Below are positions 1-56,441 of a DNA stretch of 56,441 nucleotides, piece after piece. Positions within the stretch are counted from its first letter, which is position 1; every line of letters starts with the position of its first letter. The notes under the pieces were generated by a model. It searched no databases and had not been told where the DNA came from. It was given only the letters and a program-made list of their open reading frames with translations. Source of the DNA: Candidatus Saccharimonadota bacterium (GTDB taxonomy: Bacteria > Patescibacteriota > Saccharimonadia > Saccharimonadales > Saccharimonadaceae); the NCBI GenBank assembly GCA_017545595.1, contig JAFWLO010000002.1:1-56441 (forward strand), written 5' to 3'. Position numbers and translations under genes: made by a program.

Positions 1-24
1 ATATATTAGATGTTCGGAGTAAGT

Positions 25-1530
25 CTAGCGTTGCTTGATAATTGGGAATGGGACGGCTTCGCGGCCCGAAACGCCTTCGAGGAGCCAGAAGTTGCGTTCG
101 CTATTTCCCCATCCGCAAGCAGGAGGCATGCCGTATTCGAGCATCTCGACAAAGTCCATGTCGAGCATTTGGGCTTCGAGGTCGCCGGCGTCGCGAGCGG
201 CTTGTTGTTCTTTGAAACGTTCGAGTTGGTCGAGGGGGTCGTTAAGTTCAGAAAAACCGTTACCCATTTCTGTTCCGGCGATGACGGGATGAAAGCGTTC
301 GGTTACGAGAGGGTTTTTTGAGCTCTTTTTTGCGAGCGGGGAGAGGGCGAGAGGTTCTTCGATAATCCAGAACGGTCCGGCGGAGCGTTTTCTGATGAGC
401 TTCCAGACGTGGTCGATGAGATGGGGAGTGGAGGCGGTTTCTAGGGTGTGTTCGAGGGACTTTTTGGCAGAGGAATCGTTTTTGTCTTCGGATTTCTTGA
501 ATTCGGTTCTTAGAATTTCTGAAAGTTGTTCTCTATCGGGATTAAAGACATCGATGTTGTATTCCTTTTTCAGAAGATCGGCGTATTTTATGCGAGGCCA
601 AGGGTTTCCACCGTTTTCTAGGTCGATGGAGAAGCCGGAGACACTGAATTTTAGAGTTCCCCAGGTTTCTTTTGCGACGTATTTTATCATTTCTTCGTAG
701 AGATTCATGCCATCTTCGTAGTTTTCGAAGGCGGAGTAAGATTCGAAGGCGATATGTTCGGGGAGATGTTCGTCATCGATTCCCTCGTTTCTGAAGCGTG
801 GGCCGATGTCGAAAACTTTTTCGAAACCGCCCCCAAGAAGGCGCTTTAGGGGGAGTTCGTGAGAAATGCGGAGGTAATAATCTTCGTCGGTTGCATCCAT
901 GTGGGTAACGAAAGGAGTTGCGTCAGCTCCGCCGGTCGTATGCTCAAGAACAGGAATGTTAATCTCGACGAAACCGTGATTTAGCATAAAATTTCTGGTT
1001 GCTTGCCAGAATTTGCTTCGGCGAATGAGGCGTTCTCGAACTTCGGGGTTTACGTTCATATCAACGTAGCGTCGACGATAGCGTTCTTCTTTGTTCGTGA
1101 AGCCATCTCGGCCAGGGAGAGGGCGAAGGGATTTTCCGAGAAGACGAACTTCGTTAGCGAAGACGGAAATTTCTCCAGTTGAACTCTTTCCGACTTTGCC
1201 GGAGGCTTCGATGAAATCGCCAGAATCGAGGAGTTTGAGACGTTTTGTGTCGAAATTTGTTGGAGTTTCGAGAGGGGCGGACTGCATGAAGATTTGAAGC
1301 TCGCCGGAATCGTCTCGGATTTTAATAAATGCTAATTTTCCGAAAGAGCGGATGGCGACGATGCGCCCAGCGACGGTCGCAGATTTTCCGTCTTTTTCTT
1401 CGAAATTTTCGAGGATTTCAGAGATTTTTGTGTCGCGAAGGGACTTCGAGGGATAGGGGTCTATTCCGAGGGATTTTATCTCTTCGAGTTTGCGCAAGCG
1501 CTCATTTCTGTAATCAGCTAAAGTTGTCAT
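25..1530 (-). CDS. lysS: Lysyl-tRNA synthetase, class II
   Basis: Charges tRNA-Lys with lysine in the cytoplasm. The 501-residue protein has the N-terminal OB-fold anticodon-binding region (about residues 50-150) followed by a class II catalytic core. Motif 2 is seen as FRNEGIDDEHLPEH and motif 3 near the C-terminus as GWGNSER, keeping the arginine but departing from the usual G-x-G-I-D-R. The length is typical. A TATAAT box at 1537-1542 lies 6 nt before the start codon with no room for a Shine-Dalgarno sequence, so the mRNA is probably leaderless. It stands alone on the minus strand. Identity is secure; the leaderless reading is inferred. Confidence 0.96.
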   Translation of the reverse strand: MTTLADYRNERLRKLEEIKSLGIDPYPSKSLRDTKISEILENFEEKDGKSATVAGRIVAIRSFGKLAFIKIRDDSGELQIFMQSAPLETPTNFDTKRLKLLDSGDFIEASGKVGKSSTGEISVFANEVRLLGKSLRPLPGRDGFTNKEERYRRRYVDMNVNPEVRERLIRRSKFWQATRNFMLNHGFVEINIPVLEHTTGGADATPFVTHMDATDEDYYLRISHELPLKRLLGGGFEKVFDIGPRFRNEGIDDEHLPEHIAFESYSAFENYEDGMNLYEEMIKYVAKETWGTLKFSVSGFSIDLENGGNPWPRIKYADLLKKEYNIDVFNPDREQLSEILRTEFKKSEDKNDSSAKKSLEHTLETASTPHLIDHVWKLIRKRSAGPFWIIEEPLALSPLAKKSSKNPLVTERFHPVIAGTEMGNGFSELNDPLDQLERFKEQQAARDAGDLEAQMLDMDFVEMLEYGMPPACGWGNSERNFWLLEGVSGREAVPFPIIKQR

Positions 1531-1630
1531 AGGATTATTATAACATATTTTTGATTATTAGGGGCTTAGGCTCACGATTTTGAGTTAGGTTCGGTTAGGT
1601 TTTTAAACTTTTAGATTTTTACTGTTGAAG

Positions 1631-2473
1631 CTAGAAGGAAAAGTTGAAAATATAGAGGAGAGCGAAAGCGACGGCGTTTTTGAGCATATGGAGGAGAATA
1701 CCGGAGTAAATTGTTCCGGTTGTTTCGCGCATCAGGCAGAGGATGATAGACATGGCGAAGACGCTGACACCGACATTCCATTGGCCATGCATAAATCCGA
1801 ACAAGACGGAGACGATAAGGATGGAGAGGATAAGAGAAAGTTTTTTTCCGGGGATTTTTTTACGAAGATTTCCGTAGAGCCAGCCACGAAAAATAACTTC
1901 TTCGGCGACGGGAGCAACGACAACGAGAGCGAAGAAGGCAACGAGGCGTTCTGTGCCGTTTGAGAGGAGGTTGTAGCCGACGTCTTGGGCTTCTGAGATG
2001 TCGAAAAACGGGAACATAGAGAAGATACTTTCGAGAATTCCGGCGAGAATTAGGAAGGCGAGAAAGCAGGCTGGAGCGAGAAGCATATCGGCCCAGGTCG
2101 GGAGACCGGAGAGACCAAGGAGGTTTCTGGAGGGTTTCTTATATTTAGACTTTTTTAGGCATTGAGGAAGATAGATAATGATGATTAACGCTATTGAATA
2201 GACGAGAGTGTTCGCAACGGTCGTCCAGGCTGGGGTTGTTAGTTTTGCTCTTCCGATAAGAAAATATAGTCCGAAGATGATGGTGTATTCGACGATGATT
2301 GTCGCTATATAAACCCAAACTGGATAGGCTAAAATCTCTAAAACGAACCTTAAAGAAAGCTTAAAACGTTGTTCGGTTTTTAAGGTTTTGTTCGGTTTTT
2401 TCTCTGTTGCTTTGGGCGTTTCGGACTTTGGGGATTTTAAGGTATTTTTAAGGTTTTGTTCGGTTTTTTTCAT
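1631..2473 (-). CDS. CPBP-family intramembrane metalloprotease with repeat-derived N-terminal tail
   Basis: Membrane protein of the CPBP (CAAX protease/bacteriocin-processing) family. The three family motifs are visible: EEVIFR at residues 191-196, FGFMH at 225-229 and H262-x3-N266 in the last helices. About seven hydrophobic segments follow residue 42. Residues 1-35 are a Lys/Thr-rich cytoplasmic tail encoded by the dispersed TTTAAG/GTTCGG repeat and nearly identical to the tail of the HlyIII protein at 45616-46404. The gene starts 1 bp after the end of rseP on the same strand, so the two form an operon. The substrate is unknown; family members cleave prenylated proteins, anti-sigma factors or peptides. 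Confidence 0.88.
   Translation of the reverse strand: MKKTEQNLKNTLKSPKSETPKATEKKPNKTLKTEQRFKLSLRFVLEILAYPVWVYIATIIVEYTIIFGLYFLIGRAKLTTPAWTTVANTLVYSIALIIIIYLPQCLKKSKYKKPSRNLLGLSGLPTWADMLLAPACFLAFLILAGILESIFSMFPFFDISEAQDVGYNLLSNGTERLVAFFALVVVAPVAEEVIFRGWLYGNLRKKIPGKKLSLILSILIVSVLFGFMHGQWNVGVSVFAMSIILCLMRETTGTIYSGILLHMLKNAVAFALLYIFNFSF
2436..2463 (+). repeat. TTTAAG direct-repeat array, 2 units, 11-bp period (array 1)
   Basis: TTTAAG occurs at 2436 and 2447, followed by GTTTTGTTCGG. A single further unit with the same tail lies upstream, around 2378-2394. The array is inside the first codons of the CPBP protease gene, read on the opposite strand. A pair in the other orientation (TTTAAG-N5-TTTAAG on the minus strand) lies at about 2349-2366. 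Confidence 0.85.
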
Positions 2474-2474
2474 G

Positions 2475-3824
2475 TTAGAAAAGCCTGATTATGTCGAGAA
2501 TAGTGATGACTAACATAAGAGCAAGAAGAACGATGAAAGCACGAGCGACGATTTTTTGTTCAGTTTCTTGAGAGAGTTTTTTCTTGCGTAGGCGGGCAAG
2601 GGTTATCATGAGCCAGCGACCGCCGTCGAGAGCGGGAATCGGGAGAACGTTCATGCAGGCAAGAGAAATAGAGATGACGGCCATGAAAAGGAAAATCATG
2701 GACGGGCCGGATTTAATTAGGCTCGGGAAGTATCCGCCGAGGATGCCGACGATTCCTGTTACGCCTTCGGAGGCTTCGGAGATCTGTTCTCTGCCTTCTT
2801 GCCGGACGGACTGGTCGAAGGAAACTTGGCGGGCGGTTCCGGTCACGAGATTGACGAGTAAATTCCAGAGACCTTTAAAGGTTTCTCCGGTTAACTGGAC
2901 GGTCAGTCCGGCGGCGACGACGGGGGCAGACCATGTGTAGCGGGTTTTAACTGAGCCGTAGGACATGGTGACTCCGAGGAGATATTCGGCATCGGAATTA
3001 TTTAGCTCAACCTCGAGAACTTCGGTTGATTTCGATAAGAGAGTTTCGCTCGTGCATTCACATGGTTCTTGAACGCAATCGACAAGGCAGGAGTTTCTTT
3101 CGATGAGATAATAGACGGTTTGGGCAGGGTGGGAATTGTTGAAATTTATGACGTCGGAGGAGGTTTCTATGGTAGTTATCGGGGAAGCATTTCCTTCTCC
3201 GGAGACATGGACGGTCGGGTCGACGACAGAGACTTGTTTGAGGACGTCGCCGTGCTTGAAACCGGCTTTTTCGGCGGGGGAGTTTTCTAGGACTGAATCA
3301 ACTTCGACGGGGGCGACGATGACTTTATGCTCGTCGGCCTTTAGAGAAAACTGGTTCGGAAGGAGCTCGGGGAGACCAAAAAATGATAAGACAAGGAGGA
3401 TGAGGAAAGCGATAAGCCAGTTCATGGCGACGCCACCAAAGAGGATTTTGGTTTTTTTCCAGTAAGAAACAGAGCCGAAGGTTCCCTTGCGAGTGTCAGC
3501 GTCGGATTCTCCATCCATGGCGCAGAAACCGCCGATCGGGAGGGCGTTTATGGAGAAAATAAGGGAGGATTGCTCCTTTCCCCATTCCGACTTGGGGAGT
3601 TTTTTCCATTTTTTCTCGAGCTTATCGGAGGGTTTTTCGGGTTTTTCTTTGGGGGATTTCGGGACGACTCGTTTCCAGGTGGCGACGCGAGGCGGGAAGC
3701 CGATTCCGAATTCTTTGACGTTTACGCCGCTTTTTCGAGCCATGATAAAGTGGCCGAATTCGTGCGCAACAATCAAAAACATTAAAACTAAGAGCCCCAC
3801 AAAAATACCTAAAACTATATCCAT
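2475..3824 (-). CDS. rseP: Site-2 protease RseP-like (RIP zinc metalloprotease)
   Basis: Membrane-embedded zinc protease of the M50 family, which cleaves transmembrane segments in regulated intramembrane proteolysis. HEFGH at residues 21-25 supplies two zinc ligands, and the LDGGRW motif near residue 400 supplies the third. A PDZ-like region containing SPAEKAGFKHGD lies in the middle. The 449-residue length fits the family, with a hydrophilic insertion after the first helix and a Cys-rich loop between the PDZ region and the third helix. TAAAAT lies 6 nt before the ATG, so the mRNA is probably leaderless. The CPBP protease follows immediately, and an anti-sigma partner is not obvious nearby. 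Confidence 0.93.
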   Translation of the reverse strand: MDIVLGIFVGLLVLMFLIVAHEFGHFIMARKSGVNVKEFGIGFPPRVATWKRVVPKSPKEKPEKPSDKLEKKWKKLPKSEWGKEQSSLIFSINALPIGGFCAMDGESDADTRKGTFGSVSYWKKTKILFGGVAMNWLIAFLILLVLSFFGLPELLPNQFSLKADEHKVIVAPVEVDSVLENSPAEKAGFKHGDVLKQVSVVDPTVHVSGEGNASPITTIETSSDVINFNNSHPAQTVYYLIERNSCLVDCVQEPCECTSETLLSKSTEVLEVELNNSDAEYLLGVTMSYGSVKTRYTWSAPVVAAGLTVQLTGETFKGLWNLLVNLVTGTARQVSFDQSVRQEGREQISEASEGVTGIVGILGGYFPSLIKSGPSMIFLFMAVISISLACMNVLPIPALDGGRWLMITLARLRKKKLSQETEQKIVARAFIVLLALMLVITILDIIRLF

Positions 3825-3858
3825 GAGATTATTTTAGCATAAGAAACTTAAAAAGTTG

Positions 3859-4401
3859 TTAAATCGTGAGAATTTCTTTTTCTTTCTCCTTGAAGGCGGA
3901 GTCGATTTTGTCGTTGAATTGTTTTGTAAGGTCGTCGATTTCTTTTTCGGAGCGTTTTTTCGTGTCCTCAGGAAGCTCGGCGGATTTTAATGCCTTTCGG
4001 GCATCTTCGCGGACATTGCGAATTTTGACTTTTGACTCTTCGACAAATTTAGAAGCGGTTTTGACGATTTCTTTACGACGTTCTTCTGTTAGGGGGGGGA
4101 TAGGGACGCGAACGACTCGGCCATCGTCGGAAGGATTAAGACCGAGGGAGGAATCGGAACGGATAGCGCTGGAGATGGCTGGGATGGTCGAAGGATCATA
4201 AGGGGTGACGAGGAGCATTGTTGCGCCGGAGACGGTGACGTTGGAAACCTGATTTAGGGGCATCCATTGACCGTAAGCTTCGACCTTGACGCCGGAAAGC
4301 ATGTCGGGGTGGGCGCGGCCAGTGCGAACTTTTTTAAGTTCTTCGGAAAAATGTTTGAGGGCTTCCTCCATTTGAGTGCGATAATTGTTTGTATCGAACA
4401 T
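3859..4401 (-). CDS. frr: Ribosome recycling factor
   Basis: Splits the post-termination 70S ribosome together with EF-G. The 180-residue product has the canonical RRF pattern, with KVRTGRAHPDML near residue 30, MLLVTPYDPS in the middle and the NVREDARKAL/EKEIDDLTKQ helices at the C-terminus. The start is set at the ATG beginning MFDTNNYR, which follows an AAGGAG ribosome-binding site. An upstream in-frame extension would add about 40 residues without homology and is rejected. It is divergent from the sortase gene at 4458. Confidence 0.96.
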   Translation of the reverse strand: MFDTNNYRTQMEEALKHFSEELKKVRTGRAHPDMLSGVKVEAYGQWMPLNQVSNVTVSGATMLLVTPYDPSTIPAISSAIRSDSSLGLNPSDDGRVVRVPIPPLTEERRKEIVKTASKFVEESKVKIRNVREDARKALKSAELPEDTKKRSEKEIDDLTKQFNDKIDSAFKEKEKEILTI

Positions 4402-4444
4402 AAAAACTCCTTGTTTTATGTTTTTATTATACATGATTTTGTGA

Positions 4445-4450
4445 TATAAT
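4445..4450 (+). promoter_or_regulatory. -10 box of leaderless sortase transcript
   Basis: TATAAT ends 7 nt before the sortase ATG at 4458, so transcription should begin at or within a few bases of the start codon. No Shine-Dalgarno sequence is present. Confidence 0.7.
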
Positions 4451-4457
4451 TCTACAT

Positions 4458-5756
4458 ATGGATTCAAAGACCGGTGGGCTTTCTTCTGATGAAAAACAGA
4501 GACAGGCGGCTGCGGAACTCGCAAGGCGTAAGGTTTTGATGTCTTACGACGAAGATGAGGTGAAAGATGCCGTGAAATTCATCAAAAAACAAGACGAAGA
4601 GGCTAAAAAAAGCGAAAAGTCTCATCTCGAGACGAAACAGGACGAAAAGCCGGCGATTTCTGGGCAAAATAAGGGAGCGCTTGGGGTTTCTGCGACGCCG
4701 GTTTTAAGGCAAGTTTCTAGCGAGGAATGGAAAAAGTATCATTCTGCCTGGCAGGATTATTATCAGAAATATTATAGTCAGTATTATATGAATGCAGCAA
4801 AAGAGTATGTTGCGAAGGAACAGGTCAAAAAAATTCGCGAAGAGGAGAATTTGAAAGGGAGGGGGCTAAGTTCGGATAAGACTTCTGGTTCTCGAAGTGT
4901 TGAGGAGTCTGGGGTTGGGGCTTCTGGGGCGCAGGTTATCGCGTCGGCGGGAGGTTCGGCTGGGCACGATAAGAGCTTTAAGGAAAAAATTCAGGAGAGG
5001 GCGCTCGAGAGGGCGAAAGCGACCACGCGAAGAAGGTGGATGATGCCAATTATTGCGGGGGTCGCCGTCATGTTGATGATTCTGTTCCTTCAGTATAATC
5101 GTTTGATTTTTGCGCCTATCGCGGCGTATGTTTCTCCGGGAGAACAACCTTCGACGGAGATTTCTGCGGTAGATCCGACAGTTACGCTCACAAAAGTTTC
5201 TGGGGAGAATAAGTTGATTATCCCTAAACTCAATATCGACGTTCCGATCAACTTTGAGGTCGCGCTTGATGACGTGATGGATGCGATGAATCAGGGAGTG
5301 GCGCATTATCGAATTAGTGGAGCGAGCGCATATCCTGGAGAGATTGGAAACTTCGTTATCACGGGACACTCGGCGGGGGATATTTATTCAGCAAACCAAT
5401 ATAAATTTATCTTTTCGGGGTTGGAGAGGTTGGAAGCGGGGGATTTGATTTATGTGCATTATAACGGAGTTCGATACACCTATAAGATGACTGGGAATGA
5501 GGTGATTGAACCGACGGATGTTCAGAAGTTGATTTATGAGACAGATAAGCCAGTGTTGACTTTGATTACCTGTTGGCCACTTGGGACGAGCAGATATAGA
5601 TTGCTCGTAACTGCGGAACAGATTAGCCCTAGTTATAATGGGGCGAATGTGGCGAGCGATGAAGGGCTGGTGAAGTTTGAAGATGAGGAGCAGACCATGC
5701 CGAAGAACGAAGATACGTTGTTTGAGAAGATTTGGAATTGGCTTATGGGGAGATAA
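4458..5756 (+). CDS. Sortase with long cytoplasmic N-terminal region
   Basis: Transpeptidase that attaches surface proteins to the envelope. The 432-residue protein has a charged, Tyr/Gln-rich N-terminal region of about 195 residues, one membrane segment (MMPIIAGVAVMLMILFL), then a sortase domain. The catalytic histidine is H304 in ITGHS and the cysteine C372 in LITCW, followed by the LGTSRYR arginine. Membrane topology is N-in with the catalytic domain outside. It precedes a large secreted protein on the same strand, so it may work on surface proteins of this block, although that neighbour lacks a sorting signal. The N-terminal region is unusually long for a sortase and its role is unknown. 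Confidence 0.9.
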   Translation: MDSKTGGLSSDEKQRQAAAELARRKVLMSYDEDEVKDAVKFIKKQDEEAKKSEKSHLETKQDEKPAISGQNKGALGVSATPVLRQVSSEEWKKYHSAWQDYYQKYYSQYYMNAAKEYVAKEQVKKIREEENLKGRGLSSDKTSGSRSVEESGVGASGAQVIASAGGSAGHDKSFKEKIQERALERAKATTRRRWMMPIIAGVAVMLMILFLQYNRLIFAPIAAYVSPGEQPSTEISAVDPTVTLTKVSGENKLIIPKLNIDVPINFEVALDDVMDAMNQGVAHYRISGASAYPGEIGNFVITGHSAGDIYSANQYKFIFSGLERLEAGDLIYVHYNGVRYTYKMTGNEVIEPTDVQKLIYETDKPVLTLITCWPLGTSRYRLLVTAEQISPSYNGANVASDEGLVKFEDEEQTMPKNEDTLFEKIWNWLMGR

Positions 5757-5856
5757 TCAGAGCCTATAATAAAAATATTGAATAAGTCAAGACTTGCACG
5801 GAGGGGATAATCGGAGTACAATTAAACTGTAGCTTTTTAATAGCTGCGTAGAGTGT

Positions 5857-8800
5857 ATGGAAATAAAAATATCTAACTTGGCGAAATGCGGGGGAAAGCT
5901 GAGCTGTTTTGCCTTGGTATTTTACTTCTGTTTGTTTTTGATTGTTCCGGAATTTTTGCCTAAGGGATGTTTCGCGGGAGCGGGCGAAGATGAACCGTCG
6001 CTTACTTTGTCTGTCGCTGAGTCGGGACCGCTCATGCTTTCTTTGACGCCGGGTTCGTATGGAACGGTTTCTCAAACATATTATGTGACGACGACGAATG
6101 ATGCTGGATATAGTTTGACTATGGAGACCGTCGGACAGAGTACTGGGCTTGTACAGGTCGGAGGTGTCGAAGAAATTCCTACCTTGGCTGAGAACACCAG
6201 CAAAATCATTACGGAAATGAGCGGGGAGTATGGATACAGCTTGAACCAGACCAATTTCTTGTCGGTTCCGGAGCTTGGAGAACAACTTAACTTAAAAAAG
6301 ACATCGACCGCTAGCACAACGCCGGACGAGACTGTGTTGACTTTCGGGGTAAATACGCCGATTTCTGCTTCGGCTGGAGTTTATCAAAATACATTTTTGA
6401 TTACGGCGGCTGTGAATCCGACATATGTTTATATTGATTGCGACGCGGGATATATTTGTTACAGTGGGAATAATGATGACGGAACTGGGACAATGTCAGA
6501 CCAAGAGGCGAGTTCGAATACGAATACACTTTTGACAGCTTCAAACTTTTCTCGCCCGGGATATGGATTTAAGGGGTGGAACACGAAACCGGACGGGACG
6601 GGGACGGCGTATGGCGCGAGCGAAACAATCAGAACAGGCGATTTATCTGAAGAAGGGCTGGCATTATACGCGCAGTGGGTAGCGCCGAGTGGAATTATTC
6701 AAAACTGGACTGGATGTTCGAGATTGAGCGTTGGTGAGACTATTGCGTTGAAGGATTTTCGTGATGGCGAGGTTTATGCGGTGGCCAAGTTGGCGGATGG
6801 AAAATGTTGGATGGTAGAAAATTCGAGATTGAATCCGGCGACGGCGAAGATTTCTAAGGCGAACACAAATTCGCCGACGGATACTTTCATTGCACAAGCG
6901 TCGGTTTCTGCTAGTGAAAAGGCTTTGTGCGCATTGACGACGTCGGATTGTTTAGATTCGGTTCAGTATAATCTGAACAACATGGATAGAAGTTTGACTC
7001 AAGATTATGCAAATAATGGTAATTCCCTGGCGTGGTATAGCTATGGAGGCATGTATAACTGGTATACGGCGACGGCGGGAAATGGTACGAGGTCCGTGAC
7101 AACTGGGAGCGTTAGTGGGGATATCTGCCCGGCGGGTTGGAGATTGCCGACGAGCGAGGCAGATGGTGATTATGTTGCGCTCAATAATGCCTTGAACAAT
7201 GGAGCCACGTCGTCGGATACTGGTTTGAGGACTTATCCTGCGAACTTTATTTATTCGGGAGATTATAATACAGCAGTGAGTACGGGACGTGGAAAACAGG
7301 CGAGGTTTTGGTCGGCGACAGCATTTAGCGCGGCTAATGCATATCGTTTGGGTTATTCCGCGACGCAGGTTACGCCGAGGAATAATTGGCAGAAGTGGGA
7401 TGCGTTTTCTGTTAGATGCATTGCTAAGGATTCTGTTCCGGCGGTGACTGGGACAATACATTATGAGGGGAATGGTGCCAGCGGGACAATGACCGATGAT
7501 GCTAATGTTAATCTTTATAGAACTGCAGCGAAGGCGAATGCGTTTGACTACGGAGATCATCACTTATTTGTTGAGTGGAATACGCAAGCGGATGGGAGCG
7601 GAACGAGCGTAAAAGATGGGGATTTGGTTGCGGAAGCTGCGGAGGCGGAAGCTACGGCGACTGGCGGAACTCTGACGTTATATGCGTTATGGGGAGACGA
7701 AGCTACCTTGACGTATGATGCGACAGGCGGCGATGGGGCTCCTGAGCCTATGACGGTTGTCGGAACGAATGGTAGCTACACATTTACGGTTTCTGCTCAG
7801 AGACCGACGAGAATTGATTACGGATTTGTTGGTTGGAGTCTTGACCCTGAAGCTGAGACGGCGGATTATATGCCGAGCGATACGTTTACGACGAATAATC
7901 TAGAAACGACTCTTTATGCGGTTTGGAGGCCTGTGGCTTGTAATGCGGGCAAACTCTGTTACCGAGGAAATGGAGCGAACGAAGGAACAATTATATCTCA
8001 AGATGCTTCTTCTGGAGCGACGCTCGGGCTTTTGCCATCTGATTTCTCAAAGACAGGGTATGGATTTACGGGTTGGAATACGAAAGATGATGGGAGTGGG
8101 ACGAATTATGGGCCGATCGAGACGATTACTGTCGGGGATACTTCAGAGGAAGGCGAGATTCTGTACGCGAACTGGGTGGCGTCGGAAGGAAATATGCAAG
8201 AATTTAGCCGTTGTTCGGAGATGAATACTGGAGATATTACGGCGTTGACGGATACGAGAGATAATAATACGTATGCTATTGCTAAGCTGGCGGATGGAAA
8301 TTGTTGGATGATGGAGAATTTGAGGCTTGATCCGTCAGCGGTGACTATTTCAAGTAGTAATACAAATTTGCCGACTTCGACGTTTGTGACTGAGGCAAGT
8401 GCTTCTTCTAGCACTTCGAATTTCTGTACGGCAAATACTAATGCATGTATTAATGCTGTTGCATTTAACACGAACGGGATTAATAGGTCACTTACAGCGA
8501 GTTATAACGCGAATAACTTGACGAGCTCTTGGTTTAGCTATGGAGTGCTTTATAACTGGTATACGGCGACGGCGGGAAATGGCTCAACGTCGGTTATAAC
8601 TGGAGATGTGACTGGTGATATCTGTCCGGCCGGTTGGAGGTTGCCAACAGGGGGATCGGGAGGTGAGTTCGAAGCATTGAATAATATCGTAAATAACGGA
8701 AGCTTGAGAGCGAGTACTGGGCTTAGGACTTACCCTGTTAGCTTTGTGTACGGGGGGGATATCAACGGGACGAAGGTGAGCGGAAGAGGTACTTACGCGC

Positions 8801-8928
8801 GTTATTGGAGTGCGACTACGTCGGATGCGAACAATGCGTTTAGGCTTGGGTTTAATGCGACTGAAGTTACTCCGCTTAGGGCGTATAATAAGTGGGATGC
8901 TTTCGCGGTTAGATGTGTTGCGAAGTAG
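5857..8928 (+). CDS. Large secreted protein with InlB-type repeats and two FISUMP domains
   Basis: Secreted 1023-residue protein. A hydrophobic signal segment covers about residues 14-40. A beta-rich region follows, then alternating modules: an InlB/Listeria-Bacteroides-type repeat (GYGFKGWNTKPDGTGTAYG), a Fibrobacter-succinogenes-major-paralogous-like domain (about residues 285-522, with KLADGKCWMVEN and DICPAGWRLPTS), two or three more InlB-type repeats, and a second FISUMP-like domain to the C-terminus. The two FISUMP halves are clear internal duplications, also at DNA level. There is no C-terminal sorting motif or anchor, so it is probably released or held non-covalently. A promoter TTGCAC/TACAAT (17-bp spacer) lies just upstream. 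The ligand is unknown. Confidence 0.88.
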   Translation: MEIKISNLAKCGGKLSCFALVFYFCLFLIVPEFLPKGCFAGAGEDEPSLTLSVAESGPLMLSLTPGSYGTVSQTYYVTTTNDAGYSLTMETVGQSTGLVQVGGVEEIPTLAENTSKIITEMSGEYGYSLNQTNFLSVPELGEQLNLKKTSTASTTPDETVLTFGVNTPISASAGVYQNTFLITAAVNPTYVYIDCDAGYICYSGNNDDGTGTMSDQEASSNTNTLLTASNFSRPGYGFKGWNTKPDGTGTAYGASETIRTGDLSEEGLALYAQWVAPSGIIQNWTGCSRLSVGETIALKDFRDGEVYAVAKLADGKCWMVENSRLNPATAKISKANTNSPTDTFIAQASVSASEKALCALTTSDCLDSVQYNLNNMDRSLTQDYANNGNSLAWYSYGGMYNWYTATAGNGTRSVTTGSVSGDICPAGWRLPTSEADGDYVALNNALNNGATSSDTGLRTYPANFIYSGDYNTAVSTGRGKQARFWSATAFSAANAYRLGYSATQVTPRNNWQKWDAFSVRCIAKDSVPAVTGTIHYEGNGASGTMTDDANVNLYRTAAKANAFDYGDHHLFVEWNTQADGSGTSVKDGDLVAEAAEAEATATGGTLTLYALWGDEATLTYDATGGDGAPEPMTVVGTNGSYTFTVSAQRPTRIDYGFVGWSLDPEAETADYMPSDTFTTNNLETTLYAVWRPVACNAGKLCYRGNGANEGTIISQDASSGATLGLLPSDFSKTGYGFTGWNTKDDGSGTNYGPIETITVGDTSEEGEILYANWVASEGNMQEFSRCSEMNTGDITALTDTRDNNTYAIAKLADGNCWMMENLRLDPSAVTISSSNTNLPTSTFVTEASASSSTSNFCTANTNACINAVAFNTNGINRSLTASYNANNLTSSWFSYGVLYNWYTATAGNGSTSVITGDVTGDICPAGWRLPTGGSGGEFEALNNIVNNGSLRASTGLRTYPVSFVYGGDINGTKVSGRGTYARYWSATTSDANNAFRLGFNATEVTPLRAYNKWDAFAVRCVAK

Positions 8929-8973
8929 AGTGAATTATAATAGGGGTAGGGTAAGGGTGAAAAAGCGTAGATG

Positions 8974-9002
8974 TTGACAAAAAGCTTAAGGTGTGGTATA
9001 AT
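8974..9002 (+). promoter_or_regulatory. Strong consensus promoter (twin of the one at 23707)
   Basis: TTGACA at 8974-8979 and TATAAT at 8997-9002 with a 17-bp spacer. The spacer contains AAAAGCTTAAG and is nearly identical to that of the promoter at 23707-23735, including the GGA after the -10 box. Confidence 0.88.
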
Positions 9003-9016
9003 GGAGTGTTGAACCT

Positions 9017-9082
9017 GGGGAGAGGTTTTCTCGAACAGAGACGAATTCGTAAAAAAACAGAGGCACGAGAAAAACAATCCCC
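9017..9082 (+). promoter_or_regulatory. Stem-loop in the 5' leader of the small secreted protein gene
   Basis: GGGGA (9017-9021) and TTTTCTCG (9026-9033) pair with CGAGAAAA (9066-9073) and TCCCC (9078-9082), giving 13 base pairs around a symmetric internal loop. The palindrome ACGAATTCGT sits in the apical loop. The stem lies between the promoter at 8974 and the ribosome-binding site of the gene at 9106. Confidence 0.6.
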
Positions 9083-9105
9083 CTGTACTTTAAGAGAGGT
9101 GTTTT

Positions 9106-9474
9106 ATGAAGAAAAGACTTAGAAACTCGAGAACATTTAACATGATCCTTGTTATGGGGATTGTGAGTAGCATTTCGGTTGGGAGCTTTGCTGAGACGAA
9201 AGAGGCTAAAGCTGCGGTTGTTGGGCTTGATTTAGGGCAGGCTGAACTGGTTGAGAAAGCTAGGTCAGGCAAGAACGATGGGTTGAATGCGATACGAGAG
9301 GATGCGATTGATTTACATGATTTGAACGGAATAATTGAGGCAAAAGCTGAGGAGATTTTCCAGAAATATGGGATTTCTTTGGAGGTGTATAAGGAGCTAA
9401 CAGCAGAGTTGACGGCAATGACGATTTTTGAGACGGATAAGTTCTTCGAGGAGAAAGGGGTGGTTTCTCACTGA
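9106..9474 (+). CDS. Small secreted protein of unknown function
   Basis: Not recognised. The 122-residue product begins with a basic stretch and a hydrophobic signal segment (MILVMGIVSSISVGSFA), probably cleaved near the AKA at residues 34-36. The mature part is acidic and mostly helical by composition, ending in VVSH without an anchor. GAGAGG precedes the ATG at a proper distance. It is a single-gene unit: a consensus promoter at 8974, a structured leader of about 95 nt and a strong terminator at 9507. Its promoter is almost identical to that of the VanY-like gene at 23794, so the two secreted proteins are likely co-expressed. Confidence 0.8.
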   Translation: MKKRLRNSRTFNMILVMGIVSSISVGSFAETKEAKAAVVGLDLGQAELVEKARSGKNDGLNAIREDAIDLHDLNGIIEAKAEEIFQKYGISLEVYKELTAELTAMTIFETDKFFEEKGVVSH

Positions 9475-9506
9475 GTTTAGTTCCCCGTTCGGAACAAAAT
9501 AACCTC

Positions 9507-9532
9507 AAAACCACCCCGAAGGGTGGTTTTTT
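9507..9532 (+). terminator. Rho-independent terminator of the small secreted protein gene
   Basis: A ten-base-pair stem (AAAACCACCC with GGGTGGTTTT) around a CGAA loop, followed by further T residues. Confidence 0.9.
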
Positions 9533-9583
9533 ATTGGCTTAAATAGAGATGTGCAACGCTAAAAGTCTGCGCTAAAACAGGTG

Positions 9584-10345
9584 TTAGACTGCTGTGTAAC
9601 CTCCATCAACAGGGAGAATGACTCCGGTAACGTAAGAAGCTTCTTCTGATGCGAGGAAGATGGCGGCGGCGTTGAGTTCGCCTGGTTTTCCGTAACGCTG
9701 CATGGGGACGGTTTGTTTTGCGAATTGTTGGAATTTTTCCGTGTCGAGGACAGGTTGAGTGAGTTCGGTGTAGAAATAGCCTGGGCAGATAGCGTTGCAG
9801 GTGATTCCTTCGAGGGCAAGCTCGGCGGCGACGGCGCGAGTGAAGTTGACTACGGCGCCCTTTGAGGAATGATAAGCGATGGTGTGGATTTCTGTATTGC
9901 CGACGAGGCCATACATCGAAGCGATGTTGATGATTCGGCCGTAGTGATTTTTCTTCATGATGGCGGCGAAGGCGCGAGTCATCTTAAAGACGGAAGTTTC
10001 GTCAGTTGCGATAGTGAAGTCCCATTCTTCGTCGGTCATTTCGAGGACGCCTTTGTCTTTCGAGGAGCCGGCGCAGTTTAGGAGGATGTCAACTCGACCG
10101 TATTCTTTTTCGACGGCAGAAGCGGCGGAGTTGATGGAATCCGTGTCGGTTACGTCGCATTTTATCGGAAGGACTTTGATTTTGTATTTTTCTTTAAGTT
10201 CTTTTGCGAATTCTTCGAGACGCTCGAAACGGCGAGCTAAGATGGCGAGGTTTGCGCCTTGAGAGGCGAAGGCTTCGGCCATTTGTTTTCCGAGACCAGA
10301 GCTTGCGCCGGTTACGACGGCGACTTTTTTAGACAAATTGAACAT
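9584..10345 (-). CDS. Short-chain dehydrogenase/reductase (gluconate 5-dehydrogenase- or FabG-like)
   Basis: NAD(P)H-dependent oxidoreductase of the classical SDR family, 253 residues. The Rossmann motif TGASSGLG lies at residues 12-19, NCAG near 90, the catalytic serine region IINIAS near 145, the YHSSK catalytic Tyr/Lys near 160, and a C-terminal VDGGYTAV. Arg residues after the second strand (ARRFER) suggest NADP preference, but this is inference. The ATG is preceded by a GGAGG site. The leader contains a tandem 11-bp repeat just after the start of transcription. The substrate cannot be fixed from sequence; 3-oxoacyl-ACP reductase and sugar-acid dehydrogenase are both possible. Confidence 0.92.
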   Translation of the reverse strand: MFNLSKKVAVVTGASSGLGKQMAEAFASQGANLAILARRFERLEEFAKELKEKYKIKVLPIKCDVTDTDSINSAASAVEKEYGRVDILLNCAGSSKDKGVLEMTDEEWDFTIATDETSVFKMTRAFAAIMKKNHYGRIINIASMYGLVGNTEIHTIAYHSSKGAVVNFTRAVAAELALEGITCNAICPGYFYTELTQPVLDTEKFQQFAKQTVPMQRYGKPGELNAAAIFLASEEASYVTGVILPVDGGYTAV

Positions 10346-10375
10346 ATTTCCTCCATGTTAAGATTTTTTGAACAC

Positions 10376-10415
10376 TAGATTAGTTATAGATTAGTTAGAT
10401 CATGAGGATATTATA
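10376..10415 (-). promoter_or_regulatory. SDR promoter with tandem 11-bp operator-like repeat
   Basis: TATAAT on the minus strand at 10410-10415. Just downstream in the transcript are two back-to-back copies of TAGATTAGTTA (plus-strand reading, 10376-10386 and 10387-10397). Exact tandem repeats at this position could be a repressor site. Confidence 0.5.
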
Positions 10416-10452
10416 ACATGGAAGTTTGAACCCGGCTCGATTCCTGTCTATC

Positions 10453-10493
10453 AAAATAATAAAAACATCCTTCTTCGATGTTTTTATTATTTT
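10453..10493. terminator. Bidirectional terminator between the SDR promoter and tRNA-Leu
   Basis: A 17-bp A/T-rich stem (10453-10469 with 10477-10493) around a short pyrimidine loop, with A and T runs on both sides. It ends at the CCA of the tRNA-Leu gene and would terminate the tRNA transcript. Confidence 0.8.
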
Positions 10494-10579
10494 GGTGGGC
10501 GAAGTGGGAATCGAACCCACACGATATTGCTATCACTAGATTTTGAGTCTGGCGCGTCTACCAATTCCGCCATTCGCCC
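10493..10579 (-). tRNA. tRNA-Leu (CAA anticodon)
   Basis: Class II tRNA with acceptor stem GGGCGAA/TTCGCCC, discriminator A and an encoded CCA. The T arm is GTGGG-TTCGATT-CCCAC, and the long variable arm contains the hairpin GATA-GCAA-TATC. The anticodon loop CTCAAAA gives CAA, reading UUG. One C/A mismatch is visible in the anticodon stem. Confidence 0.95.
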
Positions 10580-10619
10580 AATAAGGGTATTTTACTATAA
10601 TTTTAGAGAAAAGACAATG

Positions 10620-10643
10620 AAAAATCCGCCCTGGAAGGGCGGA
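10620..10643 (-). terminator. Terminator of the large non-coding RNA
   Basis: A 7-bp GC-rich stem TCCGCCC/GGGCGGA with loop TTCCA in the RNA, followed by five U residues on the minus strand. The plus strand has no T run, which fixes the orientation. Confidence 0.9.
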
Positions 10644-11129
10644 GGAAGAATGTAAGAGAAGGGGGTGAAGCTTTTGAACGTAACGTATCTATATTTAATT
10701 TTGATTTTCTTCGGCTGATTTGTTTCGGAAGATTGCCAAGACCGAACGCAAAGTTCGCGAAGAAAATGTATATGATGAACCGTCCTTTATCGGTTCTCTG
10801 GAAGGTTTAGTGCTTTACAAGCACAAGAGCCATGTCGTTTTTGAACAACTTTTAATTTGAGCTTCATATGAGCTATTACTTATCACTCAGTCAACGTGAA
10901 GACAGTTCTTGTTTGTTTCCCGCTTATAACAAAACAAGTTACGAATTAAACGGTTACAATTTTTTTATACCTTAGTTTTGAGTTACACAGCCAACAATCC
11001 TACCTTGATTTTTAGTTACAATCTCTCATATTTCTCTCGGTTTGCACTAACTATGAGTTACTTCCCTTCTCTTACATTCCATGGATAAAAAGAACGTTAG
11101 GGTCATAAGGACAAGTTTCTGAACCTAAC
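10620..11129 (-). ncRNA. Large structured non-coding RNA, about 510 nt, class not recognised
   Basis: No open reading frame of note covers this stretch on either strand. A consensus promoter at 11136-11163 and a terminator at 10620-10643 define a minus-strand transcript. Its ends pair through a perfect 16-bp stem (10648-10663 with 11064-11079). Inside are a 10-bp helix (10704-10713 with 10758-10767) enclosing the hairpin CGAAC/GTTCG (10743-10757), hairpin GAACCG/CGGTTC (10777-10796), hairpin GTGCTT/AAGCAC (10810-10824), and a stem CTTGTTT/AAACAAG (10908-10938). The motif GTTAC (plus strand), or GTAAC in the RNA, recurs five times between about 10938 and 11060. It lacks RNase P core motifs and tmRNA features, and it lies just upstream of tRNA-Leu. 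Confidence 0.85.
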
Positions 11130-11135
11130 TGTATC

Positions 11136-11163
11136 ATTATATCACTCCGGCGGGATTTGTCAA
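11136..11163 (-). promoter_or_regulatory. Consensus sigma-70 promoter of the large non-coding RNA
   Basis: Minus strand: TTGACA at 11158-11163 and TATAAT at 11136-11141, both perfect, with a 16-bp spacer. Transcription should start near 11129. Confidence 0.9.
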
Positions 11164-11187
11164 GAGTTTTTTCAGAGATTTTTAGGG

Positions 11188-11841
11188 TTAAAACCCTTGA
11201 TCGGCGGATTCTTGAAGAAGGGCGGGGTAATAGCCTGGATTAAACTCAGGAACAGAGGTGGATTCGGCGAAATCGAAAAAGGTTATGCCGAGTTTTTCTC
11301 TGAGGAGGGCTTCGGCGGAAGCTTCTGTCGAGACATTTTCTCCGAAATCTAGTTTTTTCCAGGAGAGTTTCTGGAGGTCGGTTACGGCGGATTTTAGATT
11401 GTCGGCTTCAGTTTTGATGAATTCTCGCATAATGGCGAGCTGGACTTCGTTTAGAGAGGGTTTTTCCTCGGAATCGTATTCTACGAGAGGAATCGAGGGG
11501 CGGAGCTCCTTTGCGAGCGCTAGAACGGCTTCGGAAAAGGCGGATTCGTTAGTTTTTTCCCAAGCGACGAGAATTTTAGCGAGATAAGAAAGAACGGCTT
11601 TTGTTTGTTCGGCTTCGTAGAAGTTGATTCGGCGGAGGTTTTCTTCGGAAAGATGAAGATCGCCAAGAGTTTCCTTCGTTTCTTTCCAAGAGGTTTGCCA
11701 GTTCGAGAACAGAGATGTGAGAATTTCTACCGCTTCGTTTCTTTGGACTTCCCAAAAAGGAGCTTCTTCGAGGGATTCTAGGGTAGAAGTTTTAGGGATT
11801 GATTTGAAAAATGGGGATTTTTTGATAAAAAAAGCGGACAT
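11188..11841 (-). CDS. Uncharacterised cytoplasmic protein
   Basis: Not recognised. The 217-residue product has no signal peptide or membrane segment and looks largely helical, with many Glu, Lys, Leu and Trp residues (FSNWQTSWKETKETLGDL, LVAWEKTNESAFSEAV). Coding quality is good: base composition and purine-rich codons match the neighbours. A TATAAT-like box (TATTAT/TATAGT) lies a short distance before the start. It ends 25 nt before the promoter of the large non-coding RNA on the same strand. It could be a conserved lineage protein; no enzymatic motif is seen. Confidence 0.7.
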   Translation of the reverse strand: MSAFFIKKSPFFKSIPKTSTLESLEEAPFWEVQRNEAVEILTSLFSNWQTSWKETKETLGDLHLSEENLRRINFYEAEQTKAVLSYLAKILVAWEKTNESAFSEAVLALAKELRPSIPLVEYDSEEKPSLNEVQLAIMREFIKTEADNLKSAVTDLQKLSWKKLDFGENVSTEASAEALLREKLGITFFDFAESTSVPEFNPGYYPALLQESADQGF

Positions 11842-12024
11842 CTCTGTCCTCCGGTATAGTAATGTTATCTTTCTATTATATCAAATTTGATGAAAAATGT
11901 CAAGTTTTAAGGGGTTTAGAGGGGTTTTTTAGGGCGTTTTTAGAGATTTTTGTTGTATTTTTGGCGTTTTTTTGCGATTTTTTGGCGTTTTTTAGTGTTT
12001 TCGGAGATTTTTCGGTGTTTTGAA

Positions 12025-12050
12025 TAAAAAAGAAGCCCCTTTCGGGGATT
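12025..12050 (-). terminator. Terminator after rpsI
   Basis: CCCC/GGGG stem with flanking A/T pairs around a GAAA loop, followed by a run of U residues on the minus strand. It ends the rpoA-rplQ-rplM-rpsI transcript. The 180 nt beyond it is a G/T-rich, low-complexity tract with no gene. Confidence 0.85.
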
Positions 12051-12069
12051 CTTTTTAAGTTTGAGGAGA

Positions 12070-12468
12070 TTACCTCTTTGAGAACTGCTCTTTCTTGCGA
12101 GCGGAGCGAAGACCGTATTTCTTTCGCTCTTTTTCTCGAGGATCGCGTTTGACGAGGCCGGCCTTTTTAAGGGCTGGACGCAAGTCGGGCGATTCGGTTT
12201 GGAGAGCTTTAGAGATAGCGAGCTTGATCGCGTCAACTTGACCAGAAAGACCTCCGCCGATAACGCGGACGGAAATGTCGTAATCTTTCTGTTTTTGAGC
12301 GAGAGCTAGGGGGTCGGTGATTTCTGCAAGTTTGCTTTTGTCGCCGGAGAAATAATCAAGGGCGGATTTGCCGTTGATGGTGATTTCTCCCTTGCCAGCA
12401 TAGAGGCGGGCGCGAGCGGAAGCAGATTTGCGACGACCGAGGCCGTAGGTGTATTTTTTGTCTGCCAT
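12070..12468 (-). CDS. rpsI: 30S ribosomal protein S9
   Basis: Small-subunit protein whose C-terminal tail reaches the P-site tRNA. The 132-residue sequence carries YGLGRRKSASARARL at the N-terminus, VIGGGLSGQVDAIKLAISKAL in pieces through the middle, and the diagnostic KKYGLRSARKKEQFSKR tail. Its ATG overlaps the rplM stop codon by one base, so the two are translationally coupled. It is the last gene of the operon before a terminator. Confidence 0.97.
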   Translation of the reverse strand: MADKKYTYGLGRRKSASARARLYAGKGEITINGKSALDYFSGDKSKLAEITDPLALAQKQKDYDISVRVIGGGLSGQVDAIKLAISKALQTESPDLRPALKKAGLVKRDPREKERKKYGLRSARKKEQFSKR

Positions 12469-12893
12469 TACTTAATCTCCTTTGGGGTTTGGGCCGTGTG
12501 GGCATGTTCGGCTCCGTCGAAAATGCGGAGTCGAGCCAGGCGGTCGGCAGCCAATTTGTTTTTAGGAAGCATTCCCTTGACGGCGGATTTGATGGCAACG
12601 GAAGGGTCTTTTTCTATGACTTCTTCGAGTTTAAGCTCTGTCAATCCTCCAGGGAAGCCGGAGTGGCGATAGTATTTTTTGTCGGTCATTTTTTCGCCAG
12701 TAACTTTGAGGTTTTTGGCATTTGTGACGACGACATAATCGCCGTTGTCGATATGAGGCGTGTAGGTAACCTTGGATTTCCCCATGAGTTTGTCGGCGAT
12801 GACGACGGCGAGTTTGCCGAGAGGCATAGAACTTGCGTCGATGAGCCACCATTCTCGGGAAATCTCAGAGGATTTTTGGGAATAGGTTTTCAT
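12468..12893 (-). CDS. rplM: 50S ribosomal protein L13
   Basis: Early-assembly large-subunit protein, 141 residues. The N-terminal REWWLIDASSMPLGKLA, then VVTNAKNLKVTGEKMTDKKY and the HSGFPGGL motif are characteristic. It has the usual length. It lies 2 nt after rplQ and overlaps rpsI by one base, in the common rplM-rpsI pair here fused to the alpha operon. Confidence 0.97.
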   Translation of the reverse strand: MKTYSQKSSEISREWWLIDASSMPLGKLAVVIADKLMGKSKVTYTPHIDNGDYVVVTNAKNLKVTGEKMTDKKYYRHSGFPGGLTELKLEEVIEKDPSVAIKSAVKGMLPKNKLAADRLARLRIFDGAEHAHTAQTPKEIK

Positions 12894-12895
12894 GA

Positions 12896-13294
12896 CTATT
12901 TTTTACCTTTCTCGGCAGGTTGTTTGAAATCTGGGTCGATATCGTCGACGAAAGAAATCGTTCCGAGTTCGGCATGGTCGCCCTTTCGGAAACCTGCGCG
13001 CTCGATGCGGAGATAGCCAGAATCACGCTTGACTTGGGGAGCGATAACGTCAACTAAAAAGTCGGCGATTTCGAGATTGTCAAGACGGGCGATAATCAGA
13101 CGACGAGAAGCGAGATCTCCTCGTTTTGCGAGGGTAATTAACTTCTCGGTCGAACGGCGAATTTCTTTCGCACGAGCGAGGGTGGTTGTTATACTTTGAT
13201 ATTTGAGAAGGGAGCACATCAGCCCACGTTCGAGCGCCTTTCTCTGGTCGGTTTCGCGGCCGAATTTGCGGCCTTTGTATCCGTGGCGGTGCAT
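12896..13294 (-). CDS. rplQ: 50S ribosomal protein L17
   Basis: Large-subunit protein near the tunnel exit, 132 residues. The family start MHRHGYKGRKFGRETDQRKA is obvious, as is LIKYQSITTT-like LLKYQSITTTLARAKEIR. After residue 110 a short acidic/Lys-rich tail follows. The ATG overlaps the rpoA stop codon, as in the classical alpha operon. Confidence 0.97.
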   Translation of the reverse strand: MHRHGYKGRKFGRETDQRKALERGLMCSLLKYQSITTTLARAKEIRRSTEKLITLAKRGDLASRRLIIARLDNLEIADFLVDVIAPQVKRDSGYLRIERAGFRKGDHAELGTISFVDDIDPDFKQPAEKGKK

Positions 13295-14244
13295 TATTTT
13301 CTAAACTCCGTTATTTTTTGTTGGACTTCTTCGAGAGCTTTTGTGCCGAAACCTTTGAGATCTTTGAGCTGAGCTTCGGTTAGGCCGATAAGTTGGCTCA
13401 TGTTTTTGATCCCGTTGTTGGTTAGGGCGTTAGCTGTTCGAGCGGAAAGGCCGAGCTCTTCAATCGGGAGGAAGAGACCAGAATTGTCTTCTTCGACTTT
13501 GTTTCCTGGAGCTGGCGCAGATTCGACTTCGGTCGAGCCGGCGAGAGCTTTGTATTGGTTGACGAGGATAGCAGCAGCTTCTTCGAAGGCTTCTCTTGGG
13601 GTGATTGTCCCGTCGGTGTCAATCGTGAGGGAGAGTTGCTGAAGGTTGGTATCTTGGCCAACACGAGTATTTTCGACTTTGTAGCGGACGCGAAGTACAG
13701 GAGAGAAAACTGCGTCGAGCGCAATCATGTCGGAATGGACTCGGTCGGAAGAAGCTTCGTCAATCGTGAGATAACCTCGGCCAGATTCGATGACGAAATT
13801 CATCTTTAGGGTGAAGTTTGGGTCGTCGATGTGGCAGATGAGCTGATTCGGGTTTCCGAGCTCAACGTCAGCGGGGAGGCTGATGTCGGCAGCGGTAACA
13901 CGACCTTCGCCGTCTTTTTCGGACTGGGCGCTTCCCTTGATTTCTAGGGAGGCTTCGACAGGAGCGTCGGTGTGAACTTTCAAACGGATGTTTTTAAGGT
14001 TTAGCATAATATCGACGACATCTTCTCGAATGCCTGGAACGGCGGAAAACTCGTGATTTGTGCCTTCAATCGAGAAAGCGGTGATTGCGGCGCCTCGAAT
14101 AGAGGAGAGCAACACACGGCGGAGAGAATTGCCAAGAGTGTTGCCGTAGCCATAGTAAAGAGGCTTGACGACGAATTCTGCGCTGTTTTCCCCGAGATCG
14201 TTGACTTCGGCGAGTTTTGCTTCGTTGATTAGTTTTGTTGTCAT
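13294..14244 (-). CDS. rpoA: DNA-directed RNA polymerase subunit alpha
   Basis: Dimer scaffold of RNA polymerase and contact point for activators. The 316-residue protein has the N-terminal assembly domain (YGNTLGNSLRRVLLSS near residue 32, a family hallmark), a Glu/Pro-containing linker, and the C-terminal DNA-binding domain (LGLSARTANALTNNGI, then KDLKGFGTKALEEV). It sits between rpsD and rplQ. Full-length domain content shows that transcription factors contacting the alpha C-terminal domain can act in this cell. Confidence 0.98.
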   Translation of the reverse strand: MTTKLINEAKLAEVNDLGENSAEFVVKPLYYGYGNTLGNSLRRVLLSSIRGAAITAFSIEGTNHEFSAVPGIREDVVDIMLNLKNIRLKVHTDAPVEASLEIKGSAQSEKDGEGRVTAADISLPADVELGNPNQLICHIDDPNFTLKMNFVIESGRGYLTIDEASSDRVHSDMIALDAVFSPVLRVRYKVENTRVGQDTNLQQLSLTIDTDGTITPREAFEEAAAILVNQYKALAGSTEVESAPAPGNKVEEDNSGLFLPIEELGLSARTANALTNNGIKNMSQLIGLTEAQLKDLKGFGTKALEEVQQKITEFRK

Positions 14245-14262
14245 TTATTTCTCTCCTTTTGC

Positions 14263-14865
14263 TTAACGTGAGTAGTACTCAACGATTAGTTGTTCGTCAA
14301 TTCCAACTTCTGCCTCTTCGCGTTTTGGCAAACCTGTTACTTCGAATTTGAGTTTTTTAGAGTCGACCTTCATCCATGAAAGAGGAGTGGACTCTCCGGA
14401 AACGGATTTAAAGTAAACGGATTTTTGGGACTTTGGACGAACTTCAAGAACGTCGCCGGGTTTCAGGCGAATTGAAGGGATGTCGATTCGACGTCCATTC
14501 AAGAGGAAGTGACCGTGGGAAACGAGTTGGCGAGCTTGGCGACGAGTTGTCGCGAAGCCGGCGCGATAAACAGCGTTGTCGGCGCGGCGCTCGAGAAATT
14601 CGAGCAATTTTTCGCCTGTTAGACCTTCAGCTTTTTGGGCTTCTTTCATGAGTTTTGAGAATTGTTTCTCGAGGAGGCCGTAAAGTCGGCGAACTTTTTG
14701 TTTTTCGCGAAGTTGGACAAGATAGAGGCTCTGAGAGCGAGAACGCATTCCGGCGTGTTCGCCTGGGATGCCGCTTTTCTTGGCCATGACTTTGTGAGCT
14801 TTCGGCGCAAGGGCATAGCCTTCACGACGAGATTGTTTTACGATTGGAGATTTGTCGCGAGCCAT
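14263..14865 (-). CDS. rpsD: 30S ribosomal protein S4, cysteine-free form
   Basis: Primary 16S rRNA binding protein, 200 residues. The S4 RNA-binding domain is seen as RRADNAVYRAGFATTRRQAR followed by LVSHGHFLLNGRRIDIPS. The N-terminal region has none of the cysteines that bind zinc in the C+ forms. Its ATG overlaps the rpsK stop codon. It precedes rpoA as in the alpha operon, where S4 often acts as the autogenous repressor; no pseudoknot target was identified here. Confidence 0.97.
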   Translation of the reverse strand: MARDKSPIVKQSRREGYALAPKAHKVMAKKSGIPGEHAGMRSRSQSLYLVQLREKQKVRRLYGLLEKQFSKLMKEAQKAEGLTGEKLLEFLERRADNAVYRAGFATTRRQARQLVSHGHFLLNGRRIDIPSIRLKPGDVLEVRPKSQKSVYFKSVSGESTPLSWMKVDSKKLKFEVTGLPKREEAEVGIDEQLIVEYYSR

Positions 14866-15293
14866 TACGGTTTCCTTTCTCCCTTAGGTCGCACTCCACC
14901 ATGAGCGATCGGGGTTATGTCTGTGATACTGTCGATGCGGATTCCGAGACCGGAAATTGCGCGAATTGCGCTGTCGCGGCCGAGACCAATTCCTTTAACA
15001 TAAACATCAACATTCGAGAGACCGTGGTCTTTTTTGGCGATTTCTAGGGCTTTTTCTGCGGCGATTTGAGCGGCGTAAGCAGTTCCCTTTTTAGAACCAC
15101 GAAAACCGTTCGCACCGGCGGAAGAAGCAGACAAAACGCCTCCGGATTTGTCGCTGACGCTGATGATGGTGTTGTTGAAAGTTGCTTGGATGTGGACTTG
15201 TCCAGATTGGACAATTCTTTTTCCGCGTTTTCCCTTGGTTTTTGGGGCTTTCGCCACAACCGCAGGAGCTTTTGCTGTAGTTTCTTCTGACAT
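14865..15293 (-). CDS. rpsK: 30S ribosomal protein S11
   Basis: Platform protein of the small subunit, 142 residues. After an Ala/Lys-rich N-terminal extension of about 20 residues, family motifs appear: QATFNNTIISVSD, SAGANGFRGSKKGTAYAAQ in pieces, GIGLGRDSAIRAI and the C-terminal DITPIAHGGVRP. It lies 12 nt after rpsM and overlaps rpsD by one base. Confidence 0.97.
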   Translation of the reverse strand: MSEETTAKAPAVVAKAPKTKGKRGKRIVQSGQVHIQATFNNTIISVSDKSGGVLSASSAGANGFRGSKKGTAYAAQIAAEKALEIAKKDHGLSNVDVYVKGIGLGRDSAIRAISGLGIRIDSITDITPIAHGGVRPKGERKP

Positions 15294-15305
15294 TCTGATT
15301 TACTC

Positions 15306-15692
15306 CTAGGTTTTGCTTGCTGCTTTAGGTTGTGCGCCACCGACCGCGATCGCTTTGCCCTTACGAGTACGCGCATTCGTACGGGTTCTTTGACCGTTGA
15401 CTGGGAGACCAGCCTTATGACGTAAGCCTTTGTAGGAATTAATGTCTTTTAGACGTTTGATATTGTTGGTCACGAGGCGTTTTAGATCACCTTCAACGGA
15501 ATATTTAGCGGAAATAATATCGTTGATTTTTTGTTCTTCAGCCTCGGTGAGATCTTTCACCCGAGTGGTAGGCTCAATTTTGGCCTCCGCAAGGATGGCT
15601 TTGGATGTTGTCGGTCCGATTCCATAGACGTAAGTGAGAGCGGTTTTGACTTGCTTCTCGGAAGGAATGACAACGCTAGCAATTCTTGCCAT
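15306..15692 (-). CDS. rpsM: 30S ribosomal protein S13
   Basis: Head protein contacting the P-site tRNA and the B1 bridges, 128 residues. [17 protein letters not shown] near residue 22 is the helix-two-turn-helix region, and the C-terminus carries [18 protein letters not shown] and the basic [10 protein letters not shown] tail. It lies 2 nt after rpmJ. Confidence 0.97.
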
Positions 15693-15694
15693 GC

Positions 15695-15811
15695 TTAACC
15701 CTGCCTTTGTTTGTTCTTAGGTTTTTTCTTGTTGATGATTCTCAAAACACCTTTTCGGCGGACAAGAATATCATCAGGGGAGATTTTTTTAACACTTGCG
15801 CGTACTTTCAT
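15695..15811 (-). CDS. rpmJ: 50S ribosomal protein L36, cysteine-free form
   Basis: Smallest large-subunit protein, 38 residues, starting [14 protein letters not shown] and ending KPKNKQRQG. In zinc-binding L36 the loop after the first strand carries Cys-x2-Cys and later Cys and His. Here those positions are Ser, Asp, Asn and Asn, so the zinc ribbon is absent. It sits between infA and rpsM exactly as in the usual spc/alpha junction. Confidence 0.96.
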
Positions 15812-15880
15812 AGTGTAAAAAACTTTCCTTTGATTTAAGGTTTGTATAAAATAATGTTGTAAAAATTACAACATTTGTAA

Positions 15881-16099
15881 CTAATGGCGAAAGCTGATTC
15901 TGCCCTTTGTAAGATCGTAAGGGGTTAACTCAACATCCACCGCATCACCAGGCACAAGACGGATAAAGTTTTTGCGCATTTTTCCGCTCATGTGCGCAAT
16001 GATAACATGGCCATTCTCGAGTTCGACTCGAAACTGGGTATTAGGCAAAGCCTCAACAACTTTGCCGGTAAGTTTGATCACTTCCTTTCGACTAGCCAT
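15881..16099 (-). CDS. infA: Translation initiation factor IF-1
   Basis: Single OB-fold initiation factor, 72 residues, of normal length. [20 protein letters not shown] and the C-terminal [15 protein letters not shown] are diagnostic. A TATAAT box at 16113-16118 lies 13 nt before the ATG, so infA has its own promoter with a very short leader. It starts the infA-to-rpsI transcript, separated from the upstream sortase gene by a TTTAAG array. Confidence 0.97.
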
Positions 16100-16184
16100 A
16101 AATTACGAGAGTATTATACCAAAAAATTTCCATAAATACAAGAGGAATTTTAATTATTTTAGAAAGAAATTTTCTTGTTCGATT

Positions 16185-16234
16185 TTTAAGGTTATTTTAA
16201 GGTTTTTTTAAGCTAATTTTAAGGTTTTGTTTGG
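16185..16234 (+). repeat. TTTAAG direct-repeat array, 4 units, 11-bp period (array 2)
   Basis: TTTAAG begins at 16185, 16196, 16207 and 16218, each separated by five bases, followed by GTTTTGTTTGG and TTTTATAGGGG. It lies between the 3' end of the sortase gene and the promoter of infA. Confidence 0.93.
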
Positions 16235-16251
16235 TTTTATAGGGGTGGGGA

Positions 16252-17088
16252 CTAGATTTTTACGGCGCGAACAAATTGGCGAGAAAGGTAGGTTTGACGA
16301 AGTTGAGACCACTCGCCAGTGCAAGTGATGAGGGAGAGGGATTCTTTTCCTGGAGTCGGCGAGACGAAGGCGGTTTTCATGTATGCGTCGGCTTCGTCGA
16401 GGGGGATTTCCACGTTATCGACGACTTCGTATTCGAAGATTTCTCCGTCGCCACGTTCGATTTTTATACGATCTCCGGCGAAGAGTTTGTCTAGGTATTT
16501 AAAAACACCGACGACGTTCGGACCTCCGTTATGTCCGTCGATGACAATAGTTCCACCTTTTCCTGGGCGAGAAGAGCCGTTATACCAGCCGACGTCGAAA
16601 ATTCCGAGAGGGGTATCGAGTTCGCCGTTTGACTTTGTACTGATGTTTAGGACGCGGGCGTTAGAGATTCCGAGTTTTTCGATGGAGAGGTAACGAGGAT
16701 CTTCGGCGGGGACGGTGTGGGCTCGCATTTGTTCTTCGGTTACGGGAGTTTCGTCGACTTCTATGTCAGAGCTAGAATCGACGACGGTCGCATCGTAGCG
16801 TTCGGAGCCTTCTTTTTCGGAGTAGTATTTTCGTTCCCAGATTGCGGTTTTGACGAAGAAAACAGTCAAAATGAAGACGAGAACGGCGATAATGATTTTT
16901 TCGACGGTGCTTTTAGAAAAACCGATTTCTAAGGATTTTTCGCTCTTAGACTTCTCGGACTTTAGAGGGGTTTCGGGAGATTTTGGTCTTTCGGACCTAG
17001 AAATTCGGGATTTTGAGGCATCGGAGCGTTTTTTTGTGGCTTCGGCGCGTTTTTGTGCTGGTTTTTTGGTTTTTTCTTGCATTTCCAC
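16252..17088 (-). CDS. Sortase (class E/F-like) in the ribosomal gene cluster
   Basis: Envelope transpeptidase, 278 residues. A Lys/Ser-rich cytoplasmic tail (residues 1-60) is followed by one membrane helix (about 62-83) and a sortase domain. Catalytic residues are H186 in VIDGHNGG, C256 in SLITCTGEW and R270 in YLSRQF. The VGWYNGSSRPGKGG stretch before the histidine resembles class E/F enzymes. It follows secY by 38 nt on the same strand and precedes infA, occupying the place where adk and map are usually found. It is probably co-transcribed with secY, linking export to surface anchoring. A likely substrate type is the VPNTG protein at 26804-28045. Confidence 0.9.
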   Translation of the reverse strand: MEMQEKTKKPAQKRAEATKKRSDASKSRISRSERPKSPETPLKSEKSKSEKSLEIGFSKSTVEKIIIAVLVFILTVFFVKTAIWERKYYSEKEGSERYDATVVDSSSDIEVDETPVTEEQMRAHTVPAEDPRYLSIEKLGISNARVLNISTKSNGELDTPLGIFDVGWYNGSSRPGKGGTIVIDGHNGGPNVVGVFKYLDKLFAGDRIKIERGDGEIFEYEVVDNVEIPLDEADAYMKTAFVSPTPGKESLSLITCTGEWSQLRQTYLSRQFVRAVKI

Positions 17089-17126
17089 CCTTTCTTAGGT
17101 TAGTTTATTTTGCGAGATTTATCGCG

Positions 17127-18560
17127 TTAATAATTTGTTTCTTTTCCATAATCGTCGTAAGTCACCATGAGAGCCTTGGAGTCAATTGCTCGTAGGTTTT
17201 CTAGAGCTACCGTAACGACGATAAGAAGTCCCGTTCCGGACAAGGATAACCCAAGCGGGGCGCCATTTAAGATGATGAAAATATAATCAGAAATAAACGG
17301 AAGGAGAGCAATGAACCCGAGCGAAAGAGCGCCGAAGAGATTTAGGCGGTTGATGATTTTTTCTAAGTATTCGGCGGTTTTTATCCCTGGGCGGACGCCT
17401 TCGATGAAGCCTCCTTGTTTTTGAAGATTGTCGGCGATTTCCTTGGTGTTAAAAATGATACTTGTATAAAAGTAAGTGAAGGTGAAGACTAGGAGAAAAT
17501 AAGCGGCTGGATAGATGTACCATTTCCAGGTTATGCCGAGGGGGTAGAAGGTTGCGAAGTTGTCGGCGTTTGGACTCGTGAATAATGATACTAAATTCTG
17601 CGCAAAGACGCTATCGGCGTTTCTCGATAAAATGAACTGACCAACGAGCGCAGGCAAAGATAAGAAAGCTGTCGCAAAGATGACGGGGATGACACCGGCA
17701 GAGATGAGTTTAAGAGGGAGAATAGAGCGAATTCCTCCGTAGGCGGAGTTGCCACGGACGCGCTTTGCGTAATTTATAGGGATGATTCTTTGCGCTTCAT
17801 TTAGCTTAACTAGGATATAGACGATGAGGATGATGGCGCCGACGAAAGCGAGATCAATCCAGAACCAAGTCGGGTTAACTGGGAGGTTGAGCCAGCCGAA
17901 GAGAGATAATGTTCCGGCGGAGGTGTTTAGAAGAGCGGCGACAAGCTGAGAGAAGAGAGTCGGGAAGCCGGATACGATTGAAGCGAAGATGAGCATGGAA
18001 ATTCCGTTTCCGATTCCTTGTTCGGTCATAAGTTCACCGAGCCACATAAGGAGAATAGAGCCAGCAACCATGGATGTTGTCGCAATAATCCACTGGAGCG
18101 GGGTTAATTCTGGAAGGACGGCAGTTGCGGAGCCTACGATGGATTGGTAGATGAGGTGGATGTAGACGACGCCTTGAAGAATGGCGAGAGGGACGGCGAA
18201 GATGCGGGTCCACTGATTGATTTTTCGGCGACCGGTTTCGCCGTCTTGAGAGATTTCTTCAAGAGAAGGAATGGCCTTTGTTAAGAGCTGGACGACGATA
18301 GAAGAGGTGATATAGGGGGAGAGGCCAACGAGGATAATAGAGAAGGAAGTCAGGCCGCCACCGGAAATCATATTCAAGAAGGAGCCGAAATCGGTGGAGT
18401 TTATCAGGTTATGGACGGCATCGCGGAAAGTCGAAACGTCGCCGACGGGGATAGGGATGTGCGCGAGAAAGCGATAGACGAAAAGAATTCCGAGAATAAT
18501 CAGGAAACGTTTCAGCATGTCTTTGTTCTTTAGGGATTTGAAAATGGTTTTGAAATGCAT
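17127..18560 (-). CDS. secY: Preprotein translocase subunit SecY
   Basis: Channel subunit of the Sec translocon in the cytoplasmic membrane. The 477-residue protein has about ten membrane segments. The plug/TM2 region reads MISGGGLTSFSIILVGLSPY, and the cytoplasmic loop GQDGETGRRKINQWTR-like EISQDGETGRRKINQWTR and the C5 loop region IRPGIKTAEYL-like VRPGIKTAEYLEKIINRL are present. An extended periplasmic loop around residues 310-340 is longer than in E. coli. A promoter lies in the leader (TATAAT near 18590), so it is transcribed separately from rplO, which ends at a terminator. Confidence 0.97.
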   Translation of the reverse strand: MHFKTIFKSLKNKDMLKRFLIILGILFVYRFLAHIPIPVGDVSTFRDAVHNLINSTDFGSFLNMISGGGLTSFSIILVGLSPYITSSIVVQLLTKAIPSLEEISQDGETGRRKINQWTRIFAVPLAILQGVVYIHLIYQSIVGSATAVLPELTPLQWIIATTSMVAGSILLMWLGELMTEQGIGNGISMLIFASIVSGFPTLFSQLVAALLNTSAGTLSLFGWLNLPVNPTWFWIDLAFVGAIILIVYILVKLNEAQRIIPINYAKRVRGNSAYGGIRSILPLKLISAGVIPVIFATAFLSLPALVGQFILSRNADSVFAQNLVSLFTSPNADNFATFYPLGITWKWYIYPAAYFLLVFTFTYFYTSIIFNTKEIADNLQKQGGFIEGVRPGIKTAEYLEKIINRLNLFGALSLGFIALLPFISDYIFIILNGAPLGLSLSGTGLLIVVTVALENLRAIDSKALMVTYDDYGKETNY

Positions 18561-18624
18561 CGTGGACCTCTGGTAAAATTTTCTTTTTCTATTATAACAC
18601 AGAACAAATAGTTTAAGGAGACAA

Positions 18625-18654
18625 AAAACTAGAAAGCTTCCACTTTCTAGTTTT
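18625..18654 (-). terminator. Terminator after rplO
   Basis: A 12-bp stem (AAAACTAGAAAG with CTTTCTAGTTTT) around a 6-nt loop, followed by U residues on the minus strand. It separates the rplF-rplO transcript from secY. Confidence 0.88.
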
Positions 18655-18674
18655 AAGTTGAAGAGATAGGCGGA

Positions 18675-19139
18675 CTATTCTTCGGATTTTTTCTCTCGTT
18701 TCGGGACGGAGACTTTTTTGAAGGAGCCACCGGCCTTTTTAATCATTTCGACTGCGGATTTTGAGGCGAATTGGGTTTCGAGAGTGATTTTTGATTTAAG
18801 CTCGCCGCGAGTGATAACTTTAACCTTAACGTAAGGGCTAGAAATGAAGCTATTATCGGCGAGGACGAAGTTGTCAACGTTCCCTGAGAGCTCAGAGAGA
18901 GTGTCGGTGTAGATGACTTCGGCTTTAGGGTGGATAGACTTAAAGCCTTTGAGCTTAGGAATGGCCTGCATGATGGCACGTTGACCGCCCATGAATCCTG
19001 TGGGCATTTTTCTGTGGCCGGTTCGAGCTTTTTGACCCTTAGTTCCGCGACCAGCGGTCTTTCCCTGCCCAGCGGAGATTCCGCGACCTTTTCGGGAGGG
19101 GCGAGTGTTTTTCTCGACGGTTAGATTGTTATATTTCAT
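18675..19139 (-). CDS. rplO: 50S ribosomal protein L15
   Basis: Large-subunit assembly protein, 154 residues. The basic N-terminus RKGRGISAGQGKTAGRGTKG and RTGHRKMPTGFMGGQ are typical, with the globular domain and VITRGELKSKITLE at the C-terminus. It directly follows rpsE with a 2-nt gap, showing that rpmD (L30), normally between them, is missing. Confidence 0.97.
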   Translation of the reverse strand: MKYNNLTVEKNTRPSRKGRGISAGQGKTAGRGTKGQKARTGHRKMPTGFMGGQRAIMQAIPKLKGFKSIHPKAEVIYTDTLSELSGNVDNFVLADNSFISSPYVKVKVITRGELKSKITLETQFASKSAVEMIKKAGGSFKKVSVPKREKKSEE

Positions 19140-19141
19140 GA

Positions 19142-19882
19142 TTATTTCTCCTCTTTCTTAGAGGCTGATTTTTTGACGGTTTTAGCCGGTTTTTTAGCTT
19201 TTTCGTCGGTTTTTTCGGCCTTCTTTTCGGCGGATTTGGCTGTTTTTGCCGTTTTTTCGGCTTTTTCAGCGGTTTTGGCTTTTAGAGCCGTGGTATCCCA
19301 GTCTTTTCTTGGAACCTGTTGTTTGAGGCCTTCTACGACGGCGTAGGCGATATTGACTTTGTTTGTCGAGCCGAGGCTTTTAGAGATGAGGTTTTTGACA
19401 CCGGTGAGACCGATGATTGAACGAACGACGCCACCAGCGATAATACCGGTACCTGGGGCGGCTGGTTTCATAAGAACGTGAGCGCCGGTAACCTTGGTTT
19501 CAACTTCGTGCCAGATAGTTTCTTTGTCCATGTCGAAGGTGATCATGGTTTTCTTGGCTTTTGCGGTTGCTTTTTGGACGGCGGAAGTAACGTCGTTTCC
19601 CTTTGCGACGCCGACACCGATTTTGTTTTTATGATTCCCGACGGCGACGAGGGCTTTAAAACGCATTCTGCGTCCACCAGCGACGGTTCTTGAAACGCGA
19701 TAGATATGGATTGTGGTTTCGTCAAATTCTTTAGGAGTGACTTCGCCACGAACGCGATCTCGACGGTTTCCGCGATTCATTCGACGGCCGGAAATGTCGC
19801 GAGTTTCGCGCTTTGCGGCAGCTTGGTCGGTCATTCTTAAAGTGCCGGATTTGTTGATGACTTTAGGTTGATTTTCTGGCAT
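19142..19882 (-). CDS. rpsE: 30S ribosomal protein S5 with long Lys/Ala-rich C-terminal tail
   Basis: Small-subunit fidelity protein. Core motifs are TVAGGRRMRFKALVAVGNHK, GVGVAKGNDVTSAVQKA, LMKPAAPGTGIIAGG and LGSTNKVNIAYAVVEGL. At 246 residues it is far longer than the usual ~165. An N-terminal extension of about 45 residues precedes the core. After residue 200 comes a low-complexity tail of Lys, Ala, Glu and Thr built on AEKxAKT-like repeats, resembling histone H1 tails and the tail of L31 at 23198. The tail probably contacts rRNA; this is inference. Confidence 0.97.
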   Translation of the reverse strand: MPENQPKVINKSGTLRMTDQAAAKRETRDISGRRMNRGNRRDRVRGEVTPKEFDETTIHIYRVSRTVAGGRRMRFKALVAVGNHKNKIGVGVAKGNDVTSAVQKATAKAKKTMITFDMDKETIWHEVETKVTGAHVLMKPAAPGTGIIAGGVVRSIIGLTGVKNLISKSLGSTNKVNIAYAVVEGLKQQVPRKDWDTTALKAKTAEKAEKTAKTAKSAEKKAEKTDEKAKKPAKTVKKSASKKEEK

Positions 19883-19884
19883 AG

Positions 19885-20214
19885 TTAAAACTCCAATCCT
19901 TCTTTTCTTGCCGCATCGGCGAGGGCGGATGCGCGATTTGCGTAAGCGAGGGAGCCACGATCAAAGACAGCTTTAGATATGCCGGCTTTTTTGGCCTTTT
20001 TGCCGAGCTCTGTGCCGACTTGGGCGCATTTTTCGGTTTTTGTTCCCTTTATTTTTGAACCGACGGTTGTCGCATACGCAAGAGTGGCGCCTTTATCATC
20101 ATCAATAAGTTGAGCAATGATGTGTTTGTTGCTGATGTTGATGGTTAGGCGCGGGCGTTCGGCAGTCCCGTGGATTTTAGAGCGAGTGCGCTTTGCGCGG
20201 AAGATAGCTTTCAT
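19885..20214 (-). CDS. rplR: 50S ribosomal protein L18
   Basis: 5S rRNA-binding protein, 109 residues. RTRSKIHGTAERPRLTINIS at the N-terminus, HIIAQLIDDDKGATLAYATT and the C-terminal VFDRGSLAYANRASALADAA-like end are diagnostic. The start is placed at MKAIFRAKR, one base after the rplF stop with a GGAAAG site inside rplF. A longer in-frame reading to 20262 overlaps rplF and lacks homology. Confidence 0.96.
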   Translation of the reverse strand: MKAIFRAKRTRSKIHGTAERPRLTINISNKHIIAQLIDDDKGATLAYATTVGSKIKGTKTEKCAQVGTELGKKAKKAGISKAVFDRGSLAYANRASALADAARKEGLEF

Positions 20215-20215
20215 A

Positions 20216-20752
20216 TTATTTCTTTCCTGCCTTTCCAGCCTTGCGGAGGATAACCTCGTCAACGTATTTAATTCCTTTACCCTTGTAAGGTTCAGGTTTT
20301 TTCAGGCTTCTGATTTCTGCGGCAACTTGTCCGACTTTTTGTTTGTCGATTCCGACGACCGTGATGGTCATTTTATCGACTTTTAGTTCGATTCCATCAG
20401 GGGCGGAATATTTGACTGGGTGAGAAAAGCCGAGAGCCATCTCAATTTGTTTTCCTCCACCTTGGAGACGGAAGCCAACGCCGTTGATTTCGAGCTTTTT
20501 CTCGAAGCCTTTTGTAACGCCGATTACGGCGTTGTTTAGGAGGGCGCGTTGAAGGCCGTGCCAGGCACGAGATTCGGGCTCGTCATTGTCGCGAGTCACG
20601 ATGATTTGGTCGCCTTCGACCTTTGTTTTCGTATTTTGTTGAACCGGAACGATGAGCGAACCCTTAGGTCCAGCGACGGTGATTTCTTTGTCGCCGACCG
20701 TGATTGTCACTCCTGCCGGAATTTGGATAGGTTGTTTTCCGATACGACTCAT
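20216..20752 (-). CDS. rplF: 50S ribosomal protein L6
   Basis: Two-domain large-subunit protein near the sarcin-ricin loop, 178 residues. MSRIGKQPIQIPAGV starts it, and the C-terminal KPEPYKGKGIKYVDEVILRK signature is complete. TATAAT at 20783-20788 with a short leader shows that this transcript begins at rplF. The rest of the spc operon (rplN to rpsH) is not adjacent; tsf and rpsB lie upstream instead. Confidence 0.97.
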   Translation of the reverse strand: MSRIGKQPIQIPAGVTITVGDKEITVAGPKGSLIVPVQQNTKTKVEGDQIIVTRDNDEPESRAWHGLQRALLNNAVIGVTKGFEKKLEINGVGFRLQGGGKQIEMALGFSHPVKYSAPDGIELKVDKMTITVVGIDKQKVGQVAAEIRSLKKPEPYKGKGIKYVDEVILRKAGKAGKK

Positions 20753-20840
20753 TTTTTTCCTTAGGTTAATAATATCTCGGAGATTATATCATATCTGAGA
20801 TGGAAAGGCAAGGGGAGAATAAGGTGTTGTCGCGCCGATT

Positions 20841-20870
20841 AAAAAAGTAGCCTTTTTGAAGGCTACTTTT
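20841..20870 (-). terminator. Terminator after tsf
   Basis: A 10-bp stem (AAAAGTAGCC with GGCTACTTTT) around an 8-nt loop, followed by U residues on the minus strand. Confidence 0.9.
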
Positions 20871-20901
20871 GGGTTTTAGACTAAAACTGCTCCTATGAAA
20901 T

Positions 20902-21492
20902 TTATTCCGTGACGCCGAGTTCGATGCGTTTGAATTGGCGAACGGTGATGTTTTCTCCGGTTTTAGCGATGCTTTCCTTGATGAAGGCTTCGACTGTTTT
21001 CGAATCGTCGAGGATGTAAGGCTGATTCATGAGGACTTTGTCGGAGAAAGCTTTTTTGAGCTGGCCTTCGAGGATTTTTTCCTTCATCTTTTCGGGACCT
21101 TTGAAGTTTTCTTCGAGTTCTTTGAGCTTTTTCTCGCGGACGTCTTCGGGAATGTCTTCTTCGGAAACGTAAAGAGGAGCCATAGAGGCAACCTGCATGG
21201 CGATTTTGTGGGCGAGGTCCTTAAATTCGTCGGTTTTTGCGACGAAGGAAGTTTCGCAGTTTAGTTCGACGATAGCGCCGATGCGACCATCGTGAATATA
21301 GGCGTCGATTAGGCCTTCGCGGGTTTCACGGTCGCCACGTTTTTCGGCTTTTGTCAAACCCTTTTTGCGCATGGCTTCGAGAGCCTTGTCGAAATCTCCG
21401 TTTGCTTCGACGAGGGCGTTTTTAGCGTCGGTTAGACCGGCGCCGGAAAGCTCTTTAAGTTTTTTGATGTCTTCGATTGAGACGTTTGCCAT
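20902..21492 (-). CDS. tsf: Elongation factor Ts
   Basis: Guanine-nucleotide exchange factor for EF-Tu, 196 residues, the short Thermus/CPR-type length. The N-terminal UBA-like domain reads LKELSGAGLTDAKNALVEA and the core contains GAIVELNCETSFVAKTDEF with the family TDF-x-AR-like segment modified. It follows rpsB by 15 nt in the universal rpsB-tsf pair and ends at a terminator. Confidence 0.96.
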   Translation of the reverse strand: MANVSIEDIKKLKELSGAGLTDAKNALVEANGDFDKALEAMRKKGLTKAEKRGDRETREGLIDAYIHDGRIGAIVELNCETSFVAKTDEFKDLAHKIAMQVASMAPLYVSEEDIPEDVREKKLKELEENFKGPEKMKEKILEGQLKKAFSDKVLMNQPYILDDSKTVEAFIKESIAKTGENITVRQFKRIELGVTE

Positions 21493-21507
21493 ATTTTACC
21501 CTTTCTT

Positions 21508-22194
21508 TTAGTTTTTGCCTTCTTTGATGGCTTCGACGAAGTAGTCGAGGAGAAGTTTTTCCGCCTTAGGAGCGTCGTCATTCATTGGAATAACATAGTC
21601 AATTCCGGTCGGATCGACGTTTGTGTCGCAGACAGCGATGACGGGGATGTTGAGGGTTTTAGCTTCGCGGACGGCGTTTTTGTCTTCGACGGCGTCGGTG
21701 ATAAGGACGGCGGCGGGTTGTTCGGTCATGTCTTTAATTCCGCCATAGCGTTCGTTCAAGAGGTCGATTTCTTCTTGGAAGCGCTGAACTTCGAGTTTAG
21801 AGTAGCGAGATTCGAGCTCGCCAGAGTTCATCTTTTTCTCGAGGTCTTTAAGCTTGCGGATTTGGCGATTGACGGTTTCGACGTTTGTTAGGGTTCCGCC
21901 TACCCAACGAACGGTGACGTAAGGCATCTCTGAGGCTTCGGCAGCTTCTTTCACGAGGGATTTAAGCTGTTTTTTAGTGCCAACAAAGAGGATTTTTTTG
22001 TTGTTTTTCGAGAGCTCGGTCGCGAACGCGAGGGCTTTTTCGAGGCCTTCGACGGTTTTCTCGAGGTTGATGATGTGAGCCTCTTGACGTTTTGAGTGGA
22101 TGTAAGGGGCCATTTTAGGGTGCCAACGGCTCGTTTTGTGCCCAAAATGAGCGCCAGATTCGAGCAGGGCTTTCATATCGACTTCTACGGTCAT
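21508..22194 (-). CDS. rpsB: 30S ribosomal protein S2
   Basis: Small-subunit protein, 228 residues. LLESGAHFGHKTSRWHPKM at the N-terminus and KKILFVGTKKQLKSLVKE, followed by VRWVGGTLTNVETV and VIAVCDTNVDPTGIDYVIP, identify S2 without doubt. The gene has a promoter near 22270 and a leader with a 7-bp hairpin that may be its autoregulatory site. Confidence 0.97.
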   Translation of the reverse strand: MTVEVDMKALLESGAHFGHKTSRWHPKMAPYIHSKRQEAHIINLEKTVEGLEKALAFATELSKNNKKILFVGTKKQLKSLVKEAAEASEMPYVTVRWVGGTLTNVETVNRQIRKLKDLEKKMNSGELESRYSKLEVQRFQEEIDLLNERYGGIKDMTEQPAAVLITDAVEDKNAVREAKTLNIPVIAVCDTNVDPTGIDYVIPMNDDAPKAEKLLLDYFVEAIKEGKN

Positions 22195-22212
22195 ATGATT
22201 TCCTTTCCTTCG

Positions 22213-22242
22213 CCGAGAGTTTTATCAGGAAATCTCTCTCGG
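22213..22242 (-). promoter_or_regulatory. Hairpin in the rpsB leader
   Basis: CCGAGAG (22213-22219) and CTCTCGG (22236-22242) form a 7-bp stem 19 nt before the rpsB start, between its TATAAT box and ribosome-binding site. The position suits an S2 leader, but the known S2 leader consensus was not matched. Confidence 0.45.
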
Positions 22243-22387
22243 GTGATTCGTTAAAATTAATATAATTCCATTATAGCACACTTTTTAGAAAAAATCAAGA
22301 GAGGCAGGAAGAGGCTGTTGTTAGTAGGGGTCGATGAGCCGATACGAGAGCAGATAAGGAGCGTCGAACCGGATTCTAGGCATAGAC

Positions 22388-22416
22388 TTGACAAAGAGCG
22401 AGAAAAGTGATAAAAT
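22388..22416 (+). promoter_or_regulatory. Promoter of the unknown gene at 22465
   Basis: TTGACA at 22388-22393 and TAAAAT at 22411-22416 with a 17-bp spacer, followed by a leader of about 45 nt and an AGGAGG site. Confidence 0.8.
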
Positions 22417-22464
22417 CATGAGGATACTCTAAATCAAGGTGGGTAAGATTAGGAGGTGCACCTT

Positions 22465-23022
22465 ATGTTGTTGACTAGTGTAGGCTACATAACAATCAAG
22501 GATACTGATGAGGAGACTGGAGTTTCTTTCTGGAGAAGGCTTACTCTTCTCGATCCGCTTCTTGACGAAAACGGAATCCCCCTCAGAGACGGGAATGAGT
22601 ATGTTTTTCCGGACTACGGGCCGTTAAGACGGAGACTTCTTTACAGTAAACTCAAAGAGGGTGTCATTGATGATGTCCCGACGAAGTTACTCGTTGACAT
22701 TCAGGAGTCGTTCAAAAAGGATCTTGAGGCGTCGCCTGAGGTTGTTCGGAAAATCTTTTTCCGGTTTAGACCACTTGTTAAGGGGCTGCTTAGAGATAAG
22801 TTTATCAAAAACAATGCTTCGGCAAGAATGATAAAACTCGAGACTCTTCTCCGGGATTATGAGGATTTCCGGTTTGTTAGCAAGCAGATTTTTAAGGCAT
22901 TTACGTCTGCGATTTCTCCGGCGTATGATTTCGTATGGAAATCCGAACAGGATGATGAAATCAGGTGCTTTGTTTGTGATTATAAGCGGGAGTATATGAC
23001 AGATAGTAACGATTGGAAGTGA
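22465..23022 (+). CDS. Uncharacterised protein, monocistronic
   Basis: Not recognised. The 185-residue product is soluble with no signal peptide. The first half is beta-like and acidic (TIKDTDEETGVSF, LLDENGIPLRDGNEYVFPDY) and the second half helical and basic (VVRKIFFRFRPLVKGLLRDK). Only two Cys, as CFVC, appear near the C-terminus. The ATG at 22465 is chosen because AGGAGG at 22451-22456 lies 8 nt upstream; an in-frame GTG at 22456 overlaps that site. The gene has its own promoter and terminator. Codon use is less G-rich than its neighbours, possibly a sign of transfer. Confidence 0.75.
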   Translation: MLLTSVGYITIKDTDEETGVSFWRRLTLLDPLLDENGIPLRDGNEYVFPDYGPLRRRLLYSKLKEGVIDDVPTKLLVDIQESFKKDLEASPEVVRKIFFRFRPLVKGLLRDKFIKNNASARMIKLETLLRDYEDFRFVSKQIFKAFTSAISPAYDFVWKSEQDDEIRCFVCDYKREYMTDSNDWK

Positions 23023-23085
23023 TGTTTAGAGAGAATTTTAAGATTTATTGATTTTTGGGTATTTTGACACTAGTTTAGCGATTAG

Positions 23086-23107
23086 GCCTCCTTCGGGAGG
23101 CTTTTTT
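23086..23107 (+). terminator. Terminator of the gene at 22465
   Basis: GCCTCC/GGAGGC stem with a TTCG tetraloop and a run of six T residues. Confidence 0.92.
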
Positions 23108-23197
23108 ATGTGTTGTTGGCTCAGACCGGAGTTTTGAGAAGGTTAAGACTTTGAGACTTTACAGATTTAGAGAAATTTGTTATAATGCGGAGTAATT

Positions 23198-23530
23198 ATG
23201 AGTAAAACTGAATTACAACCTAAAGATTATAGATTCGTGGTCTTTTCTGATGAGGCGGCTAAATTCTCATTTTTGACTCGTTCGACAGCGAAAACCGACG
23301 AAACGATAAAATGGACGGATGGGAAAGAATATCCTCTCGTTAAAATCCAGATTTCTTCGAAGAGCCATCCTTTCTTCACAGGCGAAGAGAAAATCATCGA
23401 TACCGAAGGACGCGTCGATAGGTTTAAAGCTCGCGCGAAGAAGGCTCAAGAACTACGTTCTTCTCTCGGAAACAAGACTAAGAAGGCTGAAAAAGAGGCT
23501 AAGAAAAAAGCCGAAAAATCCGCGAAATAG
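23198..23530 (+). CDS. rpmE2: 50S ribosomal protein L31, zinc-free type B, with charged C-terminal tail
   Basis: Bridge protein between the subunits. Residues 10-77 match type B L31: FLTRSTAKTDETIKWTDG, LVKIQISSKSHPFFTGEEK and DTEGRVDRFKAR. The CxxC zinc site of type A L31 is absent. After residue 80 it continues as a Lys/Ala/Glu tail (KAEKEAKKKAEKSAK), giving 110 residues instead of about 80-90. It is a single gene on the plus strand with TATAAT about 20 nt before the start and a weak GGAG site. Confidence 0.95.
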   Translation: MSKTELQPKDYRFVVFSDEAAKFSFLTRSTAKTDETIKWTDGKEYPLVKIQISSKSHPFFTGEEKIIDTEGRVDRFKARAKKAQELRSSLGNKTKKAEKEAKKKAEKSAK

Positions 23531-23706
23531 GGTTTTAGAGAAAATACGCCTGCTCGAGGGCGTATTTTTGTGGTTTTTGTGTCCCTCGGGGGGGGTTGAA
23601 GTTTGATAGGGGTTTGGAGGGTTTTTAGGGAGTTTTTGTGGATCGAAAATAGGGAGATTTGGGGAGCGGCTCTTCTCTGGTGTAGGCGATTCTACCTCTG
23701 TTATTG

Positions 23707-23735
23707 TTGACAAAAAAGCTTAAGTGTGCTATAAT
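23707..23735 (+). promoter_or_regulatory. Strong consensus promoter (twin of the one at 8974)
   Basis: TTGACA at 23707-23712, TATAAT at 23730-23735, 17-bp spacer containing AAAAGCTTAAG and followed by GGA. Almost the same sequence drives the small secreted protein gene at 9106. Confidence 0.88.
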
Positions 23736-23793
23736 GGAAGGATAGGCTATTTGCGTTGTTCTTTTAAATTAATTTTTTTATGGGGGTAAAAAA

Positions 23794-24540
23794 ATGGAAA
23801 AAATGAAAAGTCTGTTCTTTCTGTCGGTTATGATTACTTTCGGGATCTTTCTGCTGATTGGTCTGATGCTCTATTTTGCGAGCCCGGTTTCTGCGTCAGA
23901 AGATGCGGAATTTGAGGGGCTCAGCAAGGACATCGATTATCTTATGGTGGTTAATCCGGAACATCCGTATGAGTTCGGGAGCGACTACGATAAAGCAATT
24001 CAGGATAATCTCGTAACTACGAACAATCCTGTCGATGGGGGAGAGATTAAGGTTGAAGCCGCAACTCTCTATGCGTTTACACAACTCCAGAAGGAGTTGG
24101 TTGCTGAAGGGGTTGTTATCGGAATTTATGAAGGGTATCGGTCGGCAGAGCAGGAAGAATATCTCAAAGAGAACTTCAACTCTGATCTTATGGACGCCGG
24201 ATATTCGGAATATCACACCGGGCTGGTTTTAAGTGTTGTTGTTTATACCGATGATGGTTGGGTGTTCGTCGATGATGAGAAAACCGACGGAGATGGACCG
24301 AGTACTTATGACATTCTGAAAGAGAAAATGGCGGACTATGGGTTTATCATTAGATACCCGGAAGGAAAAGCGCAGTATACCGGAATTGTGCCGGAACCGT
24401 TCTCGATTCGGTTTGTTGGTTCTTCGAAAATCGCACACGAGATTATGGACAAGGGGCTTTCTCTTGAAGAATATCTCGGAATGGCAGCTATCGGAGGGGA
24501 GCCGTCGCCAAATGGAAGTCCGCTTGACCTTGGGTATTGA
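23794..24540 (+). CDS. VanY/M15-like secreted protein lacking the zinc ligands
   Basis: Envelope protein with the fold signature of D-alanyl-D-alanine carboxypeptidases of the VanY family, 248 residues. A signal or anchor helix covers residues 6-30. The family landmarks are there: YEGYRSAEQEEYL at 112-124, a SExxTG block at 138-143, the GFIIRYPEGK stretch at 183-192 and EPFSIRFVG at 201-209. However, the canonical SEHxTGxAxD is SEYHTGLVLS (Tyr140 and Ser147 for His and Asp) and EPWH is EPFS (Ser204 for His), so all three metal ligands are gone. It is likely a peptidoglycan-binding or regulatory pseudo-enzyme; this is inference. Confidence 0.8.
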   Translation: MEKMKSLFFLSVMITFGIFLLIGLMLYFASPVSASEDAEFEGLSKDIDYLMVVNPEHPYEFGSDYDKAIQDNLVTTNNPVDGGEIKVEAATLYAFTQLQKELVAEGVVIGIYEGYRSAEQEEYLKENFNSDLMDAGYSEYHTGLVLSVVVYTDDGWVFVDDEKTDGDGPSTYDILKEKMADYGFIIRYPEGKAQYTGIVPEPFSIRFVGSSKIAHEIMDKGLSLEEYLGMAAIGGEPSPNGSPLDLGY

Positions 24541-24846
24541 GGTACGTGATTCCCTGTTGGGATAGATATCGTTTGAGGTCGGATTTTCTGAGGATTTGTT
24601 CTAGAGAATTGTTTTTTAACGATTGTTTTTAACGATTGAAGCGAGATACTAGTTTTTTATTACAGCAAATAGCTTTGCGGAGCCGAAAGGTTCCGCTTTT
24701 TTCTTGGGATAGTATTTCTTGGGAAAGTTTTGAATTTGGTTTGTTGGTTTGTTTTATGTTTTGATTTTTTTGGCTGTCTTGATTTGTGGCTGATTTGTTT
24801 TATGTTTTGTTTTTTGATTTTTTGGCCGTTTTGCGAGGAAGAGTAA
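24541..24846. other. Intergenic region with terminator and T/G-rich tract
   Basis: No gene is seen in these 306 nt. After the VanY-like gene lie two ACGATTG copies near 24619 and 24632, the terminator at 24677, and then a T/G-rich plus strand from about 24720 to 24835 with two imperfect copies of TTTGTTTTATGTTTTG. Confidence 0.6.
24677..24702 (+). terminator. Terminator of the VanY-like gene
   Basis: GCGGAGCC/GGTTCCGC stem (one G-U pair) with a GAAA loop, followed by six T residues. Confidence 0.88.
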
Positions 24847-24876
24847 ATGTTATATAATAAAGAAAAAGGAGGTGAT

Positions 24877-25479
24877 ATGAAAACTAAGACGAAAGTTCGG
24901 GTCAAGACGGAAGCAGGAGGGCTGGTTCGGAAGAGTGTCGGGGCGGCGGTTTTGATTGGGCTCGGAGATTATGCGCTTTTGAAGCTTGGGAGTCCGATTG
25001 GACCAGTGATTTTTTCTTTGGGGCTTTTGGGAGTTTGTTATTTAGGACAAAATTTGTTTACGGGGAAATGCGGGTTTTTGTTCAAGGATAAGATACGAGC
25101 GCTTGATTTGTTGGTGATTTTAGGGGTGAATCTTGTTGCAGGGTTTTTGATTGGGCTGATGTTTTCTACGCTCGATACGGACGTGATGGAAGTAGCGTTA
25201 ACGAAAGTGCATGGATGGGAATTTTCTTGGGCGTTTCTAGGAAAATCGATAATGTGTGGAGTGGTGATGTATATTGCGGTAGCGATGTACCGAAAGGGGA
25301 CGCCTCTTGGGATTCTTTTTGGGATTCCGTTGTTTATTTTTTGTGGATTCCAACATTGTATTGCAAATGTGATTACGATGGGGGCGGCGAGAGTTATGTT
25401 TGATTGGTCGCTTCTTTTGGCGATTTTGGGGAATTTTGTTGGGGCGGTCGGAATGTGGTGGGTGAGTAGAGATTTGTGA
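24877..25479 (+). CDS. Formate/nitrite transporter (FNT) family channel
   Basis: Membrane channel for small monovalent anions such as formate or nitrite. The 200-residue protein has six hydrophobic segments and the FNT pattern CGFQHCIANVITMG in the fifth-sixth helix hairpin, followed by LAILGNFVGAVGMWW. It is shorter than FocA (about 280) because terminal extensions are missing. The start is at 24877, preceded by AAAGGAGGTGAT; an upstream in-frame ATG at 24847 overlaps the promoter TATAAT near 24851. The DUF1653 reading frame follows closely, perhaps in one operon. The substrate is not determined by sequence. Confidence 0.85.
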   Translation: MKTKTKVRVKTEAGGLVRKSVGAAVLIGLGDYALLKLGSPIGPVIFSLGLLGVCYLGQNLFTGKCGFLFKDKIRALDLLVILGVNLVAGFLIGLMFSTLDTDVMEVALTKVHGWEFSWAFLGKSIMCGVVMYIAVAMYRKGTPLGILFGIPLFIFCGFQHCIANVITMGAARVMFDWSLLLAILGNFVGAVGMWWVSRDL

Positions 25480-25541
25480 TAGGAGAATAAAATAAGCGGG
25501 AAGTCAAAATCCACGGGATTTATAGACATTTTAAGGGGAAA

Positions 25542-25721
25542 ATGTATTTGGTTGAGGACATAATTTATCGTTCGGAGATAGGGGAAAAGATGGTGGCGTA
25601 TCGGGCGCTGTATGGGGAGGCTCGTTTATGGTGTCGGCCTTATGATATGTTTGTTTCTGAGGTCGATCATAAGAAATATCCTGAAGTGAAGCAGAAGTAT
25701 CGTTTTGAGCTTCAAGGGTAA
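25542..25721 (+). CDS. DUF1653-family small protein, start uncertain
   Basis: Small protein of the DUF1653 family, function unknown. The reading frame gives the family core, with VAYRALYGEARLWCRPYDMF and the KYRFEL end. Family similarity extends upstream of the ATG at 25542, where the same frame reads IYRHFKGK, the usual start of the domain. Yet between the preceding in-frame TAA at 25488-25490 and 25542 there is no ATG, GTG or TTG. Either translation starts at a non-standard codon after the AGGAG at 25481-25485 or the first strand was lost. It follows the FNT gene by a short gap. Confidence 0.7.
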   Translation: MYLVEDIIYRSEIGEKMVAYRALYGEARLWCRPYDMFVSEVDHKKYPEVKQKYRFELQG

Positions 25722-25742
25722 GAATTTCGGAGCTTGAGATAA

Positions 25743-25772
25743 AAATCCGCTCCTCGGAAGAGTGGCGGATTT
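25743..25772. terminator. Probable terminator after the DUF1653 gene
   Basis: AAATCCGC (25743-25750) and GCGGATTT (25765-25772) form an 8-bp stem; T residues after it are few on the plus strand but a run exists on the minus strand. Confidence 0.5.
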
Positions 25773-25943
25773 GATTGGCTAGTTTGTGACTTGAGGTCGG
25801 TGGCGAGTCCTTGTCAGTTTTAACATTTTTTACCGTTTCTCGGTGTTCTTACAAATCGTTTTTATTATTGCACCAGATTTTTATCGAATGTGTTAATCTG
25901 TCGTCTTTCGGGATATCTAGTGAATTTGTGTTATGATTGACGT

Positions 25944-26559
25944 ATGCTGATAACCGTTGATGATTCTGGAGATCCCGGGGTAAAACTGGGCAAGGGCTCA
26001 AGTAATTATTTTGTTATTGCCTCGGTGTTTTTTTGTGGATGATTTGGACGCAGAAGAGACTGCGCTCAAAATCAAGCGCCTTCGTCAAAAGCTTAAGTGG
26101 CAACCAAAACACGAGTTTAAGTTTCGGAAGACATCGCCAGAAATCAGAAAAATGTTTTTATCGGAAATTAGGAATTGTAAGCTAGAAATCTCTTTGGTTG
26201 TACTAAATAAAAACGACATCGCTTCGAACAAAGAGTTTAAGAACGATTCTAGCAAGCTTTATAATTTGGTTATACTCAAATCGATTCAGCCCTTTCGGGA
26301 AAGGCTAAAATCGGCATACATTCACATTGATGGTGAGAGCGGAATAGCCTATCGGCGGAATGTTAAAACTTTTTTCCGGAAGAATTTGCCAAAGAATGCG
26401 ATGAAGGACCTTCGTCATAAAGACTCCGGAGGCGATAATTTAATCCAACTGGCCGACATGATTGTTGGTGCGGCGAGACGTTCGGTAGAGAGAGACAAGG
26501 ATTCGAGCTATCTCAAGATTATTAACAAACGTATTGTAAGTTTTGAGACCTCGCTCTAG
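25944..26559 (+). pseudogene. DUF3800 protein gene with a single-base frameshift in a T7 run
   Basis: The N-terminus starts at 25944 (LITVDDSGDPGVKLGKG, matching the DDSGDPG start of the intact copy at 55613-56248) and runs into TGA at 26040. Removing one T from the run of seven at 26028-26034 joins it to the frame ending at 26559, giving about 204 residues that align end to end with the intact copy (KHEFKFRKTSPE, HIDGES, DNLIQLADMIVGAARRS). DUF3800 has a predicted RNase H-like acidic active site. The break may be a true mutation, polymerase slippage or a sequencing error. TATGAT lies 6 nt before the ATG. A small RNA faces its 3' end. Confidence 0.82.
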
Positions 26560-26564
26560 ATGCT

Positions 26565-26586
26565 AAAAAACGCCATGAAGGCGTTT
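26565..26586 (-). terminator. Terminator of RNA A
   Basis: AAACGCC/GGCGTTT stem with a 5-nt loop, followed by U residues on the minus strand (A run 26565-26570). Confidence 0.88.
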
Positions 26587-26670
26587 GGGCCGGTTCGCCT
26601 TCTATCCAGCAGATTTCTCATCTGGAAAGTATCGCCATAACGACGCCAATTCGAGAGGCGAACCATTTGT
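26565..26670 (-). ncRNA. Small structured RNA convergent with the DUF3800 gene (RNA A)
   Basis: Minus-strand transcript of about 106 nt with its own TATAAT (26677-26682) and terminator (26565-26586). An 8-bp outer stem GGTTCGCC/GGCGAACC (26657-26664 with 26592-26599) encloses the motif GCGTC, a hairpin CAGAT-GAGAA-ATCTG and GGATAGA before the closing strand. The RNA at 55542 next to the other DUF3800 gene shares the outer-stem layout, GCGTC, ATGA and GGATAGA. RNA motifs associated with DUF3800 genes are known from comparative studies; this may be one. Confidence 0.78.
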
Positions 26671-26803
26671 GTTTACATTATAACACACTTTGCAAAAAAG
26701 TGTAAAATAATCATTTATTTTTTTGCATATTCACGTAAATAACAACATACGAGAAAAACTACAGAACTATGAGTATATTCATGACAATTGTTATCTATTA
26801 CGA

Positions 26804-28045
26804 TTATTCCCGTTTCGCTTTTTTCATCAAAACGCCTGCCACTACGACAATCCCGACAACCGCAACGGTAGCCACATAATTGTTGGCGATCTCTGCGCTA
26901 CCACGTTCGCCAGTAAACATACCGGTATTAGGAACCGGAATATTCTCTTCCTCGTCATCGCTCTCTTCTACTATTTTGAAGCTAGCTCTAGCGGTTCCCG
27001 ATTCTGGCTCTGAGAACCATGCCTCAAAGGAGTGTTCGCCTATTCCAAGTGCATTCAGGATATTAGCTGAAAGAAAAATAGTCTGGTTGTCTGGATCTAC
27101 TTCACAATCTGTACGCATATCTAGGTACTCGCCATCAATTGTGAGAACACCTGTATCGCAGAATGTTGTTACATCGTTGTCGATTTTAAAGGATAATGTT
27201 TCATCGCTGTCTTTAACATGCTTACCGCCGTCACCTTCTAGTACTTTGTAAACTCGGAGGAAGTTTGCATTGAAAGTCAAAGATTCTGTACCGGGGGTTA
27301 CTCTGAAAATGTTGTCTTGTATCTGATCGGTGACTTCTTGGCCGTTCAATTCTAGATATACTAGCTCATTGCCAGGATCTGGTACAATTCCAACTTCTAC
27401 ATCAGTACCGCCAATTACTATATCTGGCACATCAAGAGTTCCGTGGCCATTTATGTATTTATGCACACTAATATCGTGGCCGGCTCTCACGTAGGCGTCC
27501 ATGGTGATGTCTCGGATCTCTTTGCCAGTTTCGGTGTCATCGTCGATAACGGCGAGGTCGAGGGTGACTGGCATGTGTCGTTTCAATACGTCGATACCGT
27601 CTTTCACTTCGAAGGTAACATAGATGAGGGGGTCGCCGGCTTGAACATGGATGCCTTCGTCGCCGACGACATCATCGATGCAGTCTGGGATGTTCCAATC
27701 AAATTCACCGGTTGACATGGAATAGCAGAGGTAGCTGATGCCGGATGAATAGTCCATCCAGCTCATATAGTGATCCAATTCTTCATCTTCGCCGCTAATG
27801 GGCGTGAAGTATCCGTGCATGGAATGGATGGTCATTTCGCGTGCTGCTTTTATTGTTACTCCGACTAAGCGTTGATCTGGTTCGGTTGGGTCGATTTCGT
27901 CAAGATTGAGTGTGTCGCCTTCTGCGGTGAAATAGCTTTCGGCGGCGGATGCCTTAGGAACGTAAATATTTGACAACGCTAGAATTGCCACTGCAAAGCA
28001 TGTTATTATTCTTAAAAATTTGTCCTTTTGTCTAACTTGGCTCAT
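26804..28045 (-). CDS. Sortase-anchored surface protein with VPNTG sorting signal
   Basis: Surface protein of 413 residues. A signal peptide (about residues 11-35, ending in ASA) starts it. The acidic extracellular part has beta-sandwich-like stretches resembling cohesin/surface-adhesin domains, including EGIHVQAGDPLIYVTFEVKD. The C-terminus is a classical sorting signal: VPNTG after a run of Asp/Glu, a short linker, a hydrophobic helix (about 20 residues) and the basic tail KKAKRE. VPNTG fits the LPxTG pattern, so one of the two sortases here is a candidate processor. AAGGAG precedes the ATG. Base composition is less purine-skewed than that of neighbouring genes, which could reflect transfer or fast evolution. 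Confidence 0.85.
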   Translation of the reverse strand: MSQVRQKDKFLRIITCFAVAILALSNIYVPKASAAESYFTAEGDTLNLDEIDPTEPDQRLVGVTIKAAREMTIHSMHGYFTPISGEDEELDHYMSWMDYSSGISYLCYSMSTGEFDWNIPDCIDDVVGDEGIHVQAGDPLIYVTFEVKDGIDVLKRHMPVTLDLAVIDDDTETGKEIRDITMDAYVRAGHDISVHKYINGHGTLDVPDIVIGGTDVEVGIVPDPGNELVYLELNGQEVTDQIQDNIFRVTPGTESLTFNANFLRVYKVLEGDGGKHVKDSDETLSFKIDNDVTTFCDTGVLTIDGEYLDMRTDCEVDPDNQTIFLSANILNALGIGEHSFEAWFSEPESGTARASFKIVEESDDEEENIPVPNTGMFTGERGSAEIANNYVATVAVVGIVVVAGVLMKKAKRE

Positions 28046-28182
28046 AAATCTCCTTAAATAAAATTTTACCTGCGTTATTATAATTATAGCACAAAATACT
28101 TATGTTTGGGATGTATGTAGTGAAGGGATTTAACCGCGATTTATAGGGGAAAAATGACGAAAAAAGTCGTTTATATTCTGAA

Positions 28183-28259
28183 TGGTGGAGCTTAGAGGGC
28201 TTGAACCTCTGACCTCGCGAATGTGAATCGCGCGCTCTAGCCAGCTGAGCTAAAGCTCC
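28183..28259 (-). tRNA. tRNA-Val (CAC anticodon)
   Basis: Cloverleaf with acceptor GGAGCTT/AAGCTCC, encoded CCA, D arm GCTCAGCTGGCTAGAGC, anticodon stem CGCGA/TCGCG with loop TTCACAT (anticodon CAC, reading GUG), and T arm AGAGG-TTCAAGC-CCTCT. It is divergent from prfA. Confidence 0.95.
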
Positions 28260-28280
28260 ATGTATGGTATAATAACATAT

Positions 28281-29330
28281 ATGAATATTGATTTCCAGAA
28301 GTTAGAAAAAGAATTAGAGGAACTCGAGAAGTTTCTTGGCGGTGCGGAGGCTTACCAAGATCCGGATTTTGCGGAGAAGTCGAAGAGGGCTTCGGAGGTT
28401 TCGGGGATTTTGGAGCTTAAGAAGAAAATTGATTCGGAGGAGAAAGCGCTTCTTGAGGCGAAAGAACTTGTTCTCGATGCTGAGCTCGGGGAGCTAGCGA
28501 AGGAAGATGTTGAGAGATTGACTTCTGAAATCGAAAAGGATAAAAATGCGCTCGAGGAGATGTTAATTCCGAAAGATCCGACCGACGATAAACCGGCAAT
28601 TGTTGAAATTCGTGCAGGGGCGGGAGGAGACGAGGCGTCTCTGTTCGCTGGTGAGCTTTATCGAATGTATGTTAGATTTTCTGAAAGAGTGGGGCTTAAA
28701 ACTGAGTTGATTTCTCAGAATGAAAATGATGCAGGGGGAGTTAAAGAAGTAATTTTTAAGGTGAAAGGCGAGGGCGCGTACGGAAAAATGAAATTTGAGG
28801 GCGGGGTACATCGCGTTCAGAGAGTTCCGGTTACGGAGAGTCAGGGGAGGATTCATACTTCGACAGCGACGGTAGCGGTTCTTCCGGAGGCGGAGGAAAA
28901 AGATCTCGAGATAAAGGAAGAAGATTTGCGTATTGATATTTATCGCTCGGGCGGACATGGCGGGCAGGGGGTAAATACGACGGATTCGGCGGTTCGGATT
29001 ACGCATCTTCCAACGGGGATTGTTGTCGCGATGCAGGATGAGCGAAGTCAACAACAAAATAGAATAAAGGCGATGTCGATTTTGCGCTCACGGTTGATGG
29101 AAAAGCAGAAGGAAGAGGAGAGAAAAAATGCGAGCGACGCTAGAAAGTCGCTTATCGGGACGGGGGATAGAAGCGAGAAGATTCGAACGTATAATTTTCC
29201 TCAAGATAGAATAACTGACCATAGAATCCATTATTCTAGGTCGAATATTGGAGCGGCGATGGACGGAGATATTTTAGATATTGTTGAAGAATTAGTTAAG
29301 CACGAAAGAGAACTTAGCTCTCAAAAGTAA
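28281..29330 (+). CDS. prfA: Peptide chain release factor 1
   Basis: Reads UAA and UAG and releases the peptide. The 349-residue protein has the anticodon-like PxT motif in [16 protein letters not shown] and the catalytic GGQ in [15 protein letters not shown], whose glutamine is methylated by PrmC. The start is the ATG at 28281; a longer frame to 28260 begins before the promoter, because TATAAT at 28268-28273 lies 7 nt upstream, making the mRNA leaderless. prmC follows after 3 nt, so enzyme and substrate are co-expressed. Confidence 0.97.
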
Positions 29331-29333
29331 TAG

Positions 29334-30029
29334 ATGGATGACGAAAAATTTTTCCCGCAAGCCTATAAAGACGGGGTTAAAGAGTTTTATGGGCGAGAGT
29401 TTTTCGTGACTAAGGATGTTTTAATTCCGAGGCCGGAGACGGAGCAAATTGTTGACCTTGTCTTGTCGATTCTTGGGAAAAATACGCTTCCGGGGGTGAA
29501 GCCGAGAGAAAAAGAGCGGATTTTAGAGAAGAATAAGGGAGAAAAACTGAAAATTCTCGACGTCGGGACGGGTTCAGGAGTTATCGGGATAACTCTAAAA
29601 CTCTTAATTCCTGAGGCGAGAATTTTTTGTTCGGATGTTTCCCTTCCTGCGCTCGAGGTCGCAAAGAAAAATGCGAAGAAGCTTGGGGCGGAGATTGAGT
29701 TTTTTGAGAGCAATCTTCTTGAGGGAGTCAAGGGAGACTTTGATATTGTTGTCGCTAACTTGCCGTATGTTGACAAAAACTGGGAGTGGCTAAATGAGCC
29801 GGAGTCGCTAGGAATTAAATACGAGCCAGAGTTGGCGCTGTTTGCGGAAGACGGAGGACTTAGACTTATTTTTGAGCTTGGGAGGCAGGCGAAGAATCGG
29901 ACAAAATTCGTTATTCTTGAGGCAGACCCCTGTCAACATGAACGGATAATTGATTTTTATTCTAAAATTGGATGGAAATTTGTTCGAGGACAGGGGTTTG
30001 GGCTGTGTTTTAGAGATTCTATGGTTTAG
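29334..30029 (+). CDS. prmC: Release factor glutamine methyltransferase
   Basis: SAM-dependent methyltransferase that modifies the GGQ glutamine of release factors. The 231-residue sequence has the helical N-terminal substrate region reduced, IPRPETE (family hallmark) at residues 31-37, the SAM-binding LDVGTGSGVIGI and the catalytic motif as NLPYV in place of NPPYV. It overlaps the 3' end of the opposing htrA gene by a few bases. The proline replacement is unusual but the Asn and Tyr are kept. Confidence 0.94.
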   Translation: MDDEKFFPQAYKDGVKEFYGREFFVTKDVLIPRPETEQIVDLVLSILGKNTLPGVKPREKERILEKNKGEKLKILDVGTGSGVIGITLKLLIPEARIFCSDVSLPALEVAKKNAKKLGAEIEFFESNLLEGVKGDFDIVVANLPYVDKNWEWLNEPESLGIKYEPELALFAEDGGLRLIFELGRQAKNRTKFVILEADPCQHERIIDFYSKIGWKFVRGQGFGLCFRDSMV

Positions 30030-31309
30030 GATTTATATTCGACGAGTTTTAGCGAGAGTTGTTGTTCTTCTCCGCCTCGTTTGATGACGAGGGTAATCGT
30101 GTCATCAACGGAATGTTCTCCTAGGAGAGTCGCGAGAGAGGAGTTTGCGCCGATTTTTATGCCGTCAACAGCGAGGATTATATCTCCGGACTTTAGACCG
30201 GCTTTTTCGGCAGGAGAACCAGAAACAACGTTAGAGACGTATGCTCCGAAAGTCGAGTCAAGATTGTTTTCTAGGGCGATTGAAGCGTCGATATTGGTGT
30301 ATTCTACTCCGATATATGCGCGTTTGGCGGAGCCGGTTTCTAGAAGAGTGCGAAGCATTCCCTTTACGCAGGAAATTGGAATAGCAAAGCCGATACCGTT
30401 TCCGTCGGAGACGGCGGTATTGATTCCGATAACTTCGCCGGCGGCGTTCACAAGTGGGCCACCGGAATTTCCGGAGTTTATTGCGGCGTCGGTCTGAATC
30501 ATGTCGGTTAGGGATTCGGCGTTTTGATAATTTGAGTCGGTTGCGACGAGAGAACGGCCGGTTCCGGAGATGATTCCGGAGGTGACGGTGTTTTGATATT
30601 GACCGAGGGCGTTTCCGATTGCGATAACTTGTTGGCCGGTTGTGATGGTTTTTGAGTCGCCGAGGGTCGCGGGTTTGAGATCGGAGACGTTGTTGACTTT
30701 AAGAAAGGCAACGTCGTTTAAGGGGTCGGTTGCGATGAGCGTAACGTCTTTATAAACCGTTCCATCGTCGAGGACGACGTAGATTTTTGTGGCAGATTCG
30801 ATGACGTGTTTGTTCGTCAGAACATATCCATCGGAGGAAACGATGATGCCTGTCCCGGCAGCGGCACCCGTTGAAGTTTGAGTTTGTCCCCAGAAGTTCA
30901 TACTGGTTGTTTTGACTTCTGTGAGAATTGAGACGACTGAATCGGAGACGGAATTTGAGACTTCAGCGATGCTACCTTCGGCAAATTGTTGGCTGTTTCC
31001 GTCGGGGCTAGAGGAAAATTCGTTTACGAAAGTTGTCGGAGTTAAGGATTTTTGACTTAGAACTATTCCGAGCAAACCACAGTTCGCGACTGAGAGGATA
31101 ATAGCAAACAGAGCAAGGATGAAAGCGGCGACTTTAAGGCCGTTTTTATCGGATTTTGATTTCGGCTGTTCGTTAGTTGCTGGCTCCGGTTTTTTTTCTT
31201 GTTCTGATGTTGATTCTATCTCTTTCTCTTTTATTTTTGCTTCTTGGATGCTTCCTACGTGGGTATCTTCTGAATTTTTTGCATGGTTAATAATGTTTTC
31301 TTCTTCCAT
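30026..31309 (-). CDS. htrA: HtrA/DegP-type membrane-anchored serine protease
   Basis: Envelope quality-control protease, 427 residues. A long charged cytoplasmic N-terminus (residues 1-56) precedes one membrane helix (about 57-86). The trypsin-like domain has the triad H168 (TNKHVIES), D199 (DPLNDVAFLKV) and S282 (GNSGGPLV), followed by one PDZ domain (SPAEKAGLKSGDIILAVDG). A single PDZ domain and membrane anchor are as in HtrA of Gram-positive bacteria. It is convergent with prmC, their stop codons overlapping by 3-4 bp, and the membrane protein gene at 31328 lies just upstream on the same strand. Confidence 0.94.
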   Translation of the reverse strand: MEEENIINHAKNSEDTHVGSIQEAKIKEKEIESTSEQEKKPEPATNEQPKSKSDKNGLKVAAFILALFAIILSVANCGLLGIVLSQKSLTPTTFVNEFSSSPDGNSQQFAEGSIAEVSNSVSDSVVSILTEVKTTSMNFWGQTQTSTGAAAGTGIIVSSDGYVLTNKHVIESATKIYVVLDDGTVYKDVTLIATDPLNDVAFLKVNNVSDLKPATLGDSKTITTGQQVIAIGNALGQYQNTVTSGIISGTGRSLVATDSNYQNAESLTDMIQTDAAINSGNSGGPLVNAAGEVIGINTAVSDGNGIGFAIPISCVKGMLRTLLETGSAKRAYIGVEYTNIDASIALENNLDSTFGAYVSNVVSGSPAEKAGLKSGDIILAVDGIKIGANSSLATLLGEHSVDDTITLVIKRGGEEQQLSLKLVEYKS

Positions 31310-31327
31310 TGGTTTCTCCTTTTTATG

Positions 31328-32125
31328 TTATACGTTAAAAATTGGTTTGCTGAAGCCGAGCAAAAGGACGGCTAGAACAACTACGCTAAAAATAACGGGC
31401 ATGGCAACTTCTTTGAGTTTTAACTTTCCGTCGCGATCTTCGACGCTGGAATAGACTTTTGCGCTCATGAAAGCGATAATCGACAGGATGATGGCGAGTT
31501 GAGGAATCATTATCCCAAAATCTGTAAAGGTGTAAACTATCAGCCAGGAGTGGGCGAGAAGAGCGATTTCTGCGAAGATTGTTGCGAAGATGAAGGCGGG
31601 GAAACCGTCGTCTAAGGAATTGTTGTTCTGGACGAGGACGTGACGAGTGGCGGCGTAGCCAATGATAAATTCGAGAACGACCAGGACGGCGGAGTTAAAA
31701 CGTGCACAGAAAATAGAGGCGGCGCAAGTTCCGAGAAAGACGGCAAAAATGGCTTGGACGAGAGTCCAGGCTTCGGTCGTTTTAGGTTTTATGACGAGAA
31801 GCCAGAGGACGTAGCCGACAGCTAGGAGGTGATGGACAGGGAGAAGTTCGTTCCCAGAGAAATATGTCAAAAGAACGAAGGAGAAGCCGACGATAAGGTC
31901 GACGAGGTTGGACTTTAAGTTTAAGAAGAGGTAATGTGGGCGGACAGCGAACATACGCCATTTTGAGGCGAGGACAAGAATCGCACCGATGAGCCAGCTT
32001 CCGCTGACAACTCCGACGTAAATCGTTCCAACGCCGAGGAGAATATTCATCGTGACGTGGAGAAAGTTCGAGAGGGAGTTTCTGGATTTTCTTATAAGGA
32101 CGTAATCTGTTTCGCTTTTTGTCAT
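31328..32125 (-). CDS. Polytopic membrane protein, function unknown
   Basis: Not recognised. The 265-residue protein has about eight predicted membrane helices, with charged residues only in short loops (RKSRNSLSNFLH at the N-terminus, SSVEDRDGKLKLKEV before the last helix). There is no catalytic or transporter signature that I can name. It starts just before htrA (18-nt gap), so the two are likely co-transcribed. A TATAAT-type box lies before its start in the divergent region shared with lepB. Confidence 0.75.
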   Translation of the reverse strand: MTKSETDYVLIRKSRNSLSNFLHVTMNILLGVGTIYVGVVSGSWLIGAILVLASKWRMFAVRPHYLFLNLKSNLVDLIVGFSFVLLTYFSGNELLPVHHLLAVGYVLWLLVIKPKTTEAWTLVQAIFAVFLGTCAASIFCARFNSAVLVVLEFIIGYAATRHVLVQNNNSLDDGFPAFIFATIFAEIALLAHSWLIVYTFTDFGIMIPQLAIILSIIAFMSAKVYSSVEDRDGKLKLKEVAMPVIFSVVVLAVLLLGFSKPIFNV

Positions 32126-32229
32126 ATACTTATATTATACCAGAAACTTAAATTAAAACTTAAAAATTTAAAATTAAAAACATGAGCGAATTGTTTACGA
32201 AATTAAGTTTCGTGATATAATGGGGGTAT

Positions 32230-32880
32230 ATGGAACATACTTATAATGAAGCCTCTTTTATGCAACGACACCCTCTTTTTAAAGATTTCTTGTCGCTTGT
32301 TTTGTTTGTTGGGACTGTTGCGCTCGGGACGTTTCTTTTGAATGCGTTTATCTTTCGTTCGTATAATGTTGTTGGAGAAAGCATGGAGAATACTCTCTTG
32401 AATGATGACAGAGTTATTGTTAATCGGCTTGCGGTTTCTTGGGAACATTTTCTCGGGAAGGAATATGTCCCGGAACGTGGAGAGATTATTGTTTTCGCGA
32501 ACGGGAGCTCGAGCGGAGAATTGACCTGCGGGCCTTCGCCTGATACGGATAATCAATATATTATTAAGCGTGTGATAGCTTTTCCTGGTGAAAGAGTTCA
32601 GGTTAAAGATGGTGTGATGACTGTATATAATGACGAATATCCTGAGGGGCATAATTACGATGAAGCTTGGAGAAAGTCGGAATATGATGGGCCGAAGGTG
32701 CACACTAGCGGAGAGGTTGATGTGATTGTTCCGGAAGGGGAGCTGTTTGTGAGCGGAGATAACAGGGAGGGTGGAAATAGTATGGATTCGAGAAATGGGC
32801 TCGGGACGATTCCTTATTGTAGGATTGCTGGGCCGGTTAGCTTAAGGATATTTCCGTTTAGTAGGTTTAGAACCTTTTAG
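32230..32880 (+). CDS. lepB: Signal peptidase I
   Basis: Membrane protease that removes signal peptides on the outer face of the membrane. The 216-residue protein has one N-terminal membrane helix (about residues 18-40). The catalytic serine lies in VGESMEN and the general-base lysine in YIIKRVIAFPGERV. The box with GDNREGGNSMDSRNG and a C-terminal basic segment completes the family pattern. TATAAT at 32216-32221 lies 8 nt before the ATG, so the mRNA is leaderless. It is divergent from the membrane protein gene. Confidence 0.95.
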   Translation: MEHTYNEASFMQRHPLFKDFLSLVLFVGTVALGTFLLNAFIFRSYNVVGESMENTLLNDDRVIVNRLAVSWEHFLGKEYVPERGEIIVFANGSSSGELTCGPSPDTDNQYIIKRVIAFPGERVQVKDGVMTVYNDEYPEGHNYDEAWRKSEYDGPKVHTSGEVDVIVPEGELFVSGDNREGGNSMDSRNGLGTIPYCRIAGPVSLRIFPFSRFRTF

Positions 32881-33025
32881 TTATGGTTGTAAGATAAGAA
32901 AAAACAGCCGAAGGTCGAGCTAGTCGTAGGATAAGATAAAAATCAGCCGAAGGCTATACTATAAAAATCAAAAATCTTGAAAGTCAAGACTGGTTCAAAA
33001 AACGTGAATATCCTATAATAAATAT

Positions 33026-33159
33026 GTCTAGTTATACCTCGGTCACTGATTAGACAAAAGACAATTGGCTGTCGGCATTGTCATTTATACCGGTAGCTTT
33101 GAGCTGAGGTTTAGGCTCACATAAATGACTCTAAGAAAAATAATTTCAAGGAGTTAGTT
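33026..33159 (+). promoter_or_regulatory. Structured leader with two mutually exclusive stems
   Basis: TATAAT at 33014-33019 starts a leader of about 134 nt. GACAAT (33060-33065) can pair with ATTGTC (33077-33082), and GTCATTTAT (33080-33088) can pair perfectly with ATAAATGAC (33121-33129). The two helices share bases 33080-33082, so they exclude each other. A smaller hairpin GAGC/GCTC lies between. The switch sits about 20 nt before the AAGGAG site of the gene at 33160. Confidence 0.55.
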
Positions 33160-33411
33160 ATGATAAATAATAAAACTAGGTCGGAACGCGTCGAAGTTAT
33201 GGCCCTTTTTGGGTACGAGATGACGCCTTGTCAGCCGCTTTCTTTCAAGAAGCAGGGTGAATCTGAGATTGAGGTTACGGAACTTCTCCGCACTCATATC
33301 AAATTCATCGGAACAACGGCTCATCATATCTTCGATATTATGGCTGGCCAAAGAAAATATTCGCTCGAGTTTAACTCGAATGATCTTTCTTGGCACCTCA
33401 CAACTGCCTAG
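33160..33411 (+). CDS. Small uncharacterised protein, monocistronic
   Basis: Not recognised. The 83-residue product is soluble, mixed alpha/beta in composition, with no signal peptide. It holds a single Cys in EMTPCQPLSF. A good AAGGAG site lies 6 nt before the ATG, and a strong terminator follows directly, so expression is clearly intended. Two copies of a GCCGAAGG hairpin lie upstream at about 32910 and 32950. The structured leader suggests post-transcriptional control. Confidence 0.72.
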   Translation: MINNKTRSERVEVMALFGYEMTPCQPLSFKKQGESEIEVTELLRTHIKFIGTTAHHIFDIMAGQRKYSLEFNSNDLSWHLTTA

Positions 33412-33417
33412 CGTTCC

Positions 33418-33443
33418 AAAAGCTCCCCTTTCGGGAGCTTTTT
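33418..33443 (+). terminator. Terminator of the 83-residue gene
   Basis: AAAAGCTCCC/GGGAGCTTTT stem, 5-nt loop, followed by T residues. Confidence 0.92.
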
Positions 33444-33564
33444 CGCGAATTTTAAGTTTTGAACCGTGAAAATAAAATTTCACAGGGGTGGGCTCAGAAG
33501 TGGAGGATAATGATAGAAATAGAAAAAGTGGAAAAAATTAGGGGGGAGGAGAGAGATAGAATAG

Positions 33565-34998
33565 ATGAAAAGCAGTAGAGGAGATAATGTTGATAAGGTA
33601 ACGAAACCTTCGAGGAGAAGACAGAAATATTTCGCTGCGATTGATTTTAAGTCGTTTTATGCTTCGGTTGAATGTGTCGAGAGAAAACTCGACCCGATGA
33701 CGACCAATCTGGTTGTTGCGGATTTTACACGAACAGACGGAACGATTTGTCTCGCGGTTTCTCCGAGTTTGAAGAAATTGGGGCTTCCGGGGAGATGTCG
33801 GTTGTTCGAGGTCAAGGCGAAGGCGAGAGAATATAAGTTTGAGACCGGAGAGGATTTGGAATATATCGTTGCTCCGCCGAGGATGAAAAAATATCTCGAT
33901 TATTCGAAGAAAGTTTATCGGAAAGTGTTTTTAAGTTATGTCGCAGAGGAGGATATTTTTAGATATTCTATTGACGAGGTGTTTTTAGACATTTCTTCTT
34001 ATTTGAAGTTTTCTGGGAAAAGTCCGGAGGAGTTTGTTCGGGATGTTCTAAAGCGGATTTATCGTGAGACTGGGCTGGTTGCGACGGCGGGGATTGGAAC
34101 AAATTTATATCTTGCGAAGGTGGCGATGGATATTCTCGCGAAGAAAGTGGAGCCGGATTCGCATGGGGTGAGATTAGCCTCTCTCGACGAGGAGAAGTTT
34201 AAGAGAGAACTTTGGAACCATAGACCGCTTACTGATTTTTGGCGGATTGGGAGAGCGACGGCGAAGAAACTGGAGAAATTTAGTTTGTTCACGATGGGGG
34301 ACCTTGCAAGAGTGGCTCTTAAAGATGAGGAGTTCTTTTATAAGATGTTTGGGGTGGACGCGGAGTTGTTTATTGATCATATTTGGGGGATTGAGCCGAC
34401 AGAGTTGAAGGACGTGAAGAGGTTCAAGCCATCGACTAATTCCCTTTCTCAAGGGCAGGTGCTTGGAGAAGCGGTTCCGCATAGGATAGGAAGATTGCTT
34501 ACGGCGGAAATGGCGGATGGGTTGGCGCTTGAGGTTGTTCGCGGGAATTTTCTGACGAACTTGATTACGCTTGATGTGATTTATGAAGATAGAGAGTATG
34601 GAGAAATGCGGACGCATGGGTCGAATCATCCGCTCGATAGAGACGGAAAAGTCGTGTTTACCTGTTCTTCGAAATTACTGATTCATCGAACAACGGATCT
34701 TTATGATAGAATAACGGATTCGAGACGGAAGGTGAAGTGGATTTATCTCTCGTTCGGGAATTTGATAAAAACTGGGGATGTTAAGCGAAAATCTAAGGAT
34801 AAACAACTCGATCTTTTCGGGAAGAGGGAGAGTGAGGAAGAAATTTTTAAGAAAAATTTGAAGGAAGCGAACTTGTCGCGAGCAGTCGATAAAATTAAAC
34901 AGAGGTATGGGTCGAATTCGATTTCTAAGGCGATGAGTTTTGAGAAAGGGGCGAATGCGAGAAAGAGAAATAGAATGATAGGAGGACACAATGCGTGA
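33565..34998 (+). CDS. Y-family DNA polymerase (UmuC/UvrX-like)
   Basis: Translesion DNA polymerase of the UmuC/DinB superfamily, 477 residues. Motif I is AAIDFKSFYASVEC (about residue 27 on) with the first catalytic Asp; motif III is YSIDEVFLDIS with the catalytic Asp-Glu; GIGTNLYLAKVAMDILAKK marks the finger/palm region, and FWRIGRATAKKL the helix-hairpin-helix. The little-finger domain follows, and the C-terminus after residue 400 is Lys-rich. The pattern is closer to the UvrX/UmuC branch of Gram-positive bacteria than to DinB. The small YolD-like gene overlaps its stop codon. Confidence 0.92.
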   Translation: MKSSRGDNVDKVTKPSRRRQKYFAAIDFKSFYASVECVERKLDPMTTNLVVADFTRTDGTICLAVSPSLKKLGLPGRCRLFEVKAKAREYKFETGEDLEYIVAPPRMKKYLDYSKKVYRKVFLSYVAEEDIFRYSIDEVFLDISSYLKFSGKSPEEFVRDVLKRIYRETGLVATAGIGTNLYLAKVAMDILAKKVEPDSHGVRLASLDEEKFKRELWNHRPLTDFWRIGRATAKKLEKFSLFTMGDLARVALKDEEFFYKMFGVDAELFIDHIWGIEPTELKDVKRFKPSTNSLSQGQVLGEAVPHRIGRLLTAEMADGLALEVVRGNFLTNLITLDVIYEDREYGEMRTHGSNHPLDRDGKVVFTCSSKLLIHRTTDLYDRITDSRRKVKWIYLSFGNLIKTGDVKRKSKDKQLDLFGKRESEEEIFKKNLKEANLSRAVDKIKQRYGSNSISKAMSFEKGANARKRNRMIGGHNA

Positions 34999-35233
34999 AA
35001 TCGGGAAAAATGTGAAAAATATGGATGAAATTGCTCGGAAAAATGTGAAAAATGAGGGTGAAAAAGAGCGGAAAAATGTGAAAAATGTTGAAAAATCAGA
35101 GAAAGAAGAGGATTTTCCGTATTTTGATATTTTGGACTCAGAGAGGCCGGCGTCGAAGCATAAAAAAATGCCTCGCGAACAGAGAGCGAAGCAGTTTTCT
35201 CCCTTTGAGGCGCTTGGAGAGTTGGAGAATTGA
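34991..35233 (+). CDS. YolD-like small protein overlapping the polymerase gene
   Basis: An 80-residue product whose second half, MPREQRAKQFSPFEALG, matches the RAxxFxPFxAL core of YolD-like proteins, which accompany UvrX-type polymerases in Gram-positive bacteria. The first half is a repeat-like stretch of three KNVKN units with Glu/Lys spacers. The ATG overlaps the polymerase stop by 8 bp and an AGGAGG-like site lies inside the polymerase gene. It is probably co-translated with the polymerase. The assignment to the YolD family rests on one motif. Confidence 0.65.
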   Translation: MREIGKNVKNMDEIARKNVKNEGEKERKNVKNVEKSEKEEDFPYFDILDSERPASKHKKMPREQRAKQFSPFEALGELEN

Positions 35234-35333
35234 AATTCTGCGCAGAGAGGCGTTTTGATGGCTGGATTGTTCTGATTTTAGTTGAAAGCAGTGGGGCGAG
35301 TAGAAGATAGAAACAGGCGGGAGGTCAAGCGGG

Positions 35334-35555
35334 CTAGAAATTTCCGGATTTTAAGAGCTTTTTTATTTTCGGACGGTCAAAACCTTGGACGGAAGTTTCA
35401 GTTCCGTTTTCATCGACGAAGATTGTTAGCGGGACGGACTGGACTTCGGGAAAATCTAGGGCGTTCATCTCGGAATAATCGAGGCCAAGATCGTCGAACC
35501 AGTCGAGAAGCGCGTGACAATAAACACAAGAAGGGGTGGTAAAAACTTTTATCAT
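35334..35555 (-). CDS. Glutaredoxin-like thiol oxidoreductase
   Basis: A 73-residue thioredoxin-fold protein with the CxxC active site C10-V-Y-C13 after VFTTPS and a cis-proline in QSVPLTIFVDENG. It has the NrdH/glutaredoxin length and probably reduces disulfides in the cytoplasm. TATAAT lies 6 nt before the ATG, so its mRNA is leaderless. It precedes the histidine kinase gene region but is transcribed from its own promoter. Confidence 0.92.
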   Translation of the reverse strand: MIKVFTTPSCVYCHALLDWFDDLGLDYSEMNALDFPEVQSVPLTIFVDENGTETSVQGFDRPKIKKLLKSGNF

Positions 35556-35572
35556 GAGAGAATTATAGCAGA

Positions 35573-36532
35573 TTAGAAGGTTAAGGTAAATGAGGTCGAG
35601 GAGGAGTCGGAGTCGGCGGAGAGGTGCCAGTTGTTGCGCTTTGAAAGGGAGGCGGCGATAGCAAGGCCGAGACCGGAGCCGGAGGCAGATTTGTCGACTT
35701 GGTAAAAACGGTCGAAAACGTGGGGGAGTTTTTCTTTCGGAATGGTCGCACCGTCGTTTTTGACCCGGAGAGTCTTTCCTGTTAGCTTTATCTCTATGGA
35801 TTTTTTGCAGTATTTTATGGCGTTGTCGAAAAGGATGCTGAAAATTTCTTGAAAATCGTCAGAATTGAGCTTTAGAGAGGAATCTTTATCGATTTTATAA
35901 TCGGTTTTTAAGGCGATGCTTCCCTGGCGAAGGCGGGATTCGAAGGATTTTATATTTTTTTCGACGAGAGGGCGGAGTTTGACGGTTTTTTGAGTGATTG
36001 GTTCGGAGATAGCATCGGTTTTTGCGAGCTTTAAAAGGGCGAGGTTTAGGGACTCGATTTTGTCGGCTTCGATTTCGATGTTTTTTATCCAGTGGTTTTC
36101 TTCGGAGAGGTCGACGGCTTCGAGATTGGCCTTTATGGCGGCGACAGGGGTTTTTATCTCGTGAGAGGCGTTTGCGATGAAGATTTTTTGGGTTTCGTAG
36201 GCGTTTTTGACGGGCTTTATGGCTTCTTCGGCGAAGAAAAAGGAGAAGACAAAGATACAGGCTTCGACGGAAATTCCGGTGATGATGAGAACGATGAGGA
36301 GGTTGCGCATGGCGAGCTTACGGTCGGCCATGACGCGCTCTTCGATAAGTTGGCGGAAATAGACCTCGTTTTCGCCGGAACTTTCCGAGATAGTGATTTC
36401 GGCGGGGATGGGCTTTCGATTGTCGGCGGAGTTTCGGACGATAAGATAAATGGCAGAATAAGAGACGGCGAGAACAAAGGTCGTTAAAGCAAGATTTATG
36501 AGGATGAATTTGTTGCGGAGGTTTTTGAACAT
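35573..36532 (-). CDS. Sensor histidine kinase
   Basis: Membrane sensor of a two-component system, 319 residues. Two membrane helices (about residues 10-32 and 78-100) flank a small extracellular domain of about 45 residues. The dimerisation/phospho-acceptor segment carries H124 in NASHEIKTP. The ATPase domain has FDNAIKYCKKS (N box), the D-x-G box as VKNDGATIP and GSGLGLAIA (G2 box). It begins 2 nt after the response regulator gene ends, in one operon. The signal is unknown. Architecture and target motif of the partner suggest a CiaH-like role, which is inference. Confidence 0.95.
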   Translation of the reverse strand: MFKNLRNKFILINLALTTFVLAVSYSAIYLIVRNSADNRKPIPAEITISESSGENEVYFRQLIEERVMADRKLAMRNLLIVLIITGISVEACIFVFSFFFAEEAIKPVKNAYETQKIFIANASHEIKTPVAAIKANLEAVDLSEENHWIKNIEIEADKIESLNLALLKLAKTDAISEPITQKTVKLRPLVEKNIKSFESRLRQGSIALKTDYKIDKDSSLKLNSDDFQEIFSILFDNAIKYCKKSIEIKLTGKTLRVKNDGATIPKEKLPHVFDRFYQVDKSASGSGLGLAIAASLSKRNNWHLSADSDSSSTSFTLTF

Positions 36533-36533
36533 T

Positions 36534-37202
36534 TTATTCGGCTTCGGGGTCGATTAGTTTATAACCGAGACCGCGAACGGTTTTTATGATGACGCGGGAA
36601 TTAATCTTTTTAAGCTTTTTTCGGAGATAGGAGACATAAACTTCAACGTAGTTGTCTTCGCTGACCATATCTCCACCCCAAACTCGGCCGAGAATGTAGT
36701 CTTTCTGGACGGTTTTGTCCTTTGACTCGAGAAGCATTTTGATAATCTCTCCTTCTTTTTCTGTCAGAGGTTCGCCGTTTAAAGTGCGGTTTTCGGGATT
36801 GTATCTTAAATCGGCGAATTTGAGGAGCTTTTCTTCGCGAAGAGGAGGACGGCGATTGAGAGCGTTCAAGCGGGCGACGAGCTCGGAGGTCTTAAACGGT
36901 TTTGCGAGATAGTCGTCAGCGCCGAGTTCGAGACCTTTGACCTTGTCTTCGATTTCGGAGAGAGCGGAGAGCATGATGATTGGAGTTTTGTTTCCACTTT
37001 TTCGGAGGATTTCGAGGATTTCGAGACCGGACATTTTCGGGAGCATGATGTCGAGGACTATTGCGTCGTAGAGAGGCTTTTTCGCGAGGCGGAGACCCTC
37101 TTCCCCGTCGTCGGTCCAATCGACGGCGATATCGGACTTCTCCAAAAGGTGTTTTACGGCGTCGGCTAAAAGTTTTTCATCTTCTATGTATAATATTCTC
37201 AT
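36534..37202 (-). CDS. OmpR/PhoB-family response regulator
   Basis: DNA-binding response regulator, 222 residues. The receiver domain has the acidic pair in YIEDEK, the phospho-acceptor D51 (VLDIMLP) and the conserved Lys in YLAKPFK. The winged-helix effector ends in TVRGLGYKLIDPE. Its own promoter has TATAAT at 37228-37233 and two TTTAAG boxes in the -35 region, with a three-unit TTTAAG array further upstream. CiaR, a member of the same family, binds NTTAAG-N5-WTTAAG, so this protein is the best candidate to bind the arrays in this window. That link is inferred. Confidence 0.95.
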   Translation of the reverse strand: MRILYIEDEKLLADAVKHLLEKSDIAVDWTDDGEEGLRLAKKPLYDAIVLDIMLPKMSGLEILEILRKSGNKTPIIMLSALSEIEDKVKGLELGADDYLAKPFKTSELVARLNALNRRPPLREEKLLKFADLRYNPENRTLNGEPLTEKEGEIIKMLLESKDKTVQKDYILGRVWGGDMVSEDNYVEVYVSYLRKKLKKINSRVIIKTVRGLGYKLIDPEAE

Positions 37203-37227
37203 TTTTTCGTTCCTTGTTTATGATTTT

Positions 37228-37260
37228 ATTATAGAACGAAAGCTTAAAATGAACCTTAAA
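37228..37260 (-). promoter_or_regulatory. Response-regulator promoter with two TTTAAG boxes
   Basis: Minus strand: TTTAAG at 37255-37260 and again at 37243-37248 (12-bp period, one base longer than in the arrays), then 9 nt, then TATAAT at 37228-37233. The boxes replace a recognisable -35 element, as expected for an activator-dependent, autoregulated promoter. Confidence 0.65.
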
Positions 37261-37282
37261 ATTCGGAGTTTGTGTTGGATTT

Positions 37283-37321
37283 TTTAAGGTTATTTTAAGC
37301 TAATTTTAAGGTTTTGTTCGG
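37283..37321 (+). repeat. TTTAAG direct-repeat array, 3 units, 11-bp period (array 3)
   Basis: TTTAAG begins at 37283, 37294 and 37305, then GTTTTGTTCGG and TTTTACAGGGG. It lies upstream of the response regulator gene, downstream of the AI-2E permease gene. Confidence 0.93.
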
Positions 37322-37416
37322 TTTTACAGGGGTTGTGAAGCGGTTTGTTCGGTTTTGATTTTTGTGGTTTTTGGGTGATTTTCGGAAGATTTGAGCCTTT
37401 TTGGCGTCTTTTGAGA

Positions 37417-38541
37417 CTAGGCCGGCTTTCGGGAGATTTCGCGGATTTTAGGGTATTCGTCGATGAGGATTTTGATGCATCCGGCGATAGGGATGGCAAT
37501 GATAGTTCCGAGGAAACCCATCATGTAGGTTCCGATAGTAATGGCGATAAGGACAATTAGCGGGCGGAGATTGAGCGCGTCGCCTTGAATCTTCGGCTCA
37601 AAGACGTTCGATTCGATTACGCTATAAATAGAATAAAACACGATCCAAATGAGCGCAGCGAAAGGATTGTTGAGTAGGATAATTAAAGAAATTGTAACTC
37701 CCCCGATAAACTGACCGAACATAGGGATACAGCAACAAATGAAGGCGACCATACCCATCGGGAGAGCGAGACTGTTGTTGATTTTGAAAATAAGAGAAAG
37801 GATAAAGATGAAGGTCGCGGAGACACAGCCGTTTATGAGGGCGACGAGGACCTTTTTGTCGACGAAGGTCGAGACGACCCAGGCCATTTTAGAGACAATA
37901 TAACGGGCTTCGGAGAGGGCTTTCGTTTCGCGATCTTTCGCTTCGGAGGCGGTTCGGCGGGCGCCGAGCTTTGTCCAGAAATCGTTCATCATGCTCGGAC
38001 CTTCGAGGAGGAAGAAGAGAGACATGATGAGTGTGACGACAACTTTCGTGACGACGCTTCCGACGGAGCTAATTCCGGAAACAACGAGAGAACCGTAGGC
38101 GCCGAGGAAATCTTTAGAGAAGCCTTCGACGGCGGAGGAAATTTGTTCGGGGAGGTTATGAACGCCGAAACGTTCGCCGATTTCGCTTAGGGCAGCAAGG
38201 TCGGAATTTAGAATCATGTTCGGGAGGGAGGAGACGAAGCGGACGATTTCCTGGACGATAACGGGGCCGACAATAGCGACGATGGAGGCAAGGAAAATGA
38301 GGACGATAAGATAGGCGAAAATCGCAGGGAGAGGGGATTTTTTCTTGAAGAAAGTATGGAAGAGTTTTTCTACGCGGAGCGCAAAGGGACGAATCGCAAT
38401 CGCAAGGAGGGCAGCGATTCCGGTCATAGCGAGGGCTTCCCCGGCGCGGGCAATAAAGAGGCCAGCAAGAACAAAGCCTAAAAGAACAAGCCAGAAACGA
38501 ATGAAGGTTTTTGTTTCAACTTCGATGATTTGGTGAGACAT
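37417..38541 (-). CDS. AI-2E family transporter (PerM-like permease)
   Basis: Polytopic membrane protein of the AI-2E/PerM family, 374 residues. It has the family layout: two N-terminal hairpins of helices, a hydrophilic amphipathic region in the middle, then four to five helices. The conserved FICCCIPMFGQFIGG-like segment and NVFEPKIQGDALNLRPLIVL are characteristic. Members export AI-2 or exchange Na+/H+; which applies here is unknown. A promoter and an AAGGAG site precede the ATG. Confidence 0.92.
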   Translation of the reverse strand: MSHQIIEVETKTFIRFWLVLLGFVLAGLFIARAGEALAMTGIAALLAIAIRPFALRVEKLFHTFFKKKSPLPAIFAYLIVLIFLASIVAIVGPVIVQEIVRFVSSLPNMILNSDLAALSEIGERFGVHNLPEQISSAVEGFSKDFLGAYGSLVVSGISSVGSVVTKVVVTLIMSLFFLLEGPSMMNDFWTKLGARRTASEAKDRETKALSEARYIVSKMAWVVSTFVDKKVLVALINGCVSATFIFILSLIFKINNSLALPMGMVAFICCCIPMFGQFIGGVTISLIILLNNPFAALIWIVFYSIYSVIESNVFEPKIQGDALNLRPLIVLIAITIGTYMMGFLGTIIAIPIAGCIKILIDEYPKIREISRKPA

Positions 38542-38734
38542 ATGAACTCCTTATGGAATAATTATAACACGGAGAGGGATGAAAAACAGAAGTTTTAGCG
38601 GAATTTTCTAAAAGAGTGAAAAACAGGGGTGGATTTGAGGTTCTGAGGAGGTTTGATTGGCATTTTGAGACGGATTTGGGAAGCGGCTAGACGGATTTGA
38701 TGAGTTGGGGGTTTGATGATATAATAGTTGGATA

Positions 38735-39835
38735 ATGTTAGTTTCTGATTATAGTTATGAATTGCCAGACGAGAGGATTGCAAAGTTCCCTCCTGAGGAG
38801 AGAGGTTCGACGAGACTGCTCGTTCTCGACAAGAAAACAGGCGAGGTTCGAGATTCGTTTTATCGAAACTTAGATGAGTTTTTAGAGCCGGGGGATGTTA
38901 TCGTTTTGAACGATACGAAGGTTATGAAGAGCCGGCTCAGAGCAGAGCTTCCGGACGGGCGAGAGCGGGAGCTGGTTGTGCTCGAGAATCATGGGGACGG
39001 AAGCGAGAGGGTGATGTATCGAGGGAAGTTGCACGAGGGAGATGAGTTGAGAGTTCGAAAGGGTAATTCTCGAAGCGCGGAAGGAACAGATATTGAAGGT
39101 AGGAGCCTCGAGGAGGTCGATACGAAGGAGACGGGTTTGGCGGATAATGACGGGGCTGGATTTTATAAAATTAGAGTTTCTAAGATTCTTGGAGGAGGGA
39201 TTGCGGAGGTTGAGTCGGAGACGGAGCTTTCGAAAATTGCGGAGGAAGTCGGCGAAGTTCCGCTTCCGCCTTACTTAAAACGCGAGGCGACTGAAGCGGA
39301 CACGAAAAGGTACCAGACAGTTTGGGCGAAGAACATGGGGAGTGCGGCGGCTCCGACGGCGTCGCTAAACATGACTGAGGAGCTTATCGAAAGACTCAAG
39401 AGAAAAGGTGTTATCGTGAAATATCTCACGCTTCACGTTGGGCTTGGGACGTTTTTGCCGATTCGGACGGATAAAGTCGAGGAACATAAAATGCATTCGG
39501 AATGGTTTTCGGTTCCAGAAGACACAATAGAGGCTATCCAGAATGCAAAAGCGGAGGGCAAGAGAGTTTTTTCGGTCGGAACGACGGTCGCGAGGACGTT
39601 GGAATTTTACGCGAAGACAGGGCTAAGAGAAGGTGAGGATGATATATTTATTTATCCTGGATTTGAGTTTAGGATTGTGGATGGGCTACTTACGAACTTC
39701 CATGCGCCGAAATCGACGGTTTTGATGCTTGCGGGGGCGTTTGCGGGTTGGAAGAATCTGGAGAGAGCATATCAACATGCTTTGGATGAAAAATATATGT
39801 TTTTAAGCTATGGAGATTCGATGCTGATTTTTTAA
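38735..39835 (+). CDS. queA: S-adenosylmethionine:tRNA ribosyltransferase-isomerase
   Basis: Transfers the ribosyl part of SAM to preQ1 in tRNA, forming epoxyqueuosine. The 366-residue protein shows SDYSYELPDERIAKFPPEE at the start, VIVLNDTKVMKSRL, PLPPYLKREATEADTKRYQT, YLTLHVGLGTFLPIRTD and NFHAPKSTVLMLAGAFAG. TATAAT at 38720-38725 lies 9 nt before the ATG, so the leader is nearly absent. tgt follows in the same direction across a TTTAAG array whose first unit contains the queA stop codon. Confidence 0.97.
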   Translation: MLVSDYSYELPDERIAKFPPEERGSTRLLVLDKKTGEVRDSFYRNLDEFLEPGDVIVLNDTKVMKSRLRAELPDGRERELVVLENHGDGSERVMYRGKLHEGDELRVRKGNSRSAEGTDIEGRSLEEVDTKETGLADNDGAGFYKIRVSKILGGGIAEVESETELSKIAEEVGEVPLPPYLKREATEADTKRYQTVWAKNMGSAAAPTASLNMTEELIERLKRKGVIVKYLTLHVGLGTFLPIRTDKVEEHKMHSEWFSVPEDTIEAIQNAKAEGKRVFSVGTTVARTLEFYAKTGLREGEDDIFIYPGFEFRIVDGLLTNFHAPKSTVLMLAGAFAGWKNLERAYQHALDEKYMFLSYGDSMLIF

Positions 39836-39880
39836 GGTTTCTTTAAGGTTATTTTAAGCTAATTTTAAGGTTTTGTTCGG
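39831..39880 (+). repeat. TTTAAG direct-repeat array, 4 units, 11-bp period (array 4)
   Basis: TTTAAG begins at 39831, 39842, 39853 and 39864, followed by GTTTTGTTCGG and TTTTACAGGGG. It lies between queA and tgt, and the TAA of queA is inside the first unit. Confidence 0.95.
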
Positions 39881-39913
39881 TTTTACAGGGGTCGGACGGG
39901 AAAAAGGAAAGAG

Positions 39914-41044
39914 ATGCTAAAGTTCGAAATTTCTAAGAAAGAGGGGCTCGCTAGAGTCGGGAAAATTATTACTCCGCACGGAGAGATAAAGACTCCAGCG
40001 TTTGTTGGGGCGGCAACGAAAGGGACGGTTAAGGCGCTGACGATGAAGGAAATGAGGGAGCTTGGATCGCAGGCGATTCTCGCGAACACTTATCATCTTT
40101 TGCTTGCGCCTGGGGTGGAACTTTTAAGACAAGCTGGAGGGTTGTCGAATTTTTCCAACTTTCCCTTTCCTACTTTTTCGGATTCGGGAGGTTTTCAGAT
40201 TTTTTCACTTCCGGATGTAAAGATTACGGAAGAGGGGGCAAAATTCCGTTCGGTTTTGAACGGAGATAAATTTGAGATGACGCCAGAGAGTTCGATGAGG
40301 GCGCAGTGGGGGATTGGGGCGGATATTCATATGGCGTTTGATCATCTTGCTAAGTCGGAAGATAAGGGGGAGATGAGAAAAGCGATGGAGAGGACGCATA
40401 GGTGGCTCGAGAGATGCGTCTTGGAAAACAAAAAACTTCGAGAAGAGGCAGCTAACCGAGGTGAAAATGAGCAGTTTCTCTACGCGGTCGTTCAGGGCGG
40501 GACGTTCTTGGACCTCAGGCGCGAGTCGGCGGAGTTTTGTGCGAAGCAGGAGGTTGATGGATTTGGAATTGGAGGGGTGTTTGTTGCGGACGGAATGGGG
40601 GAGATGCTCGAGACGGTCGATTCGATTCTTCCGGAGGGGAAACCGAGACATCTGCTTGGGATGGGGCAGGAACCGAGAGATTTGTTTATTGGGGCGGAGT
40701 TTGGAATTGATACTTTTGACTGTGTTGGGCCGACGAGGATGGCGAGAAATGGGTCGCTTTATACACTCGACGGGAGGATAAACATTAAAAACGCGAAGTT
40801 TAAGGAGGATTTTTCTCCAGTTCTCGAGGGGTGCGACTGTGAATGTTGTAAAAACCATACGAGGGCATATCTTCATCATTTGTTCAAGGCGGACGAGATA
40901 ACGGCGAAGGTGCTCGCGTCGATACATAATGAACATTTCGTAGTCTCGACGGTTGATAAGATAAGAGAAACTCTCCAGAGCGGAGAGTTTCAGGGGTATA
41001 AACAGGAATTCTTGGGGAGATATTATAGCGATTCAGGGGTATAA
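39914..41044 (+). CDS. tgt: tRNA-guanine transglycosylase
   Basis: Exchanges guanine-34 of target tRNAs for preQ1, the step before QueA. The 376-residue enzyme has PAFVGAATKGTVKALTMKE, the FSDSGGFQIFSL motif with the active-site Asp, a second catalytic Asp region in GIDTFDCVGPTR, and a zinc site C-D-C-E-C-C plus His near residue 310. A tandem duplication of 43 bp at the end (40989-41074) shifts the frame so that the protein ends in SDSGV instead of the SEEK that the second copy would encode. It pairs with queA upstream. Confidence 0.96.
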   Translation: MLKFEISKKEGLARVGKIITPHGEIKTPAFVGAATKGTVKALTMKEMRELGSQAILANTYHLLLAPGVELLRQAGGLSNFSNFPFPTFSDSGGFQIFSLPDVKITEEGAKFRSVLNGDKFEMTPESSMRAQWGIGADIHMAFDHLAKSEDKGEMRKAMERTHRWLERCVLENKKLREEAANRGENEQFLYAVVQGGTFLDLRRESAEFCAKQEVDGFGIGGVFVADGMGEMLETVDSILPEGKPRHLLGMGQEPRDLFIGAEFGIDTFDCVGPTRMARNGSLYTLDGRINIKNAKFKEDFSPVLEGCDCECCKNHTRAYLHHLFKADEITAKVLASIHNEHFVVSTVDKIRETLQSGEFQGYKQEFLGRYYSDSGV

Positions 41045-41074
41045 ACAGGAATTCTTGGGGAGATATTATAGCGA
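40989..41074 (+). repeat. Tandem 43-bp duplication at the end of tgt
   Basis: Two exact copies, 40989-41031 and 41032-41074. The unit is not a multiple of three, so the second copy is read out of frame and tgt stops inside it at 41042-41044. The stop codon of the opposing gene at 41066 lies in the second copy. Confidence 0.95.
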
Positions 41075-41725
41075 GGAGAAATAGTTGTTCATTTCTTCGA
41101 GGAAAGGTCTTTGTCCTTCGTACCAGGCGCCCATTTCTTCGCGGATAGCTTGTTTTTCTTCTTCGGTTTCGGCGGAATTTACGCGGGAAGTGTATTCTTC
41201 GGCCTTTTCGTAGAAGGCGCGGGATTTTTCTTGGTATTCTTCGGGGAGGGCTTTCGGCTCGTCATACCAGTAGGCGAAGGCGCAACCGTCAGGAGAATCT
41301 GTCCCGAAAACTTTTCCGGAGTGGTCGTCGCATTGGAAATGGAGACGAGCCTTTTTAGTCGAGAGAGGGACGTGATTGTCGTATTCAGTGACATAGAAAT
41401 CGATATAGAGGTCGTCGTCTTCAGTGATGCCGACGCCGGTCGCAGTCGCGACTTTCGAGGGGTCGTTCTCATACAGATTATAAATATAAGAGGAAGCTAG
41501 AGGTTCGAAAGCGATAAGGCGTTTTTGTTCTTCGTAGGTTTTTCGATCTTTAGAGAGGCAGATGTTAAAAAGAAGGCTCAGGACGAGAAGAAGGCCGAGG
41601 AAAATTGAGAGACAGAGGTAGCTCGGGCAGTTGCAGGCGGACTTGTAGTTCGAAGTGCGTGTTGGCTTCGAGGCTTTAGAGCTCGGGGTTTTAGACTTTT
41701 TTGAAGATTTTGAAGATTTTGGCAT
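41066..41725 (-). CDS. Single-pass membrane protein of unknown function
   Basis: Not recognised. The 219-residue product has a Ser/Lys/Pro-rich cytoplasmic tail (residues 1-30), a Cys-containing membrane helix (about 33-58) and an acidic outer domain with beta-like segments (DDDLYIDFYVTEYDNHVPL), then a helical C-terminus rich in Glu (ETEEEKQAIREEMG). Its start has an AAGGAT site. Its 3' end is shared with the 43-bp duplication of tgt. No motif suggests an enzyme. Confidence 0.75.
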   Translation of the reverse strand: MPKSSKSSKKSKTPSSKASKPTRTSNYKSACNCPSYLCLSIFLGLLLVLSLLFNICLSKDRKTYEEQKRLIAFEPLASSYIYNLYENDPSKVATATGVGITEDDDLYIDFYVTEYDNHVPLSTKKARLHFQCDDHSGKVFGTDSPDGCAFAYWYDEPKALPEEYQEKSRAFYEKAEEYTSRVNSAETEEEKQAIREEMGAWYEGQRPFLEEMNNYFSSL

Positions 41726-41854
41726 GAAAAATCCTTGTTTAACTTATGGTTATTTTAACATAAGTAGAAAAGGTCCACAAGTTTTGGCATTTGACGGAGT
41801 TCAAGACGGAGTTGGATTTTGGGAGGAATAAGTGGGTTTTAAGAGGAGTTTGAG

Positions 41855-43213
41855 TTAGGCGAGTTGCCAGAAGGTTTTGTCGGAGGAGTCGAGGAGGGAG
41901 ACGCCTTCGGAGAGGAGTTCGTCGCGAATTTTGTCGGCTGTGGCGAAATTTTTTTTCTCGCGGGCGGTGTTTCGCTGTCGGATTTTTAGGAGGAGAGCGG
42001 GTGTTCTGTCCTTAACGAATAAATCGAGGGCGAAGAGCGAATCGAGGAATTTCCAATCGTCGAGAGAGAGGAGAGGGGATTTTTCGTCGATAAGAGCGAA
42101 GGCGGAGGAGGAATTTAGGTCGTTGTTCAAGAGAGAGAGGACGGAATCTTGGAAACCTTCGAGGGGGGCGGGAAGCTCGGATTCGGGGAGCTGATAGAGG
42201 AGGACGAGCTTGTTAATCCAGTTTTTTCGGCGAACTTTTGCGGACTCGAGGTCGGAGATGGTGAAGTTGCGCTCGGAACGGTAGTGGCCCTGGAAAAGCC
42301 AGAGTTTGAAATCAAAGGGAGAAAAGCCTTTTTCTTCGAGGTCTTTCAAGGTGATGATGTTTCCGAGGGACTTTGAGATTTTTTCGCCGTTGATTTTAAG
42401 GAAGTTGCAATGGAGCCAGAAATGGGCAAGTTTTTTAGAGAAAGCGCCGGAAGTTTGGGCGATTTCGTTTGTGTGGTGGACGGGGATGTGGTCGATTCCG
42501 CCAGCGTGGATGTCGATTGGCTCGCCGAGCTCTTTGTGGATGATGGCGGAACATTCGAGATGCCAACCTGGGTAGCCTGGACGACCGAGGAAATCCCAGC
42601 GCATGGCGTGGGTTTCGCCGGGTTTGATGAATTTCCAGACAGCAAAGTCGGAACTATTTCTTTTTTCAGAAGAAAAATCAACACGCGCGCCGGCCTTTTG
42701 GTTTTTAAGGTCGAGGCGAGCGAAGTCGGCGTAAGTTGGGAATTTGGACGTGTCGAAATAAAGACCATCGGAGGTTTCGTAGAGAAAGCCGTTTTTGTTC
42801 AGCTTTTCGACAAGGGATTTTGATTCTTCGATATAATCGGTTGCGCGGGCCCAGACGGCGGGTTCTAAGAGGTTAAGTTTTTTAAAGTCGGATTTGAAAC
42901 TGCTGATATAATAATCGGCAATTTCCCAGACGGTCTTCCCTTCCCTCTTTGCGCCTTTTTCGAGTTTGTCCTCGCCGGAATCTTCGTCGGAAGTGAGGTG
43001 ACCGACGTCGGTTAAGTTAAGGACGCGACGAAGAGAAAAACCGTTCGCTTTCAGGACGCGGAGGAGGAGGTCCCAATAGATGTAGGCGGAGAAATTTCCG
43101 AGGTGAGGGGAGGAATAGACGGTCGGACCGCAGGTGTAGATTTTTACGTTTTTAGGGTCCTTCGGGGAGAAGGTTTCGAGGGACTTTGTGGCGGTGTTGT
43201 AGAGTTTGAGCAT
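41855..43213 (-). CDS. cysS: Cysteinyl-tRNA synthetase
   Basis: Charges tRNA-Cys. Class I enzyme of 452 residues. The HIGH-type motif is TVYSSPHLGN after the zinc Cys in YTCGPT; the other zinc ligands are seen in GWHLECSAI and HIPVHHTNEIAQ. KISKSLGN is the KMSKS loop. The zinc site is therefore intact, unlike several other proteins in the window. The gene starts inside the first unit of a TTTAAG array (ATG ends at 43213). Confidence 0.97.
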   Translation of the reverse strand: MLKLYNTATKSLETFSPKDPKNVKIYTCGPTVYSSPHLGNFSAYIYWDLLLRVLKANGFSLRRVLNLTDVGHLTSDEDSGEDKLEKGAKREGKTVWEIADYYISSFKSDFKKLNLLEPAVWARATDYIEESKSLVEKLNKNGFLYETSDGLYFDTSKFPTYADFARLDLKNQKAGARVDFSSEKRNSSDFAVWKFIKPGETHAMRWDFLGRPGYPGWHLECSAIIHKELGEPIDIHAGGIDHIPVHHTNEIAQTSGAFSKKLAHFWLHCNFLKINGEKISKSLGNIITLKDLEEKGFSPFDFKLWLFQGHYRSERNFTISDLESAKVRRKNWINKLVLLYQLPESELPAPLEGFQDSVLSLLNNDLNSSSAFALIDEKSPLLSLDDWKFLDSLFALDLFVKDRTPALLLKIRQRNTAREKKNFATADKIRDELLSEGVSLLDSSDKTFWQLA

Positions 43214-43262
43214 TTTAAGCTTTCTTTAAGGTTATTTTAAGGTTTCTTTAAGGTATTGTTCG
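43213..43262 (+). repeat. TTTAAG direct-repeat array, 4 units, 11-bp period (array 5)
   Basis: TTTAAG begins at 43213, 43224, 43235 and 43246, followed by GTATTGTTCGG and TTTTATAGGGG. It abuts the start codon of cysS on the other strand. Confidence 0.95.
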
Positions 43263-43330
43263 GTTTTATAGGGGTCGGAGGCGGTTTGTTCGGTTTTTAT
43301 TTTTTTGACTTTTTTCTGGAATTTTAGGAA

Positions 43331-44356
43331 TTAGACGGACTTGGAGAGGAGTTGGTTTTCGGTTTTTTCGGCTTCGGCTAGAAGTTCGGGAACGATTTTT
43401 ATCAGATCTCTTACGGCGTTGTCATAAGAAATGTCGTAGGTTCGGAAGCCGGCGGCGTATGGATGGCCACCTCCGCCGTAGAAGCCGGCGATTTTGTCGG
43501 CGATAGGCTTAGAGGAGCGGATTTTTCCGGTCAATTTTCCGTCGGGGTAGGTTTTTATGGCGACGGCAACTTCGACGCCTTCGACAAGACGAAGCTCTTC
43601 GAGGATGAGAACGTTAGGGTTGTATTCGTCGGAGAATTCGCGGATGTCTTCCCAGGGAATGTGGACGGTCGCGAGGGAGCCGGAGAGGAAGTATTCGACG
43701 CGTTTGATGAGGTCGGCTTTGTAGTCGAGAATGCGGGGGGATTTTTTCATGAACTCGCGACGAGCTTCTTCTAGGTCGGAGATGTTAAGACTGGAGGATT
43801 CGAGGAGAGAGGCGACGTGGCGGAAGGTTTCGGGGGAGGTCGAAGCGGAGGTTAGACCGAGAGTGTCGGAAAGGATGCCGTAGATGAGGTTTTTCGCGAC
43901 GTTTTCGTCGAGTTTTAAGGATTTTTCTTCGCAAATCTTGAAGATGAGGTCGCAACAGGCGGGGAGAGGTTCGATGATTTTTTCGTGGGGGAAACTTAAA
44001 TCGTCTTCGGTTTCGTGGTGATCGAGGACGAAGACGGGTTTTTCGGAGAGTTTTTGAGCGATAGCGGGGTCTTCGAGAAGTTTCGAGAGGAGGATTTCGG
44101 CGGCGGTGTCAACGATAATATAGGCTTCGGCTTTCCAGTCGAATTCGTTCGAGATGCGAGACCAGTCGGAGAAATATCGGAGGTATTTAGGGATGTCGAC
44201 GGGGCAGAAAAGGGAGACTTCGGTCGAGGGGTTTCTAAGGGAGATTAGATAGTCGAGGGCAATAGCGGAGCCGAGAGAATCGCCGTCGGGGTTTTCGGCT
44301 TGGATGATGGAAAAATGAGAATGCCCGTCTAAGAATTTAAGAAAAGAATCGTACAT
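43331..44356 (-). CDS. DHH/DHHA1 phosphoesterase (NrnA-like)
   Basis: Hydrolase of small nucleotides such as nanoRNA, pAp or cyclic dinucleotide products. The 341-residue protein has the first Asp motif in NPDGDSLGSA (near residue 23), IIVDTA, the DHH motif in VLDHHETEDD, and the DHHA1 glycine-rich GGGGHPYAAGF at the C-terminus. No membrane segments or GGDEF-like parts are present, so it resembles stand-alone NrnA/Rv2837c proteins. TATAAT lies 6 nt before the ATG; the gene shares a compact divergent promoter region with rmuC. Confidence 0.93.
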   Translation of the reverse strand: MYDSFLKFLDGHSHFSIIQAENPDGDSLGSAIALDYLISLRNPSTEVSLFCPVDIPKYLRYFSDWSRISNEFDWKAEAYIIVDTAAEILLSKLLEDPAIAQKLSEKPVFVLDHHETEDDLSFPHEKIIEPLPACCDLIFKICEEKSLKLDENVAKNLIYGILSDTLGLTSASTSPETFRHVASLLESSSLNISDLEEARREFMKKSPRILDYKADLIKRVEYFLSGSLATVHIPWEDIREFSDEYNPNVLILEELRLVEGVEVAVAIKTYPDGKLTGKIRSSKPIADKIAGFYGGGGHPYAAGFRTYDISYDNAVRDLIKIVPELLAEAEKTENQLLSKSV

Positions 44357-44394
44357 GAGATAATTATAGCATAAAAATATGTTATAATTAGCGT

Positions 44395-45531
44395 ATGGAA
44401 ATGCTTATTGTTATTTTGTTAGTTCTAAATCTTTTAGCGATTATCTTTTCGGGATTTTTTGTTGTTTCGAGGGCGGGTGGAAGGCGCGGAGGAACGGAAA
44501 AGCTGGAAGAAAAAATGACAAAAACTGAGGCAAAAGTCGAAATGCTAGGGAGGAAAATAGATGGGCTGAGTCCGGTGATTTCTGATGAGTTTAGGAAAAA
44601 TCGCGATGAGCTCGGAAAAAATTTTGAAAAAATCCAAAATTCGAACGAGAAGAAACTTGAGGAAATGCGTGAGACTGTTGACGAAAAACTCCAGAGGAGC
44701 GTCGAGAGGAGGTTTAACGAAAGTTTTAAGCAGATTTCGGGGCAACTTAGCCAGGTGTATCAAGGGCTTGGGGAGATGAAAAATCTCGCGTCGGGGGTCG
44801 GAGACCTTAAAAAAGTTATGGAAGGGGTGAAAACGAGAGGGATTTACGGGGAGGTTCAACTCGGGGCGATTGTTGAGGATGTTTTGAATCCAACGCAATA
44901 TCTGACGAATACGTTGATAAAGAGGGGGAGTTCGGATAGAGTGGAATTTGCCGTTAAAATGCCTGGGAAAGACAAGGATGTTCTGCTTCCTATCGATTCG
45001 AAGTTCCCTATCGAGAATTATCAGAGACTAGTGAAAGCATATGAGGAGGGGAGCAAGATTGAAGTTGAAAAATATAGAAAAGAGTTAGCTAAGGACGTGA
45101 AGACCCAAGCCAAGAAAATCCGAGATAAATATATTGAAGTTCCAAAAACTACTGAATTTGGGATGATGTTTGTTCCGACAGAAAGTCTTTATGCAGAAAT
45201 ACTTAGGATTCCGGGGTTGGATGAGGAAGTTAGGACAAAATATCAAATCTCCATAACTAGTCCGAACACGTTGCCGGTCGTGCTTAATGGGCTGCTTATG
45301 GGGTATAGGAGCGTTGCGATTGAGAAGAGGAGTGCGGAAGTTTGGAAGCTTCTCGGGGGAGTTAAGGCGCAGTTTGGAAAATTTGGGGATATTCTCGAGG
45401 GGGTCGAGAAGAAGTTGCATGAGAGCGCGAATAAAATCGAAGACGCGAGAAAACAAAGCAGAAGAATCGAGAAAGAAATGAGCGAAGTTGAGGTGCTTCC
45501 GGAGGGGGAGGCTAGGGGGATTGAGGGGTAG
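44395..45531 (+). CDS. rmuC: DNA recombination protein RmuC
   Basis: Membrane-anchored protein of the RmuC family, related to nucleases and limiting inversions between repeats. The 378-residue sequence has an N-terminal membrane helix (residues 2-24), a coiled-coil region to about 130, then the conserved core GVKTRGIYGEVQLGAIVEDV, LPIDSKFPIENYQRL and MFVPTESLYAEILRIPGL. TATAAT at 44383-44388 ends 6 nt before the ATG. It is divergent from the DHH gene. Confidence 0.95.
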   Translation: MEMLIVILLVLNLLAIIFSGFFVVSRAGGRRGGTEKLEEKMTKTEAKVEMLGRKIDGLSPVISDEFRKNRDELGKNFEKIQNSNEKKLEEMRETVDEKLQRSVERRFNESFKQISGQLSQVYQGLGEMKNLASGVGDLKKVMEGVKTRGIYGEVQLGAIVEDVLNPTQYLTNTLIKRGSSDRVEFAVKMPGKDKDVLLPIDSKFPIENYQRLVKAYEEGSKIEVEKYRKELAKDVKTQAKKIRDKYIEVPKTTEFGMMFVPTESLYAEILRIPGLDEEVRTKYQISITSPNTLPVVLNGLLMGYRSVAIEKRSAEVWKLLGGVKAQFGKFGDILEGVEKKLHESANKIEDARKQSRRIEKEMSEVEVLPEGEARGIEG

Positions 45532-45615
45532 ATATAGTTTTAGAGGTGCTTCGTAAAGACGGCGGATTTTGATATTTTAGAGAGAGGGGGCTACAGGAGT
45601 GTAGAAAATCAGTTA

Positions 45616-46404
45616 TTAAATACAGTAGAAATAGATAAAGAAGAAGTGGAGGAGCGCCCCGAGAACAACGAAGAAGTGGAAGATGGAGTGGAACCATTTT
45701 TTTGCGGAGCCGATTCCATAGAGGATTGAGCCGACTGTGTAGGCGACACCACCTCCGATAAGGAGCCAGATTCCTTCGACGGGGCAGACGGCACGAAGGG
45801 GGTTCAAAAGGAAGAGCGAGCCCCAGCCGAGAAGGAGGCTGTGGAAGGTCGAGACGACTTGGTATTTGTCGACGTTGATGGCGTTTAAGACGACGGCGGG
45901 GAGGGTGACACCCCAAACAAGACCGAAAATAATCCAGCCGAGCTCGCCATAGAGAAGCGAGAGGCAGATTGGGAGATATGTCCCGGCGACCATGAGAATG
46001 ACGTTGATGTGGTCGATGATGCGGAGGACTTTTTTCCCGCGAGAAAGGTTCGGAGAGAGGGCGTGGTAGATGCAGGAAATCGTGAACAAGACAATCATAA
46101 TGGAGGCGTAGAGCGCGACGGAGACGACGGCGTTCGGGGTTTTAGCCTTCAAAACGAGGAGGACAAGACCGGCTATGGAAAGGCCGGCGCCGATTCCGTG
46201 GGTGATTGAACTCAGGATTTCTTCGCCCTTGGAGTAGCGGGGTATGGTGATTTTGTCGAGATGGCGAGGTTTTTTCTGTTCGGTTTTTAAGGTTTTGTTC
46301 GGGTTTTTCTCTGTTGTTTTGGGTTTTTGAGAAGAGGGTGATTTTAAGGTTTTTTTAAGGTTTTGTTCGGGTTTTTCTTTTGAAAGTTTCTTGGAAGATG
46401 TCAT
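45616..46404 (-). CDS. HlyIII/PAQR-family membrane protein with repeat-derived N-terminal tail
   Basis: Seven-helix membrane protein of the hemolysin III family, 262 residues. The family pattern is EEILSSITHGIGAGLS, with SCIYHAL, the HINVILMVAGTY segment and the C-terminal HSIFHFFVVLGALLHF histidines that bind zinc. The first 45 residues are a Lys/Thr-rich tail almost identical to that of the CPBP protease at 1631-2473 and encoded by the dispersed repeat. Its function in bacteria is unclear; the name hemolysin rests on early work. recR lies just upstream on the same strand. Confidence 0.9.
   Translation of the reverse strand: MTSSKKLSKEKPEQNLKKTLKSPSSQKPKTTEKNPNKTLKTEQKKPRHLDKITIPRYSKGEEILSSITHGIGAGLSIAGLVLLVLKAKTPNAVVSVALYASIMIVLFTISCIYHALSPNLSRGKKVLRIIDHINVILMVAGTYLPICLSLLYGELGWIIFGLVWGVTLPAVVLNAINVDKYQVVSTFHSLLLGWGSLFLLNPLRAVCPVEGIWLLIGGGVAYTVGSILYGIGSAKKWFHSIFHFFVVLGALLHFFFIYFYCI
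46343..46370 (+). repeat. TTTAAG direct-repeat array, 2 units, 11-bp period (array 6)
   Basis: TTTAAG begins at 46343 and 46354, followed by GTTTTGTTCGG; a further single unit with the same tail lies at about 46286-46302. It is within the N-terminal coding region of the HlyIII gene, read on the opposite strand. Confidence 0.85.
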
Positions 46405-46416
46405 GAATATCCTTTT

Positions 46417-47022
46417 TTAGAGTGAAGTGCGGTTCGAGAGGGCGGCGGAGAGGGTGATTTGGTCGGCATAGGAAAGATCGACTCCGAGCGGGAGGCCGCG
46501 AGCAAGGCGGGTGATTTTGAGCTCGGGAAAACGTTCGGAGAGGAGTTTTTGGAGGAGAAGAGCGGTCGATTCGCCTTCGACGGAAGGATTAGTGGCGATA
46601 ATAACTTCTTTTACGGAATCTTCGGGAACGCGGTCGATGAGTTCTTTGATATGGAGTTGGTCGGGGGTGATTCCGTCGATTGGGGAGACGGCTCCGCCGA
46701 GGACGTGATAGGTTCCGGTGTATTGTTTAGTAGATTCGATTGCGTAGATGTCGAGGGGTTCTTCGACGACAAGAATAGAGGACTTATCTCGGGCGGGATC
46801 GTCGTAGAATTCGGAAATTTCGCGTTCGGCGTCGATAAGTGCGAAAGTCTTAGGGCAGGATTTTACGCCAGAGTGGAGGTTTTTGAGGGTTTCTGAAATA
46901 GATTCGGAAATCTTGGGGTTCGAGCGGAACAAAAAGTAAGCGTAGCGTTCGGCGGTTCGAGAGCCGACGCCTGGGAGGTGTCCGAGGGCGTCTATGACGT
47001 CGAGAAGAGCTTTCGGGAGCAT
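46417..47022 (-). CDS. recR: Recombination mediator RecR without the Cys4 zinc finger
   Basis: Loads RecA with RecO/RecF. The 201-residue protein keeps the helix-hairpin-helix start ALGHLPGVGSRTAERYA and the Toprim domain (LVVEEPLDIYAIE, ATNPSVEGESTALLL, RLARGLPLGVDL). The four zinc-finger cysteines that normally lie around residues 55-75 are replaced: only one Cys (SCPKTF) remains, followed by an acidic stretch. It directly abuts ybaB, forming the usual dnaX-ybaB-recR-type set with dnaX further away. Confidence 0.94.
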   Translation of the reverse strand: MLPKALLDVIDALGHLPGVGSRTAERYAYFLFRSNPKISESISETLKNLHSGVKSCPKTFALIDAEREISEFYDDPARDKSSILVVEEPLDIYAIESTKQYTGTYHVLGGAVSPIDGITPDQLHIKELIDRVPEDSVKEVIIATNPSVEGESTALLLQKLLSERFPELKITRLARGLPLGVDLSYADQITLSAALSNRTSL

Positions 47023-47319
47023 TTAGAGGCCGAAATTTCCGAGTTGGCCCATAAGGGGTTTCATTTTATCGGCGGCGATTTCTTGAGCCTTGGCGTAGCC
47101 GTCGCGGAGGCAGTTTTCTATCCAGCGTTCGAGTTCGTGAATGTCATCAAGATCGATCTTTTCGGGGTCTATCGTGACTTTTTTGATTTTCAGTTCTCCG
47201 TTAATTTGGACGACGACGGCACCGTCTCCGGCTTCGACTTCGACGATTTCGTTTTTAAGGTCTTTTTGCGCCTTACGCAATTGGTTGAGCATTTTCATTT
47301 GGTCCATAGTTTGACCCAT
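47023..47319 (-). CDS. ybaB: YbaB/EbfC nucleoid-associated protein
   Basis: Small dimeric DNA-binding protein, 98 residues, of normal size. It shows the MLNQLRKAQKDLKNEIVEVEAGDGAV start, VKINGELKIKKVTID-like segment VVQINGELKIKKVTIDP and the C-terminal helix. It is immediately upstream of recR with no gap. Confidence 0.95.
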   Translation of the reverse strand: MGQTMDQMKMLNQLRKAQKDLKNEIVEVEAGDGAVVVQINGELKIKKVTIDPEKIDLDDIHELERWIENCLRDGYAKAQEIAADKMKPLMGQLGNFGL

Positions 47320-47343
47320 AACAATCTCCTAGATAAATTAAAA

Positions 47344-48804
47344 TCAGTTTTTGAATTTATATATGTATATTTTATCAGAATTGGAGGAATTTGGCGAGGT
47401 TATGATTTTGTCTAGGACATAGCTCTCAGGAAGTGCAAGCTCGAGCTTTCCGAGGGTGGCGACGGGGTTTTTCATGGCTTTTATATCTTCTAAGCTGTTT
47501 ATTACGGTGATTTTATGTTCCCTGTCTTCGTAAACTCGGTAAAAAGCGTCATTTAAGGTTTTTTCTTCTGCGAAAAGATAGGTTTCGGGGTCTAGGTTTT
47601 TCTTAACTAAATCGAGAGTTGTGTCAAATTCGTTCGCGACAGCGGGGGTGTATTGGTATCCATAAACGTAGTGATTTAATGCTGGCAGAGTCATGAAGGC
47701 AAGAAGAAGGCCAAGCGGAAAAATTGCAAAGATGCGGGCATAAGGATTTTCTGGAAACAGTCCATACCATTTCTCTAAGAGATAGCGAAGCCCGTGAGCG
47801 GTCAAGATAGCGAACGGAAGGATGATTAAAAGGGCTGAATCGGGAGTGAAACCGGCAAGTATGATTGAGAATACGATAAAGCAACTCGCGAGGGAGTTTC
47901 TCGAAGCGAAAAAGCCCTTTGTCGTCGAAAACAAACCGGCTAAGGCCAAGGTAAAACTGGCCAATCCAATCATCGGGGAGAGATAAACGCCTTCGAGGGG
48001 AGCGAGCCAGGAGAAAAATGGAGCGAAACCGAGGCGGATGTTCGGAATGAGGCTAGAGAGTTTAAAGTCTTTTGCGAAAAACAAGGAGGCGAAAACGGAG
48101 GGGCTCGTCGCAATGTTCGTGACCCAGATAGCGAGACCTGCAAGGAAGACGACGGCGATGGCGACGACGGGGATTCTAGGGAGGGTTTTAAGAGTGTAGC
48201 GGAGGTGGGGGTTCCAGAGGGCATAGATAAAGATGAAGACGACGAGATAGATAAGATGGGGGGTGTAAATAGAGAGGAGGAGAGAAAGGGCAAAAACGTA
48301 AGAGATAACGGGGTTTGGGGACTTTTCTCCTTGGATTTTTGAGCCTAGCCAGAGGAGGAAGGTCGGCCAGAAAACGAGCATGATGAGCGGAGTCCCGGAA
48401 CCTGCAAGGTAGAGAAAAGGGGTCGAGAGGACGGTCAGAACAGAGGCGAGGAGGGCGACGTTGTTTTTGAACCAGCGGTTCAAAAGTAAAATCAGGAGAA
48501 GGCCAAGGCAGAGGCCGAGGAGAATAGAGGGGAGTTTAATAGAGTAGGTCGAGAAGCCGAAGAGGAGGATGCAGACCTTTTGAAGCATATGATAAGGGAG
48601 ATCGACGAGGTCGCCGGAGGTTATCGAGGAAAAATGGAGGTTGTAGCTTAGGGCGACGGACTCGCGTTCGGCTTCGGAGAGGCCGTTCGGACTGCGGAGC
48701 GGAAGAAGAAAAACTAGGCTCAAAAAAGCTAGAGCGAGCAAAACATAGCCGATTACGAAGCGATGGCGATAAAGAAAGAGTCGTGAGACTGGTAATTTTT
48801 GCAC
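47344..48804 (-). CDS. Membrane glycosyltransferase, GT39/ArnT-like
   Basis: Polytopic membrane protein of 486 residues with about twelve hydrophobic segments. The N-terminal outer loop holds SEAERESVAL, corresponding to the acidic catalytic pair (DE/ED) of dolichyl- or undecaprenyl-phosphate mannosyl/arabinosyl transferases of the GT39/ArnT type. The C-terminal 100 residues form a soluble outer domain. The start is set at a GTG at 48804, because TATAAT (48811-48816) lies 6 nt upstream; longer frames would begin before the promoter. The sugar and acceptor are unknown. Confidence 0.82.
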   Translation of the reverse strand: MQKLPVSRLFLYRHRFVIGYVLLALAFLSLVFLLPLRSPNGLSEAERESVALSYNLHFSSITSGDLVDLPYHMLQKVCILLFGFSTYSIKLPSILLGLCLGLLLILLLNRWFKNNVALLASVLTVLSTPFLYLAGSGTPLIMLVFWPTFLLWLGSKIQGEKSPNPVISYVFALSLLLSIYTPHLIYLVVFIFIYALWNPHLRYTLKTLPRIPVVAIAVVFLAGLAIWVTNIATSPSVFASLFFAKDFKLSSLIPNIRLGFAPFFSWLAPLEGVYLSPMIGLASFTLALAGLFSTTKGFFASRNSLASCFIVFSIILAGFTPDSALLIILPFAILTAHGLRYLLEKWYGLFPENPYARIFAIFPLGLLLAFMTLPALNHYVYGYQYTPAVANEFDTTLDLVKKNLDPETYLFAEEKTLNDAFYRVYEDREHKITVINSLEDIKAMKNPVATLGKLELALPESYVLDKIITSPNSSNSDKIYIYKFKN

Positions 48805-48995
48805 ATAACTATTATAACAAGAATAGATAAAAAGGTCTATCCTTTCATTATAGCACAAGCGGAGAAAATTGTCAAGTTTCTCTCTGTTAGGATGGGGTTT
48901 GAGAGGATAGAATTCGAGAGGATAGGATTTAAGAGGATAGCTGAGGTTTTAGAGGGGTATGAGGTTGAATTTTGAGGTTTAGAGCCGGGGTGGAG

Positions 48996-50384
48996 CTAAT
49001 TTTCAGAAGAATGTTCCTTGTCGAGGGACATAAAACGGAGAAGCTCAGGGTGGAAATAGAGTTCAATTTTCCCGACGGGGCCGTGGCGGTGCTTCGCGAT
49101 GATGAGCTCGGTTATGTTCGTCGGGACGAAGTCGGGTTTGTTTTGGTTGTAATAATCGACGCGATGGAGGAACATGACCATATCAGCATCCTGCTCGATG
49201 GAGCCGGATTCGCGAAGGTCGGAGAGAACAGGGCGGGGGTCGTCGCGGCCGGTGACGTTACGGGAGAGCTGAGCGAGGGCAATGACGGGGATTTCTAGCT
49301 CACGGGCGAGTTGTTTTAGACCACGGGAGATTTCTGTAACTTCTTGGACGCGGTTTCCGGCGTAGCGGTCGGTTCCTTGGAGAAGCTGGAGGTAATCTAC
49401 GACTATCATGCCGAGGTCGTGTTCGTGGGCGGCTCGGCGGGCTTTGTTGCGGAGTTCGAGGATGGTCATCGAGGAAGAATCGTCGAGATAGAGCGGGACA
49501 GAGTCCATTTCTCCGAGGGCGTCGCCGATTCGGCCGAATTCTTCGTCGGAGATGTTCCCTGTTCGGATATTCCATGCCTTAACTCCGGAGACGTCGGAAA
49601 TCATACGGTCAACGATTTCGTTGTTTGCCATCTCCATCGAGAAGAAGAGAACACCTTTGTTATTTATCGTCGCGGTGTTATAGGAAAGATTTTCCGCGAA
49701 GGTGGTCTTTCCCATGGCGGGGCGAGCGCCGATGATGATGAGGTCGCCTTTTTGGAAGCCGGCGGTTTTTTGATCGAGGTCGTGGAAACCGGTTTTTAGG
49801 CCGCGGAGAGCGCCTTTGTTGCGGTGGAGTTCTTCCATGCGCTCGAAGGCGTCGGCGAGGAGCGACTCGAGGGCGACGTATTCGGTTTTTATAGTTGTGT
49901 TCGAGACTTCAAACAATTCCCTTTCGGCGAGGCCGAGGAGGTCGTCGATTCGGGCGCCTTCTTCGTAGGCGTTTTCGGTGATTTTTGTTCCGGCGTCGAT
50001 AAGACGGCGGCGGATTGCGCAGTTTTTAATGAGGTCGGCGTAAGCTTTGGCGTGAGAGGCGGTCGGAACGAAATTTGTGAGCTCGGTCAGATAGGCGGCG
50101 CCACCGACGGCGCGGATTTCCTTTTTTGCGCGGAGTTCGGCCGTGACGGTCAGGAGGTCGATTGGGCTGTGTTTTTGGTAGAGGGAGGTCATAGCCTGGA
50201 AGATTTTTGCGTGGCGTTCGTCGTAGAAATCGCGGAATTTTACGACTTCGAGAATGTCGGGAAAAGATGAATCGGAGAGAAGAATCGCGCCGAGCAGGGA
50301 TTTTTCGGCAATAAGATCTTGAGGCGGGACGCGGCCGCCGGACGCATGAGCTCGTGTTTCTGTTTCAAAGATTGGTTCCTCCAT
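48996..50384 (-). CDS. dnaB: Replicative DNA helicase
   Basis: Hexameric helicase of the replication fork, 462 residues. The N-terminal DnaG-interacting domain (PPQDLIAEKSLLGAILLSD) is followed by a RecA-like core with Walker A GARPAMGKTT, Walker B VVDYLQLL and the arginine-finger region SGSIEQDADMVMFLHR. No intein is present. TAAAAT lies 9 nt before the ATG. A TTTAAG array lies upstream. Its end is near a stretch of three imperfect AGAGGATAG copies at about 48910-48945. Confidence 0.97.
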   Translation of the reverse strand: MEEPIFETETRAHASGGRVPPQDLIAEKSLLGAILLSDSSFPDILEVVKFRDFYDERHAKIFQAMTSLYQKHSPIDLLTVTAELRAKKEIRAVGGAAYLTELTNFVPTASHAKAYADLIKNCAIRRRLIDAGTKITENAYEEGARIDDLLGLAERELFEVSNTTIKTEYVALESLLADAFERMEELHRNKGALRGLKTGFHDLDQKTAGFQKGDLIIIGARPAMGKTTFAENLSYNTATINNKGVLFFSMEMANNEIVDRMISDVSGVKAWNIRTGNISDEEFGRIGDALGEMDSVPLYLDDSSSMTILELRNKARRAAHEHDLGMIVVDYLQLLQGTDRYAGNRVQEVTEISRGLKQLARELEIPVIALAQLSRNVTGRDDPRPVLSDLRESGSIEQDADMVMFLHRVDYYNQNKPDFVPTNITELIIAKHRHGPVGKIELYFHPELLRFMSLDKEHSSEN

Positions 50385-50456
50385 AGCTAGTATATTTTAG
50401 CACGTGCGAGGACGTTAAAAAAGAATTGACATTCTGAAAGTTTATAAAAGACGCAT

Positions 50457-50503
50457 TTTAAGCTTTTAAGGTTATTTTAAGGAAATTTTAAGGTTTTGTT
50501 CGG
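50457..50503 (+). repeat. TTTAAG direct-repeat array, 4 units (array 7)
   Basis: TTTAAG begins at 50457, 50465, 50476 and 50487 (first interval 8 bp, others 11 bp), followed by GTTTTGTTCGG. Beyond it a unit containing TTAGGARTAGCTTAAAATGG is repeated twice up to the end of dnaX. It lies upstream of dnaB. Confidence 0.9.
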
Positions 50504-50560
50504 TTTTTTCTGTTAGGAGTAGCTTAAAATGGGGAGTGGTTTTTCTCTGTTAGGAATAGC

Positions 50561-52036
50561 TTAAAATGGGGAGTCGGAGGCAGAAAGAGGTTGAGCTCCG
50601 CCCATGATGTCGGAGATTTTCGAGAGCTTTGGGTCTTTTGAGGCTAATTCGGAGATGTCGAGAATAGAGATTTCAAAACCTTCGGGGAGATTGTCGCGTA
50701 AAATTCCGATGTTTTGGGGCTTTTCGAGGATGATTTTGGTGATTTTTTTAAGAGGGTAGATTTTTAGGGAGTTTTCGGAGAAGTGGAGTTCGCAGCGGGA
50801 GAGTTGTTCGAAGAGAGCGGGATTTGTGGCTTTGAGGGAGTCGAGAAGGTTTTTAGGACTTTTTTGTTCTTCAGGGCTTTCGCTCCTAGTTCCTTTCGAC
50901 GACCGGAGTTCCGCCAGCCCGCCGTCGCGGGTGTCGGCCTCCATCCAATCGCTTCGCTGACTCCTCTGCGTCATCTCGGTAAATCCGTAACTTGTTACGG
51001 ATTTACGCTCGATTCCTTGAGGGATCGGTCGTGACCTCCGGACATCCTGCGAAGATCTGTCTCCCCGCTCGCTTGCGTTCTTGAGTGGAAAACTTTGAGT
51101 CGGTTTGCAGTCTTTTAGGAGGGCGAGGAGGAGTTTGGCTTCGGGGAAGGGGGCAGAGACGGAAGGGAGGGAGCCGAGGAGAGGGAGAAATTCCGGGGAG
51201 GGGCGAGCGATGATTTTTTTCAGGATGGACTCGGCGATAGATTCGGGCTTCAAGCCTTCGCTCAAGAGAGATTTGAGCTGAGCGGAGACGGCGACGAAAT
51301 CGCCAGAAGAATAGGCCGAGAGGAGGTCGGAGAGTTTTTTGTCGAGGGGAAGTCCAAGAACAGATGCGACGAGAACTTCGGAAATCGGTTCGGAGTTGGA
51401 AGAGAGAGAGGAAATTTGGTCGAGGAGAGAGAGTGTGTCGCGAAAAGAGCCTCCGCCTCGAGAAATAAGAAGTTTAAGAGCATCTTCTTCTATGTTGATT
51501 TTTTCTTTTTCGCAAATTGTTTTTAGATGTGGGAGCATTTCTTCTTCGAAGGCGAGACGGAAGGTGAAGACTTGGGAGCGGGAAGTTATCGTAACGGGGA
51601 CTTTTTCTAAATCGGTCGTTGCGAGGATAAAAACGACGTGCTCGGGGGGTTCTTCAAGGGTTTTTAAGAGAGCGTTAAAGGCGGATTTTGAGAGCATGTG
51701 GACTTCGTCGATGATATAAACCTTATATTTCCCTTCTGAGGGAGCGACGAGAGCTTTTTCTCGAAGGTCGCGGATGTTGTCGACACCTGTGTTCGAGGCG
51801 GCATCGATTTCTATGATGTCGAGATAAGAATCTTCGAGAGAATAGGGGAATTTGTTGATTTCGTGAGCGAGAATGCGAGCGACGGAGGTTTTTCCGCAAC
51901 CGCGAGGGCCGGTGAAGAGGTAGGAATGGTTGATTTTTCCGGATTTTATAGCGTTTTTAAGCGGGGTGACGACTTGAGGCTCGGCGACAACTTCGTCGAG
52001 GGATTTTGGGCGATATTTTCGATAGAGAGCTTTCAT
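50561..52036 (-). CDS. dnaX: DNA polymerase III subunit gamma/tau, zinc-less, with repeat-encoded linker
   Basis: Clamp-loader ATPase, 491 residues. KALYRKYRPKSLDEVV, the Walker A FTGPRGCGKTSVA, EIDAASNTGVDNIRDL and the DEVHMLSKSAFNALLKTLEE motifs are clear. The four-Cys zinc module that normally separates the Walker A helix from EIDAAS is missing and replaced by a short segment. The linker before the C-terminal domain is unusual: about 70 residues (ERGDRSSQDVRRSRP, RKSVTSYGFTEMTQRSQRSD) are encoded by a repetitive element. The start is at MKALYRKY, 6 nt after TATAAT; a frame to 52156 begins before the promoter. Confidence 0.95.
   Translation of the reverse strand: MKALYRKYRPKSLDEVVAEPQVVTPLKNAIKSGKINHSYLFTGPRGCGKTSVARILAHEINKFPYSLEDSYLDIIEIDAASNTGVDNIRDLREKALVAPSEGKYKVYIIDEVHMLSKSAFNALLKTLEEPPEHVVFILATTDLEKVPVTITSRSQVFTFRLAFEEEMLPHLKTICEKEKINIEEDALKLLISRGGGSFRDTLSLLDQISSLSSNSEPISEVLVASVLGLPLDKKLSDLLSAYSSGDFVAVSAQLKSLLSEGLKPESIAESILKKIIARPSPEFLPLLGSLPSVSAPFPEAKLLLALLKDCKPTQSFPLKNASERGDRSSQDVRRSRPIPQGIERKSVTSYGFTEMTQRSQRSDWMEADTRDGGLAELRSSKGTRSESPEEQKSPKNLLDSLKATNPALFEQLSRCELHFSENSLKIYPLKKITKIILEKPQNIGILRDNLPEGFEISILDISELASKDPKLSKISDIMGGAQPLSASDSPF
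50880..51076 (-). repeat. Repetitive element inserted in frame in dnaX
   Basis: The dnaX linker region. Bases 51025-51072 match 55403-55450 at 43 of 48 positions, all five differences being transitions. A 13-bp inverted repeat with a 2-nt loop (50979-50991 with 50994-51006) lies beside it. GC content and codon use differ from the rest of dnaX. The outer limits are estimated from the odd protein sequence. Confidence 0.75.
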
Positions 52037-52051
52037 AAATCTATTATAAAC

Positions 52052-52071
52052 AAAAAACCGCAAAATTGCGG
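52052..52071 (-). terminator. Terminator upstream of dnaX
   Basis: CCGCAA/TTGCGG stem with a 2-nt spacer and a run of U residues on the minus strand, ending the transcript of the gene at 52214 just before the dnaX promoter. Confidence 0.8.
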
Positions 52072-52136
52072 AGTTTGCGGTGTGAAAAATAGCTTGAGGG
52101 AAAATTAAATTTCTTCGTTTTTCCGTTTTTGACAAC

Positions 52137-52155
52137 TGTCCGGATTTTCCGGACA
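52137..52155. repeat. 19-bp perfect palindrome TGTCCGGA-TTT-TCCGGACA
   Basis: An 8-bp inverted repeat with a 3-nt centre between the gene at 52214 and dnaX. Another TTGTCCGG copy lies at about 52193. It could be an operator or an RNA hairpin. Confidence 0.6.
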
Positions 52156-52213
52156 CATTGTTCGGATTTTTTTTGAATATATCGTTTGAAGTTGTCCGGC
52201 TTGACTGAGAGTA

Positions 52214-52732
52214 TTAAAGGGCGGCTTCGACAGCAGCCCACGTTGCGTCGTCGTTTGAAGCGGGGATGACTACGGAAACTTGAGAGCCTTCCTTGAGATG
52301 GAAATAGGTGACGGAAGCGTAGAGGATTTCGTATTCGCGACCAGCGACTTCGACGTAGTATTTGTCGTCGTGATGAATAAGAGTTCCGATGACGGAGCGG
52401 CGTTCGACAGGGCCGATTTGTTTGTAGAGGAATTTCCCGTCGGGGGTGATTGTCAGCTTCATGAGGTCGCCTTCAACGAGTTTGGACTTAGAAGCGTAGT
52501 TCGCGGGGACGGGATAGTTCTTTCCGTCGGGACCAATCATGATTTGGCCGTCGAAGACACCTTCGATTATCTTCCCGTCGGGGTCAGAAACGATAGAATT
52601 GCGTGGAGCGGAAATAATGTCTCCATCGCCAAGGACAGAATTAAGAAGCTCTTTCGCGGCGGAAAGATTCGTTTCAGCCTCTTGAATAAGGCTTCGGAGT
52701 CTTTTTATTTGTTTTTCGGGTAGTTCAGACAT
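52214..52732 (-). CDS. Conserved-looking protein with coiled coil and beta-barrel-like domain, function unknown
   Basis: Not recognised by name. The 172-residue product begins with a helical, coiled-coil-like segment (KQIKRLRSLIQEAETNLSAA) followed by a beta-rich domain with VFDGQIMIGPDGKNYPVPAN and SKLVEGDLMKLTITPDGKF, suggesting an OB-like barrel. It is soluble and acidic. An in-frame GTG one codon upstream is possible as start. It lies between rplL-rplJ and dnaX on the same strand. Similar proteins probably occur across CPR bacteria, but I cannot confirm this without a search. Confidence 0.75.
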   Translation of the reverse strand: MSELPEKQIKRLRSLIQEAETNLSAAKELLNSVLGDGDIISAPRNSIVSDPDGKIIEGVFDGQIMIGPDGKNYPVPANYASKSKLVEGDLMKLTITPDGKFLYKQIGPVERRSVIGTLIHHDDKYYVEVAGREYEILYASVTYFHLKEGSQVSVVIPASNDDATWAAVEAAL

Positions 52733-52918
52733 CACCTCGCATCCTGTCTATTTTTGTTGTAGTACTATTATTATAATACGCTTTTTATAATTCAAAGTCA
52801 ATGATTTTTTACTTTCAAAACAGAGGAGTTTTCCACAAAAATAACAGAGGTGGATAACAAAATGTTGTAAAAAATACATAAAATTGTTATGGTTTTTTGT
52901 ATAAAAAAATTGTTCAAC

Positions 52919-52943
52919 AAAAAACTCCCTTTCGGGAGAGTTT
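52919..52943 (-). terminator. Terminator after rplL
   Basis: ACTCTCCC/GGGAGT stem with a GAAA loop, then six U residues on the minus strand. Confidence 0.88.
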
Positions 52944-52977
52944 TGCACAGTTCGCTAGAGTTTGACTTTTAGAGTTT

Positions 52978-53355
52978 TTAGGCGAGTTCGACAGTAGCGC
53001 CAGCTTCTTCGAGGGATTTCTTGAGAGCTTCGGCTTCGTCTTTCTTAACCTTTTCTTTGACTGTCGCAGGAGCGCCATCGACGATAGCTTTAGCTTCGCC
53101 GAGACCGAGACCGGTAGCTTCTTTGACGGCTTTGATGACGGCGATTTTCTGAGAACCGGCGTCTTTAAGGACGACGTCGAATTCGGATTTGCCTTCGTCG
53201 GCAGAGGCGGCGCCTTCAGCAGGAGCGGCGGCAACAGCGACGGCAGCGGCGGCAGGTTCGATTCCGTATTCGTCTTTGAGGGTGTTTTTAAGTTCGTTGA
53301 CTTCAAGAACGGTCAAGTTGACGAGTTCTTCAGCCAATTTTTTAATATCAGCCAT
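52978..53355 (-). CDS. rplL: 50S ribosomal protein L7/L12
   Basis: Stalk protein that recruits translation GTPases. The 125-residue sequence has the N-terminal dimerisation region ([20 protein letters not shown]), an Ala-rich hinge and the C-terminal domain with [20 protein letters not shown] and [11 protein letters not shown]-like [14 protein letters not shown]. It follows rplJ in the usual order, without rplA/rplK nearby. Confidence 0.97.
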
Positions 53356-53421
53356 GATTATTCCTTTTAGAAAAAATTAAATTTGTTAGGATTAGTCGTG
53401 TTTGACTAGGGACTTTAGACT

Positions 53422-53949
53422 CTATTTCGACTCGGCGTGTTGTTCGAGGCCAGAGACGATTCCAGAAAGAGAACCGGCGGTCGCAGAGACAACGTCGCCC
53501 ATCGGGGAAAGCAAAGTCGCGACGACTTGGGCAATCATCTCGTTCTTCGACGGCATTGCGGAGAGCGCAGTGACTTCTTCGGAAGAAAGAGCGGCGCCGA
53601 GGTCGCTAAACCCGCCGGCGAGCTGAAGAGCTTCGTGGGTCTTCGCGAAGTTCGCGAGGACTTTCGCGGGCATGATTTCGTCGGAATCGGAAATCGCATA
53701 GAGGAGTTGGCCGGTCAAGCCGGTCGTGTCGGTGTCTTTATAGACGGCGATTTCGTTCATCGCAACGCGAACAAGGCGGTTTTTTACGACTTTGATTTTT
53801 ACACCGGCTTCTCGGGCGGAGGCACGGAGTTCTTGGAGCTCAGCAACCGTCAAACCTTGATAGCGGGCAAAAACCGTAGCTTTCGCATTTGTCAAAAGTT
53901 CAGTCAAATCAGCAACTAAAGTGGATTTTTTATCTTTTGAGATAGCCAT
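53422..53949 (-). CDS. rplJ: 50S ribosomal protein L10
   Basis: Base of the ribosomal stalk that binds L12 dimers, 175 residues. LTNAKATVFARYQGLTVAEL, the KVVKNRLVRVAM motif and a C-terminal helix for L12 binding are present. The leader is long and folds as an L10 leader, so the protein should repress its own operon. Confidence 0.96.
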   Translation of the reverse strand: MAISKDKKSTLVADLTELLTNAKATVFARYQGLTVAELQELRASAREAGVKIKVVKNRLVRVAMNEIAVYKDTDTTGLTGQLLYAISDSDEIMPAKVLANFAKTHEALQLAGGFSDLGAALSSEEVTALSAMPSKNEMIAQVVATLLSPMGDVVSATAGSLSGIVSGLEQHAESK

Positions 53950-54152
53950 TTAGTTTCCTTTTTTATAGCGAACTGTTAAAATTCGTTACCAACCCCATAA
54001 AAATAGAGAATTTTCCTCGGCGACGGCGTGAAATCGCGAATTTCACGGAAATTTACGGAGTTTTTCCGGATTTTCGTGGAAGTTTGAGGTTTTTCACGGA
54101 TTAAGGGTGTTCTCTTATCTCAAGAGAGACCCCGTCGCTGTCTTTGGTAACT
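53950..54152 (-). promoter_or_regulatory. L10 leader (autoregulatory mRNA element)
   Basis: TATAAT at 54159-54164 (minus) starts a leader of about 200 nt. GTTACCA (54145-54151) pairs with TGGTAAC (53985-53991), and GCGACGG (about 54131-54138) pairs with CCGTCGC in front of GAGGAAAAT, the layout of L10 leaders that bind L10-L12. The middle contains several TTCCGTGAAA-like elements. Confidence 0.75.
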
Positions 54153-54231
54153 TCTTCTATTATATCAAATATTCGGAGATTTGTAAAGAGGGGGAGTTTT
54201 TTAGGATTTTACGGATTTGGTTTTAGAGAAG

Positions 54232-55242
54232 CTAGGGTTCTTCAGATTTATTTATAAAAGGAGATTTTTCTAGGATTTTACGGATTTCGGAGGTGGAGTG
54301 GGCGTTCATCATTTCGGCGCGGAGTTCGGAAGCGCCTGGAAAATCTTTGATGTAAATCTTGAAATAGTGTTTTAGAGGTTCGAAAGAGAGGGGACGATTC
54401 CCTTCCTCGAGACGTTCGGCGTTTTCTTTGTCGAAGAGGTTGAGATGAGTTTGAAGAAGGGAGATGAGCTCGGATTTAGAGGGAGAATAAGGAGAGTTGT
54501 TCTCGGTTTTTTTGAAACAATAAGGGTTTAAGAAGACACCTCGACCAATCATGAAGCCGTCGAGTCTGGGGAAATCTTCGTGAAGACGAAGAGCTTCCGC
54601 GCGGGATTTTATGTCGCCGTTTATGAGGAGTTTGGTTTCGGGGGAGAGCTCGTCGCGGAGGGCGAGGAGGTCGGGGATGAGTTCGAAATGGGCGGGGACT
54701 TTCGACATTTCTTTCCTAGTTCGGAGGTGGACGGTAAGGGCGGAGGGGGATTCGGCGAGAATGGTTGATAGCCAAGGCTTCCATTCGTCGATAAAAGAGA
54801 AGCCAAGACGTGTTTTAACAGAGACGGGGAGACCGTTTGCGGAGGCTTTTGCACGACGAATACATTCGACGGCGAGGTCGGGAGTTTTTATCATGGCAGC
54901 GCCACCGCCGGCACGGTTGACATGGCGGTCGGGACAGCCGAAGTTTAGGTCGATTCCGGAAAAGCCGAGGGATTTTAGATTTCCCGAGAGTTCGGAGAAA
55001 TGTTCAGGGTTTTTCCCCCAGATTTGGGCGATAATTGGCGGGTCAGAGGGGGCGATTTTTAAGCGCGAGAGGGCGTCGTGGCGACCTTTTTCAGAGGCGA
55101 AACTGGAGACGTTCGTGAATTCGGTAAAAAAGAGGTCGGGGCGAGAGGCAGAGGCAACGACCTGGCGAAAAATGACGTCGGTGACGCCTTCCATAGGGGC
55201 GAGGCAGAGAATAGGCTTTTTTAGCTCGGACCAGATGTTCAT
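54232..55242 (-). CDS. dus: tRNA-dihydrouridine synthase
   Basis: FMN-dependent reduction of uridines in the tRNA D loop. The 336-residue protein has LAPMEGVTDVIFRQVV at the start, DLNFGCPDRHVNRAGGGAAM with the catalytic Cys, VSVKTRLGF, LLINGDIKSRAEAL and MIGRGVFLNPY. It is a TIM-barrel with a short C-terminal helical domain, of the DusB-like branch by length. TAAAAT lies 6 nt before the ATG, so the mRNA is leaderless. Confidence 0.95.
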   Translation of the reverse strand: MNIWSELKKPILCLAPMEGVTDVIFRQVVASASRPDLFFTEFTNVSSFASEKGRHDALSRLKIAPSDPPIIAQIWGKNPEHFSELSGNLKSLGFSGIDLNFGCPDRHVNRAGGGAAMIKTPDLAVECIRRAKASANGLPVSVKTRLGFSFIDEWKPWLSTILAESPSALTVHLRTRKEMSKVPAHFELIPDLLALRDELSPETKLLINGDIKSRAEALRLHEDFPRLDGFMIGRGVFLNPYCFKKTENNSPYSPSKSELISLLQTHLNLFDKENAERLEEGNRPLSFEPLKHYFKIYIKDFPGASELRAEMMNAHSTSEIRKILEKSPFINKSEEP

Positions 55243-55541
55243 GAAGATATTTTATCATAATTTTCTTCGGATTGGTTTTTCAGGGGTTGCACTTATTACG
55301 ACTTCTTTCGTATCTATAAGGAGGCTCGCTTGCGGTCGACAGGTTTTTTACAGGACCGGTGTCCTTCGCGCCCGTCGTTACGGGGCTTCGGCACCTTCAT
55401 CCTCGGTCGTAACCTCCGGACATCCTGTAAAAATCTGTCTTCCCGCTCGCCAGCTCCGGACATTCCCGAGCAAGAGTTACTGCGTCGCGCCTTGAAGAAA
55501 ACACTATTGCCTTTTGGGCGACTTAGCGGTATAATATTTAT
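55243..55541. repeat. Intergenic region with a palindromic element related to the dnaX insert
   Basis: No gene is seen. An imperfect palindrome spans 55346-55432: TTTTACAGGA and TGTCC (55346-55364) pair with GGACA and TCCTGTAAAA (55418-55432), and GTTACG (55377-55382) with CGTAAC (55408-55413). The right part, 55403-55450, matches 51025-51072 inside dnaX at 43 of 48 bases. On the minus strand it can be read as EREDRFLQDVRRLRP, like ERGDRSSQDVRRSRP in dnaX. Confidence 0.8.
55507..55535 (+). promoter_or_regulatory. Promoter of RNA B
   Basis: TTGCCT at 55507-55512 and TATAAT at 55530-55535, 17-bp spacer. Confidence 0.75.
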
Positions 55542-55620
55542 TGAAAGAGACTGGCTCAAAAAGCGTCCGGATGGATGCCTGCCCCATGAAACGGGATAGA
55601 GCCAGTTTCGCCTTATTCGT
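55542..55620 (+). ncRNA. Small structured RNA convergent with the second DUF3800 gene (RNA B)
   Basis: Plus-strand transcript. An 8-bp outer stem ACTGGCTC/GAGCCAGT (55550-55557 with 55599-55606) encloses hairpin GCGTCC-GGAT-GGATGC and a CCC-ATGAAAC-GGG hairpin followed by GGATAGA. It shares GCGTC, ATGA, GGATAGA and the outer-stem layout with RNA A at 26565-26670. The 3' end is not marked by a clear U run and is estimated; it may overlap the end of the DUF3800 gene. Confidence 0.7.
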
Positions 55621-56248
55621 TATTTAAGTCTAGTCGTTTTATCTGAACGACTTTTTTGTTGAGGATTTTCAGATAAGTTTTTGCGTCGGTTTTTTCAGGT
55701 TGCATTGAACGGTTGATTGAGCCGGCTATGAGGTCGGCGAGTTGGATTAGATTATCTTTTACGGAATCTTCGGTTTTTATTTCTTTGATTTTCCGTGTTT
55801 TGGTGTTTATTTCGTGACGAAGATATGACGAGACTCGCCGTTTATGTTCTTTAGTGGAACGGCCATCGATTTTTATAGACGCGTCGCTTAATGGAATGAT
55901 TTTTAGAAGTTCTTTTATGGTCCAGTTGTATAACTTTTCTTTGTCGAAGAGCGGAAAGATTGTTTTATAACCAGTTTTGTCGACATATACAGCATAAATC
56001 TGGAAATTGTAGCGGGAGATAATTTCTAAAAGCTGTTTTATAATGCGTTTGTTGGTTTTTCTAAATTTGAACTCTGCGTTTTCTCTCCAACCTAGAGAAC
56101 GCCTAAAGTCGGAAATTGCATGGTTTACTTCGGATGCCGTCTTTGGCTCAATGAAAACTGCGGAAGCCATAATGAAATTGCTACTACTCGCACCTTCTTT
56201 GAAGCCTGGATCTCCTGAGTCGTCGATGAAAACTAGTTGTTTGGTCAT
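55613..56248 (-). CDS. DUF3800 domain protein
   Basis: A 211-residue protein starting KQLVFIDDSGDPGF, the acidic DDSGDPG motif of DUF3800, with EFKFRKTNKRII in the middle, IKIDGRSTKEH with another Asp, and DNLIQLADLIAGSINRS near the end. The spaced acidic residues resemble an RNase H-like active site, so a nuclease role is suspected but not proven for the family. TACAAT lies 6 nt before the ATG, making the mRNA leaderless. A small RNA is transcribed toward its 3' end, as for the frameshifted copy at 25944. Confidence 0.85.
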   Translation of the reverse strand: MTKQLVFIDDSGDPGFKEGASSSNFIMASAVFIEPKTASEVNHAISDFRRSLGWRENAEFKFRKTNKRIIKQLLEIISRYNFQIYAVYVDKTGYKTIFPLFDKEKLYNWTIKELLKIIPLSDASIKIDGRSTKEHKRRVSSYLRHEINTKTRKIKEIKTEDSVKDNLIQLADLIAGSINRSMQPEKTDAKTYLKILNKKVVQIKRLDLNNE

Positions 56249-56261
56249 GTTTTTATTGTAG

Positions 56262-56441
56262 CATGTGGGATTGTATTGAGAAAAAACACATCATAACATA
56301 AGATAGAGGAAATTATTTGGAGTACTTAGGGTTGAAAGAGAAGGGAAAGTGTGAGAAAATGGGAGATTTGGAGAAAATTATAGGGGTGGAGGGGAGAAAA
56401 AGAGGGAGTGTGCCATATAGTCGAAAAGGGTAGTGCTTTTA
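56262..56441. other. Window end without a recognised feature
   Basis: A purine-rich stretch upstream of the DUF3800 promoter. No reading frame, hairpin or RNA gene was recognised. Confidence 0.4.

Follow-up and report, generated by a model that had tools for sequence, protein, structure and literature searches.

The interval between a 217-aa ORF and the tRNA-Leu(CAA) gene of the window (the whole 56,441-nt stretch of DNA analysed here) probably carries a lineage-specific noncoding RNA (ncRNA) gene, predicted to be strongly transcribed, with clamped ends and located at a variable site; we give this reading a probability of roughly 55%. It is supported by a promoter and a terminator in the right order and on the right strand, and by a 16-bp inverted repeat placed just inside the leader and the terminator. 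Against it stand an interior that is random-like and the lack of a homologue in genomes, phages, plasmids and sampled IMG/VR seeds.

The window corresponds to contig C14 of a 745-kb genome (15 contigs, 98.8% complete), whose uS9 is closest to those of Candidatus Saccharibacteria MAGs, the top ones coming mostly from ruminant gut. The 217-aa ORF, to which no function was assigned, follows the ribosomal-protein operon and has relatives in a minority of the genus (8 of the 118 genomes searched, its own included). Near the tRNA-Leu gene, a short stretch at 10428-10445 (GAACCCGGCTCGATTCC) resembles part of a tRNA T-arm and has an 11-nt inverted match to that gene; it is possibly a tRNA remnant. Elsewhere, the window carries a 1023-aa protein with Listeria-Bacteroides repeats, Fib_succ_major domains and a signal-like N-terminus (5857-8928, plus strand), as well as an Rfam DUF3800-IX RNA motif near the contig end (55547-55613, plus strand), which is abutted on the opposite strand by a DUF3800-like protein gene (55613-56248, minus strand; named by eye).

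Layout of the unit and class of its promoter

Read along the minus strand, the unit consists of a promoter, a leader hairpin, the 5' arm of a stem, a 400-nt body, the 3' arm of the stem and a terminator (Table 1). A preliminary description of this DNA had reported a perfect promoter, a 16-bp stem joining the two ends, a rho-independent terminator and a tRNA-Leu gene just past the unit, and all four were recovered.

Table 1. Coordinates of the candidate unit and its neighbours in the window
Feature	Coordinates	Strand	Remarks
217-aa ORF	11188..11841	minus	Neighbour; other edge of the variable site
Promoter, TTGACA-16-TATAAT, TG extension before the -10 box, A-tract upstream	11136..11163	minus	12/12 consensus bases
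5' leader hairpin, 9 pairs (GUUAGGUUCA/UGACCCUAAC), then CUUUUU run	11096..11129	minus	Pair probability 0.99; z = -2.07
Closing stem, 5' arm, 16 bp perfect (17 with a G-U pair)	11064..11080	minus	Inverted-repeat search and fold
RNA body, 400 nt, 5' half without detectable structure	10664..11063	minus	z = 0.0
3' domain with 6-bp closing helix	10667..10865	minus	Pair probabilities 0.70-0.93; z = -2.5
3' domain hairpins	10849-10834, 10824-10810, 10798-10774	minus	Predicted fold
3' domain stem-loop	10767-10704	minus	Predicted fold
Closing stem, 3' arm	10647..10663	minus	Inverted-repeat search and fold
Intrinsic terminator, 8-bp stem, 3-nt loop, T5	10620..10643	minus	Stem-loop 10643-10625, then TTTTT
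tRNA-Leu(CAA)	10493..10579	minus	Neighbour; own promoter-like TTATAGTAAAATA, common with the empty site in L025

The perfect inverted repeat (10648-10663 / 11064-11079) leaves exactly 400 nt between its arms. Among 150 dinucleotide-shuffled versions, the longest inverted repeat averaged 8.6 and reached 12 at most, and 108 further 511-nt segments taken from the window likewise held none longer than 12, as compared to 16 in the unit. The closing stem is thus far beyond chance in sequence.

The interval was also said to contain no gene, and this held up on inspection: no ORF of at least 60 aa is present within the unit on either strand, the longest ORF in the transcript, with any start allowed, has 26 codons, and no ORF of at least 8 codons in the transcript is preceded by a Shine-Dalgarno-like word. 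Pfam searches with six-frame translations of the unit returned no match except one chance line (E = 0.17). With a promoter and a terminator present and a translatable ORF absent, the segment would qualify by sequence criteria as an independent noncoding transcription unit.

Within the unit, matches in the genus recur most often at the promoter region (11174-11124), which aligns at approximately 80% to promoters of 16S rRNA, tRNA-fMet and an ncRNA of about 310 nt in related genomes. The matches read in detail precede 16S rRNA (L106), tRNA-fMet (L113) and the unannotated ncRNA (L107, L108, L109, L111, L112, L116), with shorter ones before 16S (L124) and 23S (L117); 16S was called by its sequence, and 23S and the tRNAs by Rfam. 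Considered as homologues of the unit, these matches were rejected, since they led to 16S rRNA, tRNA-fMet and the 310-nt RNA instead. The promoters have an upstream A-tract and the TTGACA box in common, and those of 16S and the tRNA additionally share CTTGACAAATC. The promoter of a protein gene at the equivalent site of a relative (L047) has no A-tract. Of all the evidence for a stable-RNA gene, this resemblance to stable-RNA promoters is the strongest.

As read from the sequence, RNA polymerase would initiate near 11130, at a promoter of the type that precedes rRNA and other stable-RNA genes of the genus, and would stop at the intrinsic terminator, at 10620; transcription would be high. In the cell, the ends of the body would pair as a stem of 16-17 bp that clamps a 400-nt loop domain and would shield the RNA from exonucleases. 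The clamp may also be a site of double-strand cleavage freeing an RNA of about 400-430 nt, in the manner of the processing stems that flank rRNA and undergo such cleavage. The unit resembles these in its strong stable-RNA promoter and in the long stem that joins the ends of its body, but it has no rRNA inside, and its cleavage is something that we only infer.

Interior of the unit and search for homologues

Once the closing stem is removed, the body (10664-11063) folds on the RNA strand with z = 0.0, and its 5' domain (11030-10867) with z = +0.17. The 3' domain reaches the value given in Table 1, with 3 of 200 shuffles as stable, for a domain picked after the fold had been seen. The unit as a whole has z = -2.8, but of 78 control segments taken from the window, 9 have values of -2.5 or lower; for comparison, a true ncRNA encoded in this genome gives z = -7.9. 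Minus and plus strands of the unit fold about equally. The interior thus folds no better than shuffled sequence, and only its 3' part is mildly structured. The four or more internal helices of the preliminary description, taken there as a sign of structure, could not be confirmed as exceeding chance; helices that long are expected in 400 nt.

The five GTAAC motifs described in the RNA were counted correctly. Against an expectation of 0.58, their number gives p 0.0004 when this word is considered by itself, but the motifs are not unusual, as some 5-mer occurs at least five times in 98.8% of shuffles. An array of GTAAC binding sites was ruled out on the same ground, the count not being significant against shuffles.

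Covariance searches against Rfam bore out the description of the unit as unrecognised: cmscan matched the unit to no family, whether run on the window at the gathering score or on the region with E values as high as 10; the latter run listed eukaryotic or unrelated small families, all at chance level. By blastn, nothing beyond chance was found in 99 and then 174 genomes of the genus, 394 of the family and 393 of the order (overlapping sets), and phages and plasmids held no homologue. Neither sampled exact seeds in IMG/VR, which gave no extended similarity, nor nhmmer over 2.5 Mb of fetched loci produced one, and a single-sequence covariance model of the 3' domain (R1) had no match in the 174 genus genomes or in 75 loci. 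No close sister genome of the lineage turned up in these collections, some of which may omit records very near the window's genome. Since no homologues were found in the genomes, phages, plasmids and IMG/VR seeds searched, the unit offers no covariation test, and selection on its sequence or structure cannot be shown. The missing homologues are absence of evidence, not proof against function.

Outside the promoter, DNA matches in genus, family and order genomes were short, about 18-35 nt. Those read in detail were attributed to chance and lie in unrelated coding sequence, namely DNA polymerase III-like, two-domain methyltransferase and ribonucleotide reductase-like genes (names by eye). A match found in three genomes (TTTTATCCATGGAAT) goes back to one shared methyltransferase gene, whose protein is similar to the unit at chance level only (tblastn).

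Family models of RNase P RNA and tmRNA did not match the window RNA, and RNase P RNA is encoded elsewhere in the genome (G000:C2:12432-12763). The genome also encodes SmpB (G000:C5:35580-35954; L374), and the tmRNA model RF00023 gave no match above cut-off in the whole genome and none in 19 kb around smpB. Either the model misses the tmRNA, or it falls in an assembly gap, or this SmpB works without one.

If the unit is an ncRNA gene, its 3' hairpins and open 5' half might engage a partner in trans, either a protein or another RNA. A bolder form of this reading, in which the unit represents a new class of stem-clamped, weakly structured RNA of about 400 nt, which a single Saccharibacteria lineage would make at rRNA-like levels and which would act in trans, for example on the host bacterium or on phage, appears rather unlikely.

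The variable site and alternative explanations

At the equivalent site of one relative (L025), the 217-aa ORF runs straight to the tRNA, with TTATAGTAAAATA shared, and this site is therefore empty. L047, whose SDR gene downstream shares 88% identity with its counterpart in the window, has a 177-aa ORF at the corresponding site, together with a promoter and a terminator, and its tRNA lies in inverted orientation. L038, L021, G030, G002 and further relatives show either different genes there or a tRNA that has been rearranged. The intervals between the ORF and tRNA-Leu(CAA) at L047 7279-7809, L038 6947-6387 and L186 3086-5176 contain differing genes, and the tRNA is inverted in several relatives. 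Since relatives show the site empty or with other contents, the site is variable and the unit is one of several alternatives that occupy it.

Such variability also suits the main rival explanation, according to which the unit is a transcribed relic: a protein gene or other cargo of the site, with its own promoter and terminator, would have decayed or been replaced, leaving a transcript devoid of function. The syntenic L047 locus, where a similarly built promoter and terminator flank the 177-aa ORF in this position, points in this direction, as do the random-like interior and the low GC content of the unit (37%, versus 46% for the window), which fits foreign or decaying DNA as well. However, when the L047 and L038 proteins were compared to the frames of the unit, similarity was at chance level only, and no frame matches Pfam. 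A decayed gene would not be expected to have its body enclosed by a perfect 16-bp stem, and the promoter is unlike that of L047 and resembles those of stable RNAs. We thus consider a relic to be possible, although doubtful.

It is quite unlikely that the unit is a non-autonomous mobile element inserted into a short transcription unit, with the 16-bp arms as its terminal inverted repeats. A perfect inverted repeat with arms 400 nt apart, an AT-rich interior and absence from the equivalent L025 site all speak for such an element, but it would be present as a single copy in its genome and in none of the other genomes searched, and the sequences next to it (GGAA on the left, CATG on the right) form no target-site duplication; neither the several copies nor the duplication typical of MITE-like elements was found. 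In addition, the arms lie exactly between leader and terminator.

ROOL and GOLLD RNAs are often located in tRNA islands of phages or prophages, a ROOL member is known from cow rumen, and many GOLLD RNAs are over 800 nt (PMC12286853). Like ROOL, the unit is hundreds of nt long, noncoding and near a tRNA gene; unlike ROOL, which is included in the library searched, it has no Rfam match at a useful score, and its body is without detectable ornate structure. With OLE and GOLLD it shares being a large noncoding transcription unit of unknown function, but it differs from both in having no Rfam match and an interior at z = 0.0, and it is shorter than many GOLLD RNAs. The phage context of ROOL and GOLLD is not seen, the unit being located beside a single chromosomal tRNA-Leu and the ribosomal-protein operon. 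The extensive internal structure of OLE, ROOL and GOLLD was not detected here beyond chance. A size and design comparable to these RNAs, as proposed in the preliminary description, could thus not be upheld, with an interior at chance, no homologue to show a class and no phage tRNA island. Of the new or lineage-specific class also proposed there, what stands is a lineage-specific noncoding unit with a stable-RNA-type promoter, closing stem and terminator, without an ORF or Rfam match; the elaborate class falls away.

That the unit is a far-diverged ROOL, GOLLD, OLE, raiA, tmRNA or 6S RNA missed by the Rfam models is highly improbable, despite a superficially similar size, closing stem and tRNA neighbour and a genome with SmpB but no tmRNA above cut-off, given that Rfam at E up to 10 yields only chance lines, the interior is random-like, and neither phage context nor a tRNA-like end is seen.

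A conserved RNA of about 310 nt in the genus

The RNA of about 310 nt, which was reached via the promoter matches, has its own promoter and terminator. It is present in 167 of 174 genus genomes and adjoins dprA-like and infB-like reading frames (names by eye). The copy of the window's genome is at G000:C6:12443-12807 (minus strand), within which lies L185 949-1260 (minus strand); others are at L107, L108, L109, L111, L112, L116, L150-L179 and L343-L362. Rfam has no match for it, and we found no description of it in the open-access literature.

In its 3' domain, a 9-bp helix is paired in 99.6% of cells, and 17 cells carry changes on both sides; none of 500 shuffles gave a double-change count as high, and slid controls gave at most 4. 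Among 245 genomes sampled across the class, 90 had a match to a model of this 3' domain (16 of 110 genera), and all but one of these class-wide matches fall within the same family. The terminator loop GAUGCCCACCC could pair with an upstream GAGGUGGGU to form a pseudoknot, both segments being conserved in the ~310-nt RNA sequences shown.

The window RNA and the ~310-nt RNA have in common the promoter type, a similar start (GATA-CAGTTAGG for the ~310-nt RNA in G058), a terminator and the lack of an Rfam match, but only the ~310-nt RNA shows conservation, in 167 of 174 genomes, and covariation, and it folds with z = -7.9. The possibility that the two are paralogues was rejected, as model R2 does not exceed 5.1 bits on the window region. 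The genome carries a ~310-nt RNA of its own elsewhere.

Very small genomes are typical of Saccharibacteria, and we found no paper in the open-access literature describing noncoding RNAs in these organisms; for both reasons the unit is noteworthy. On its own, the window unit is a single-genome candidate, and the ~310-nt RNA, which is family-wide and covarying and has no Rfam entry, would be more rewarding to study. Nevertheless, a stable-RNA-type promoter spent on an ORF-free unit, in a very small genome, deserves attention.
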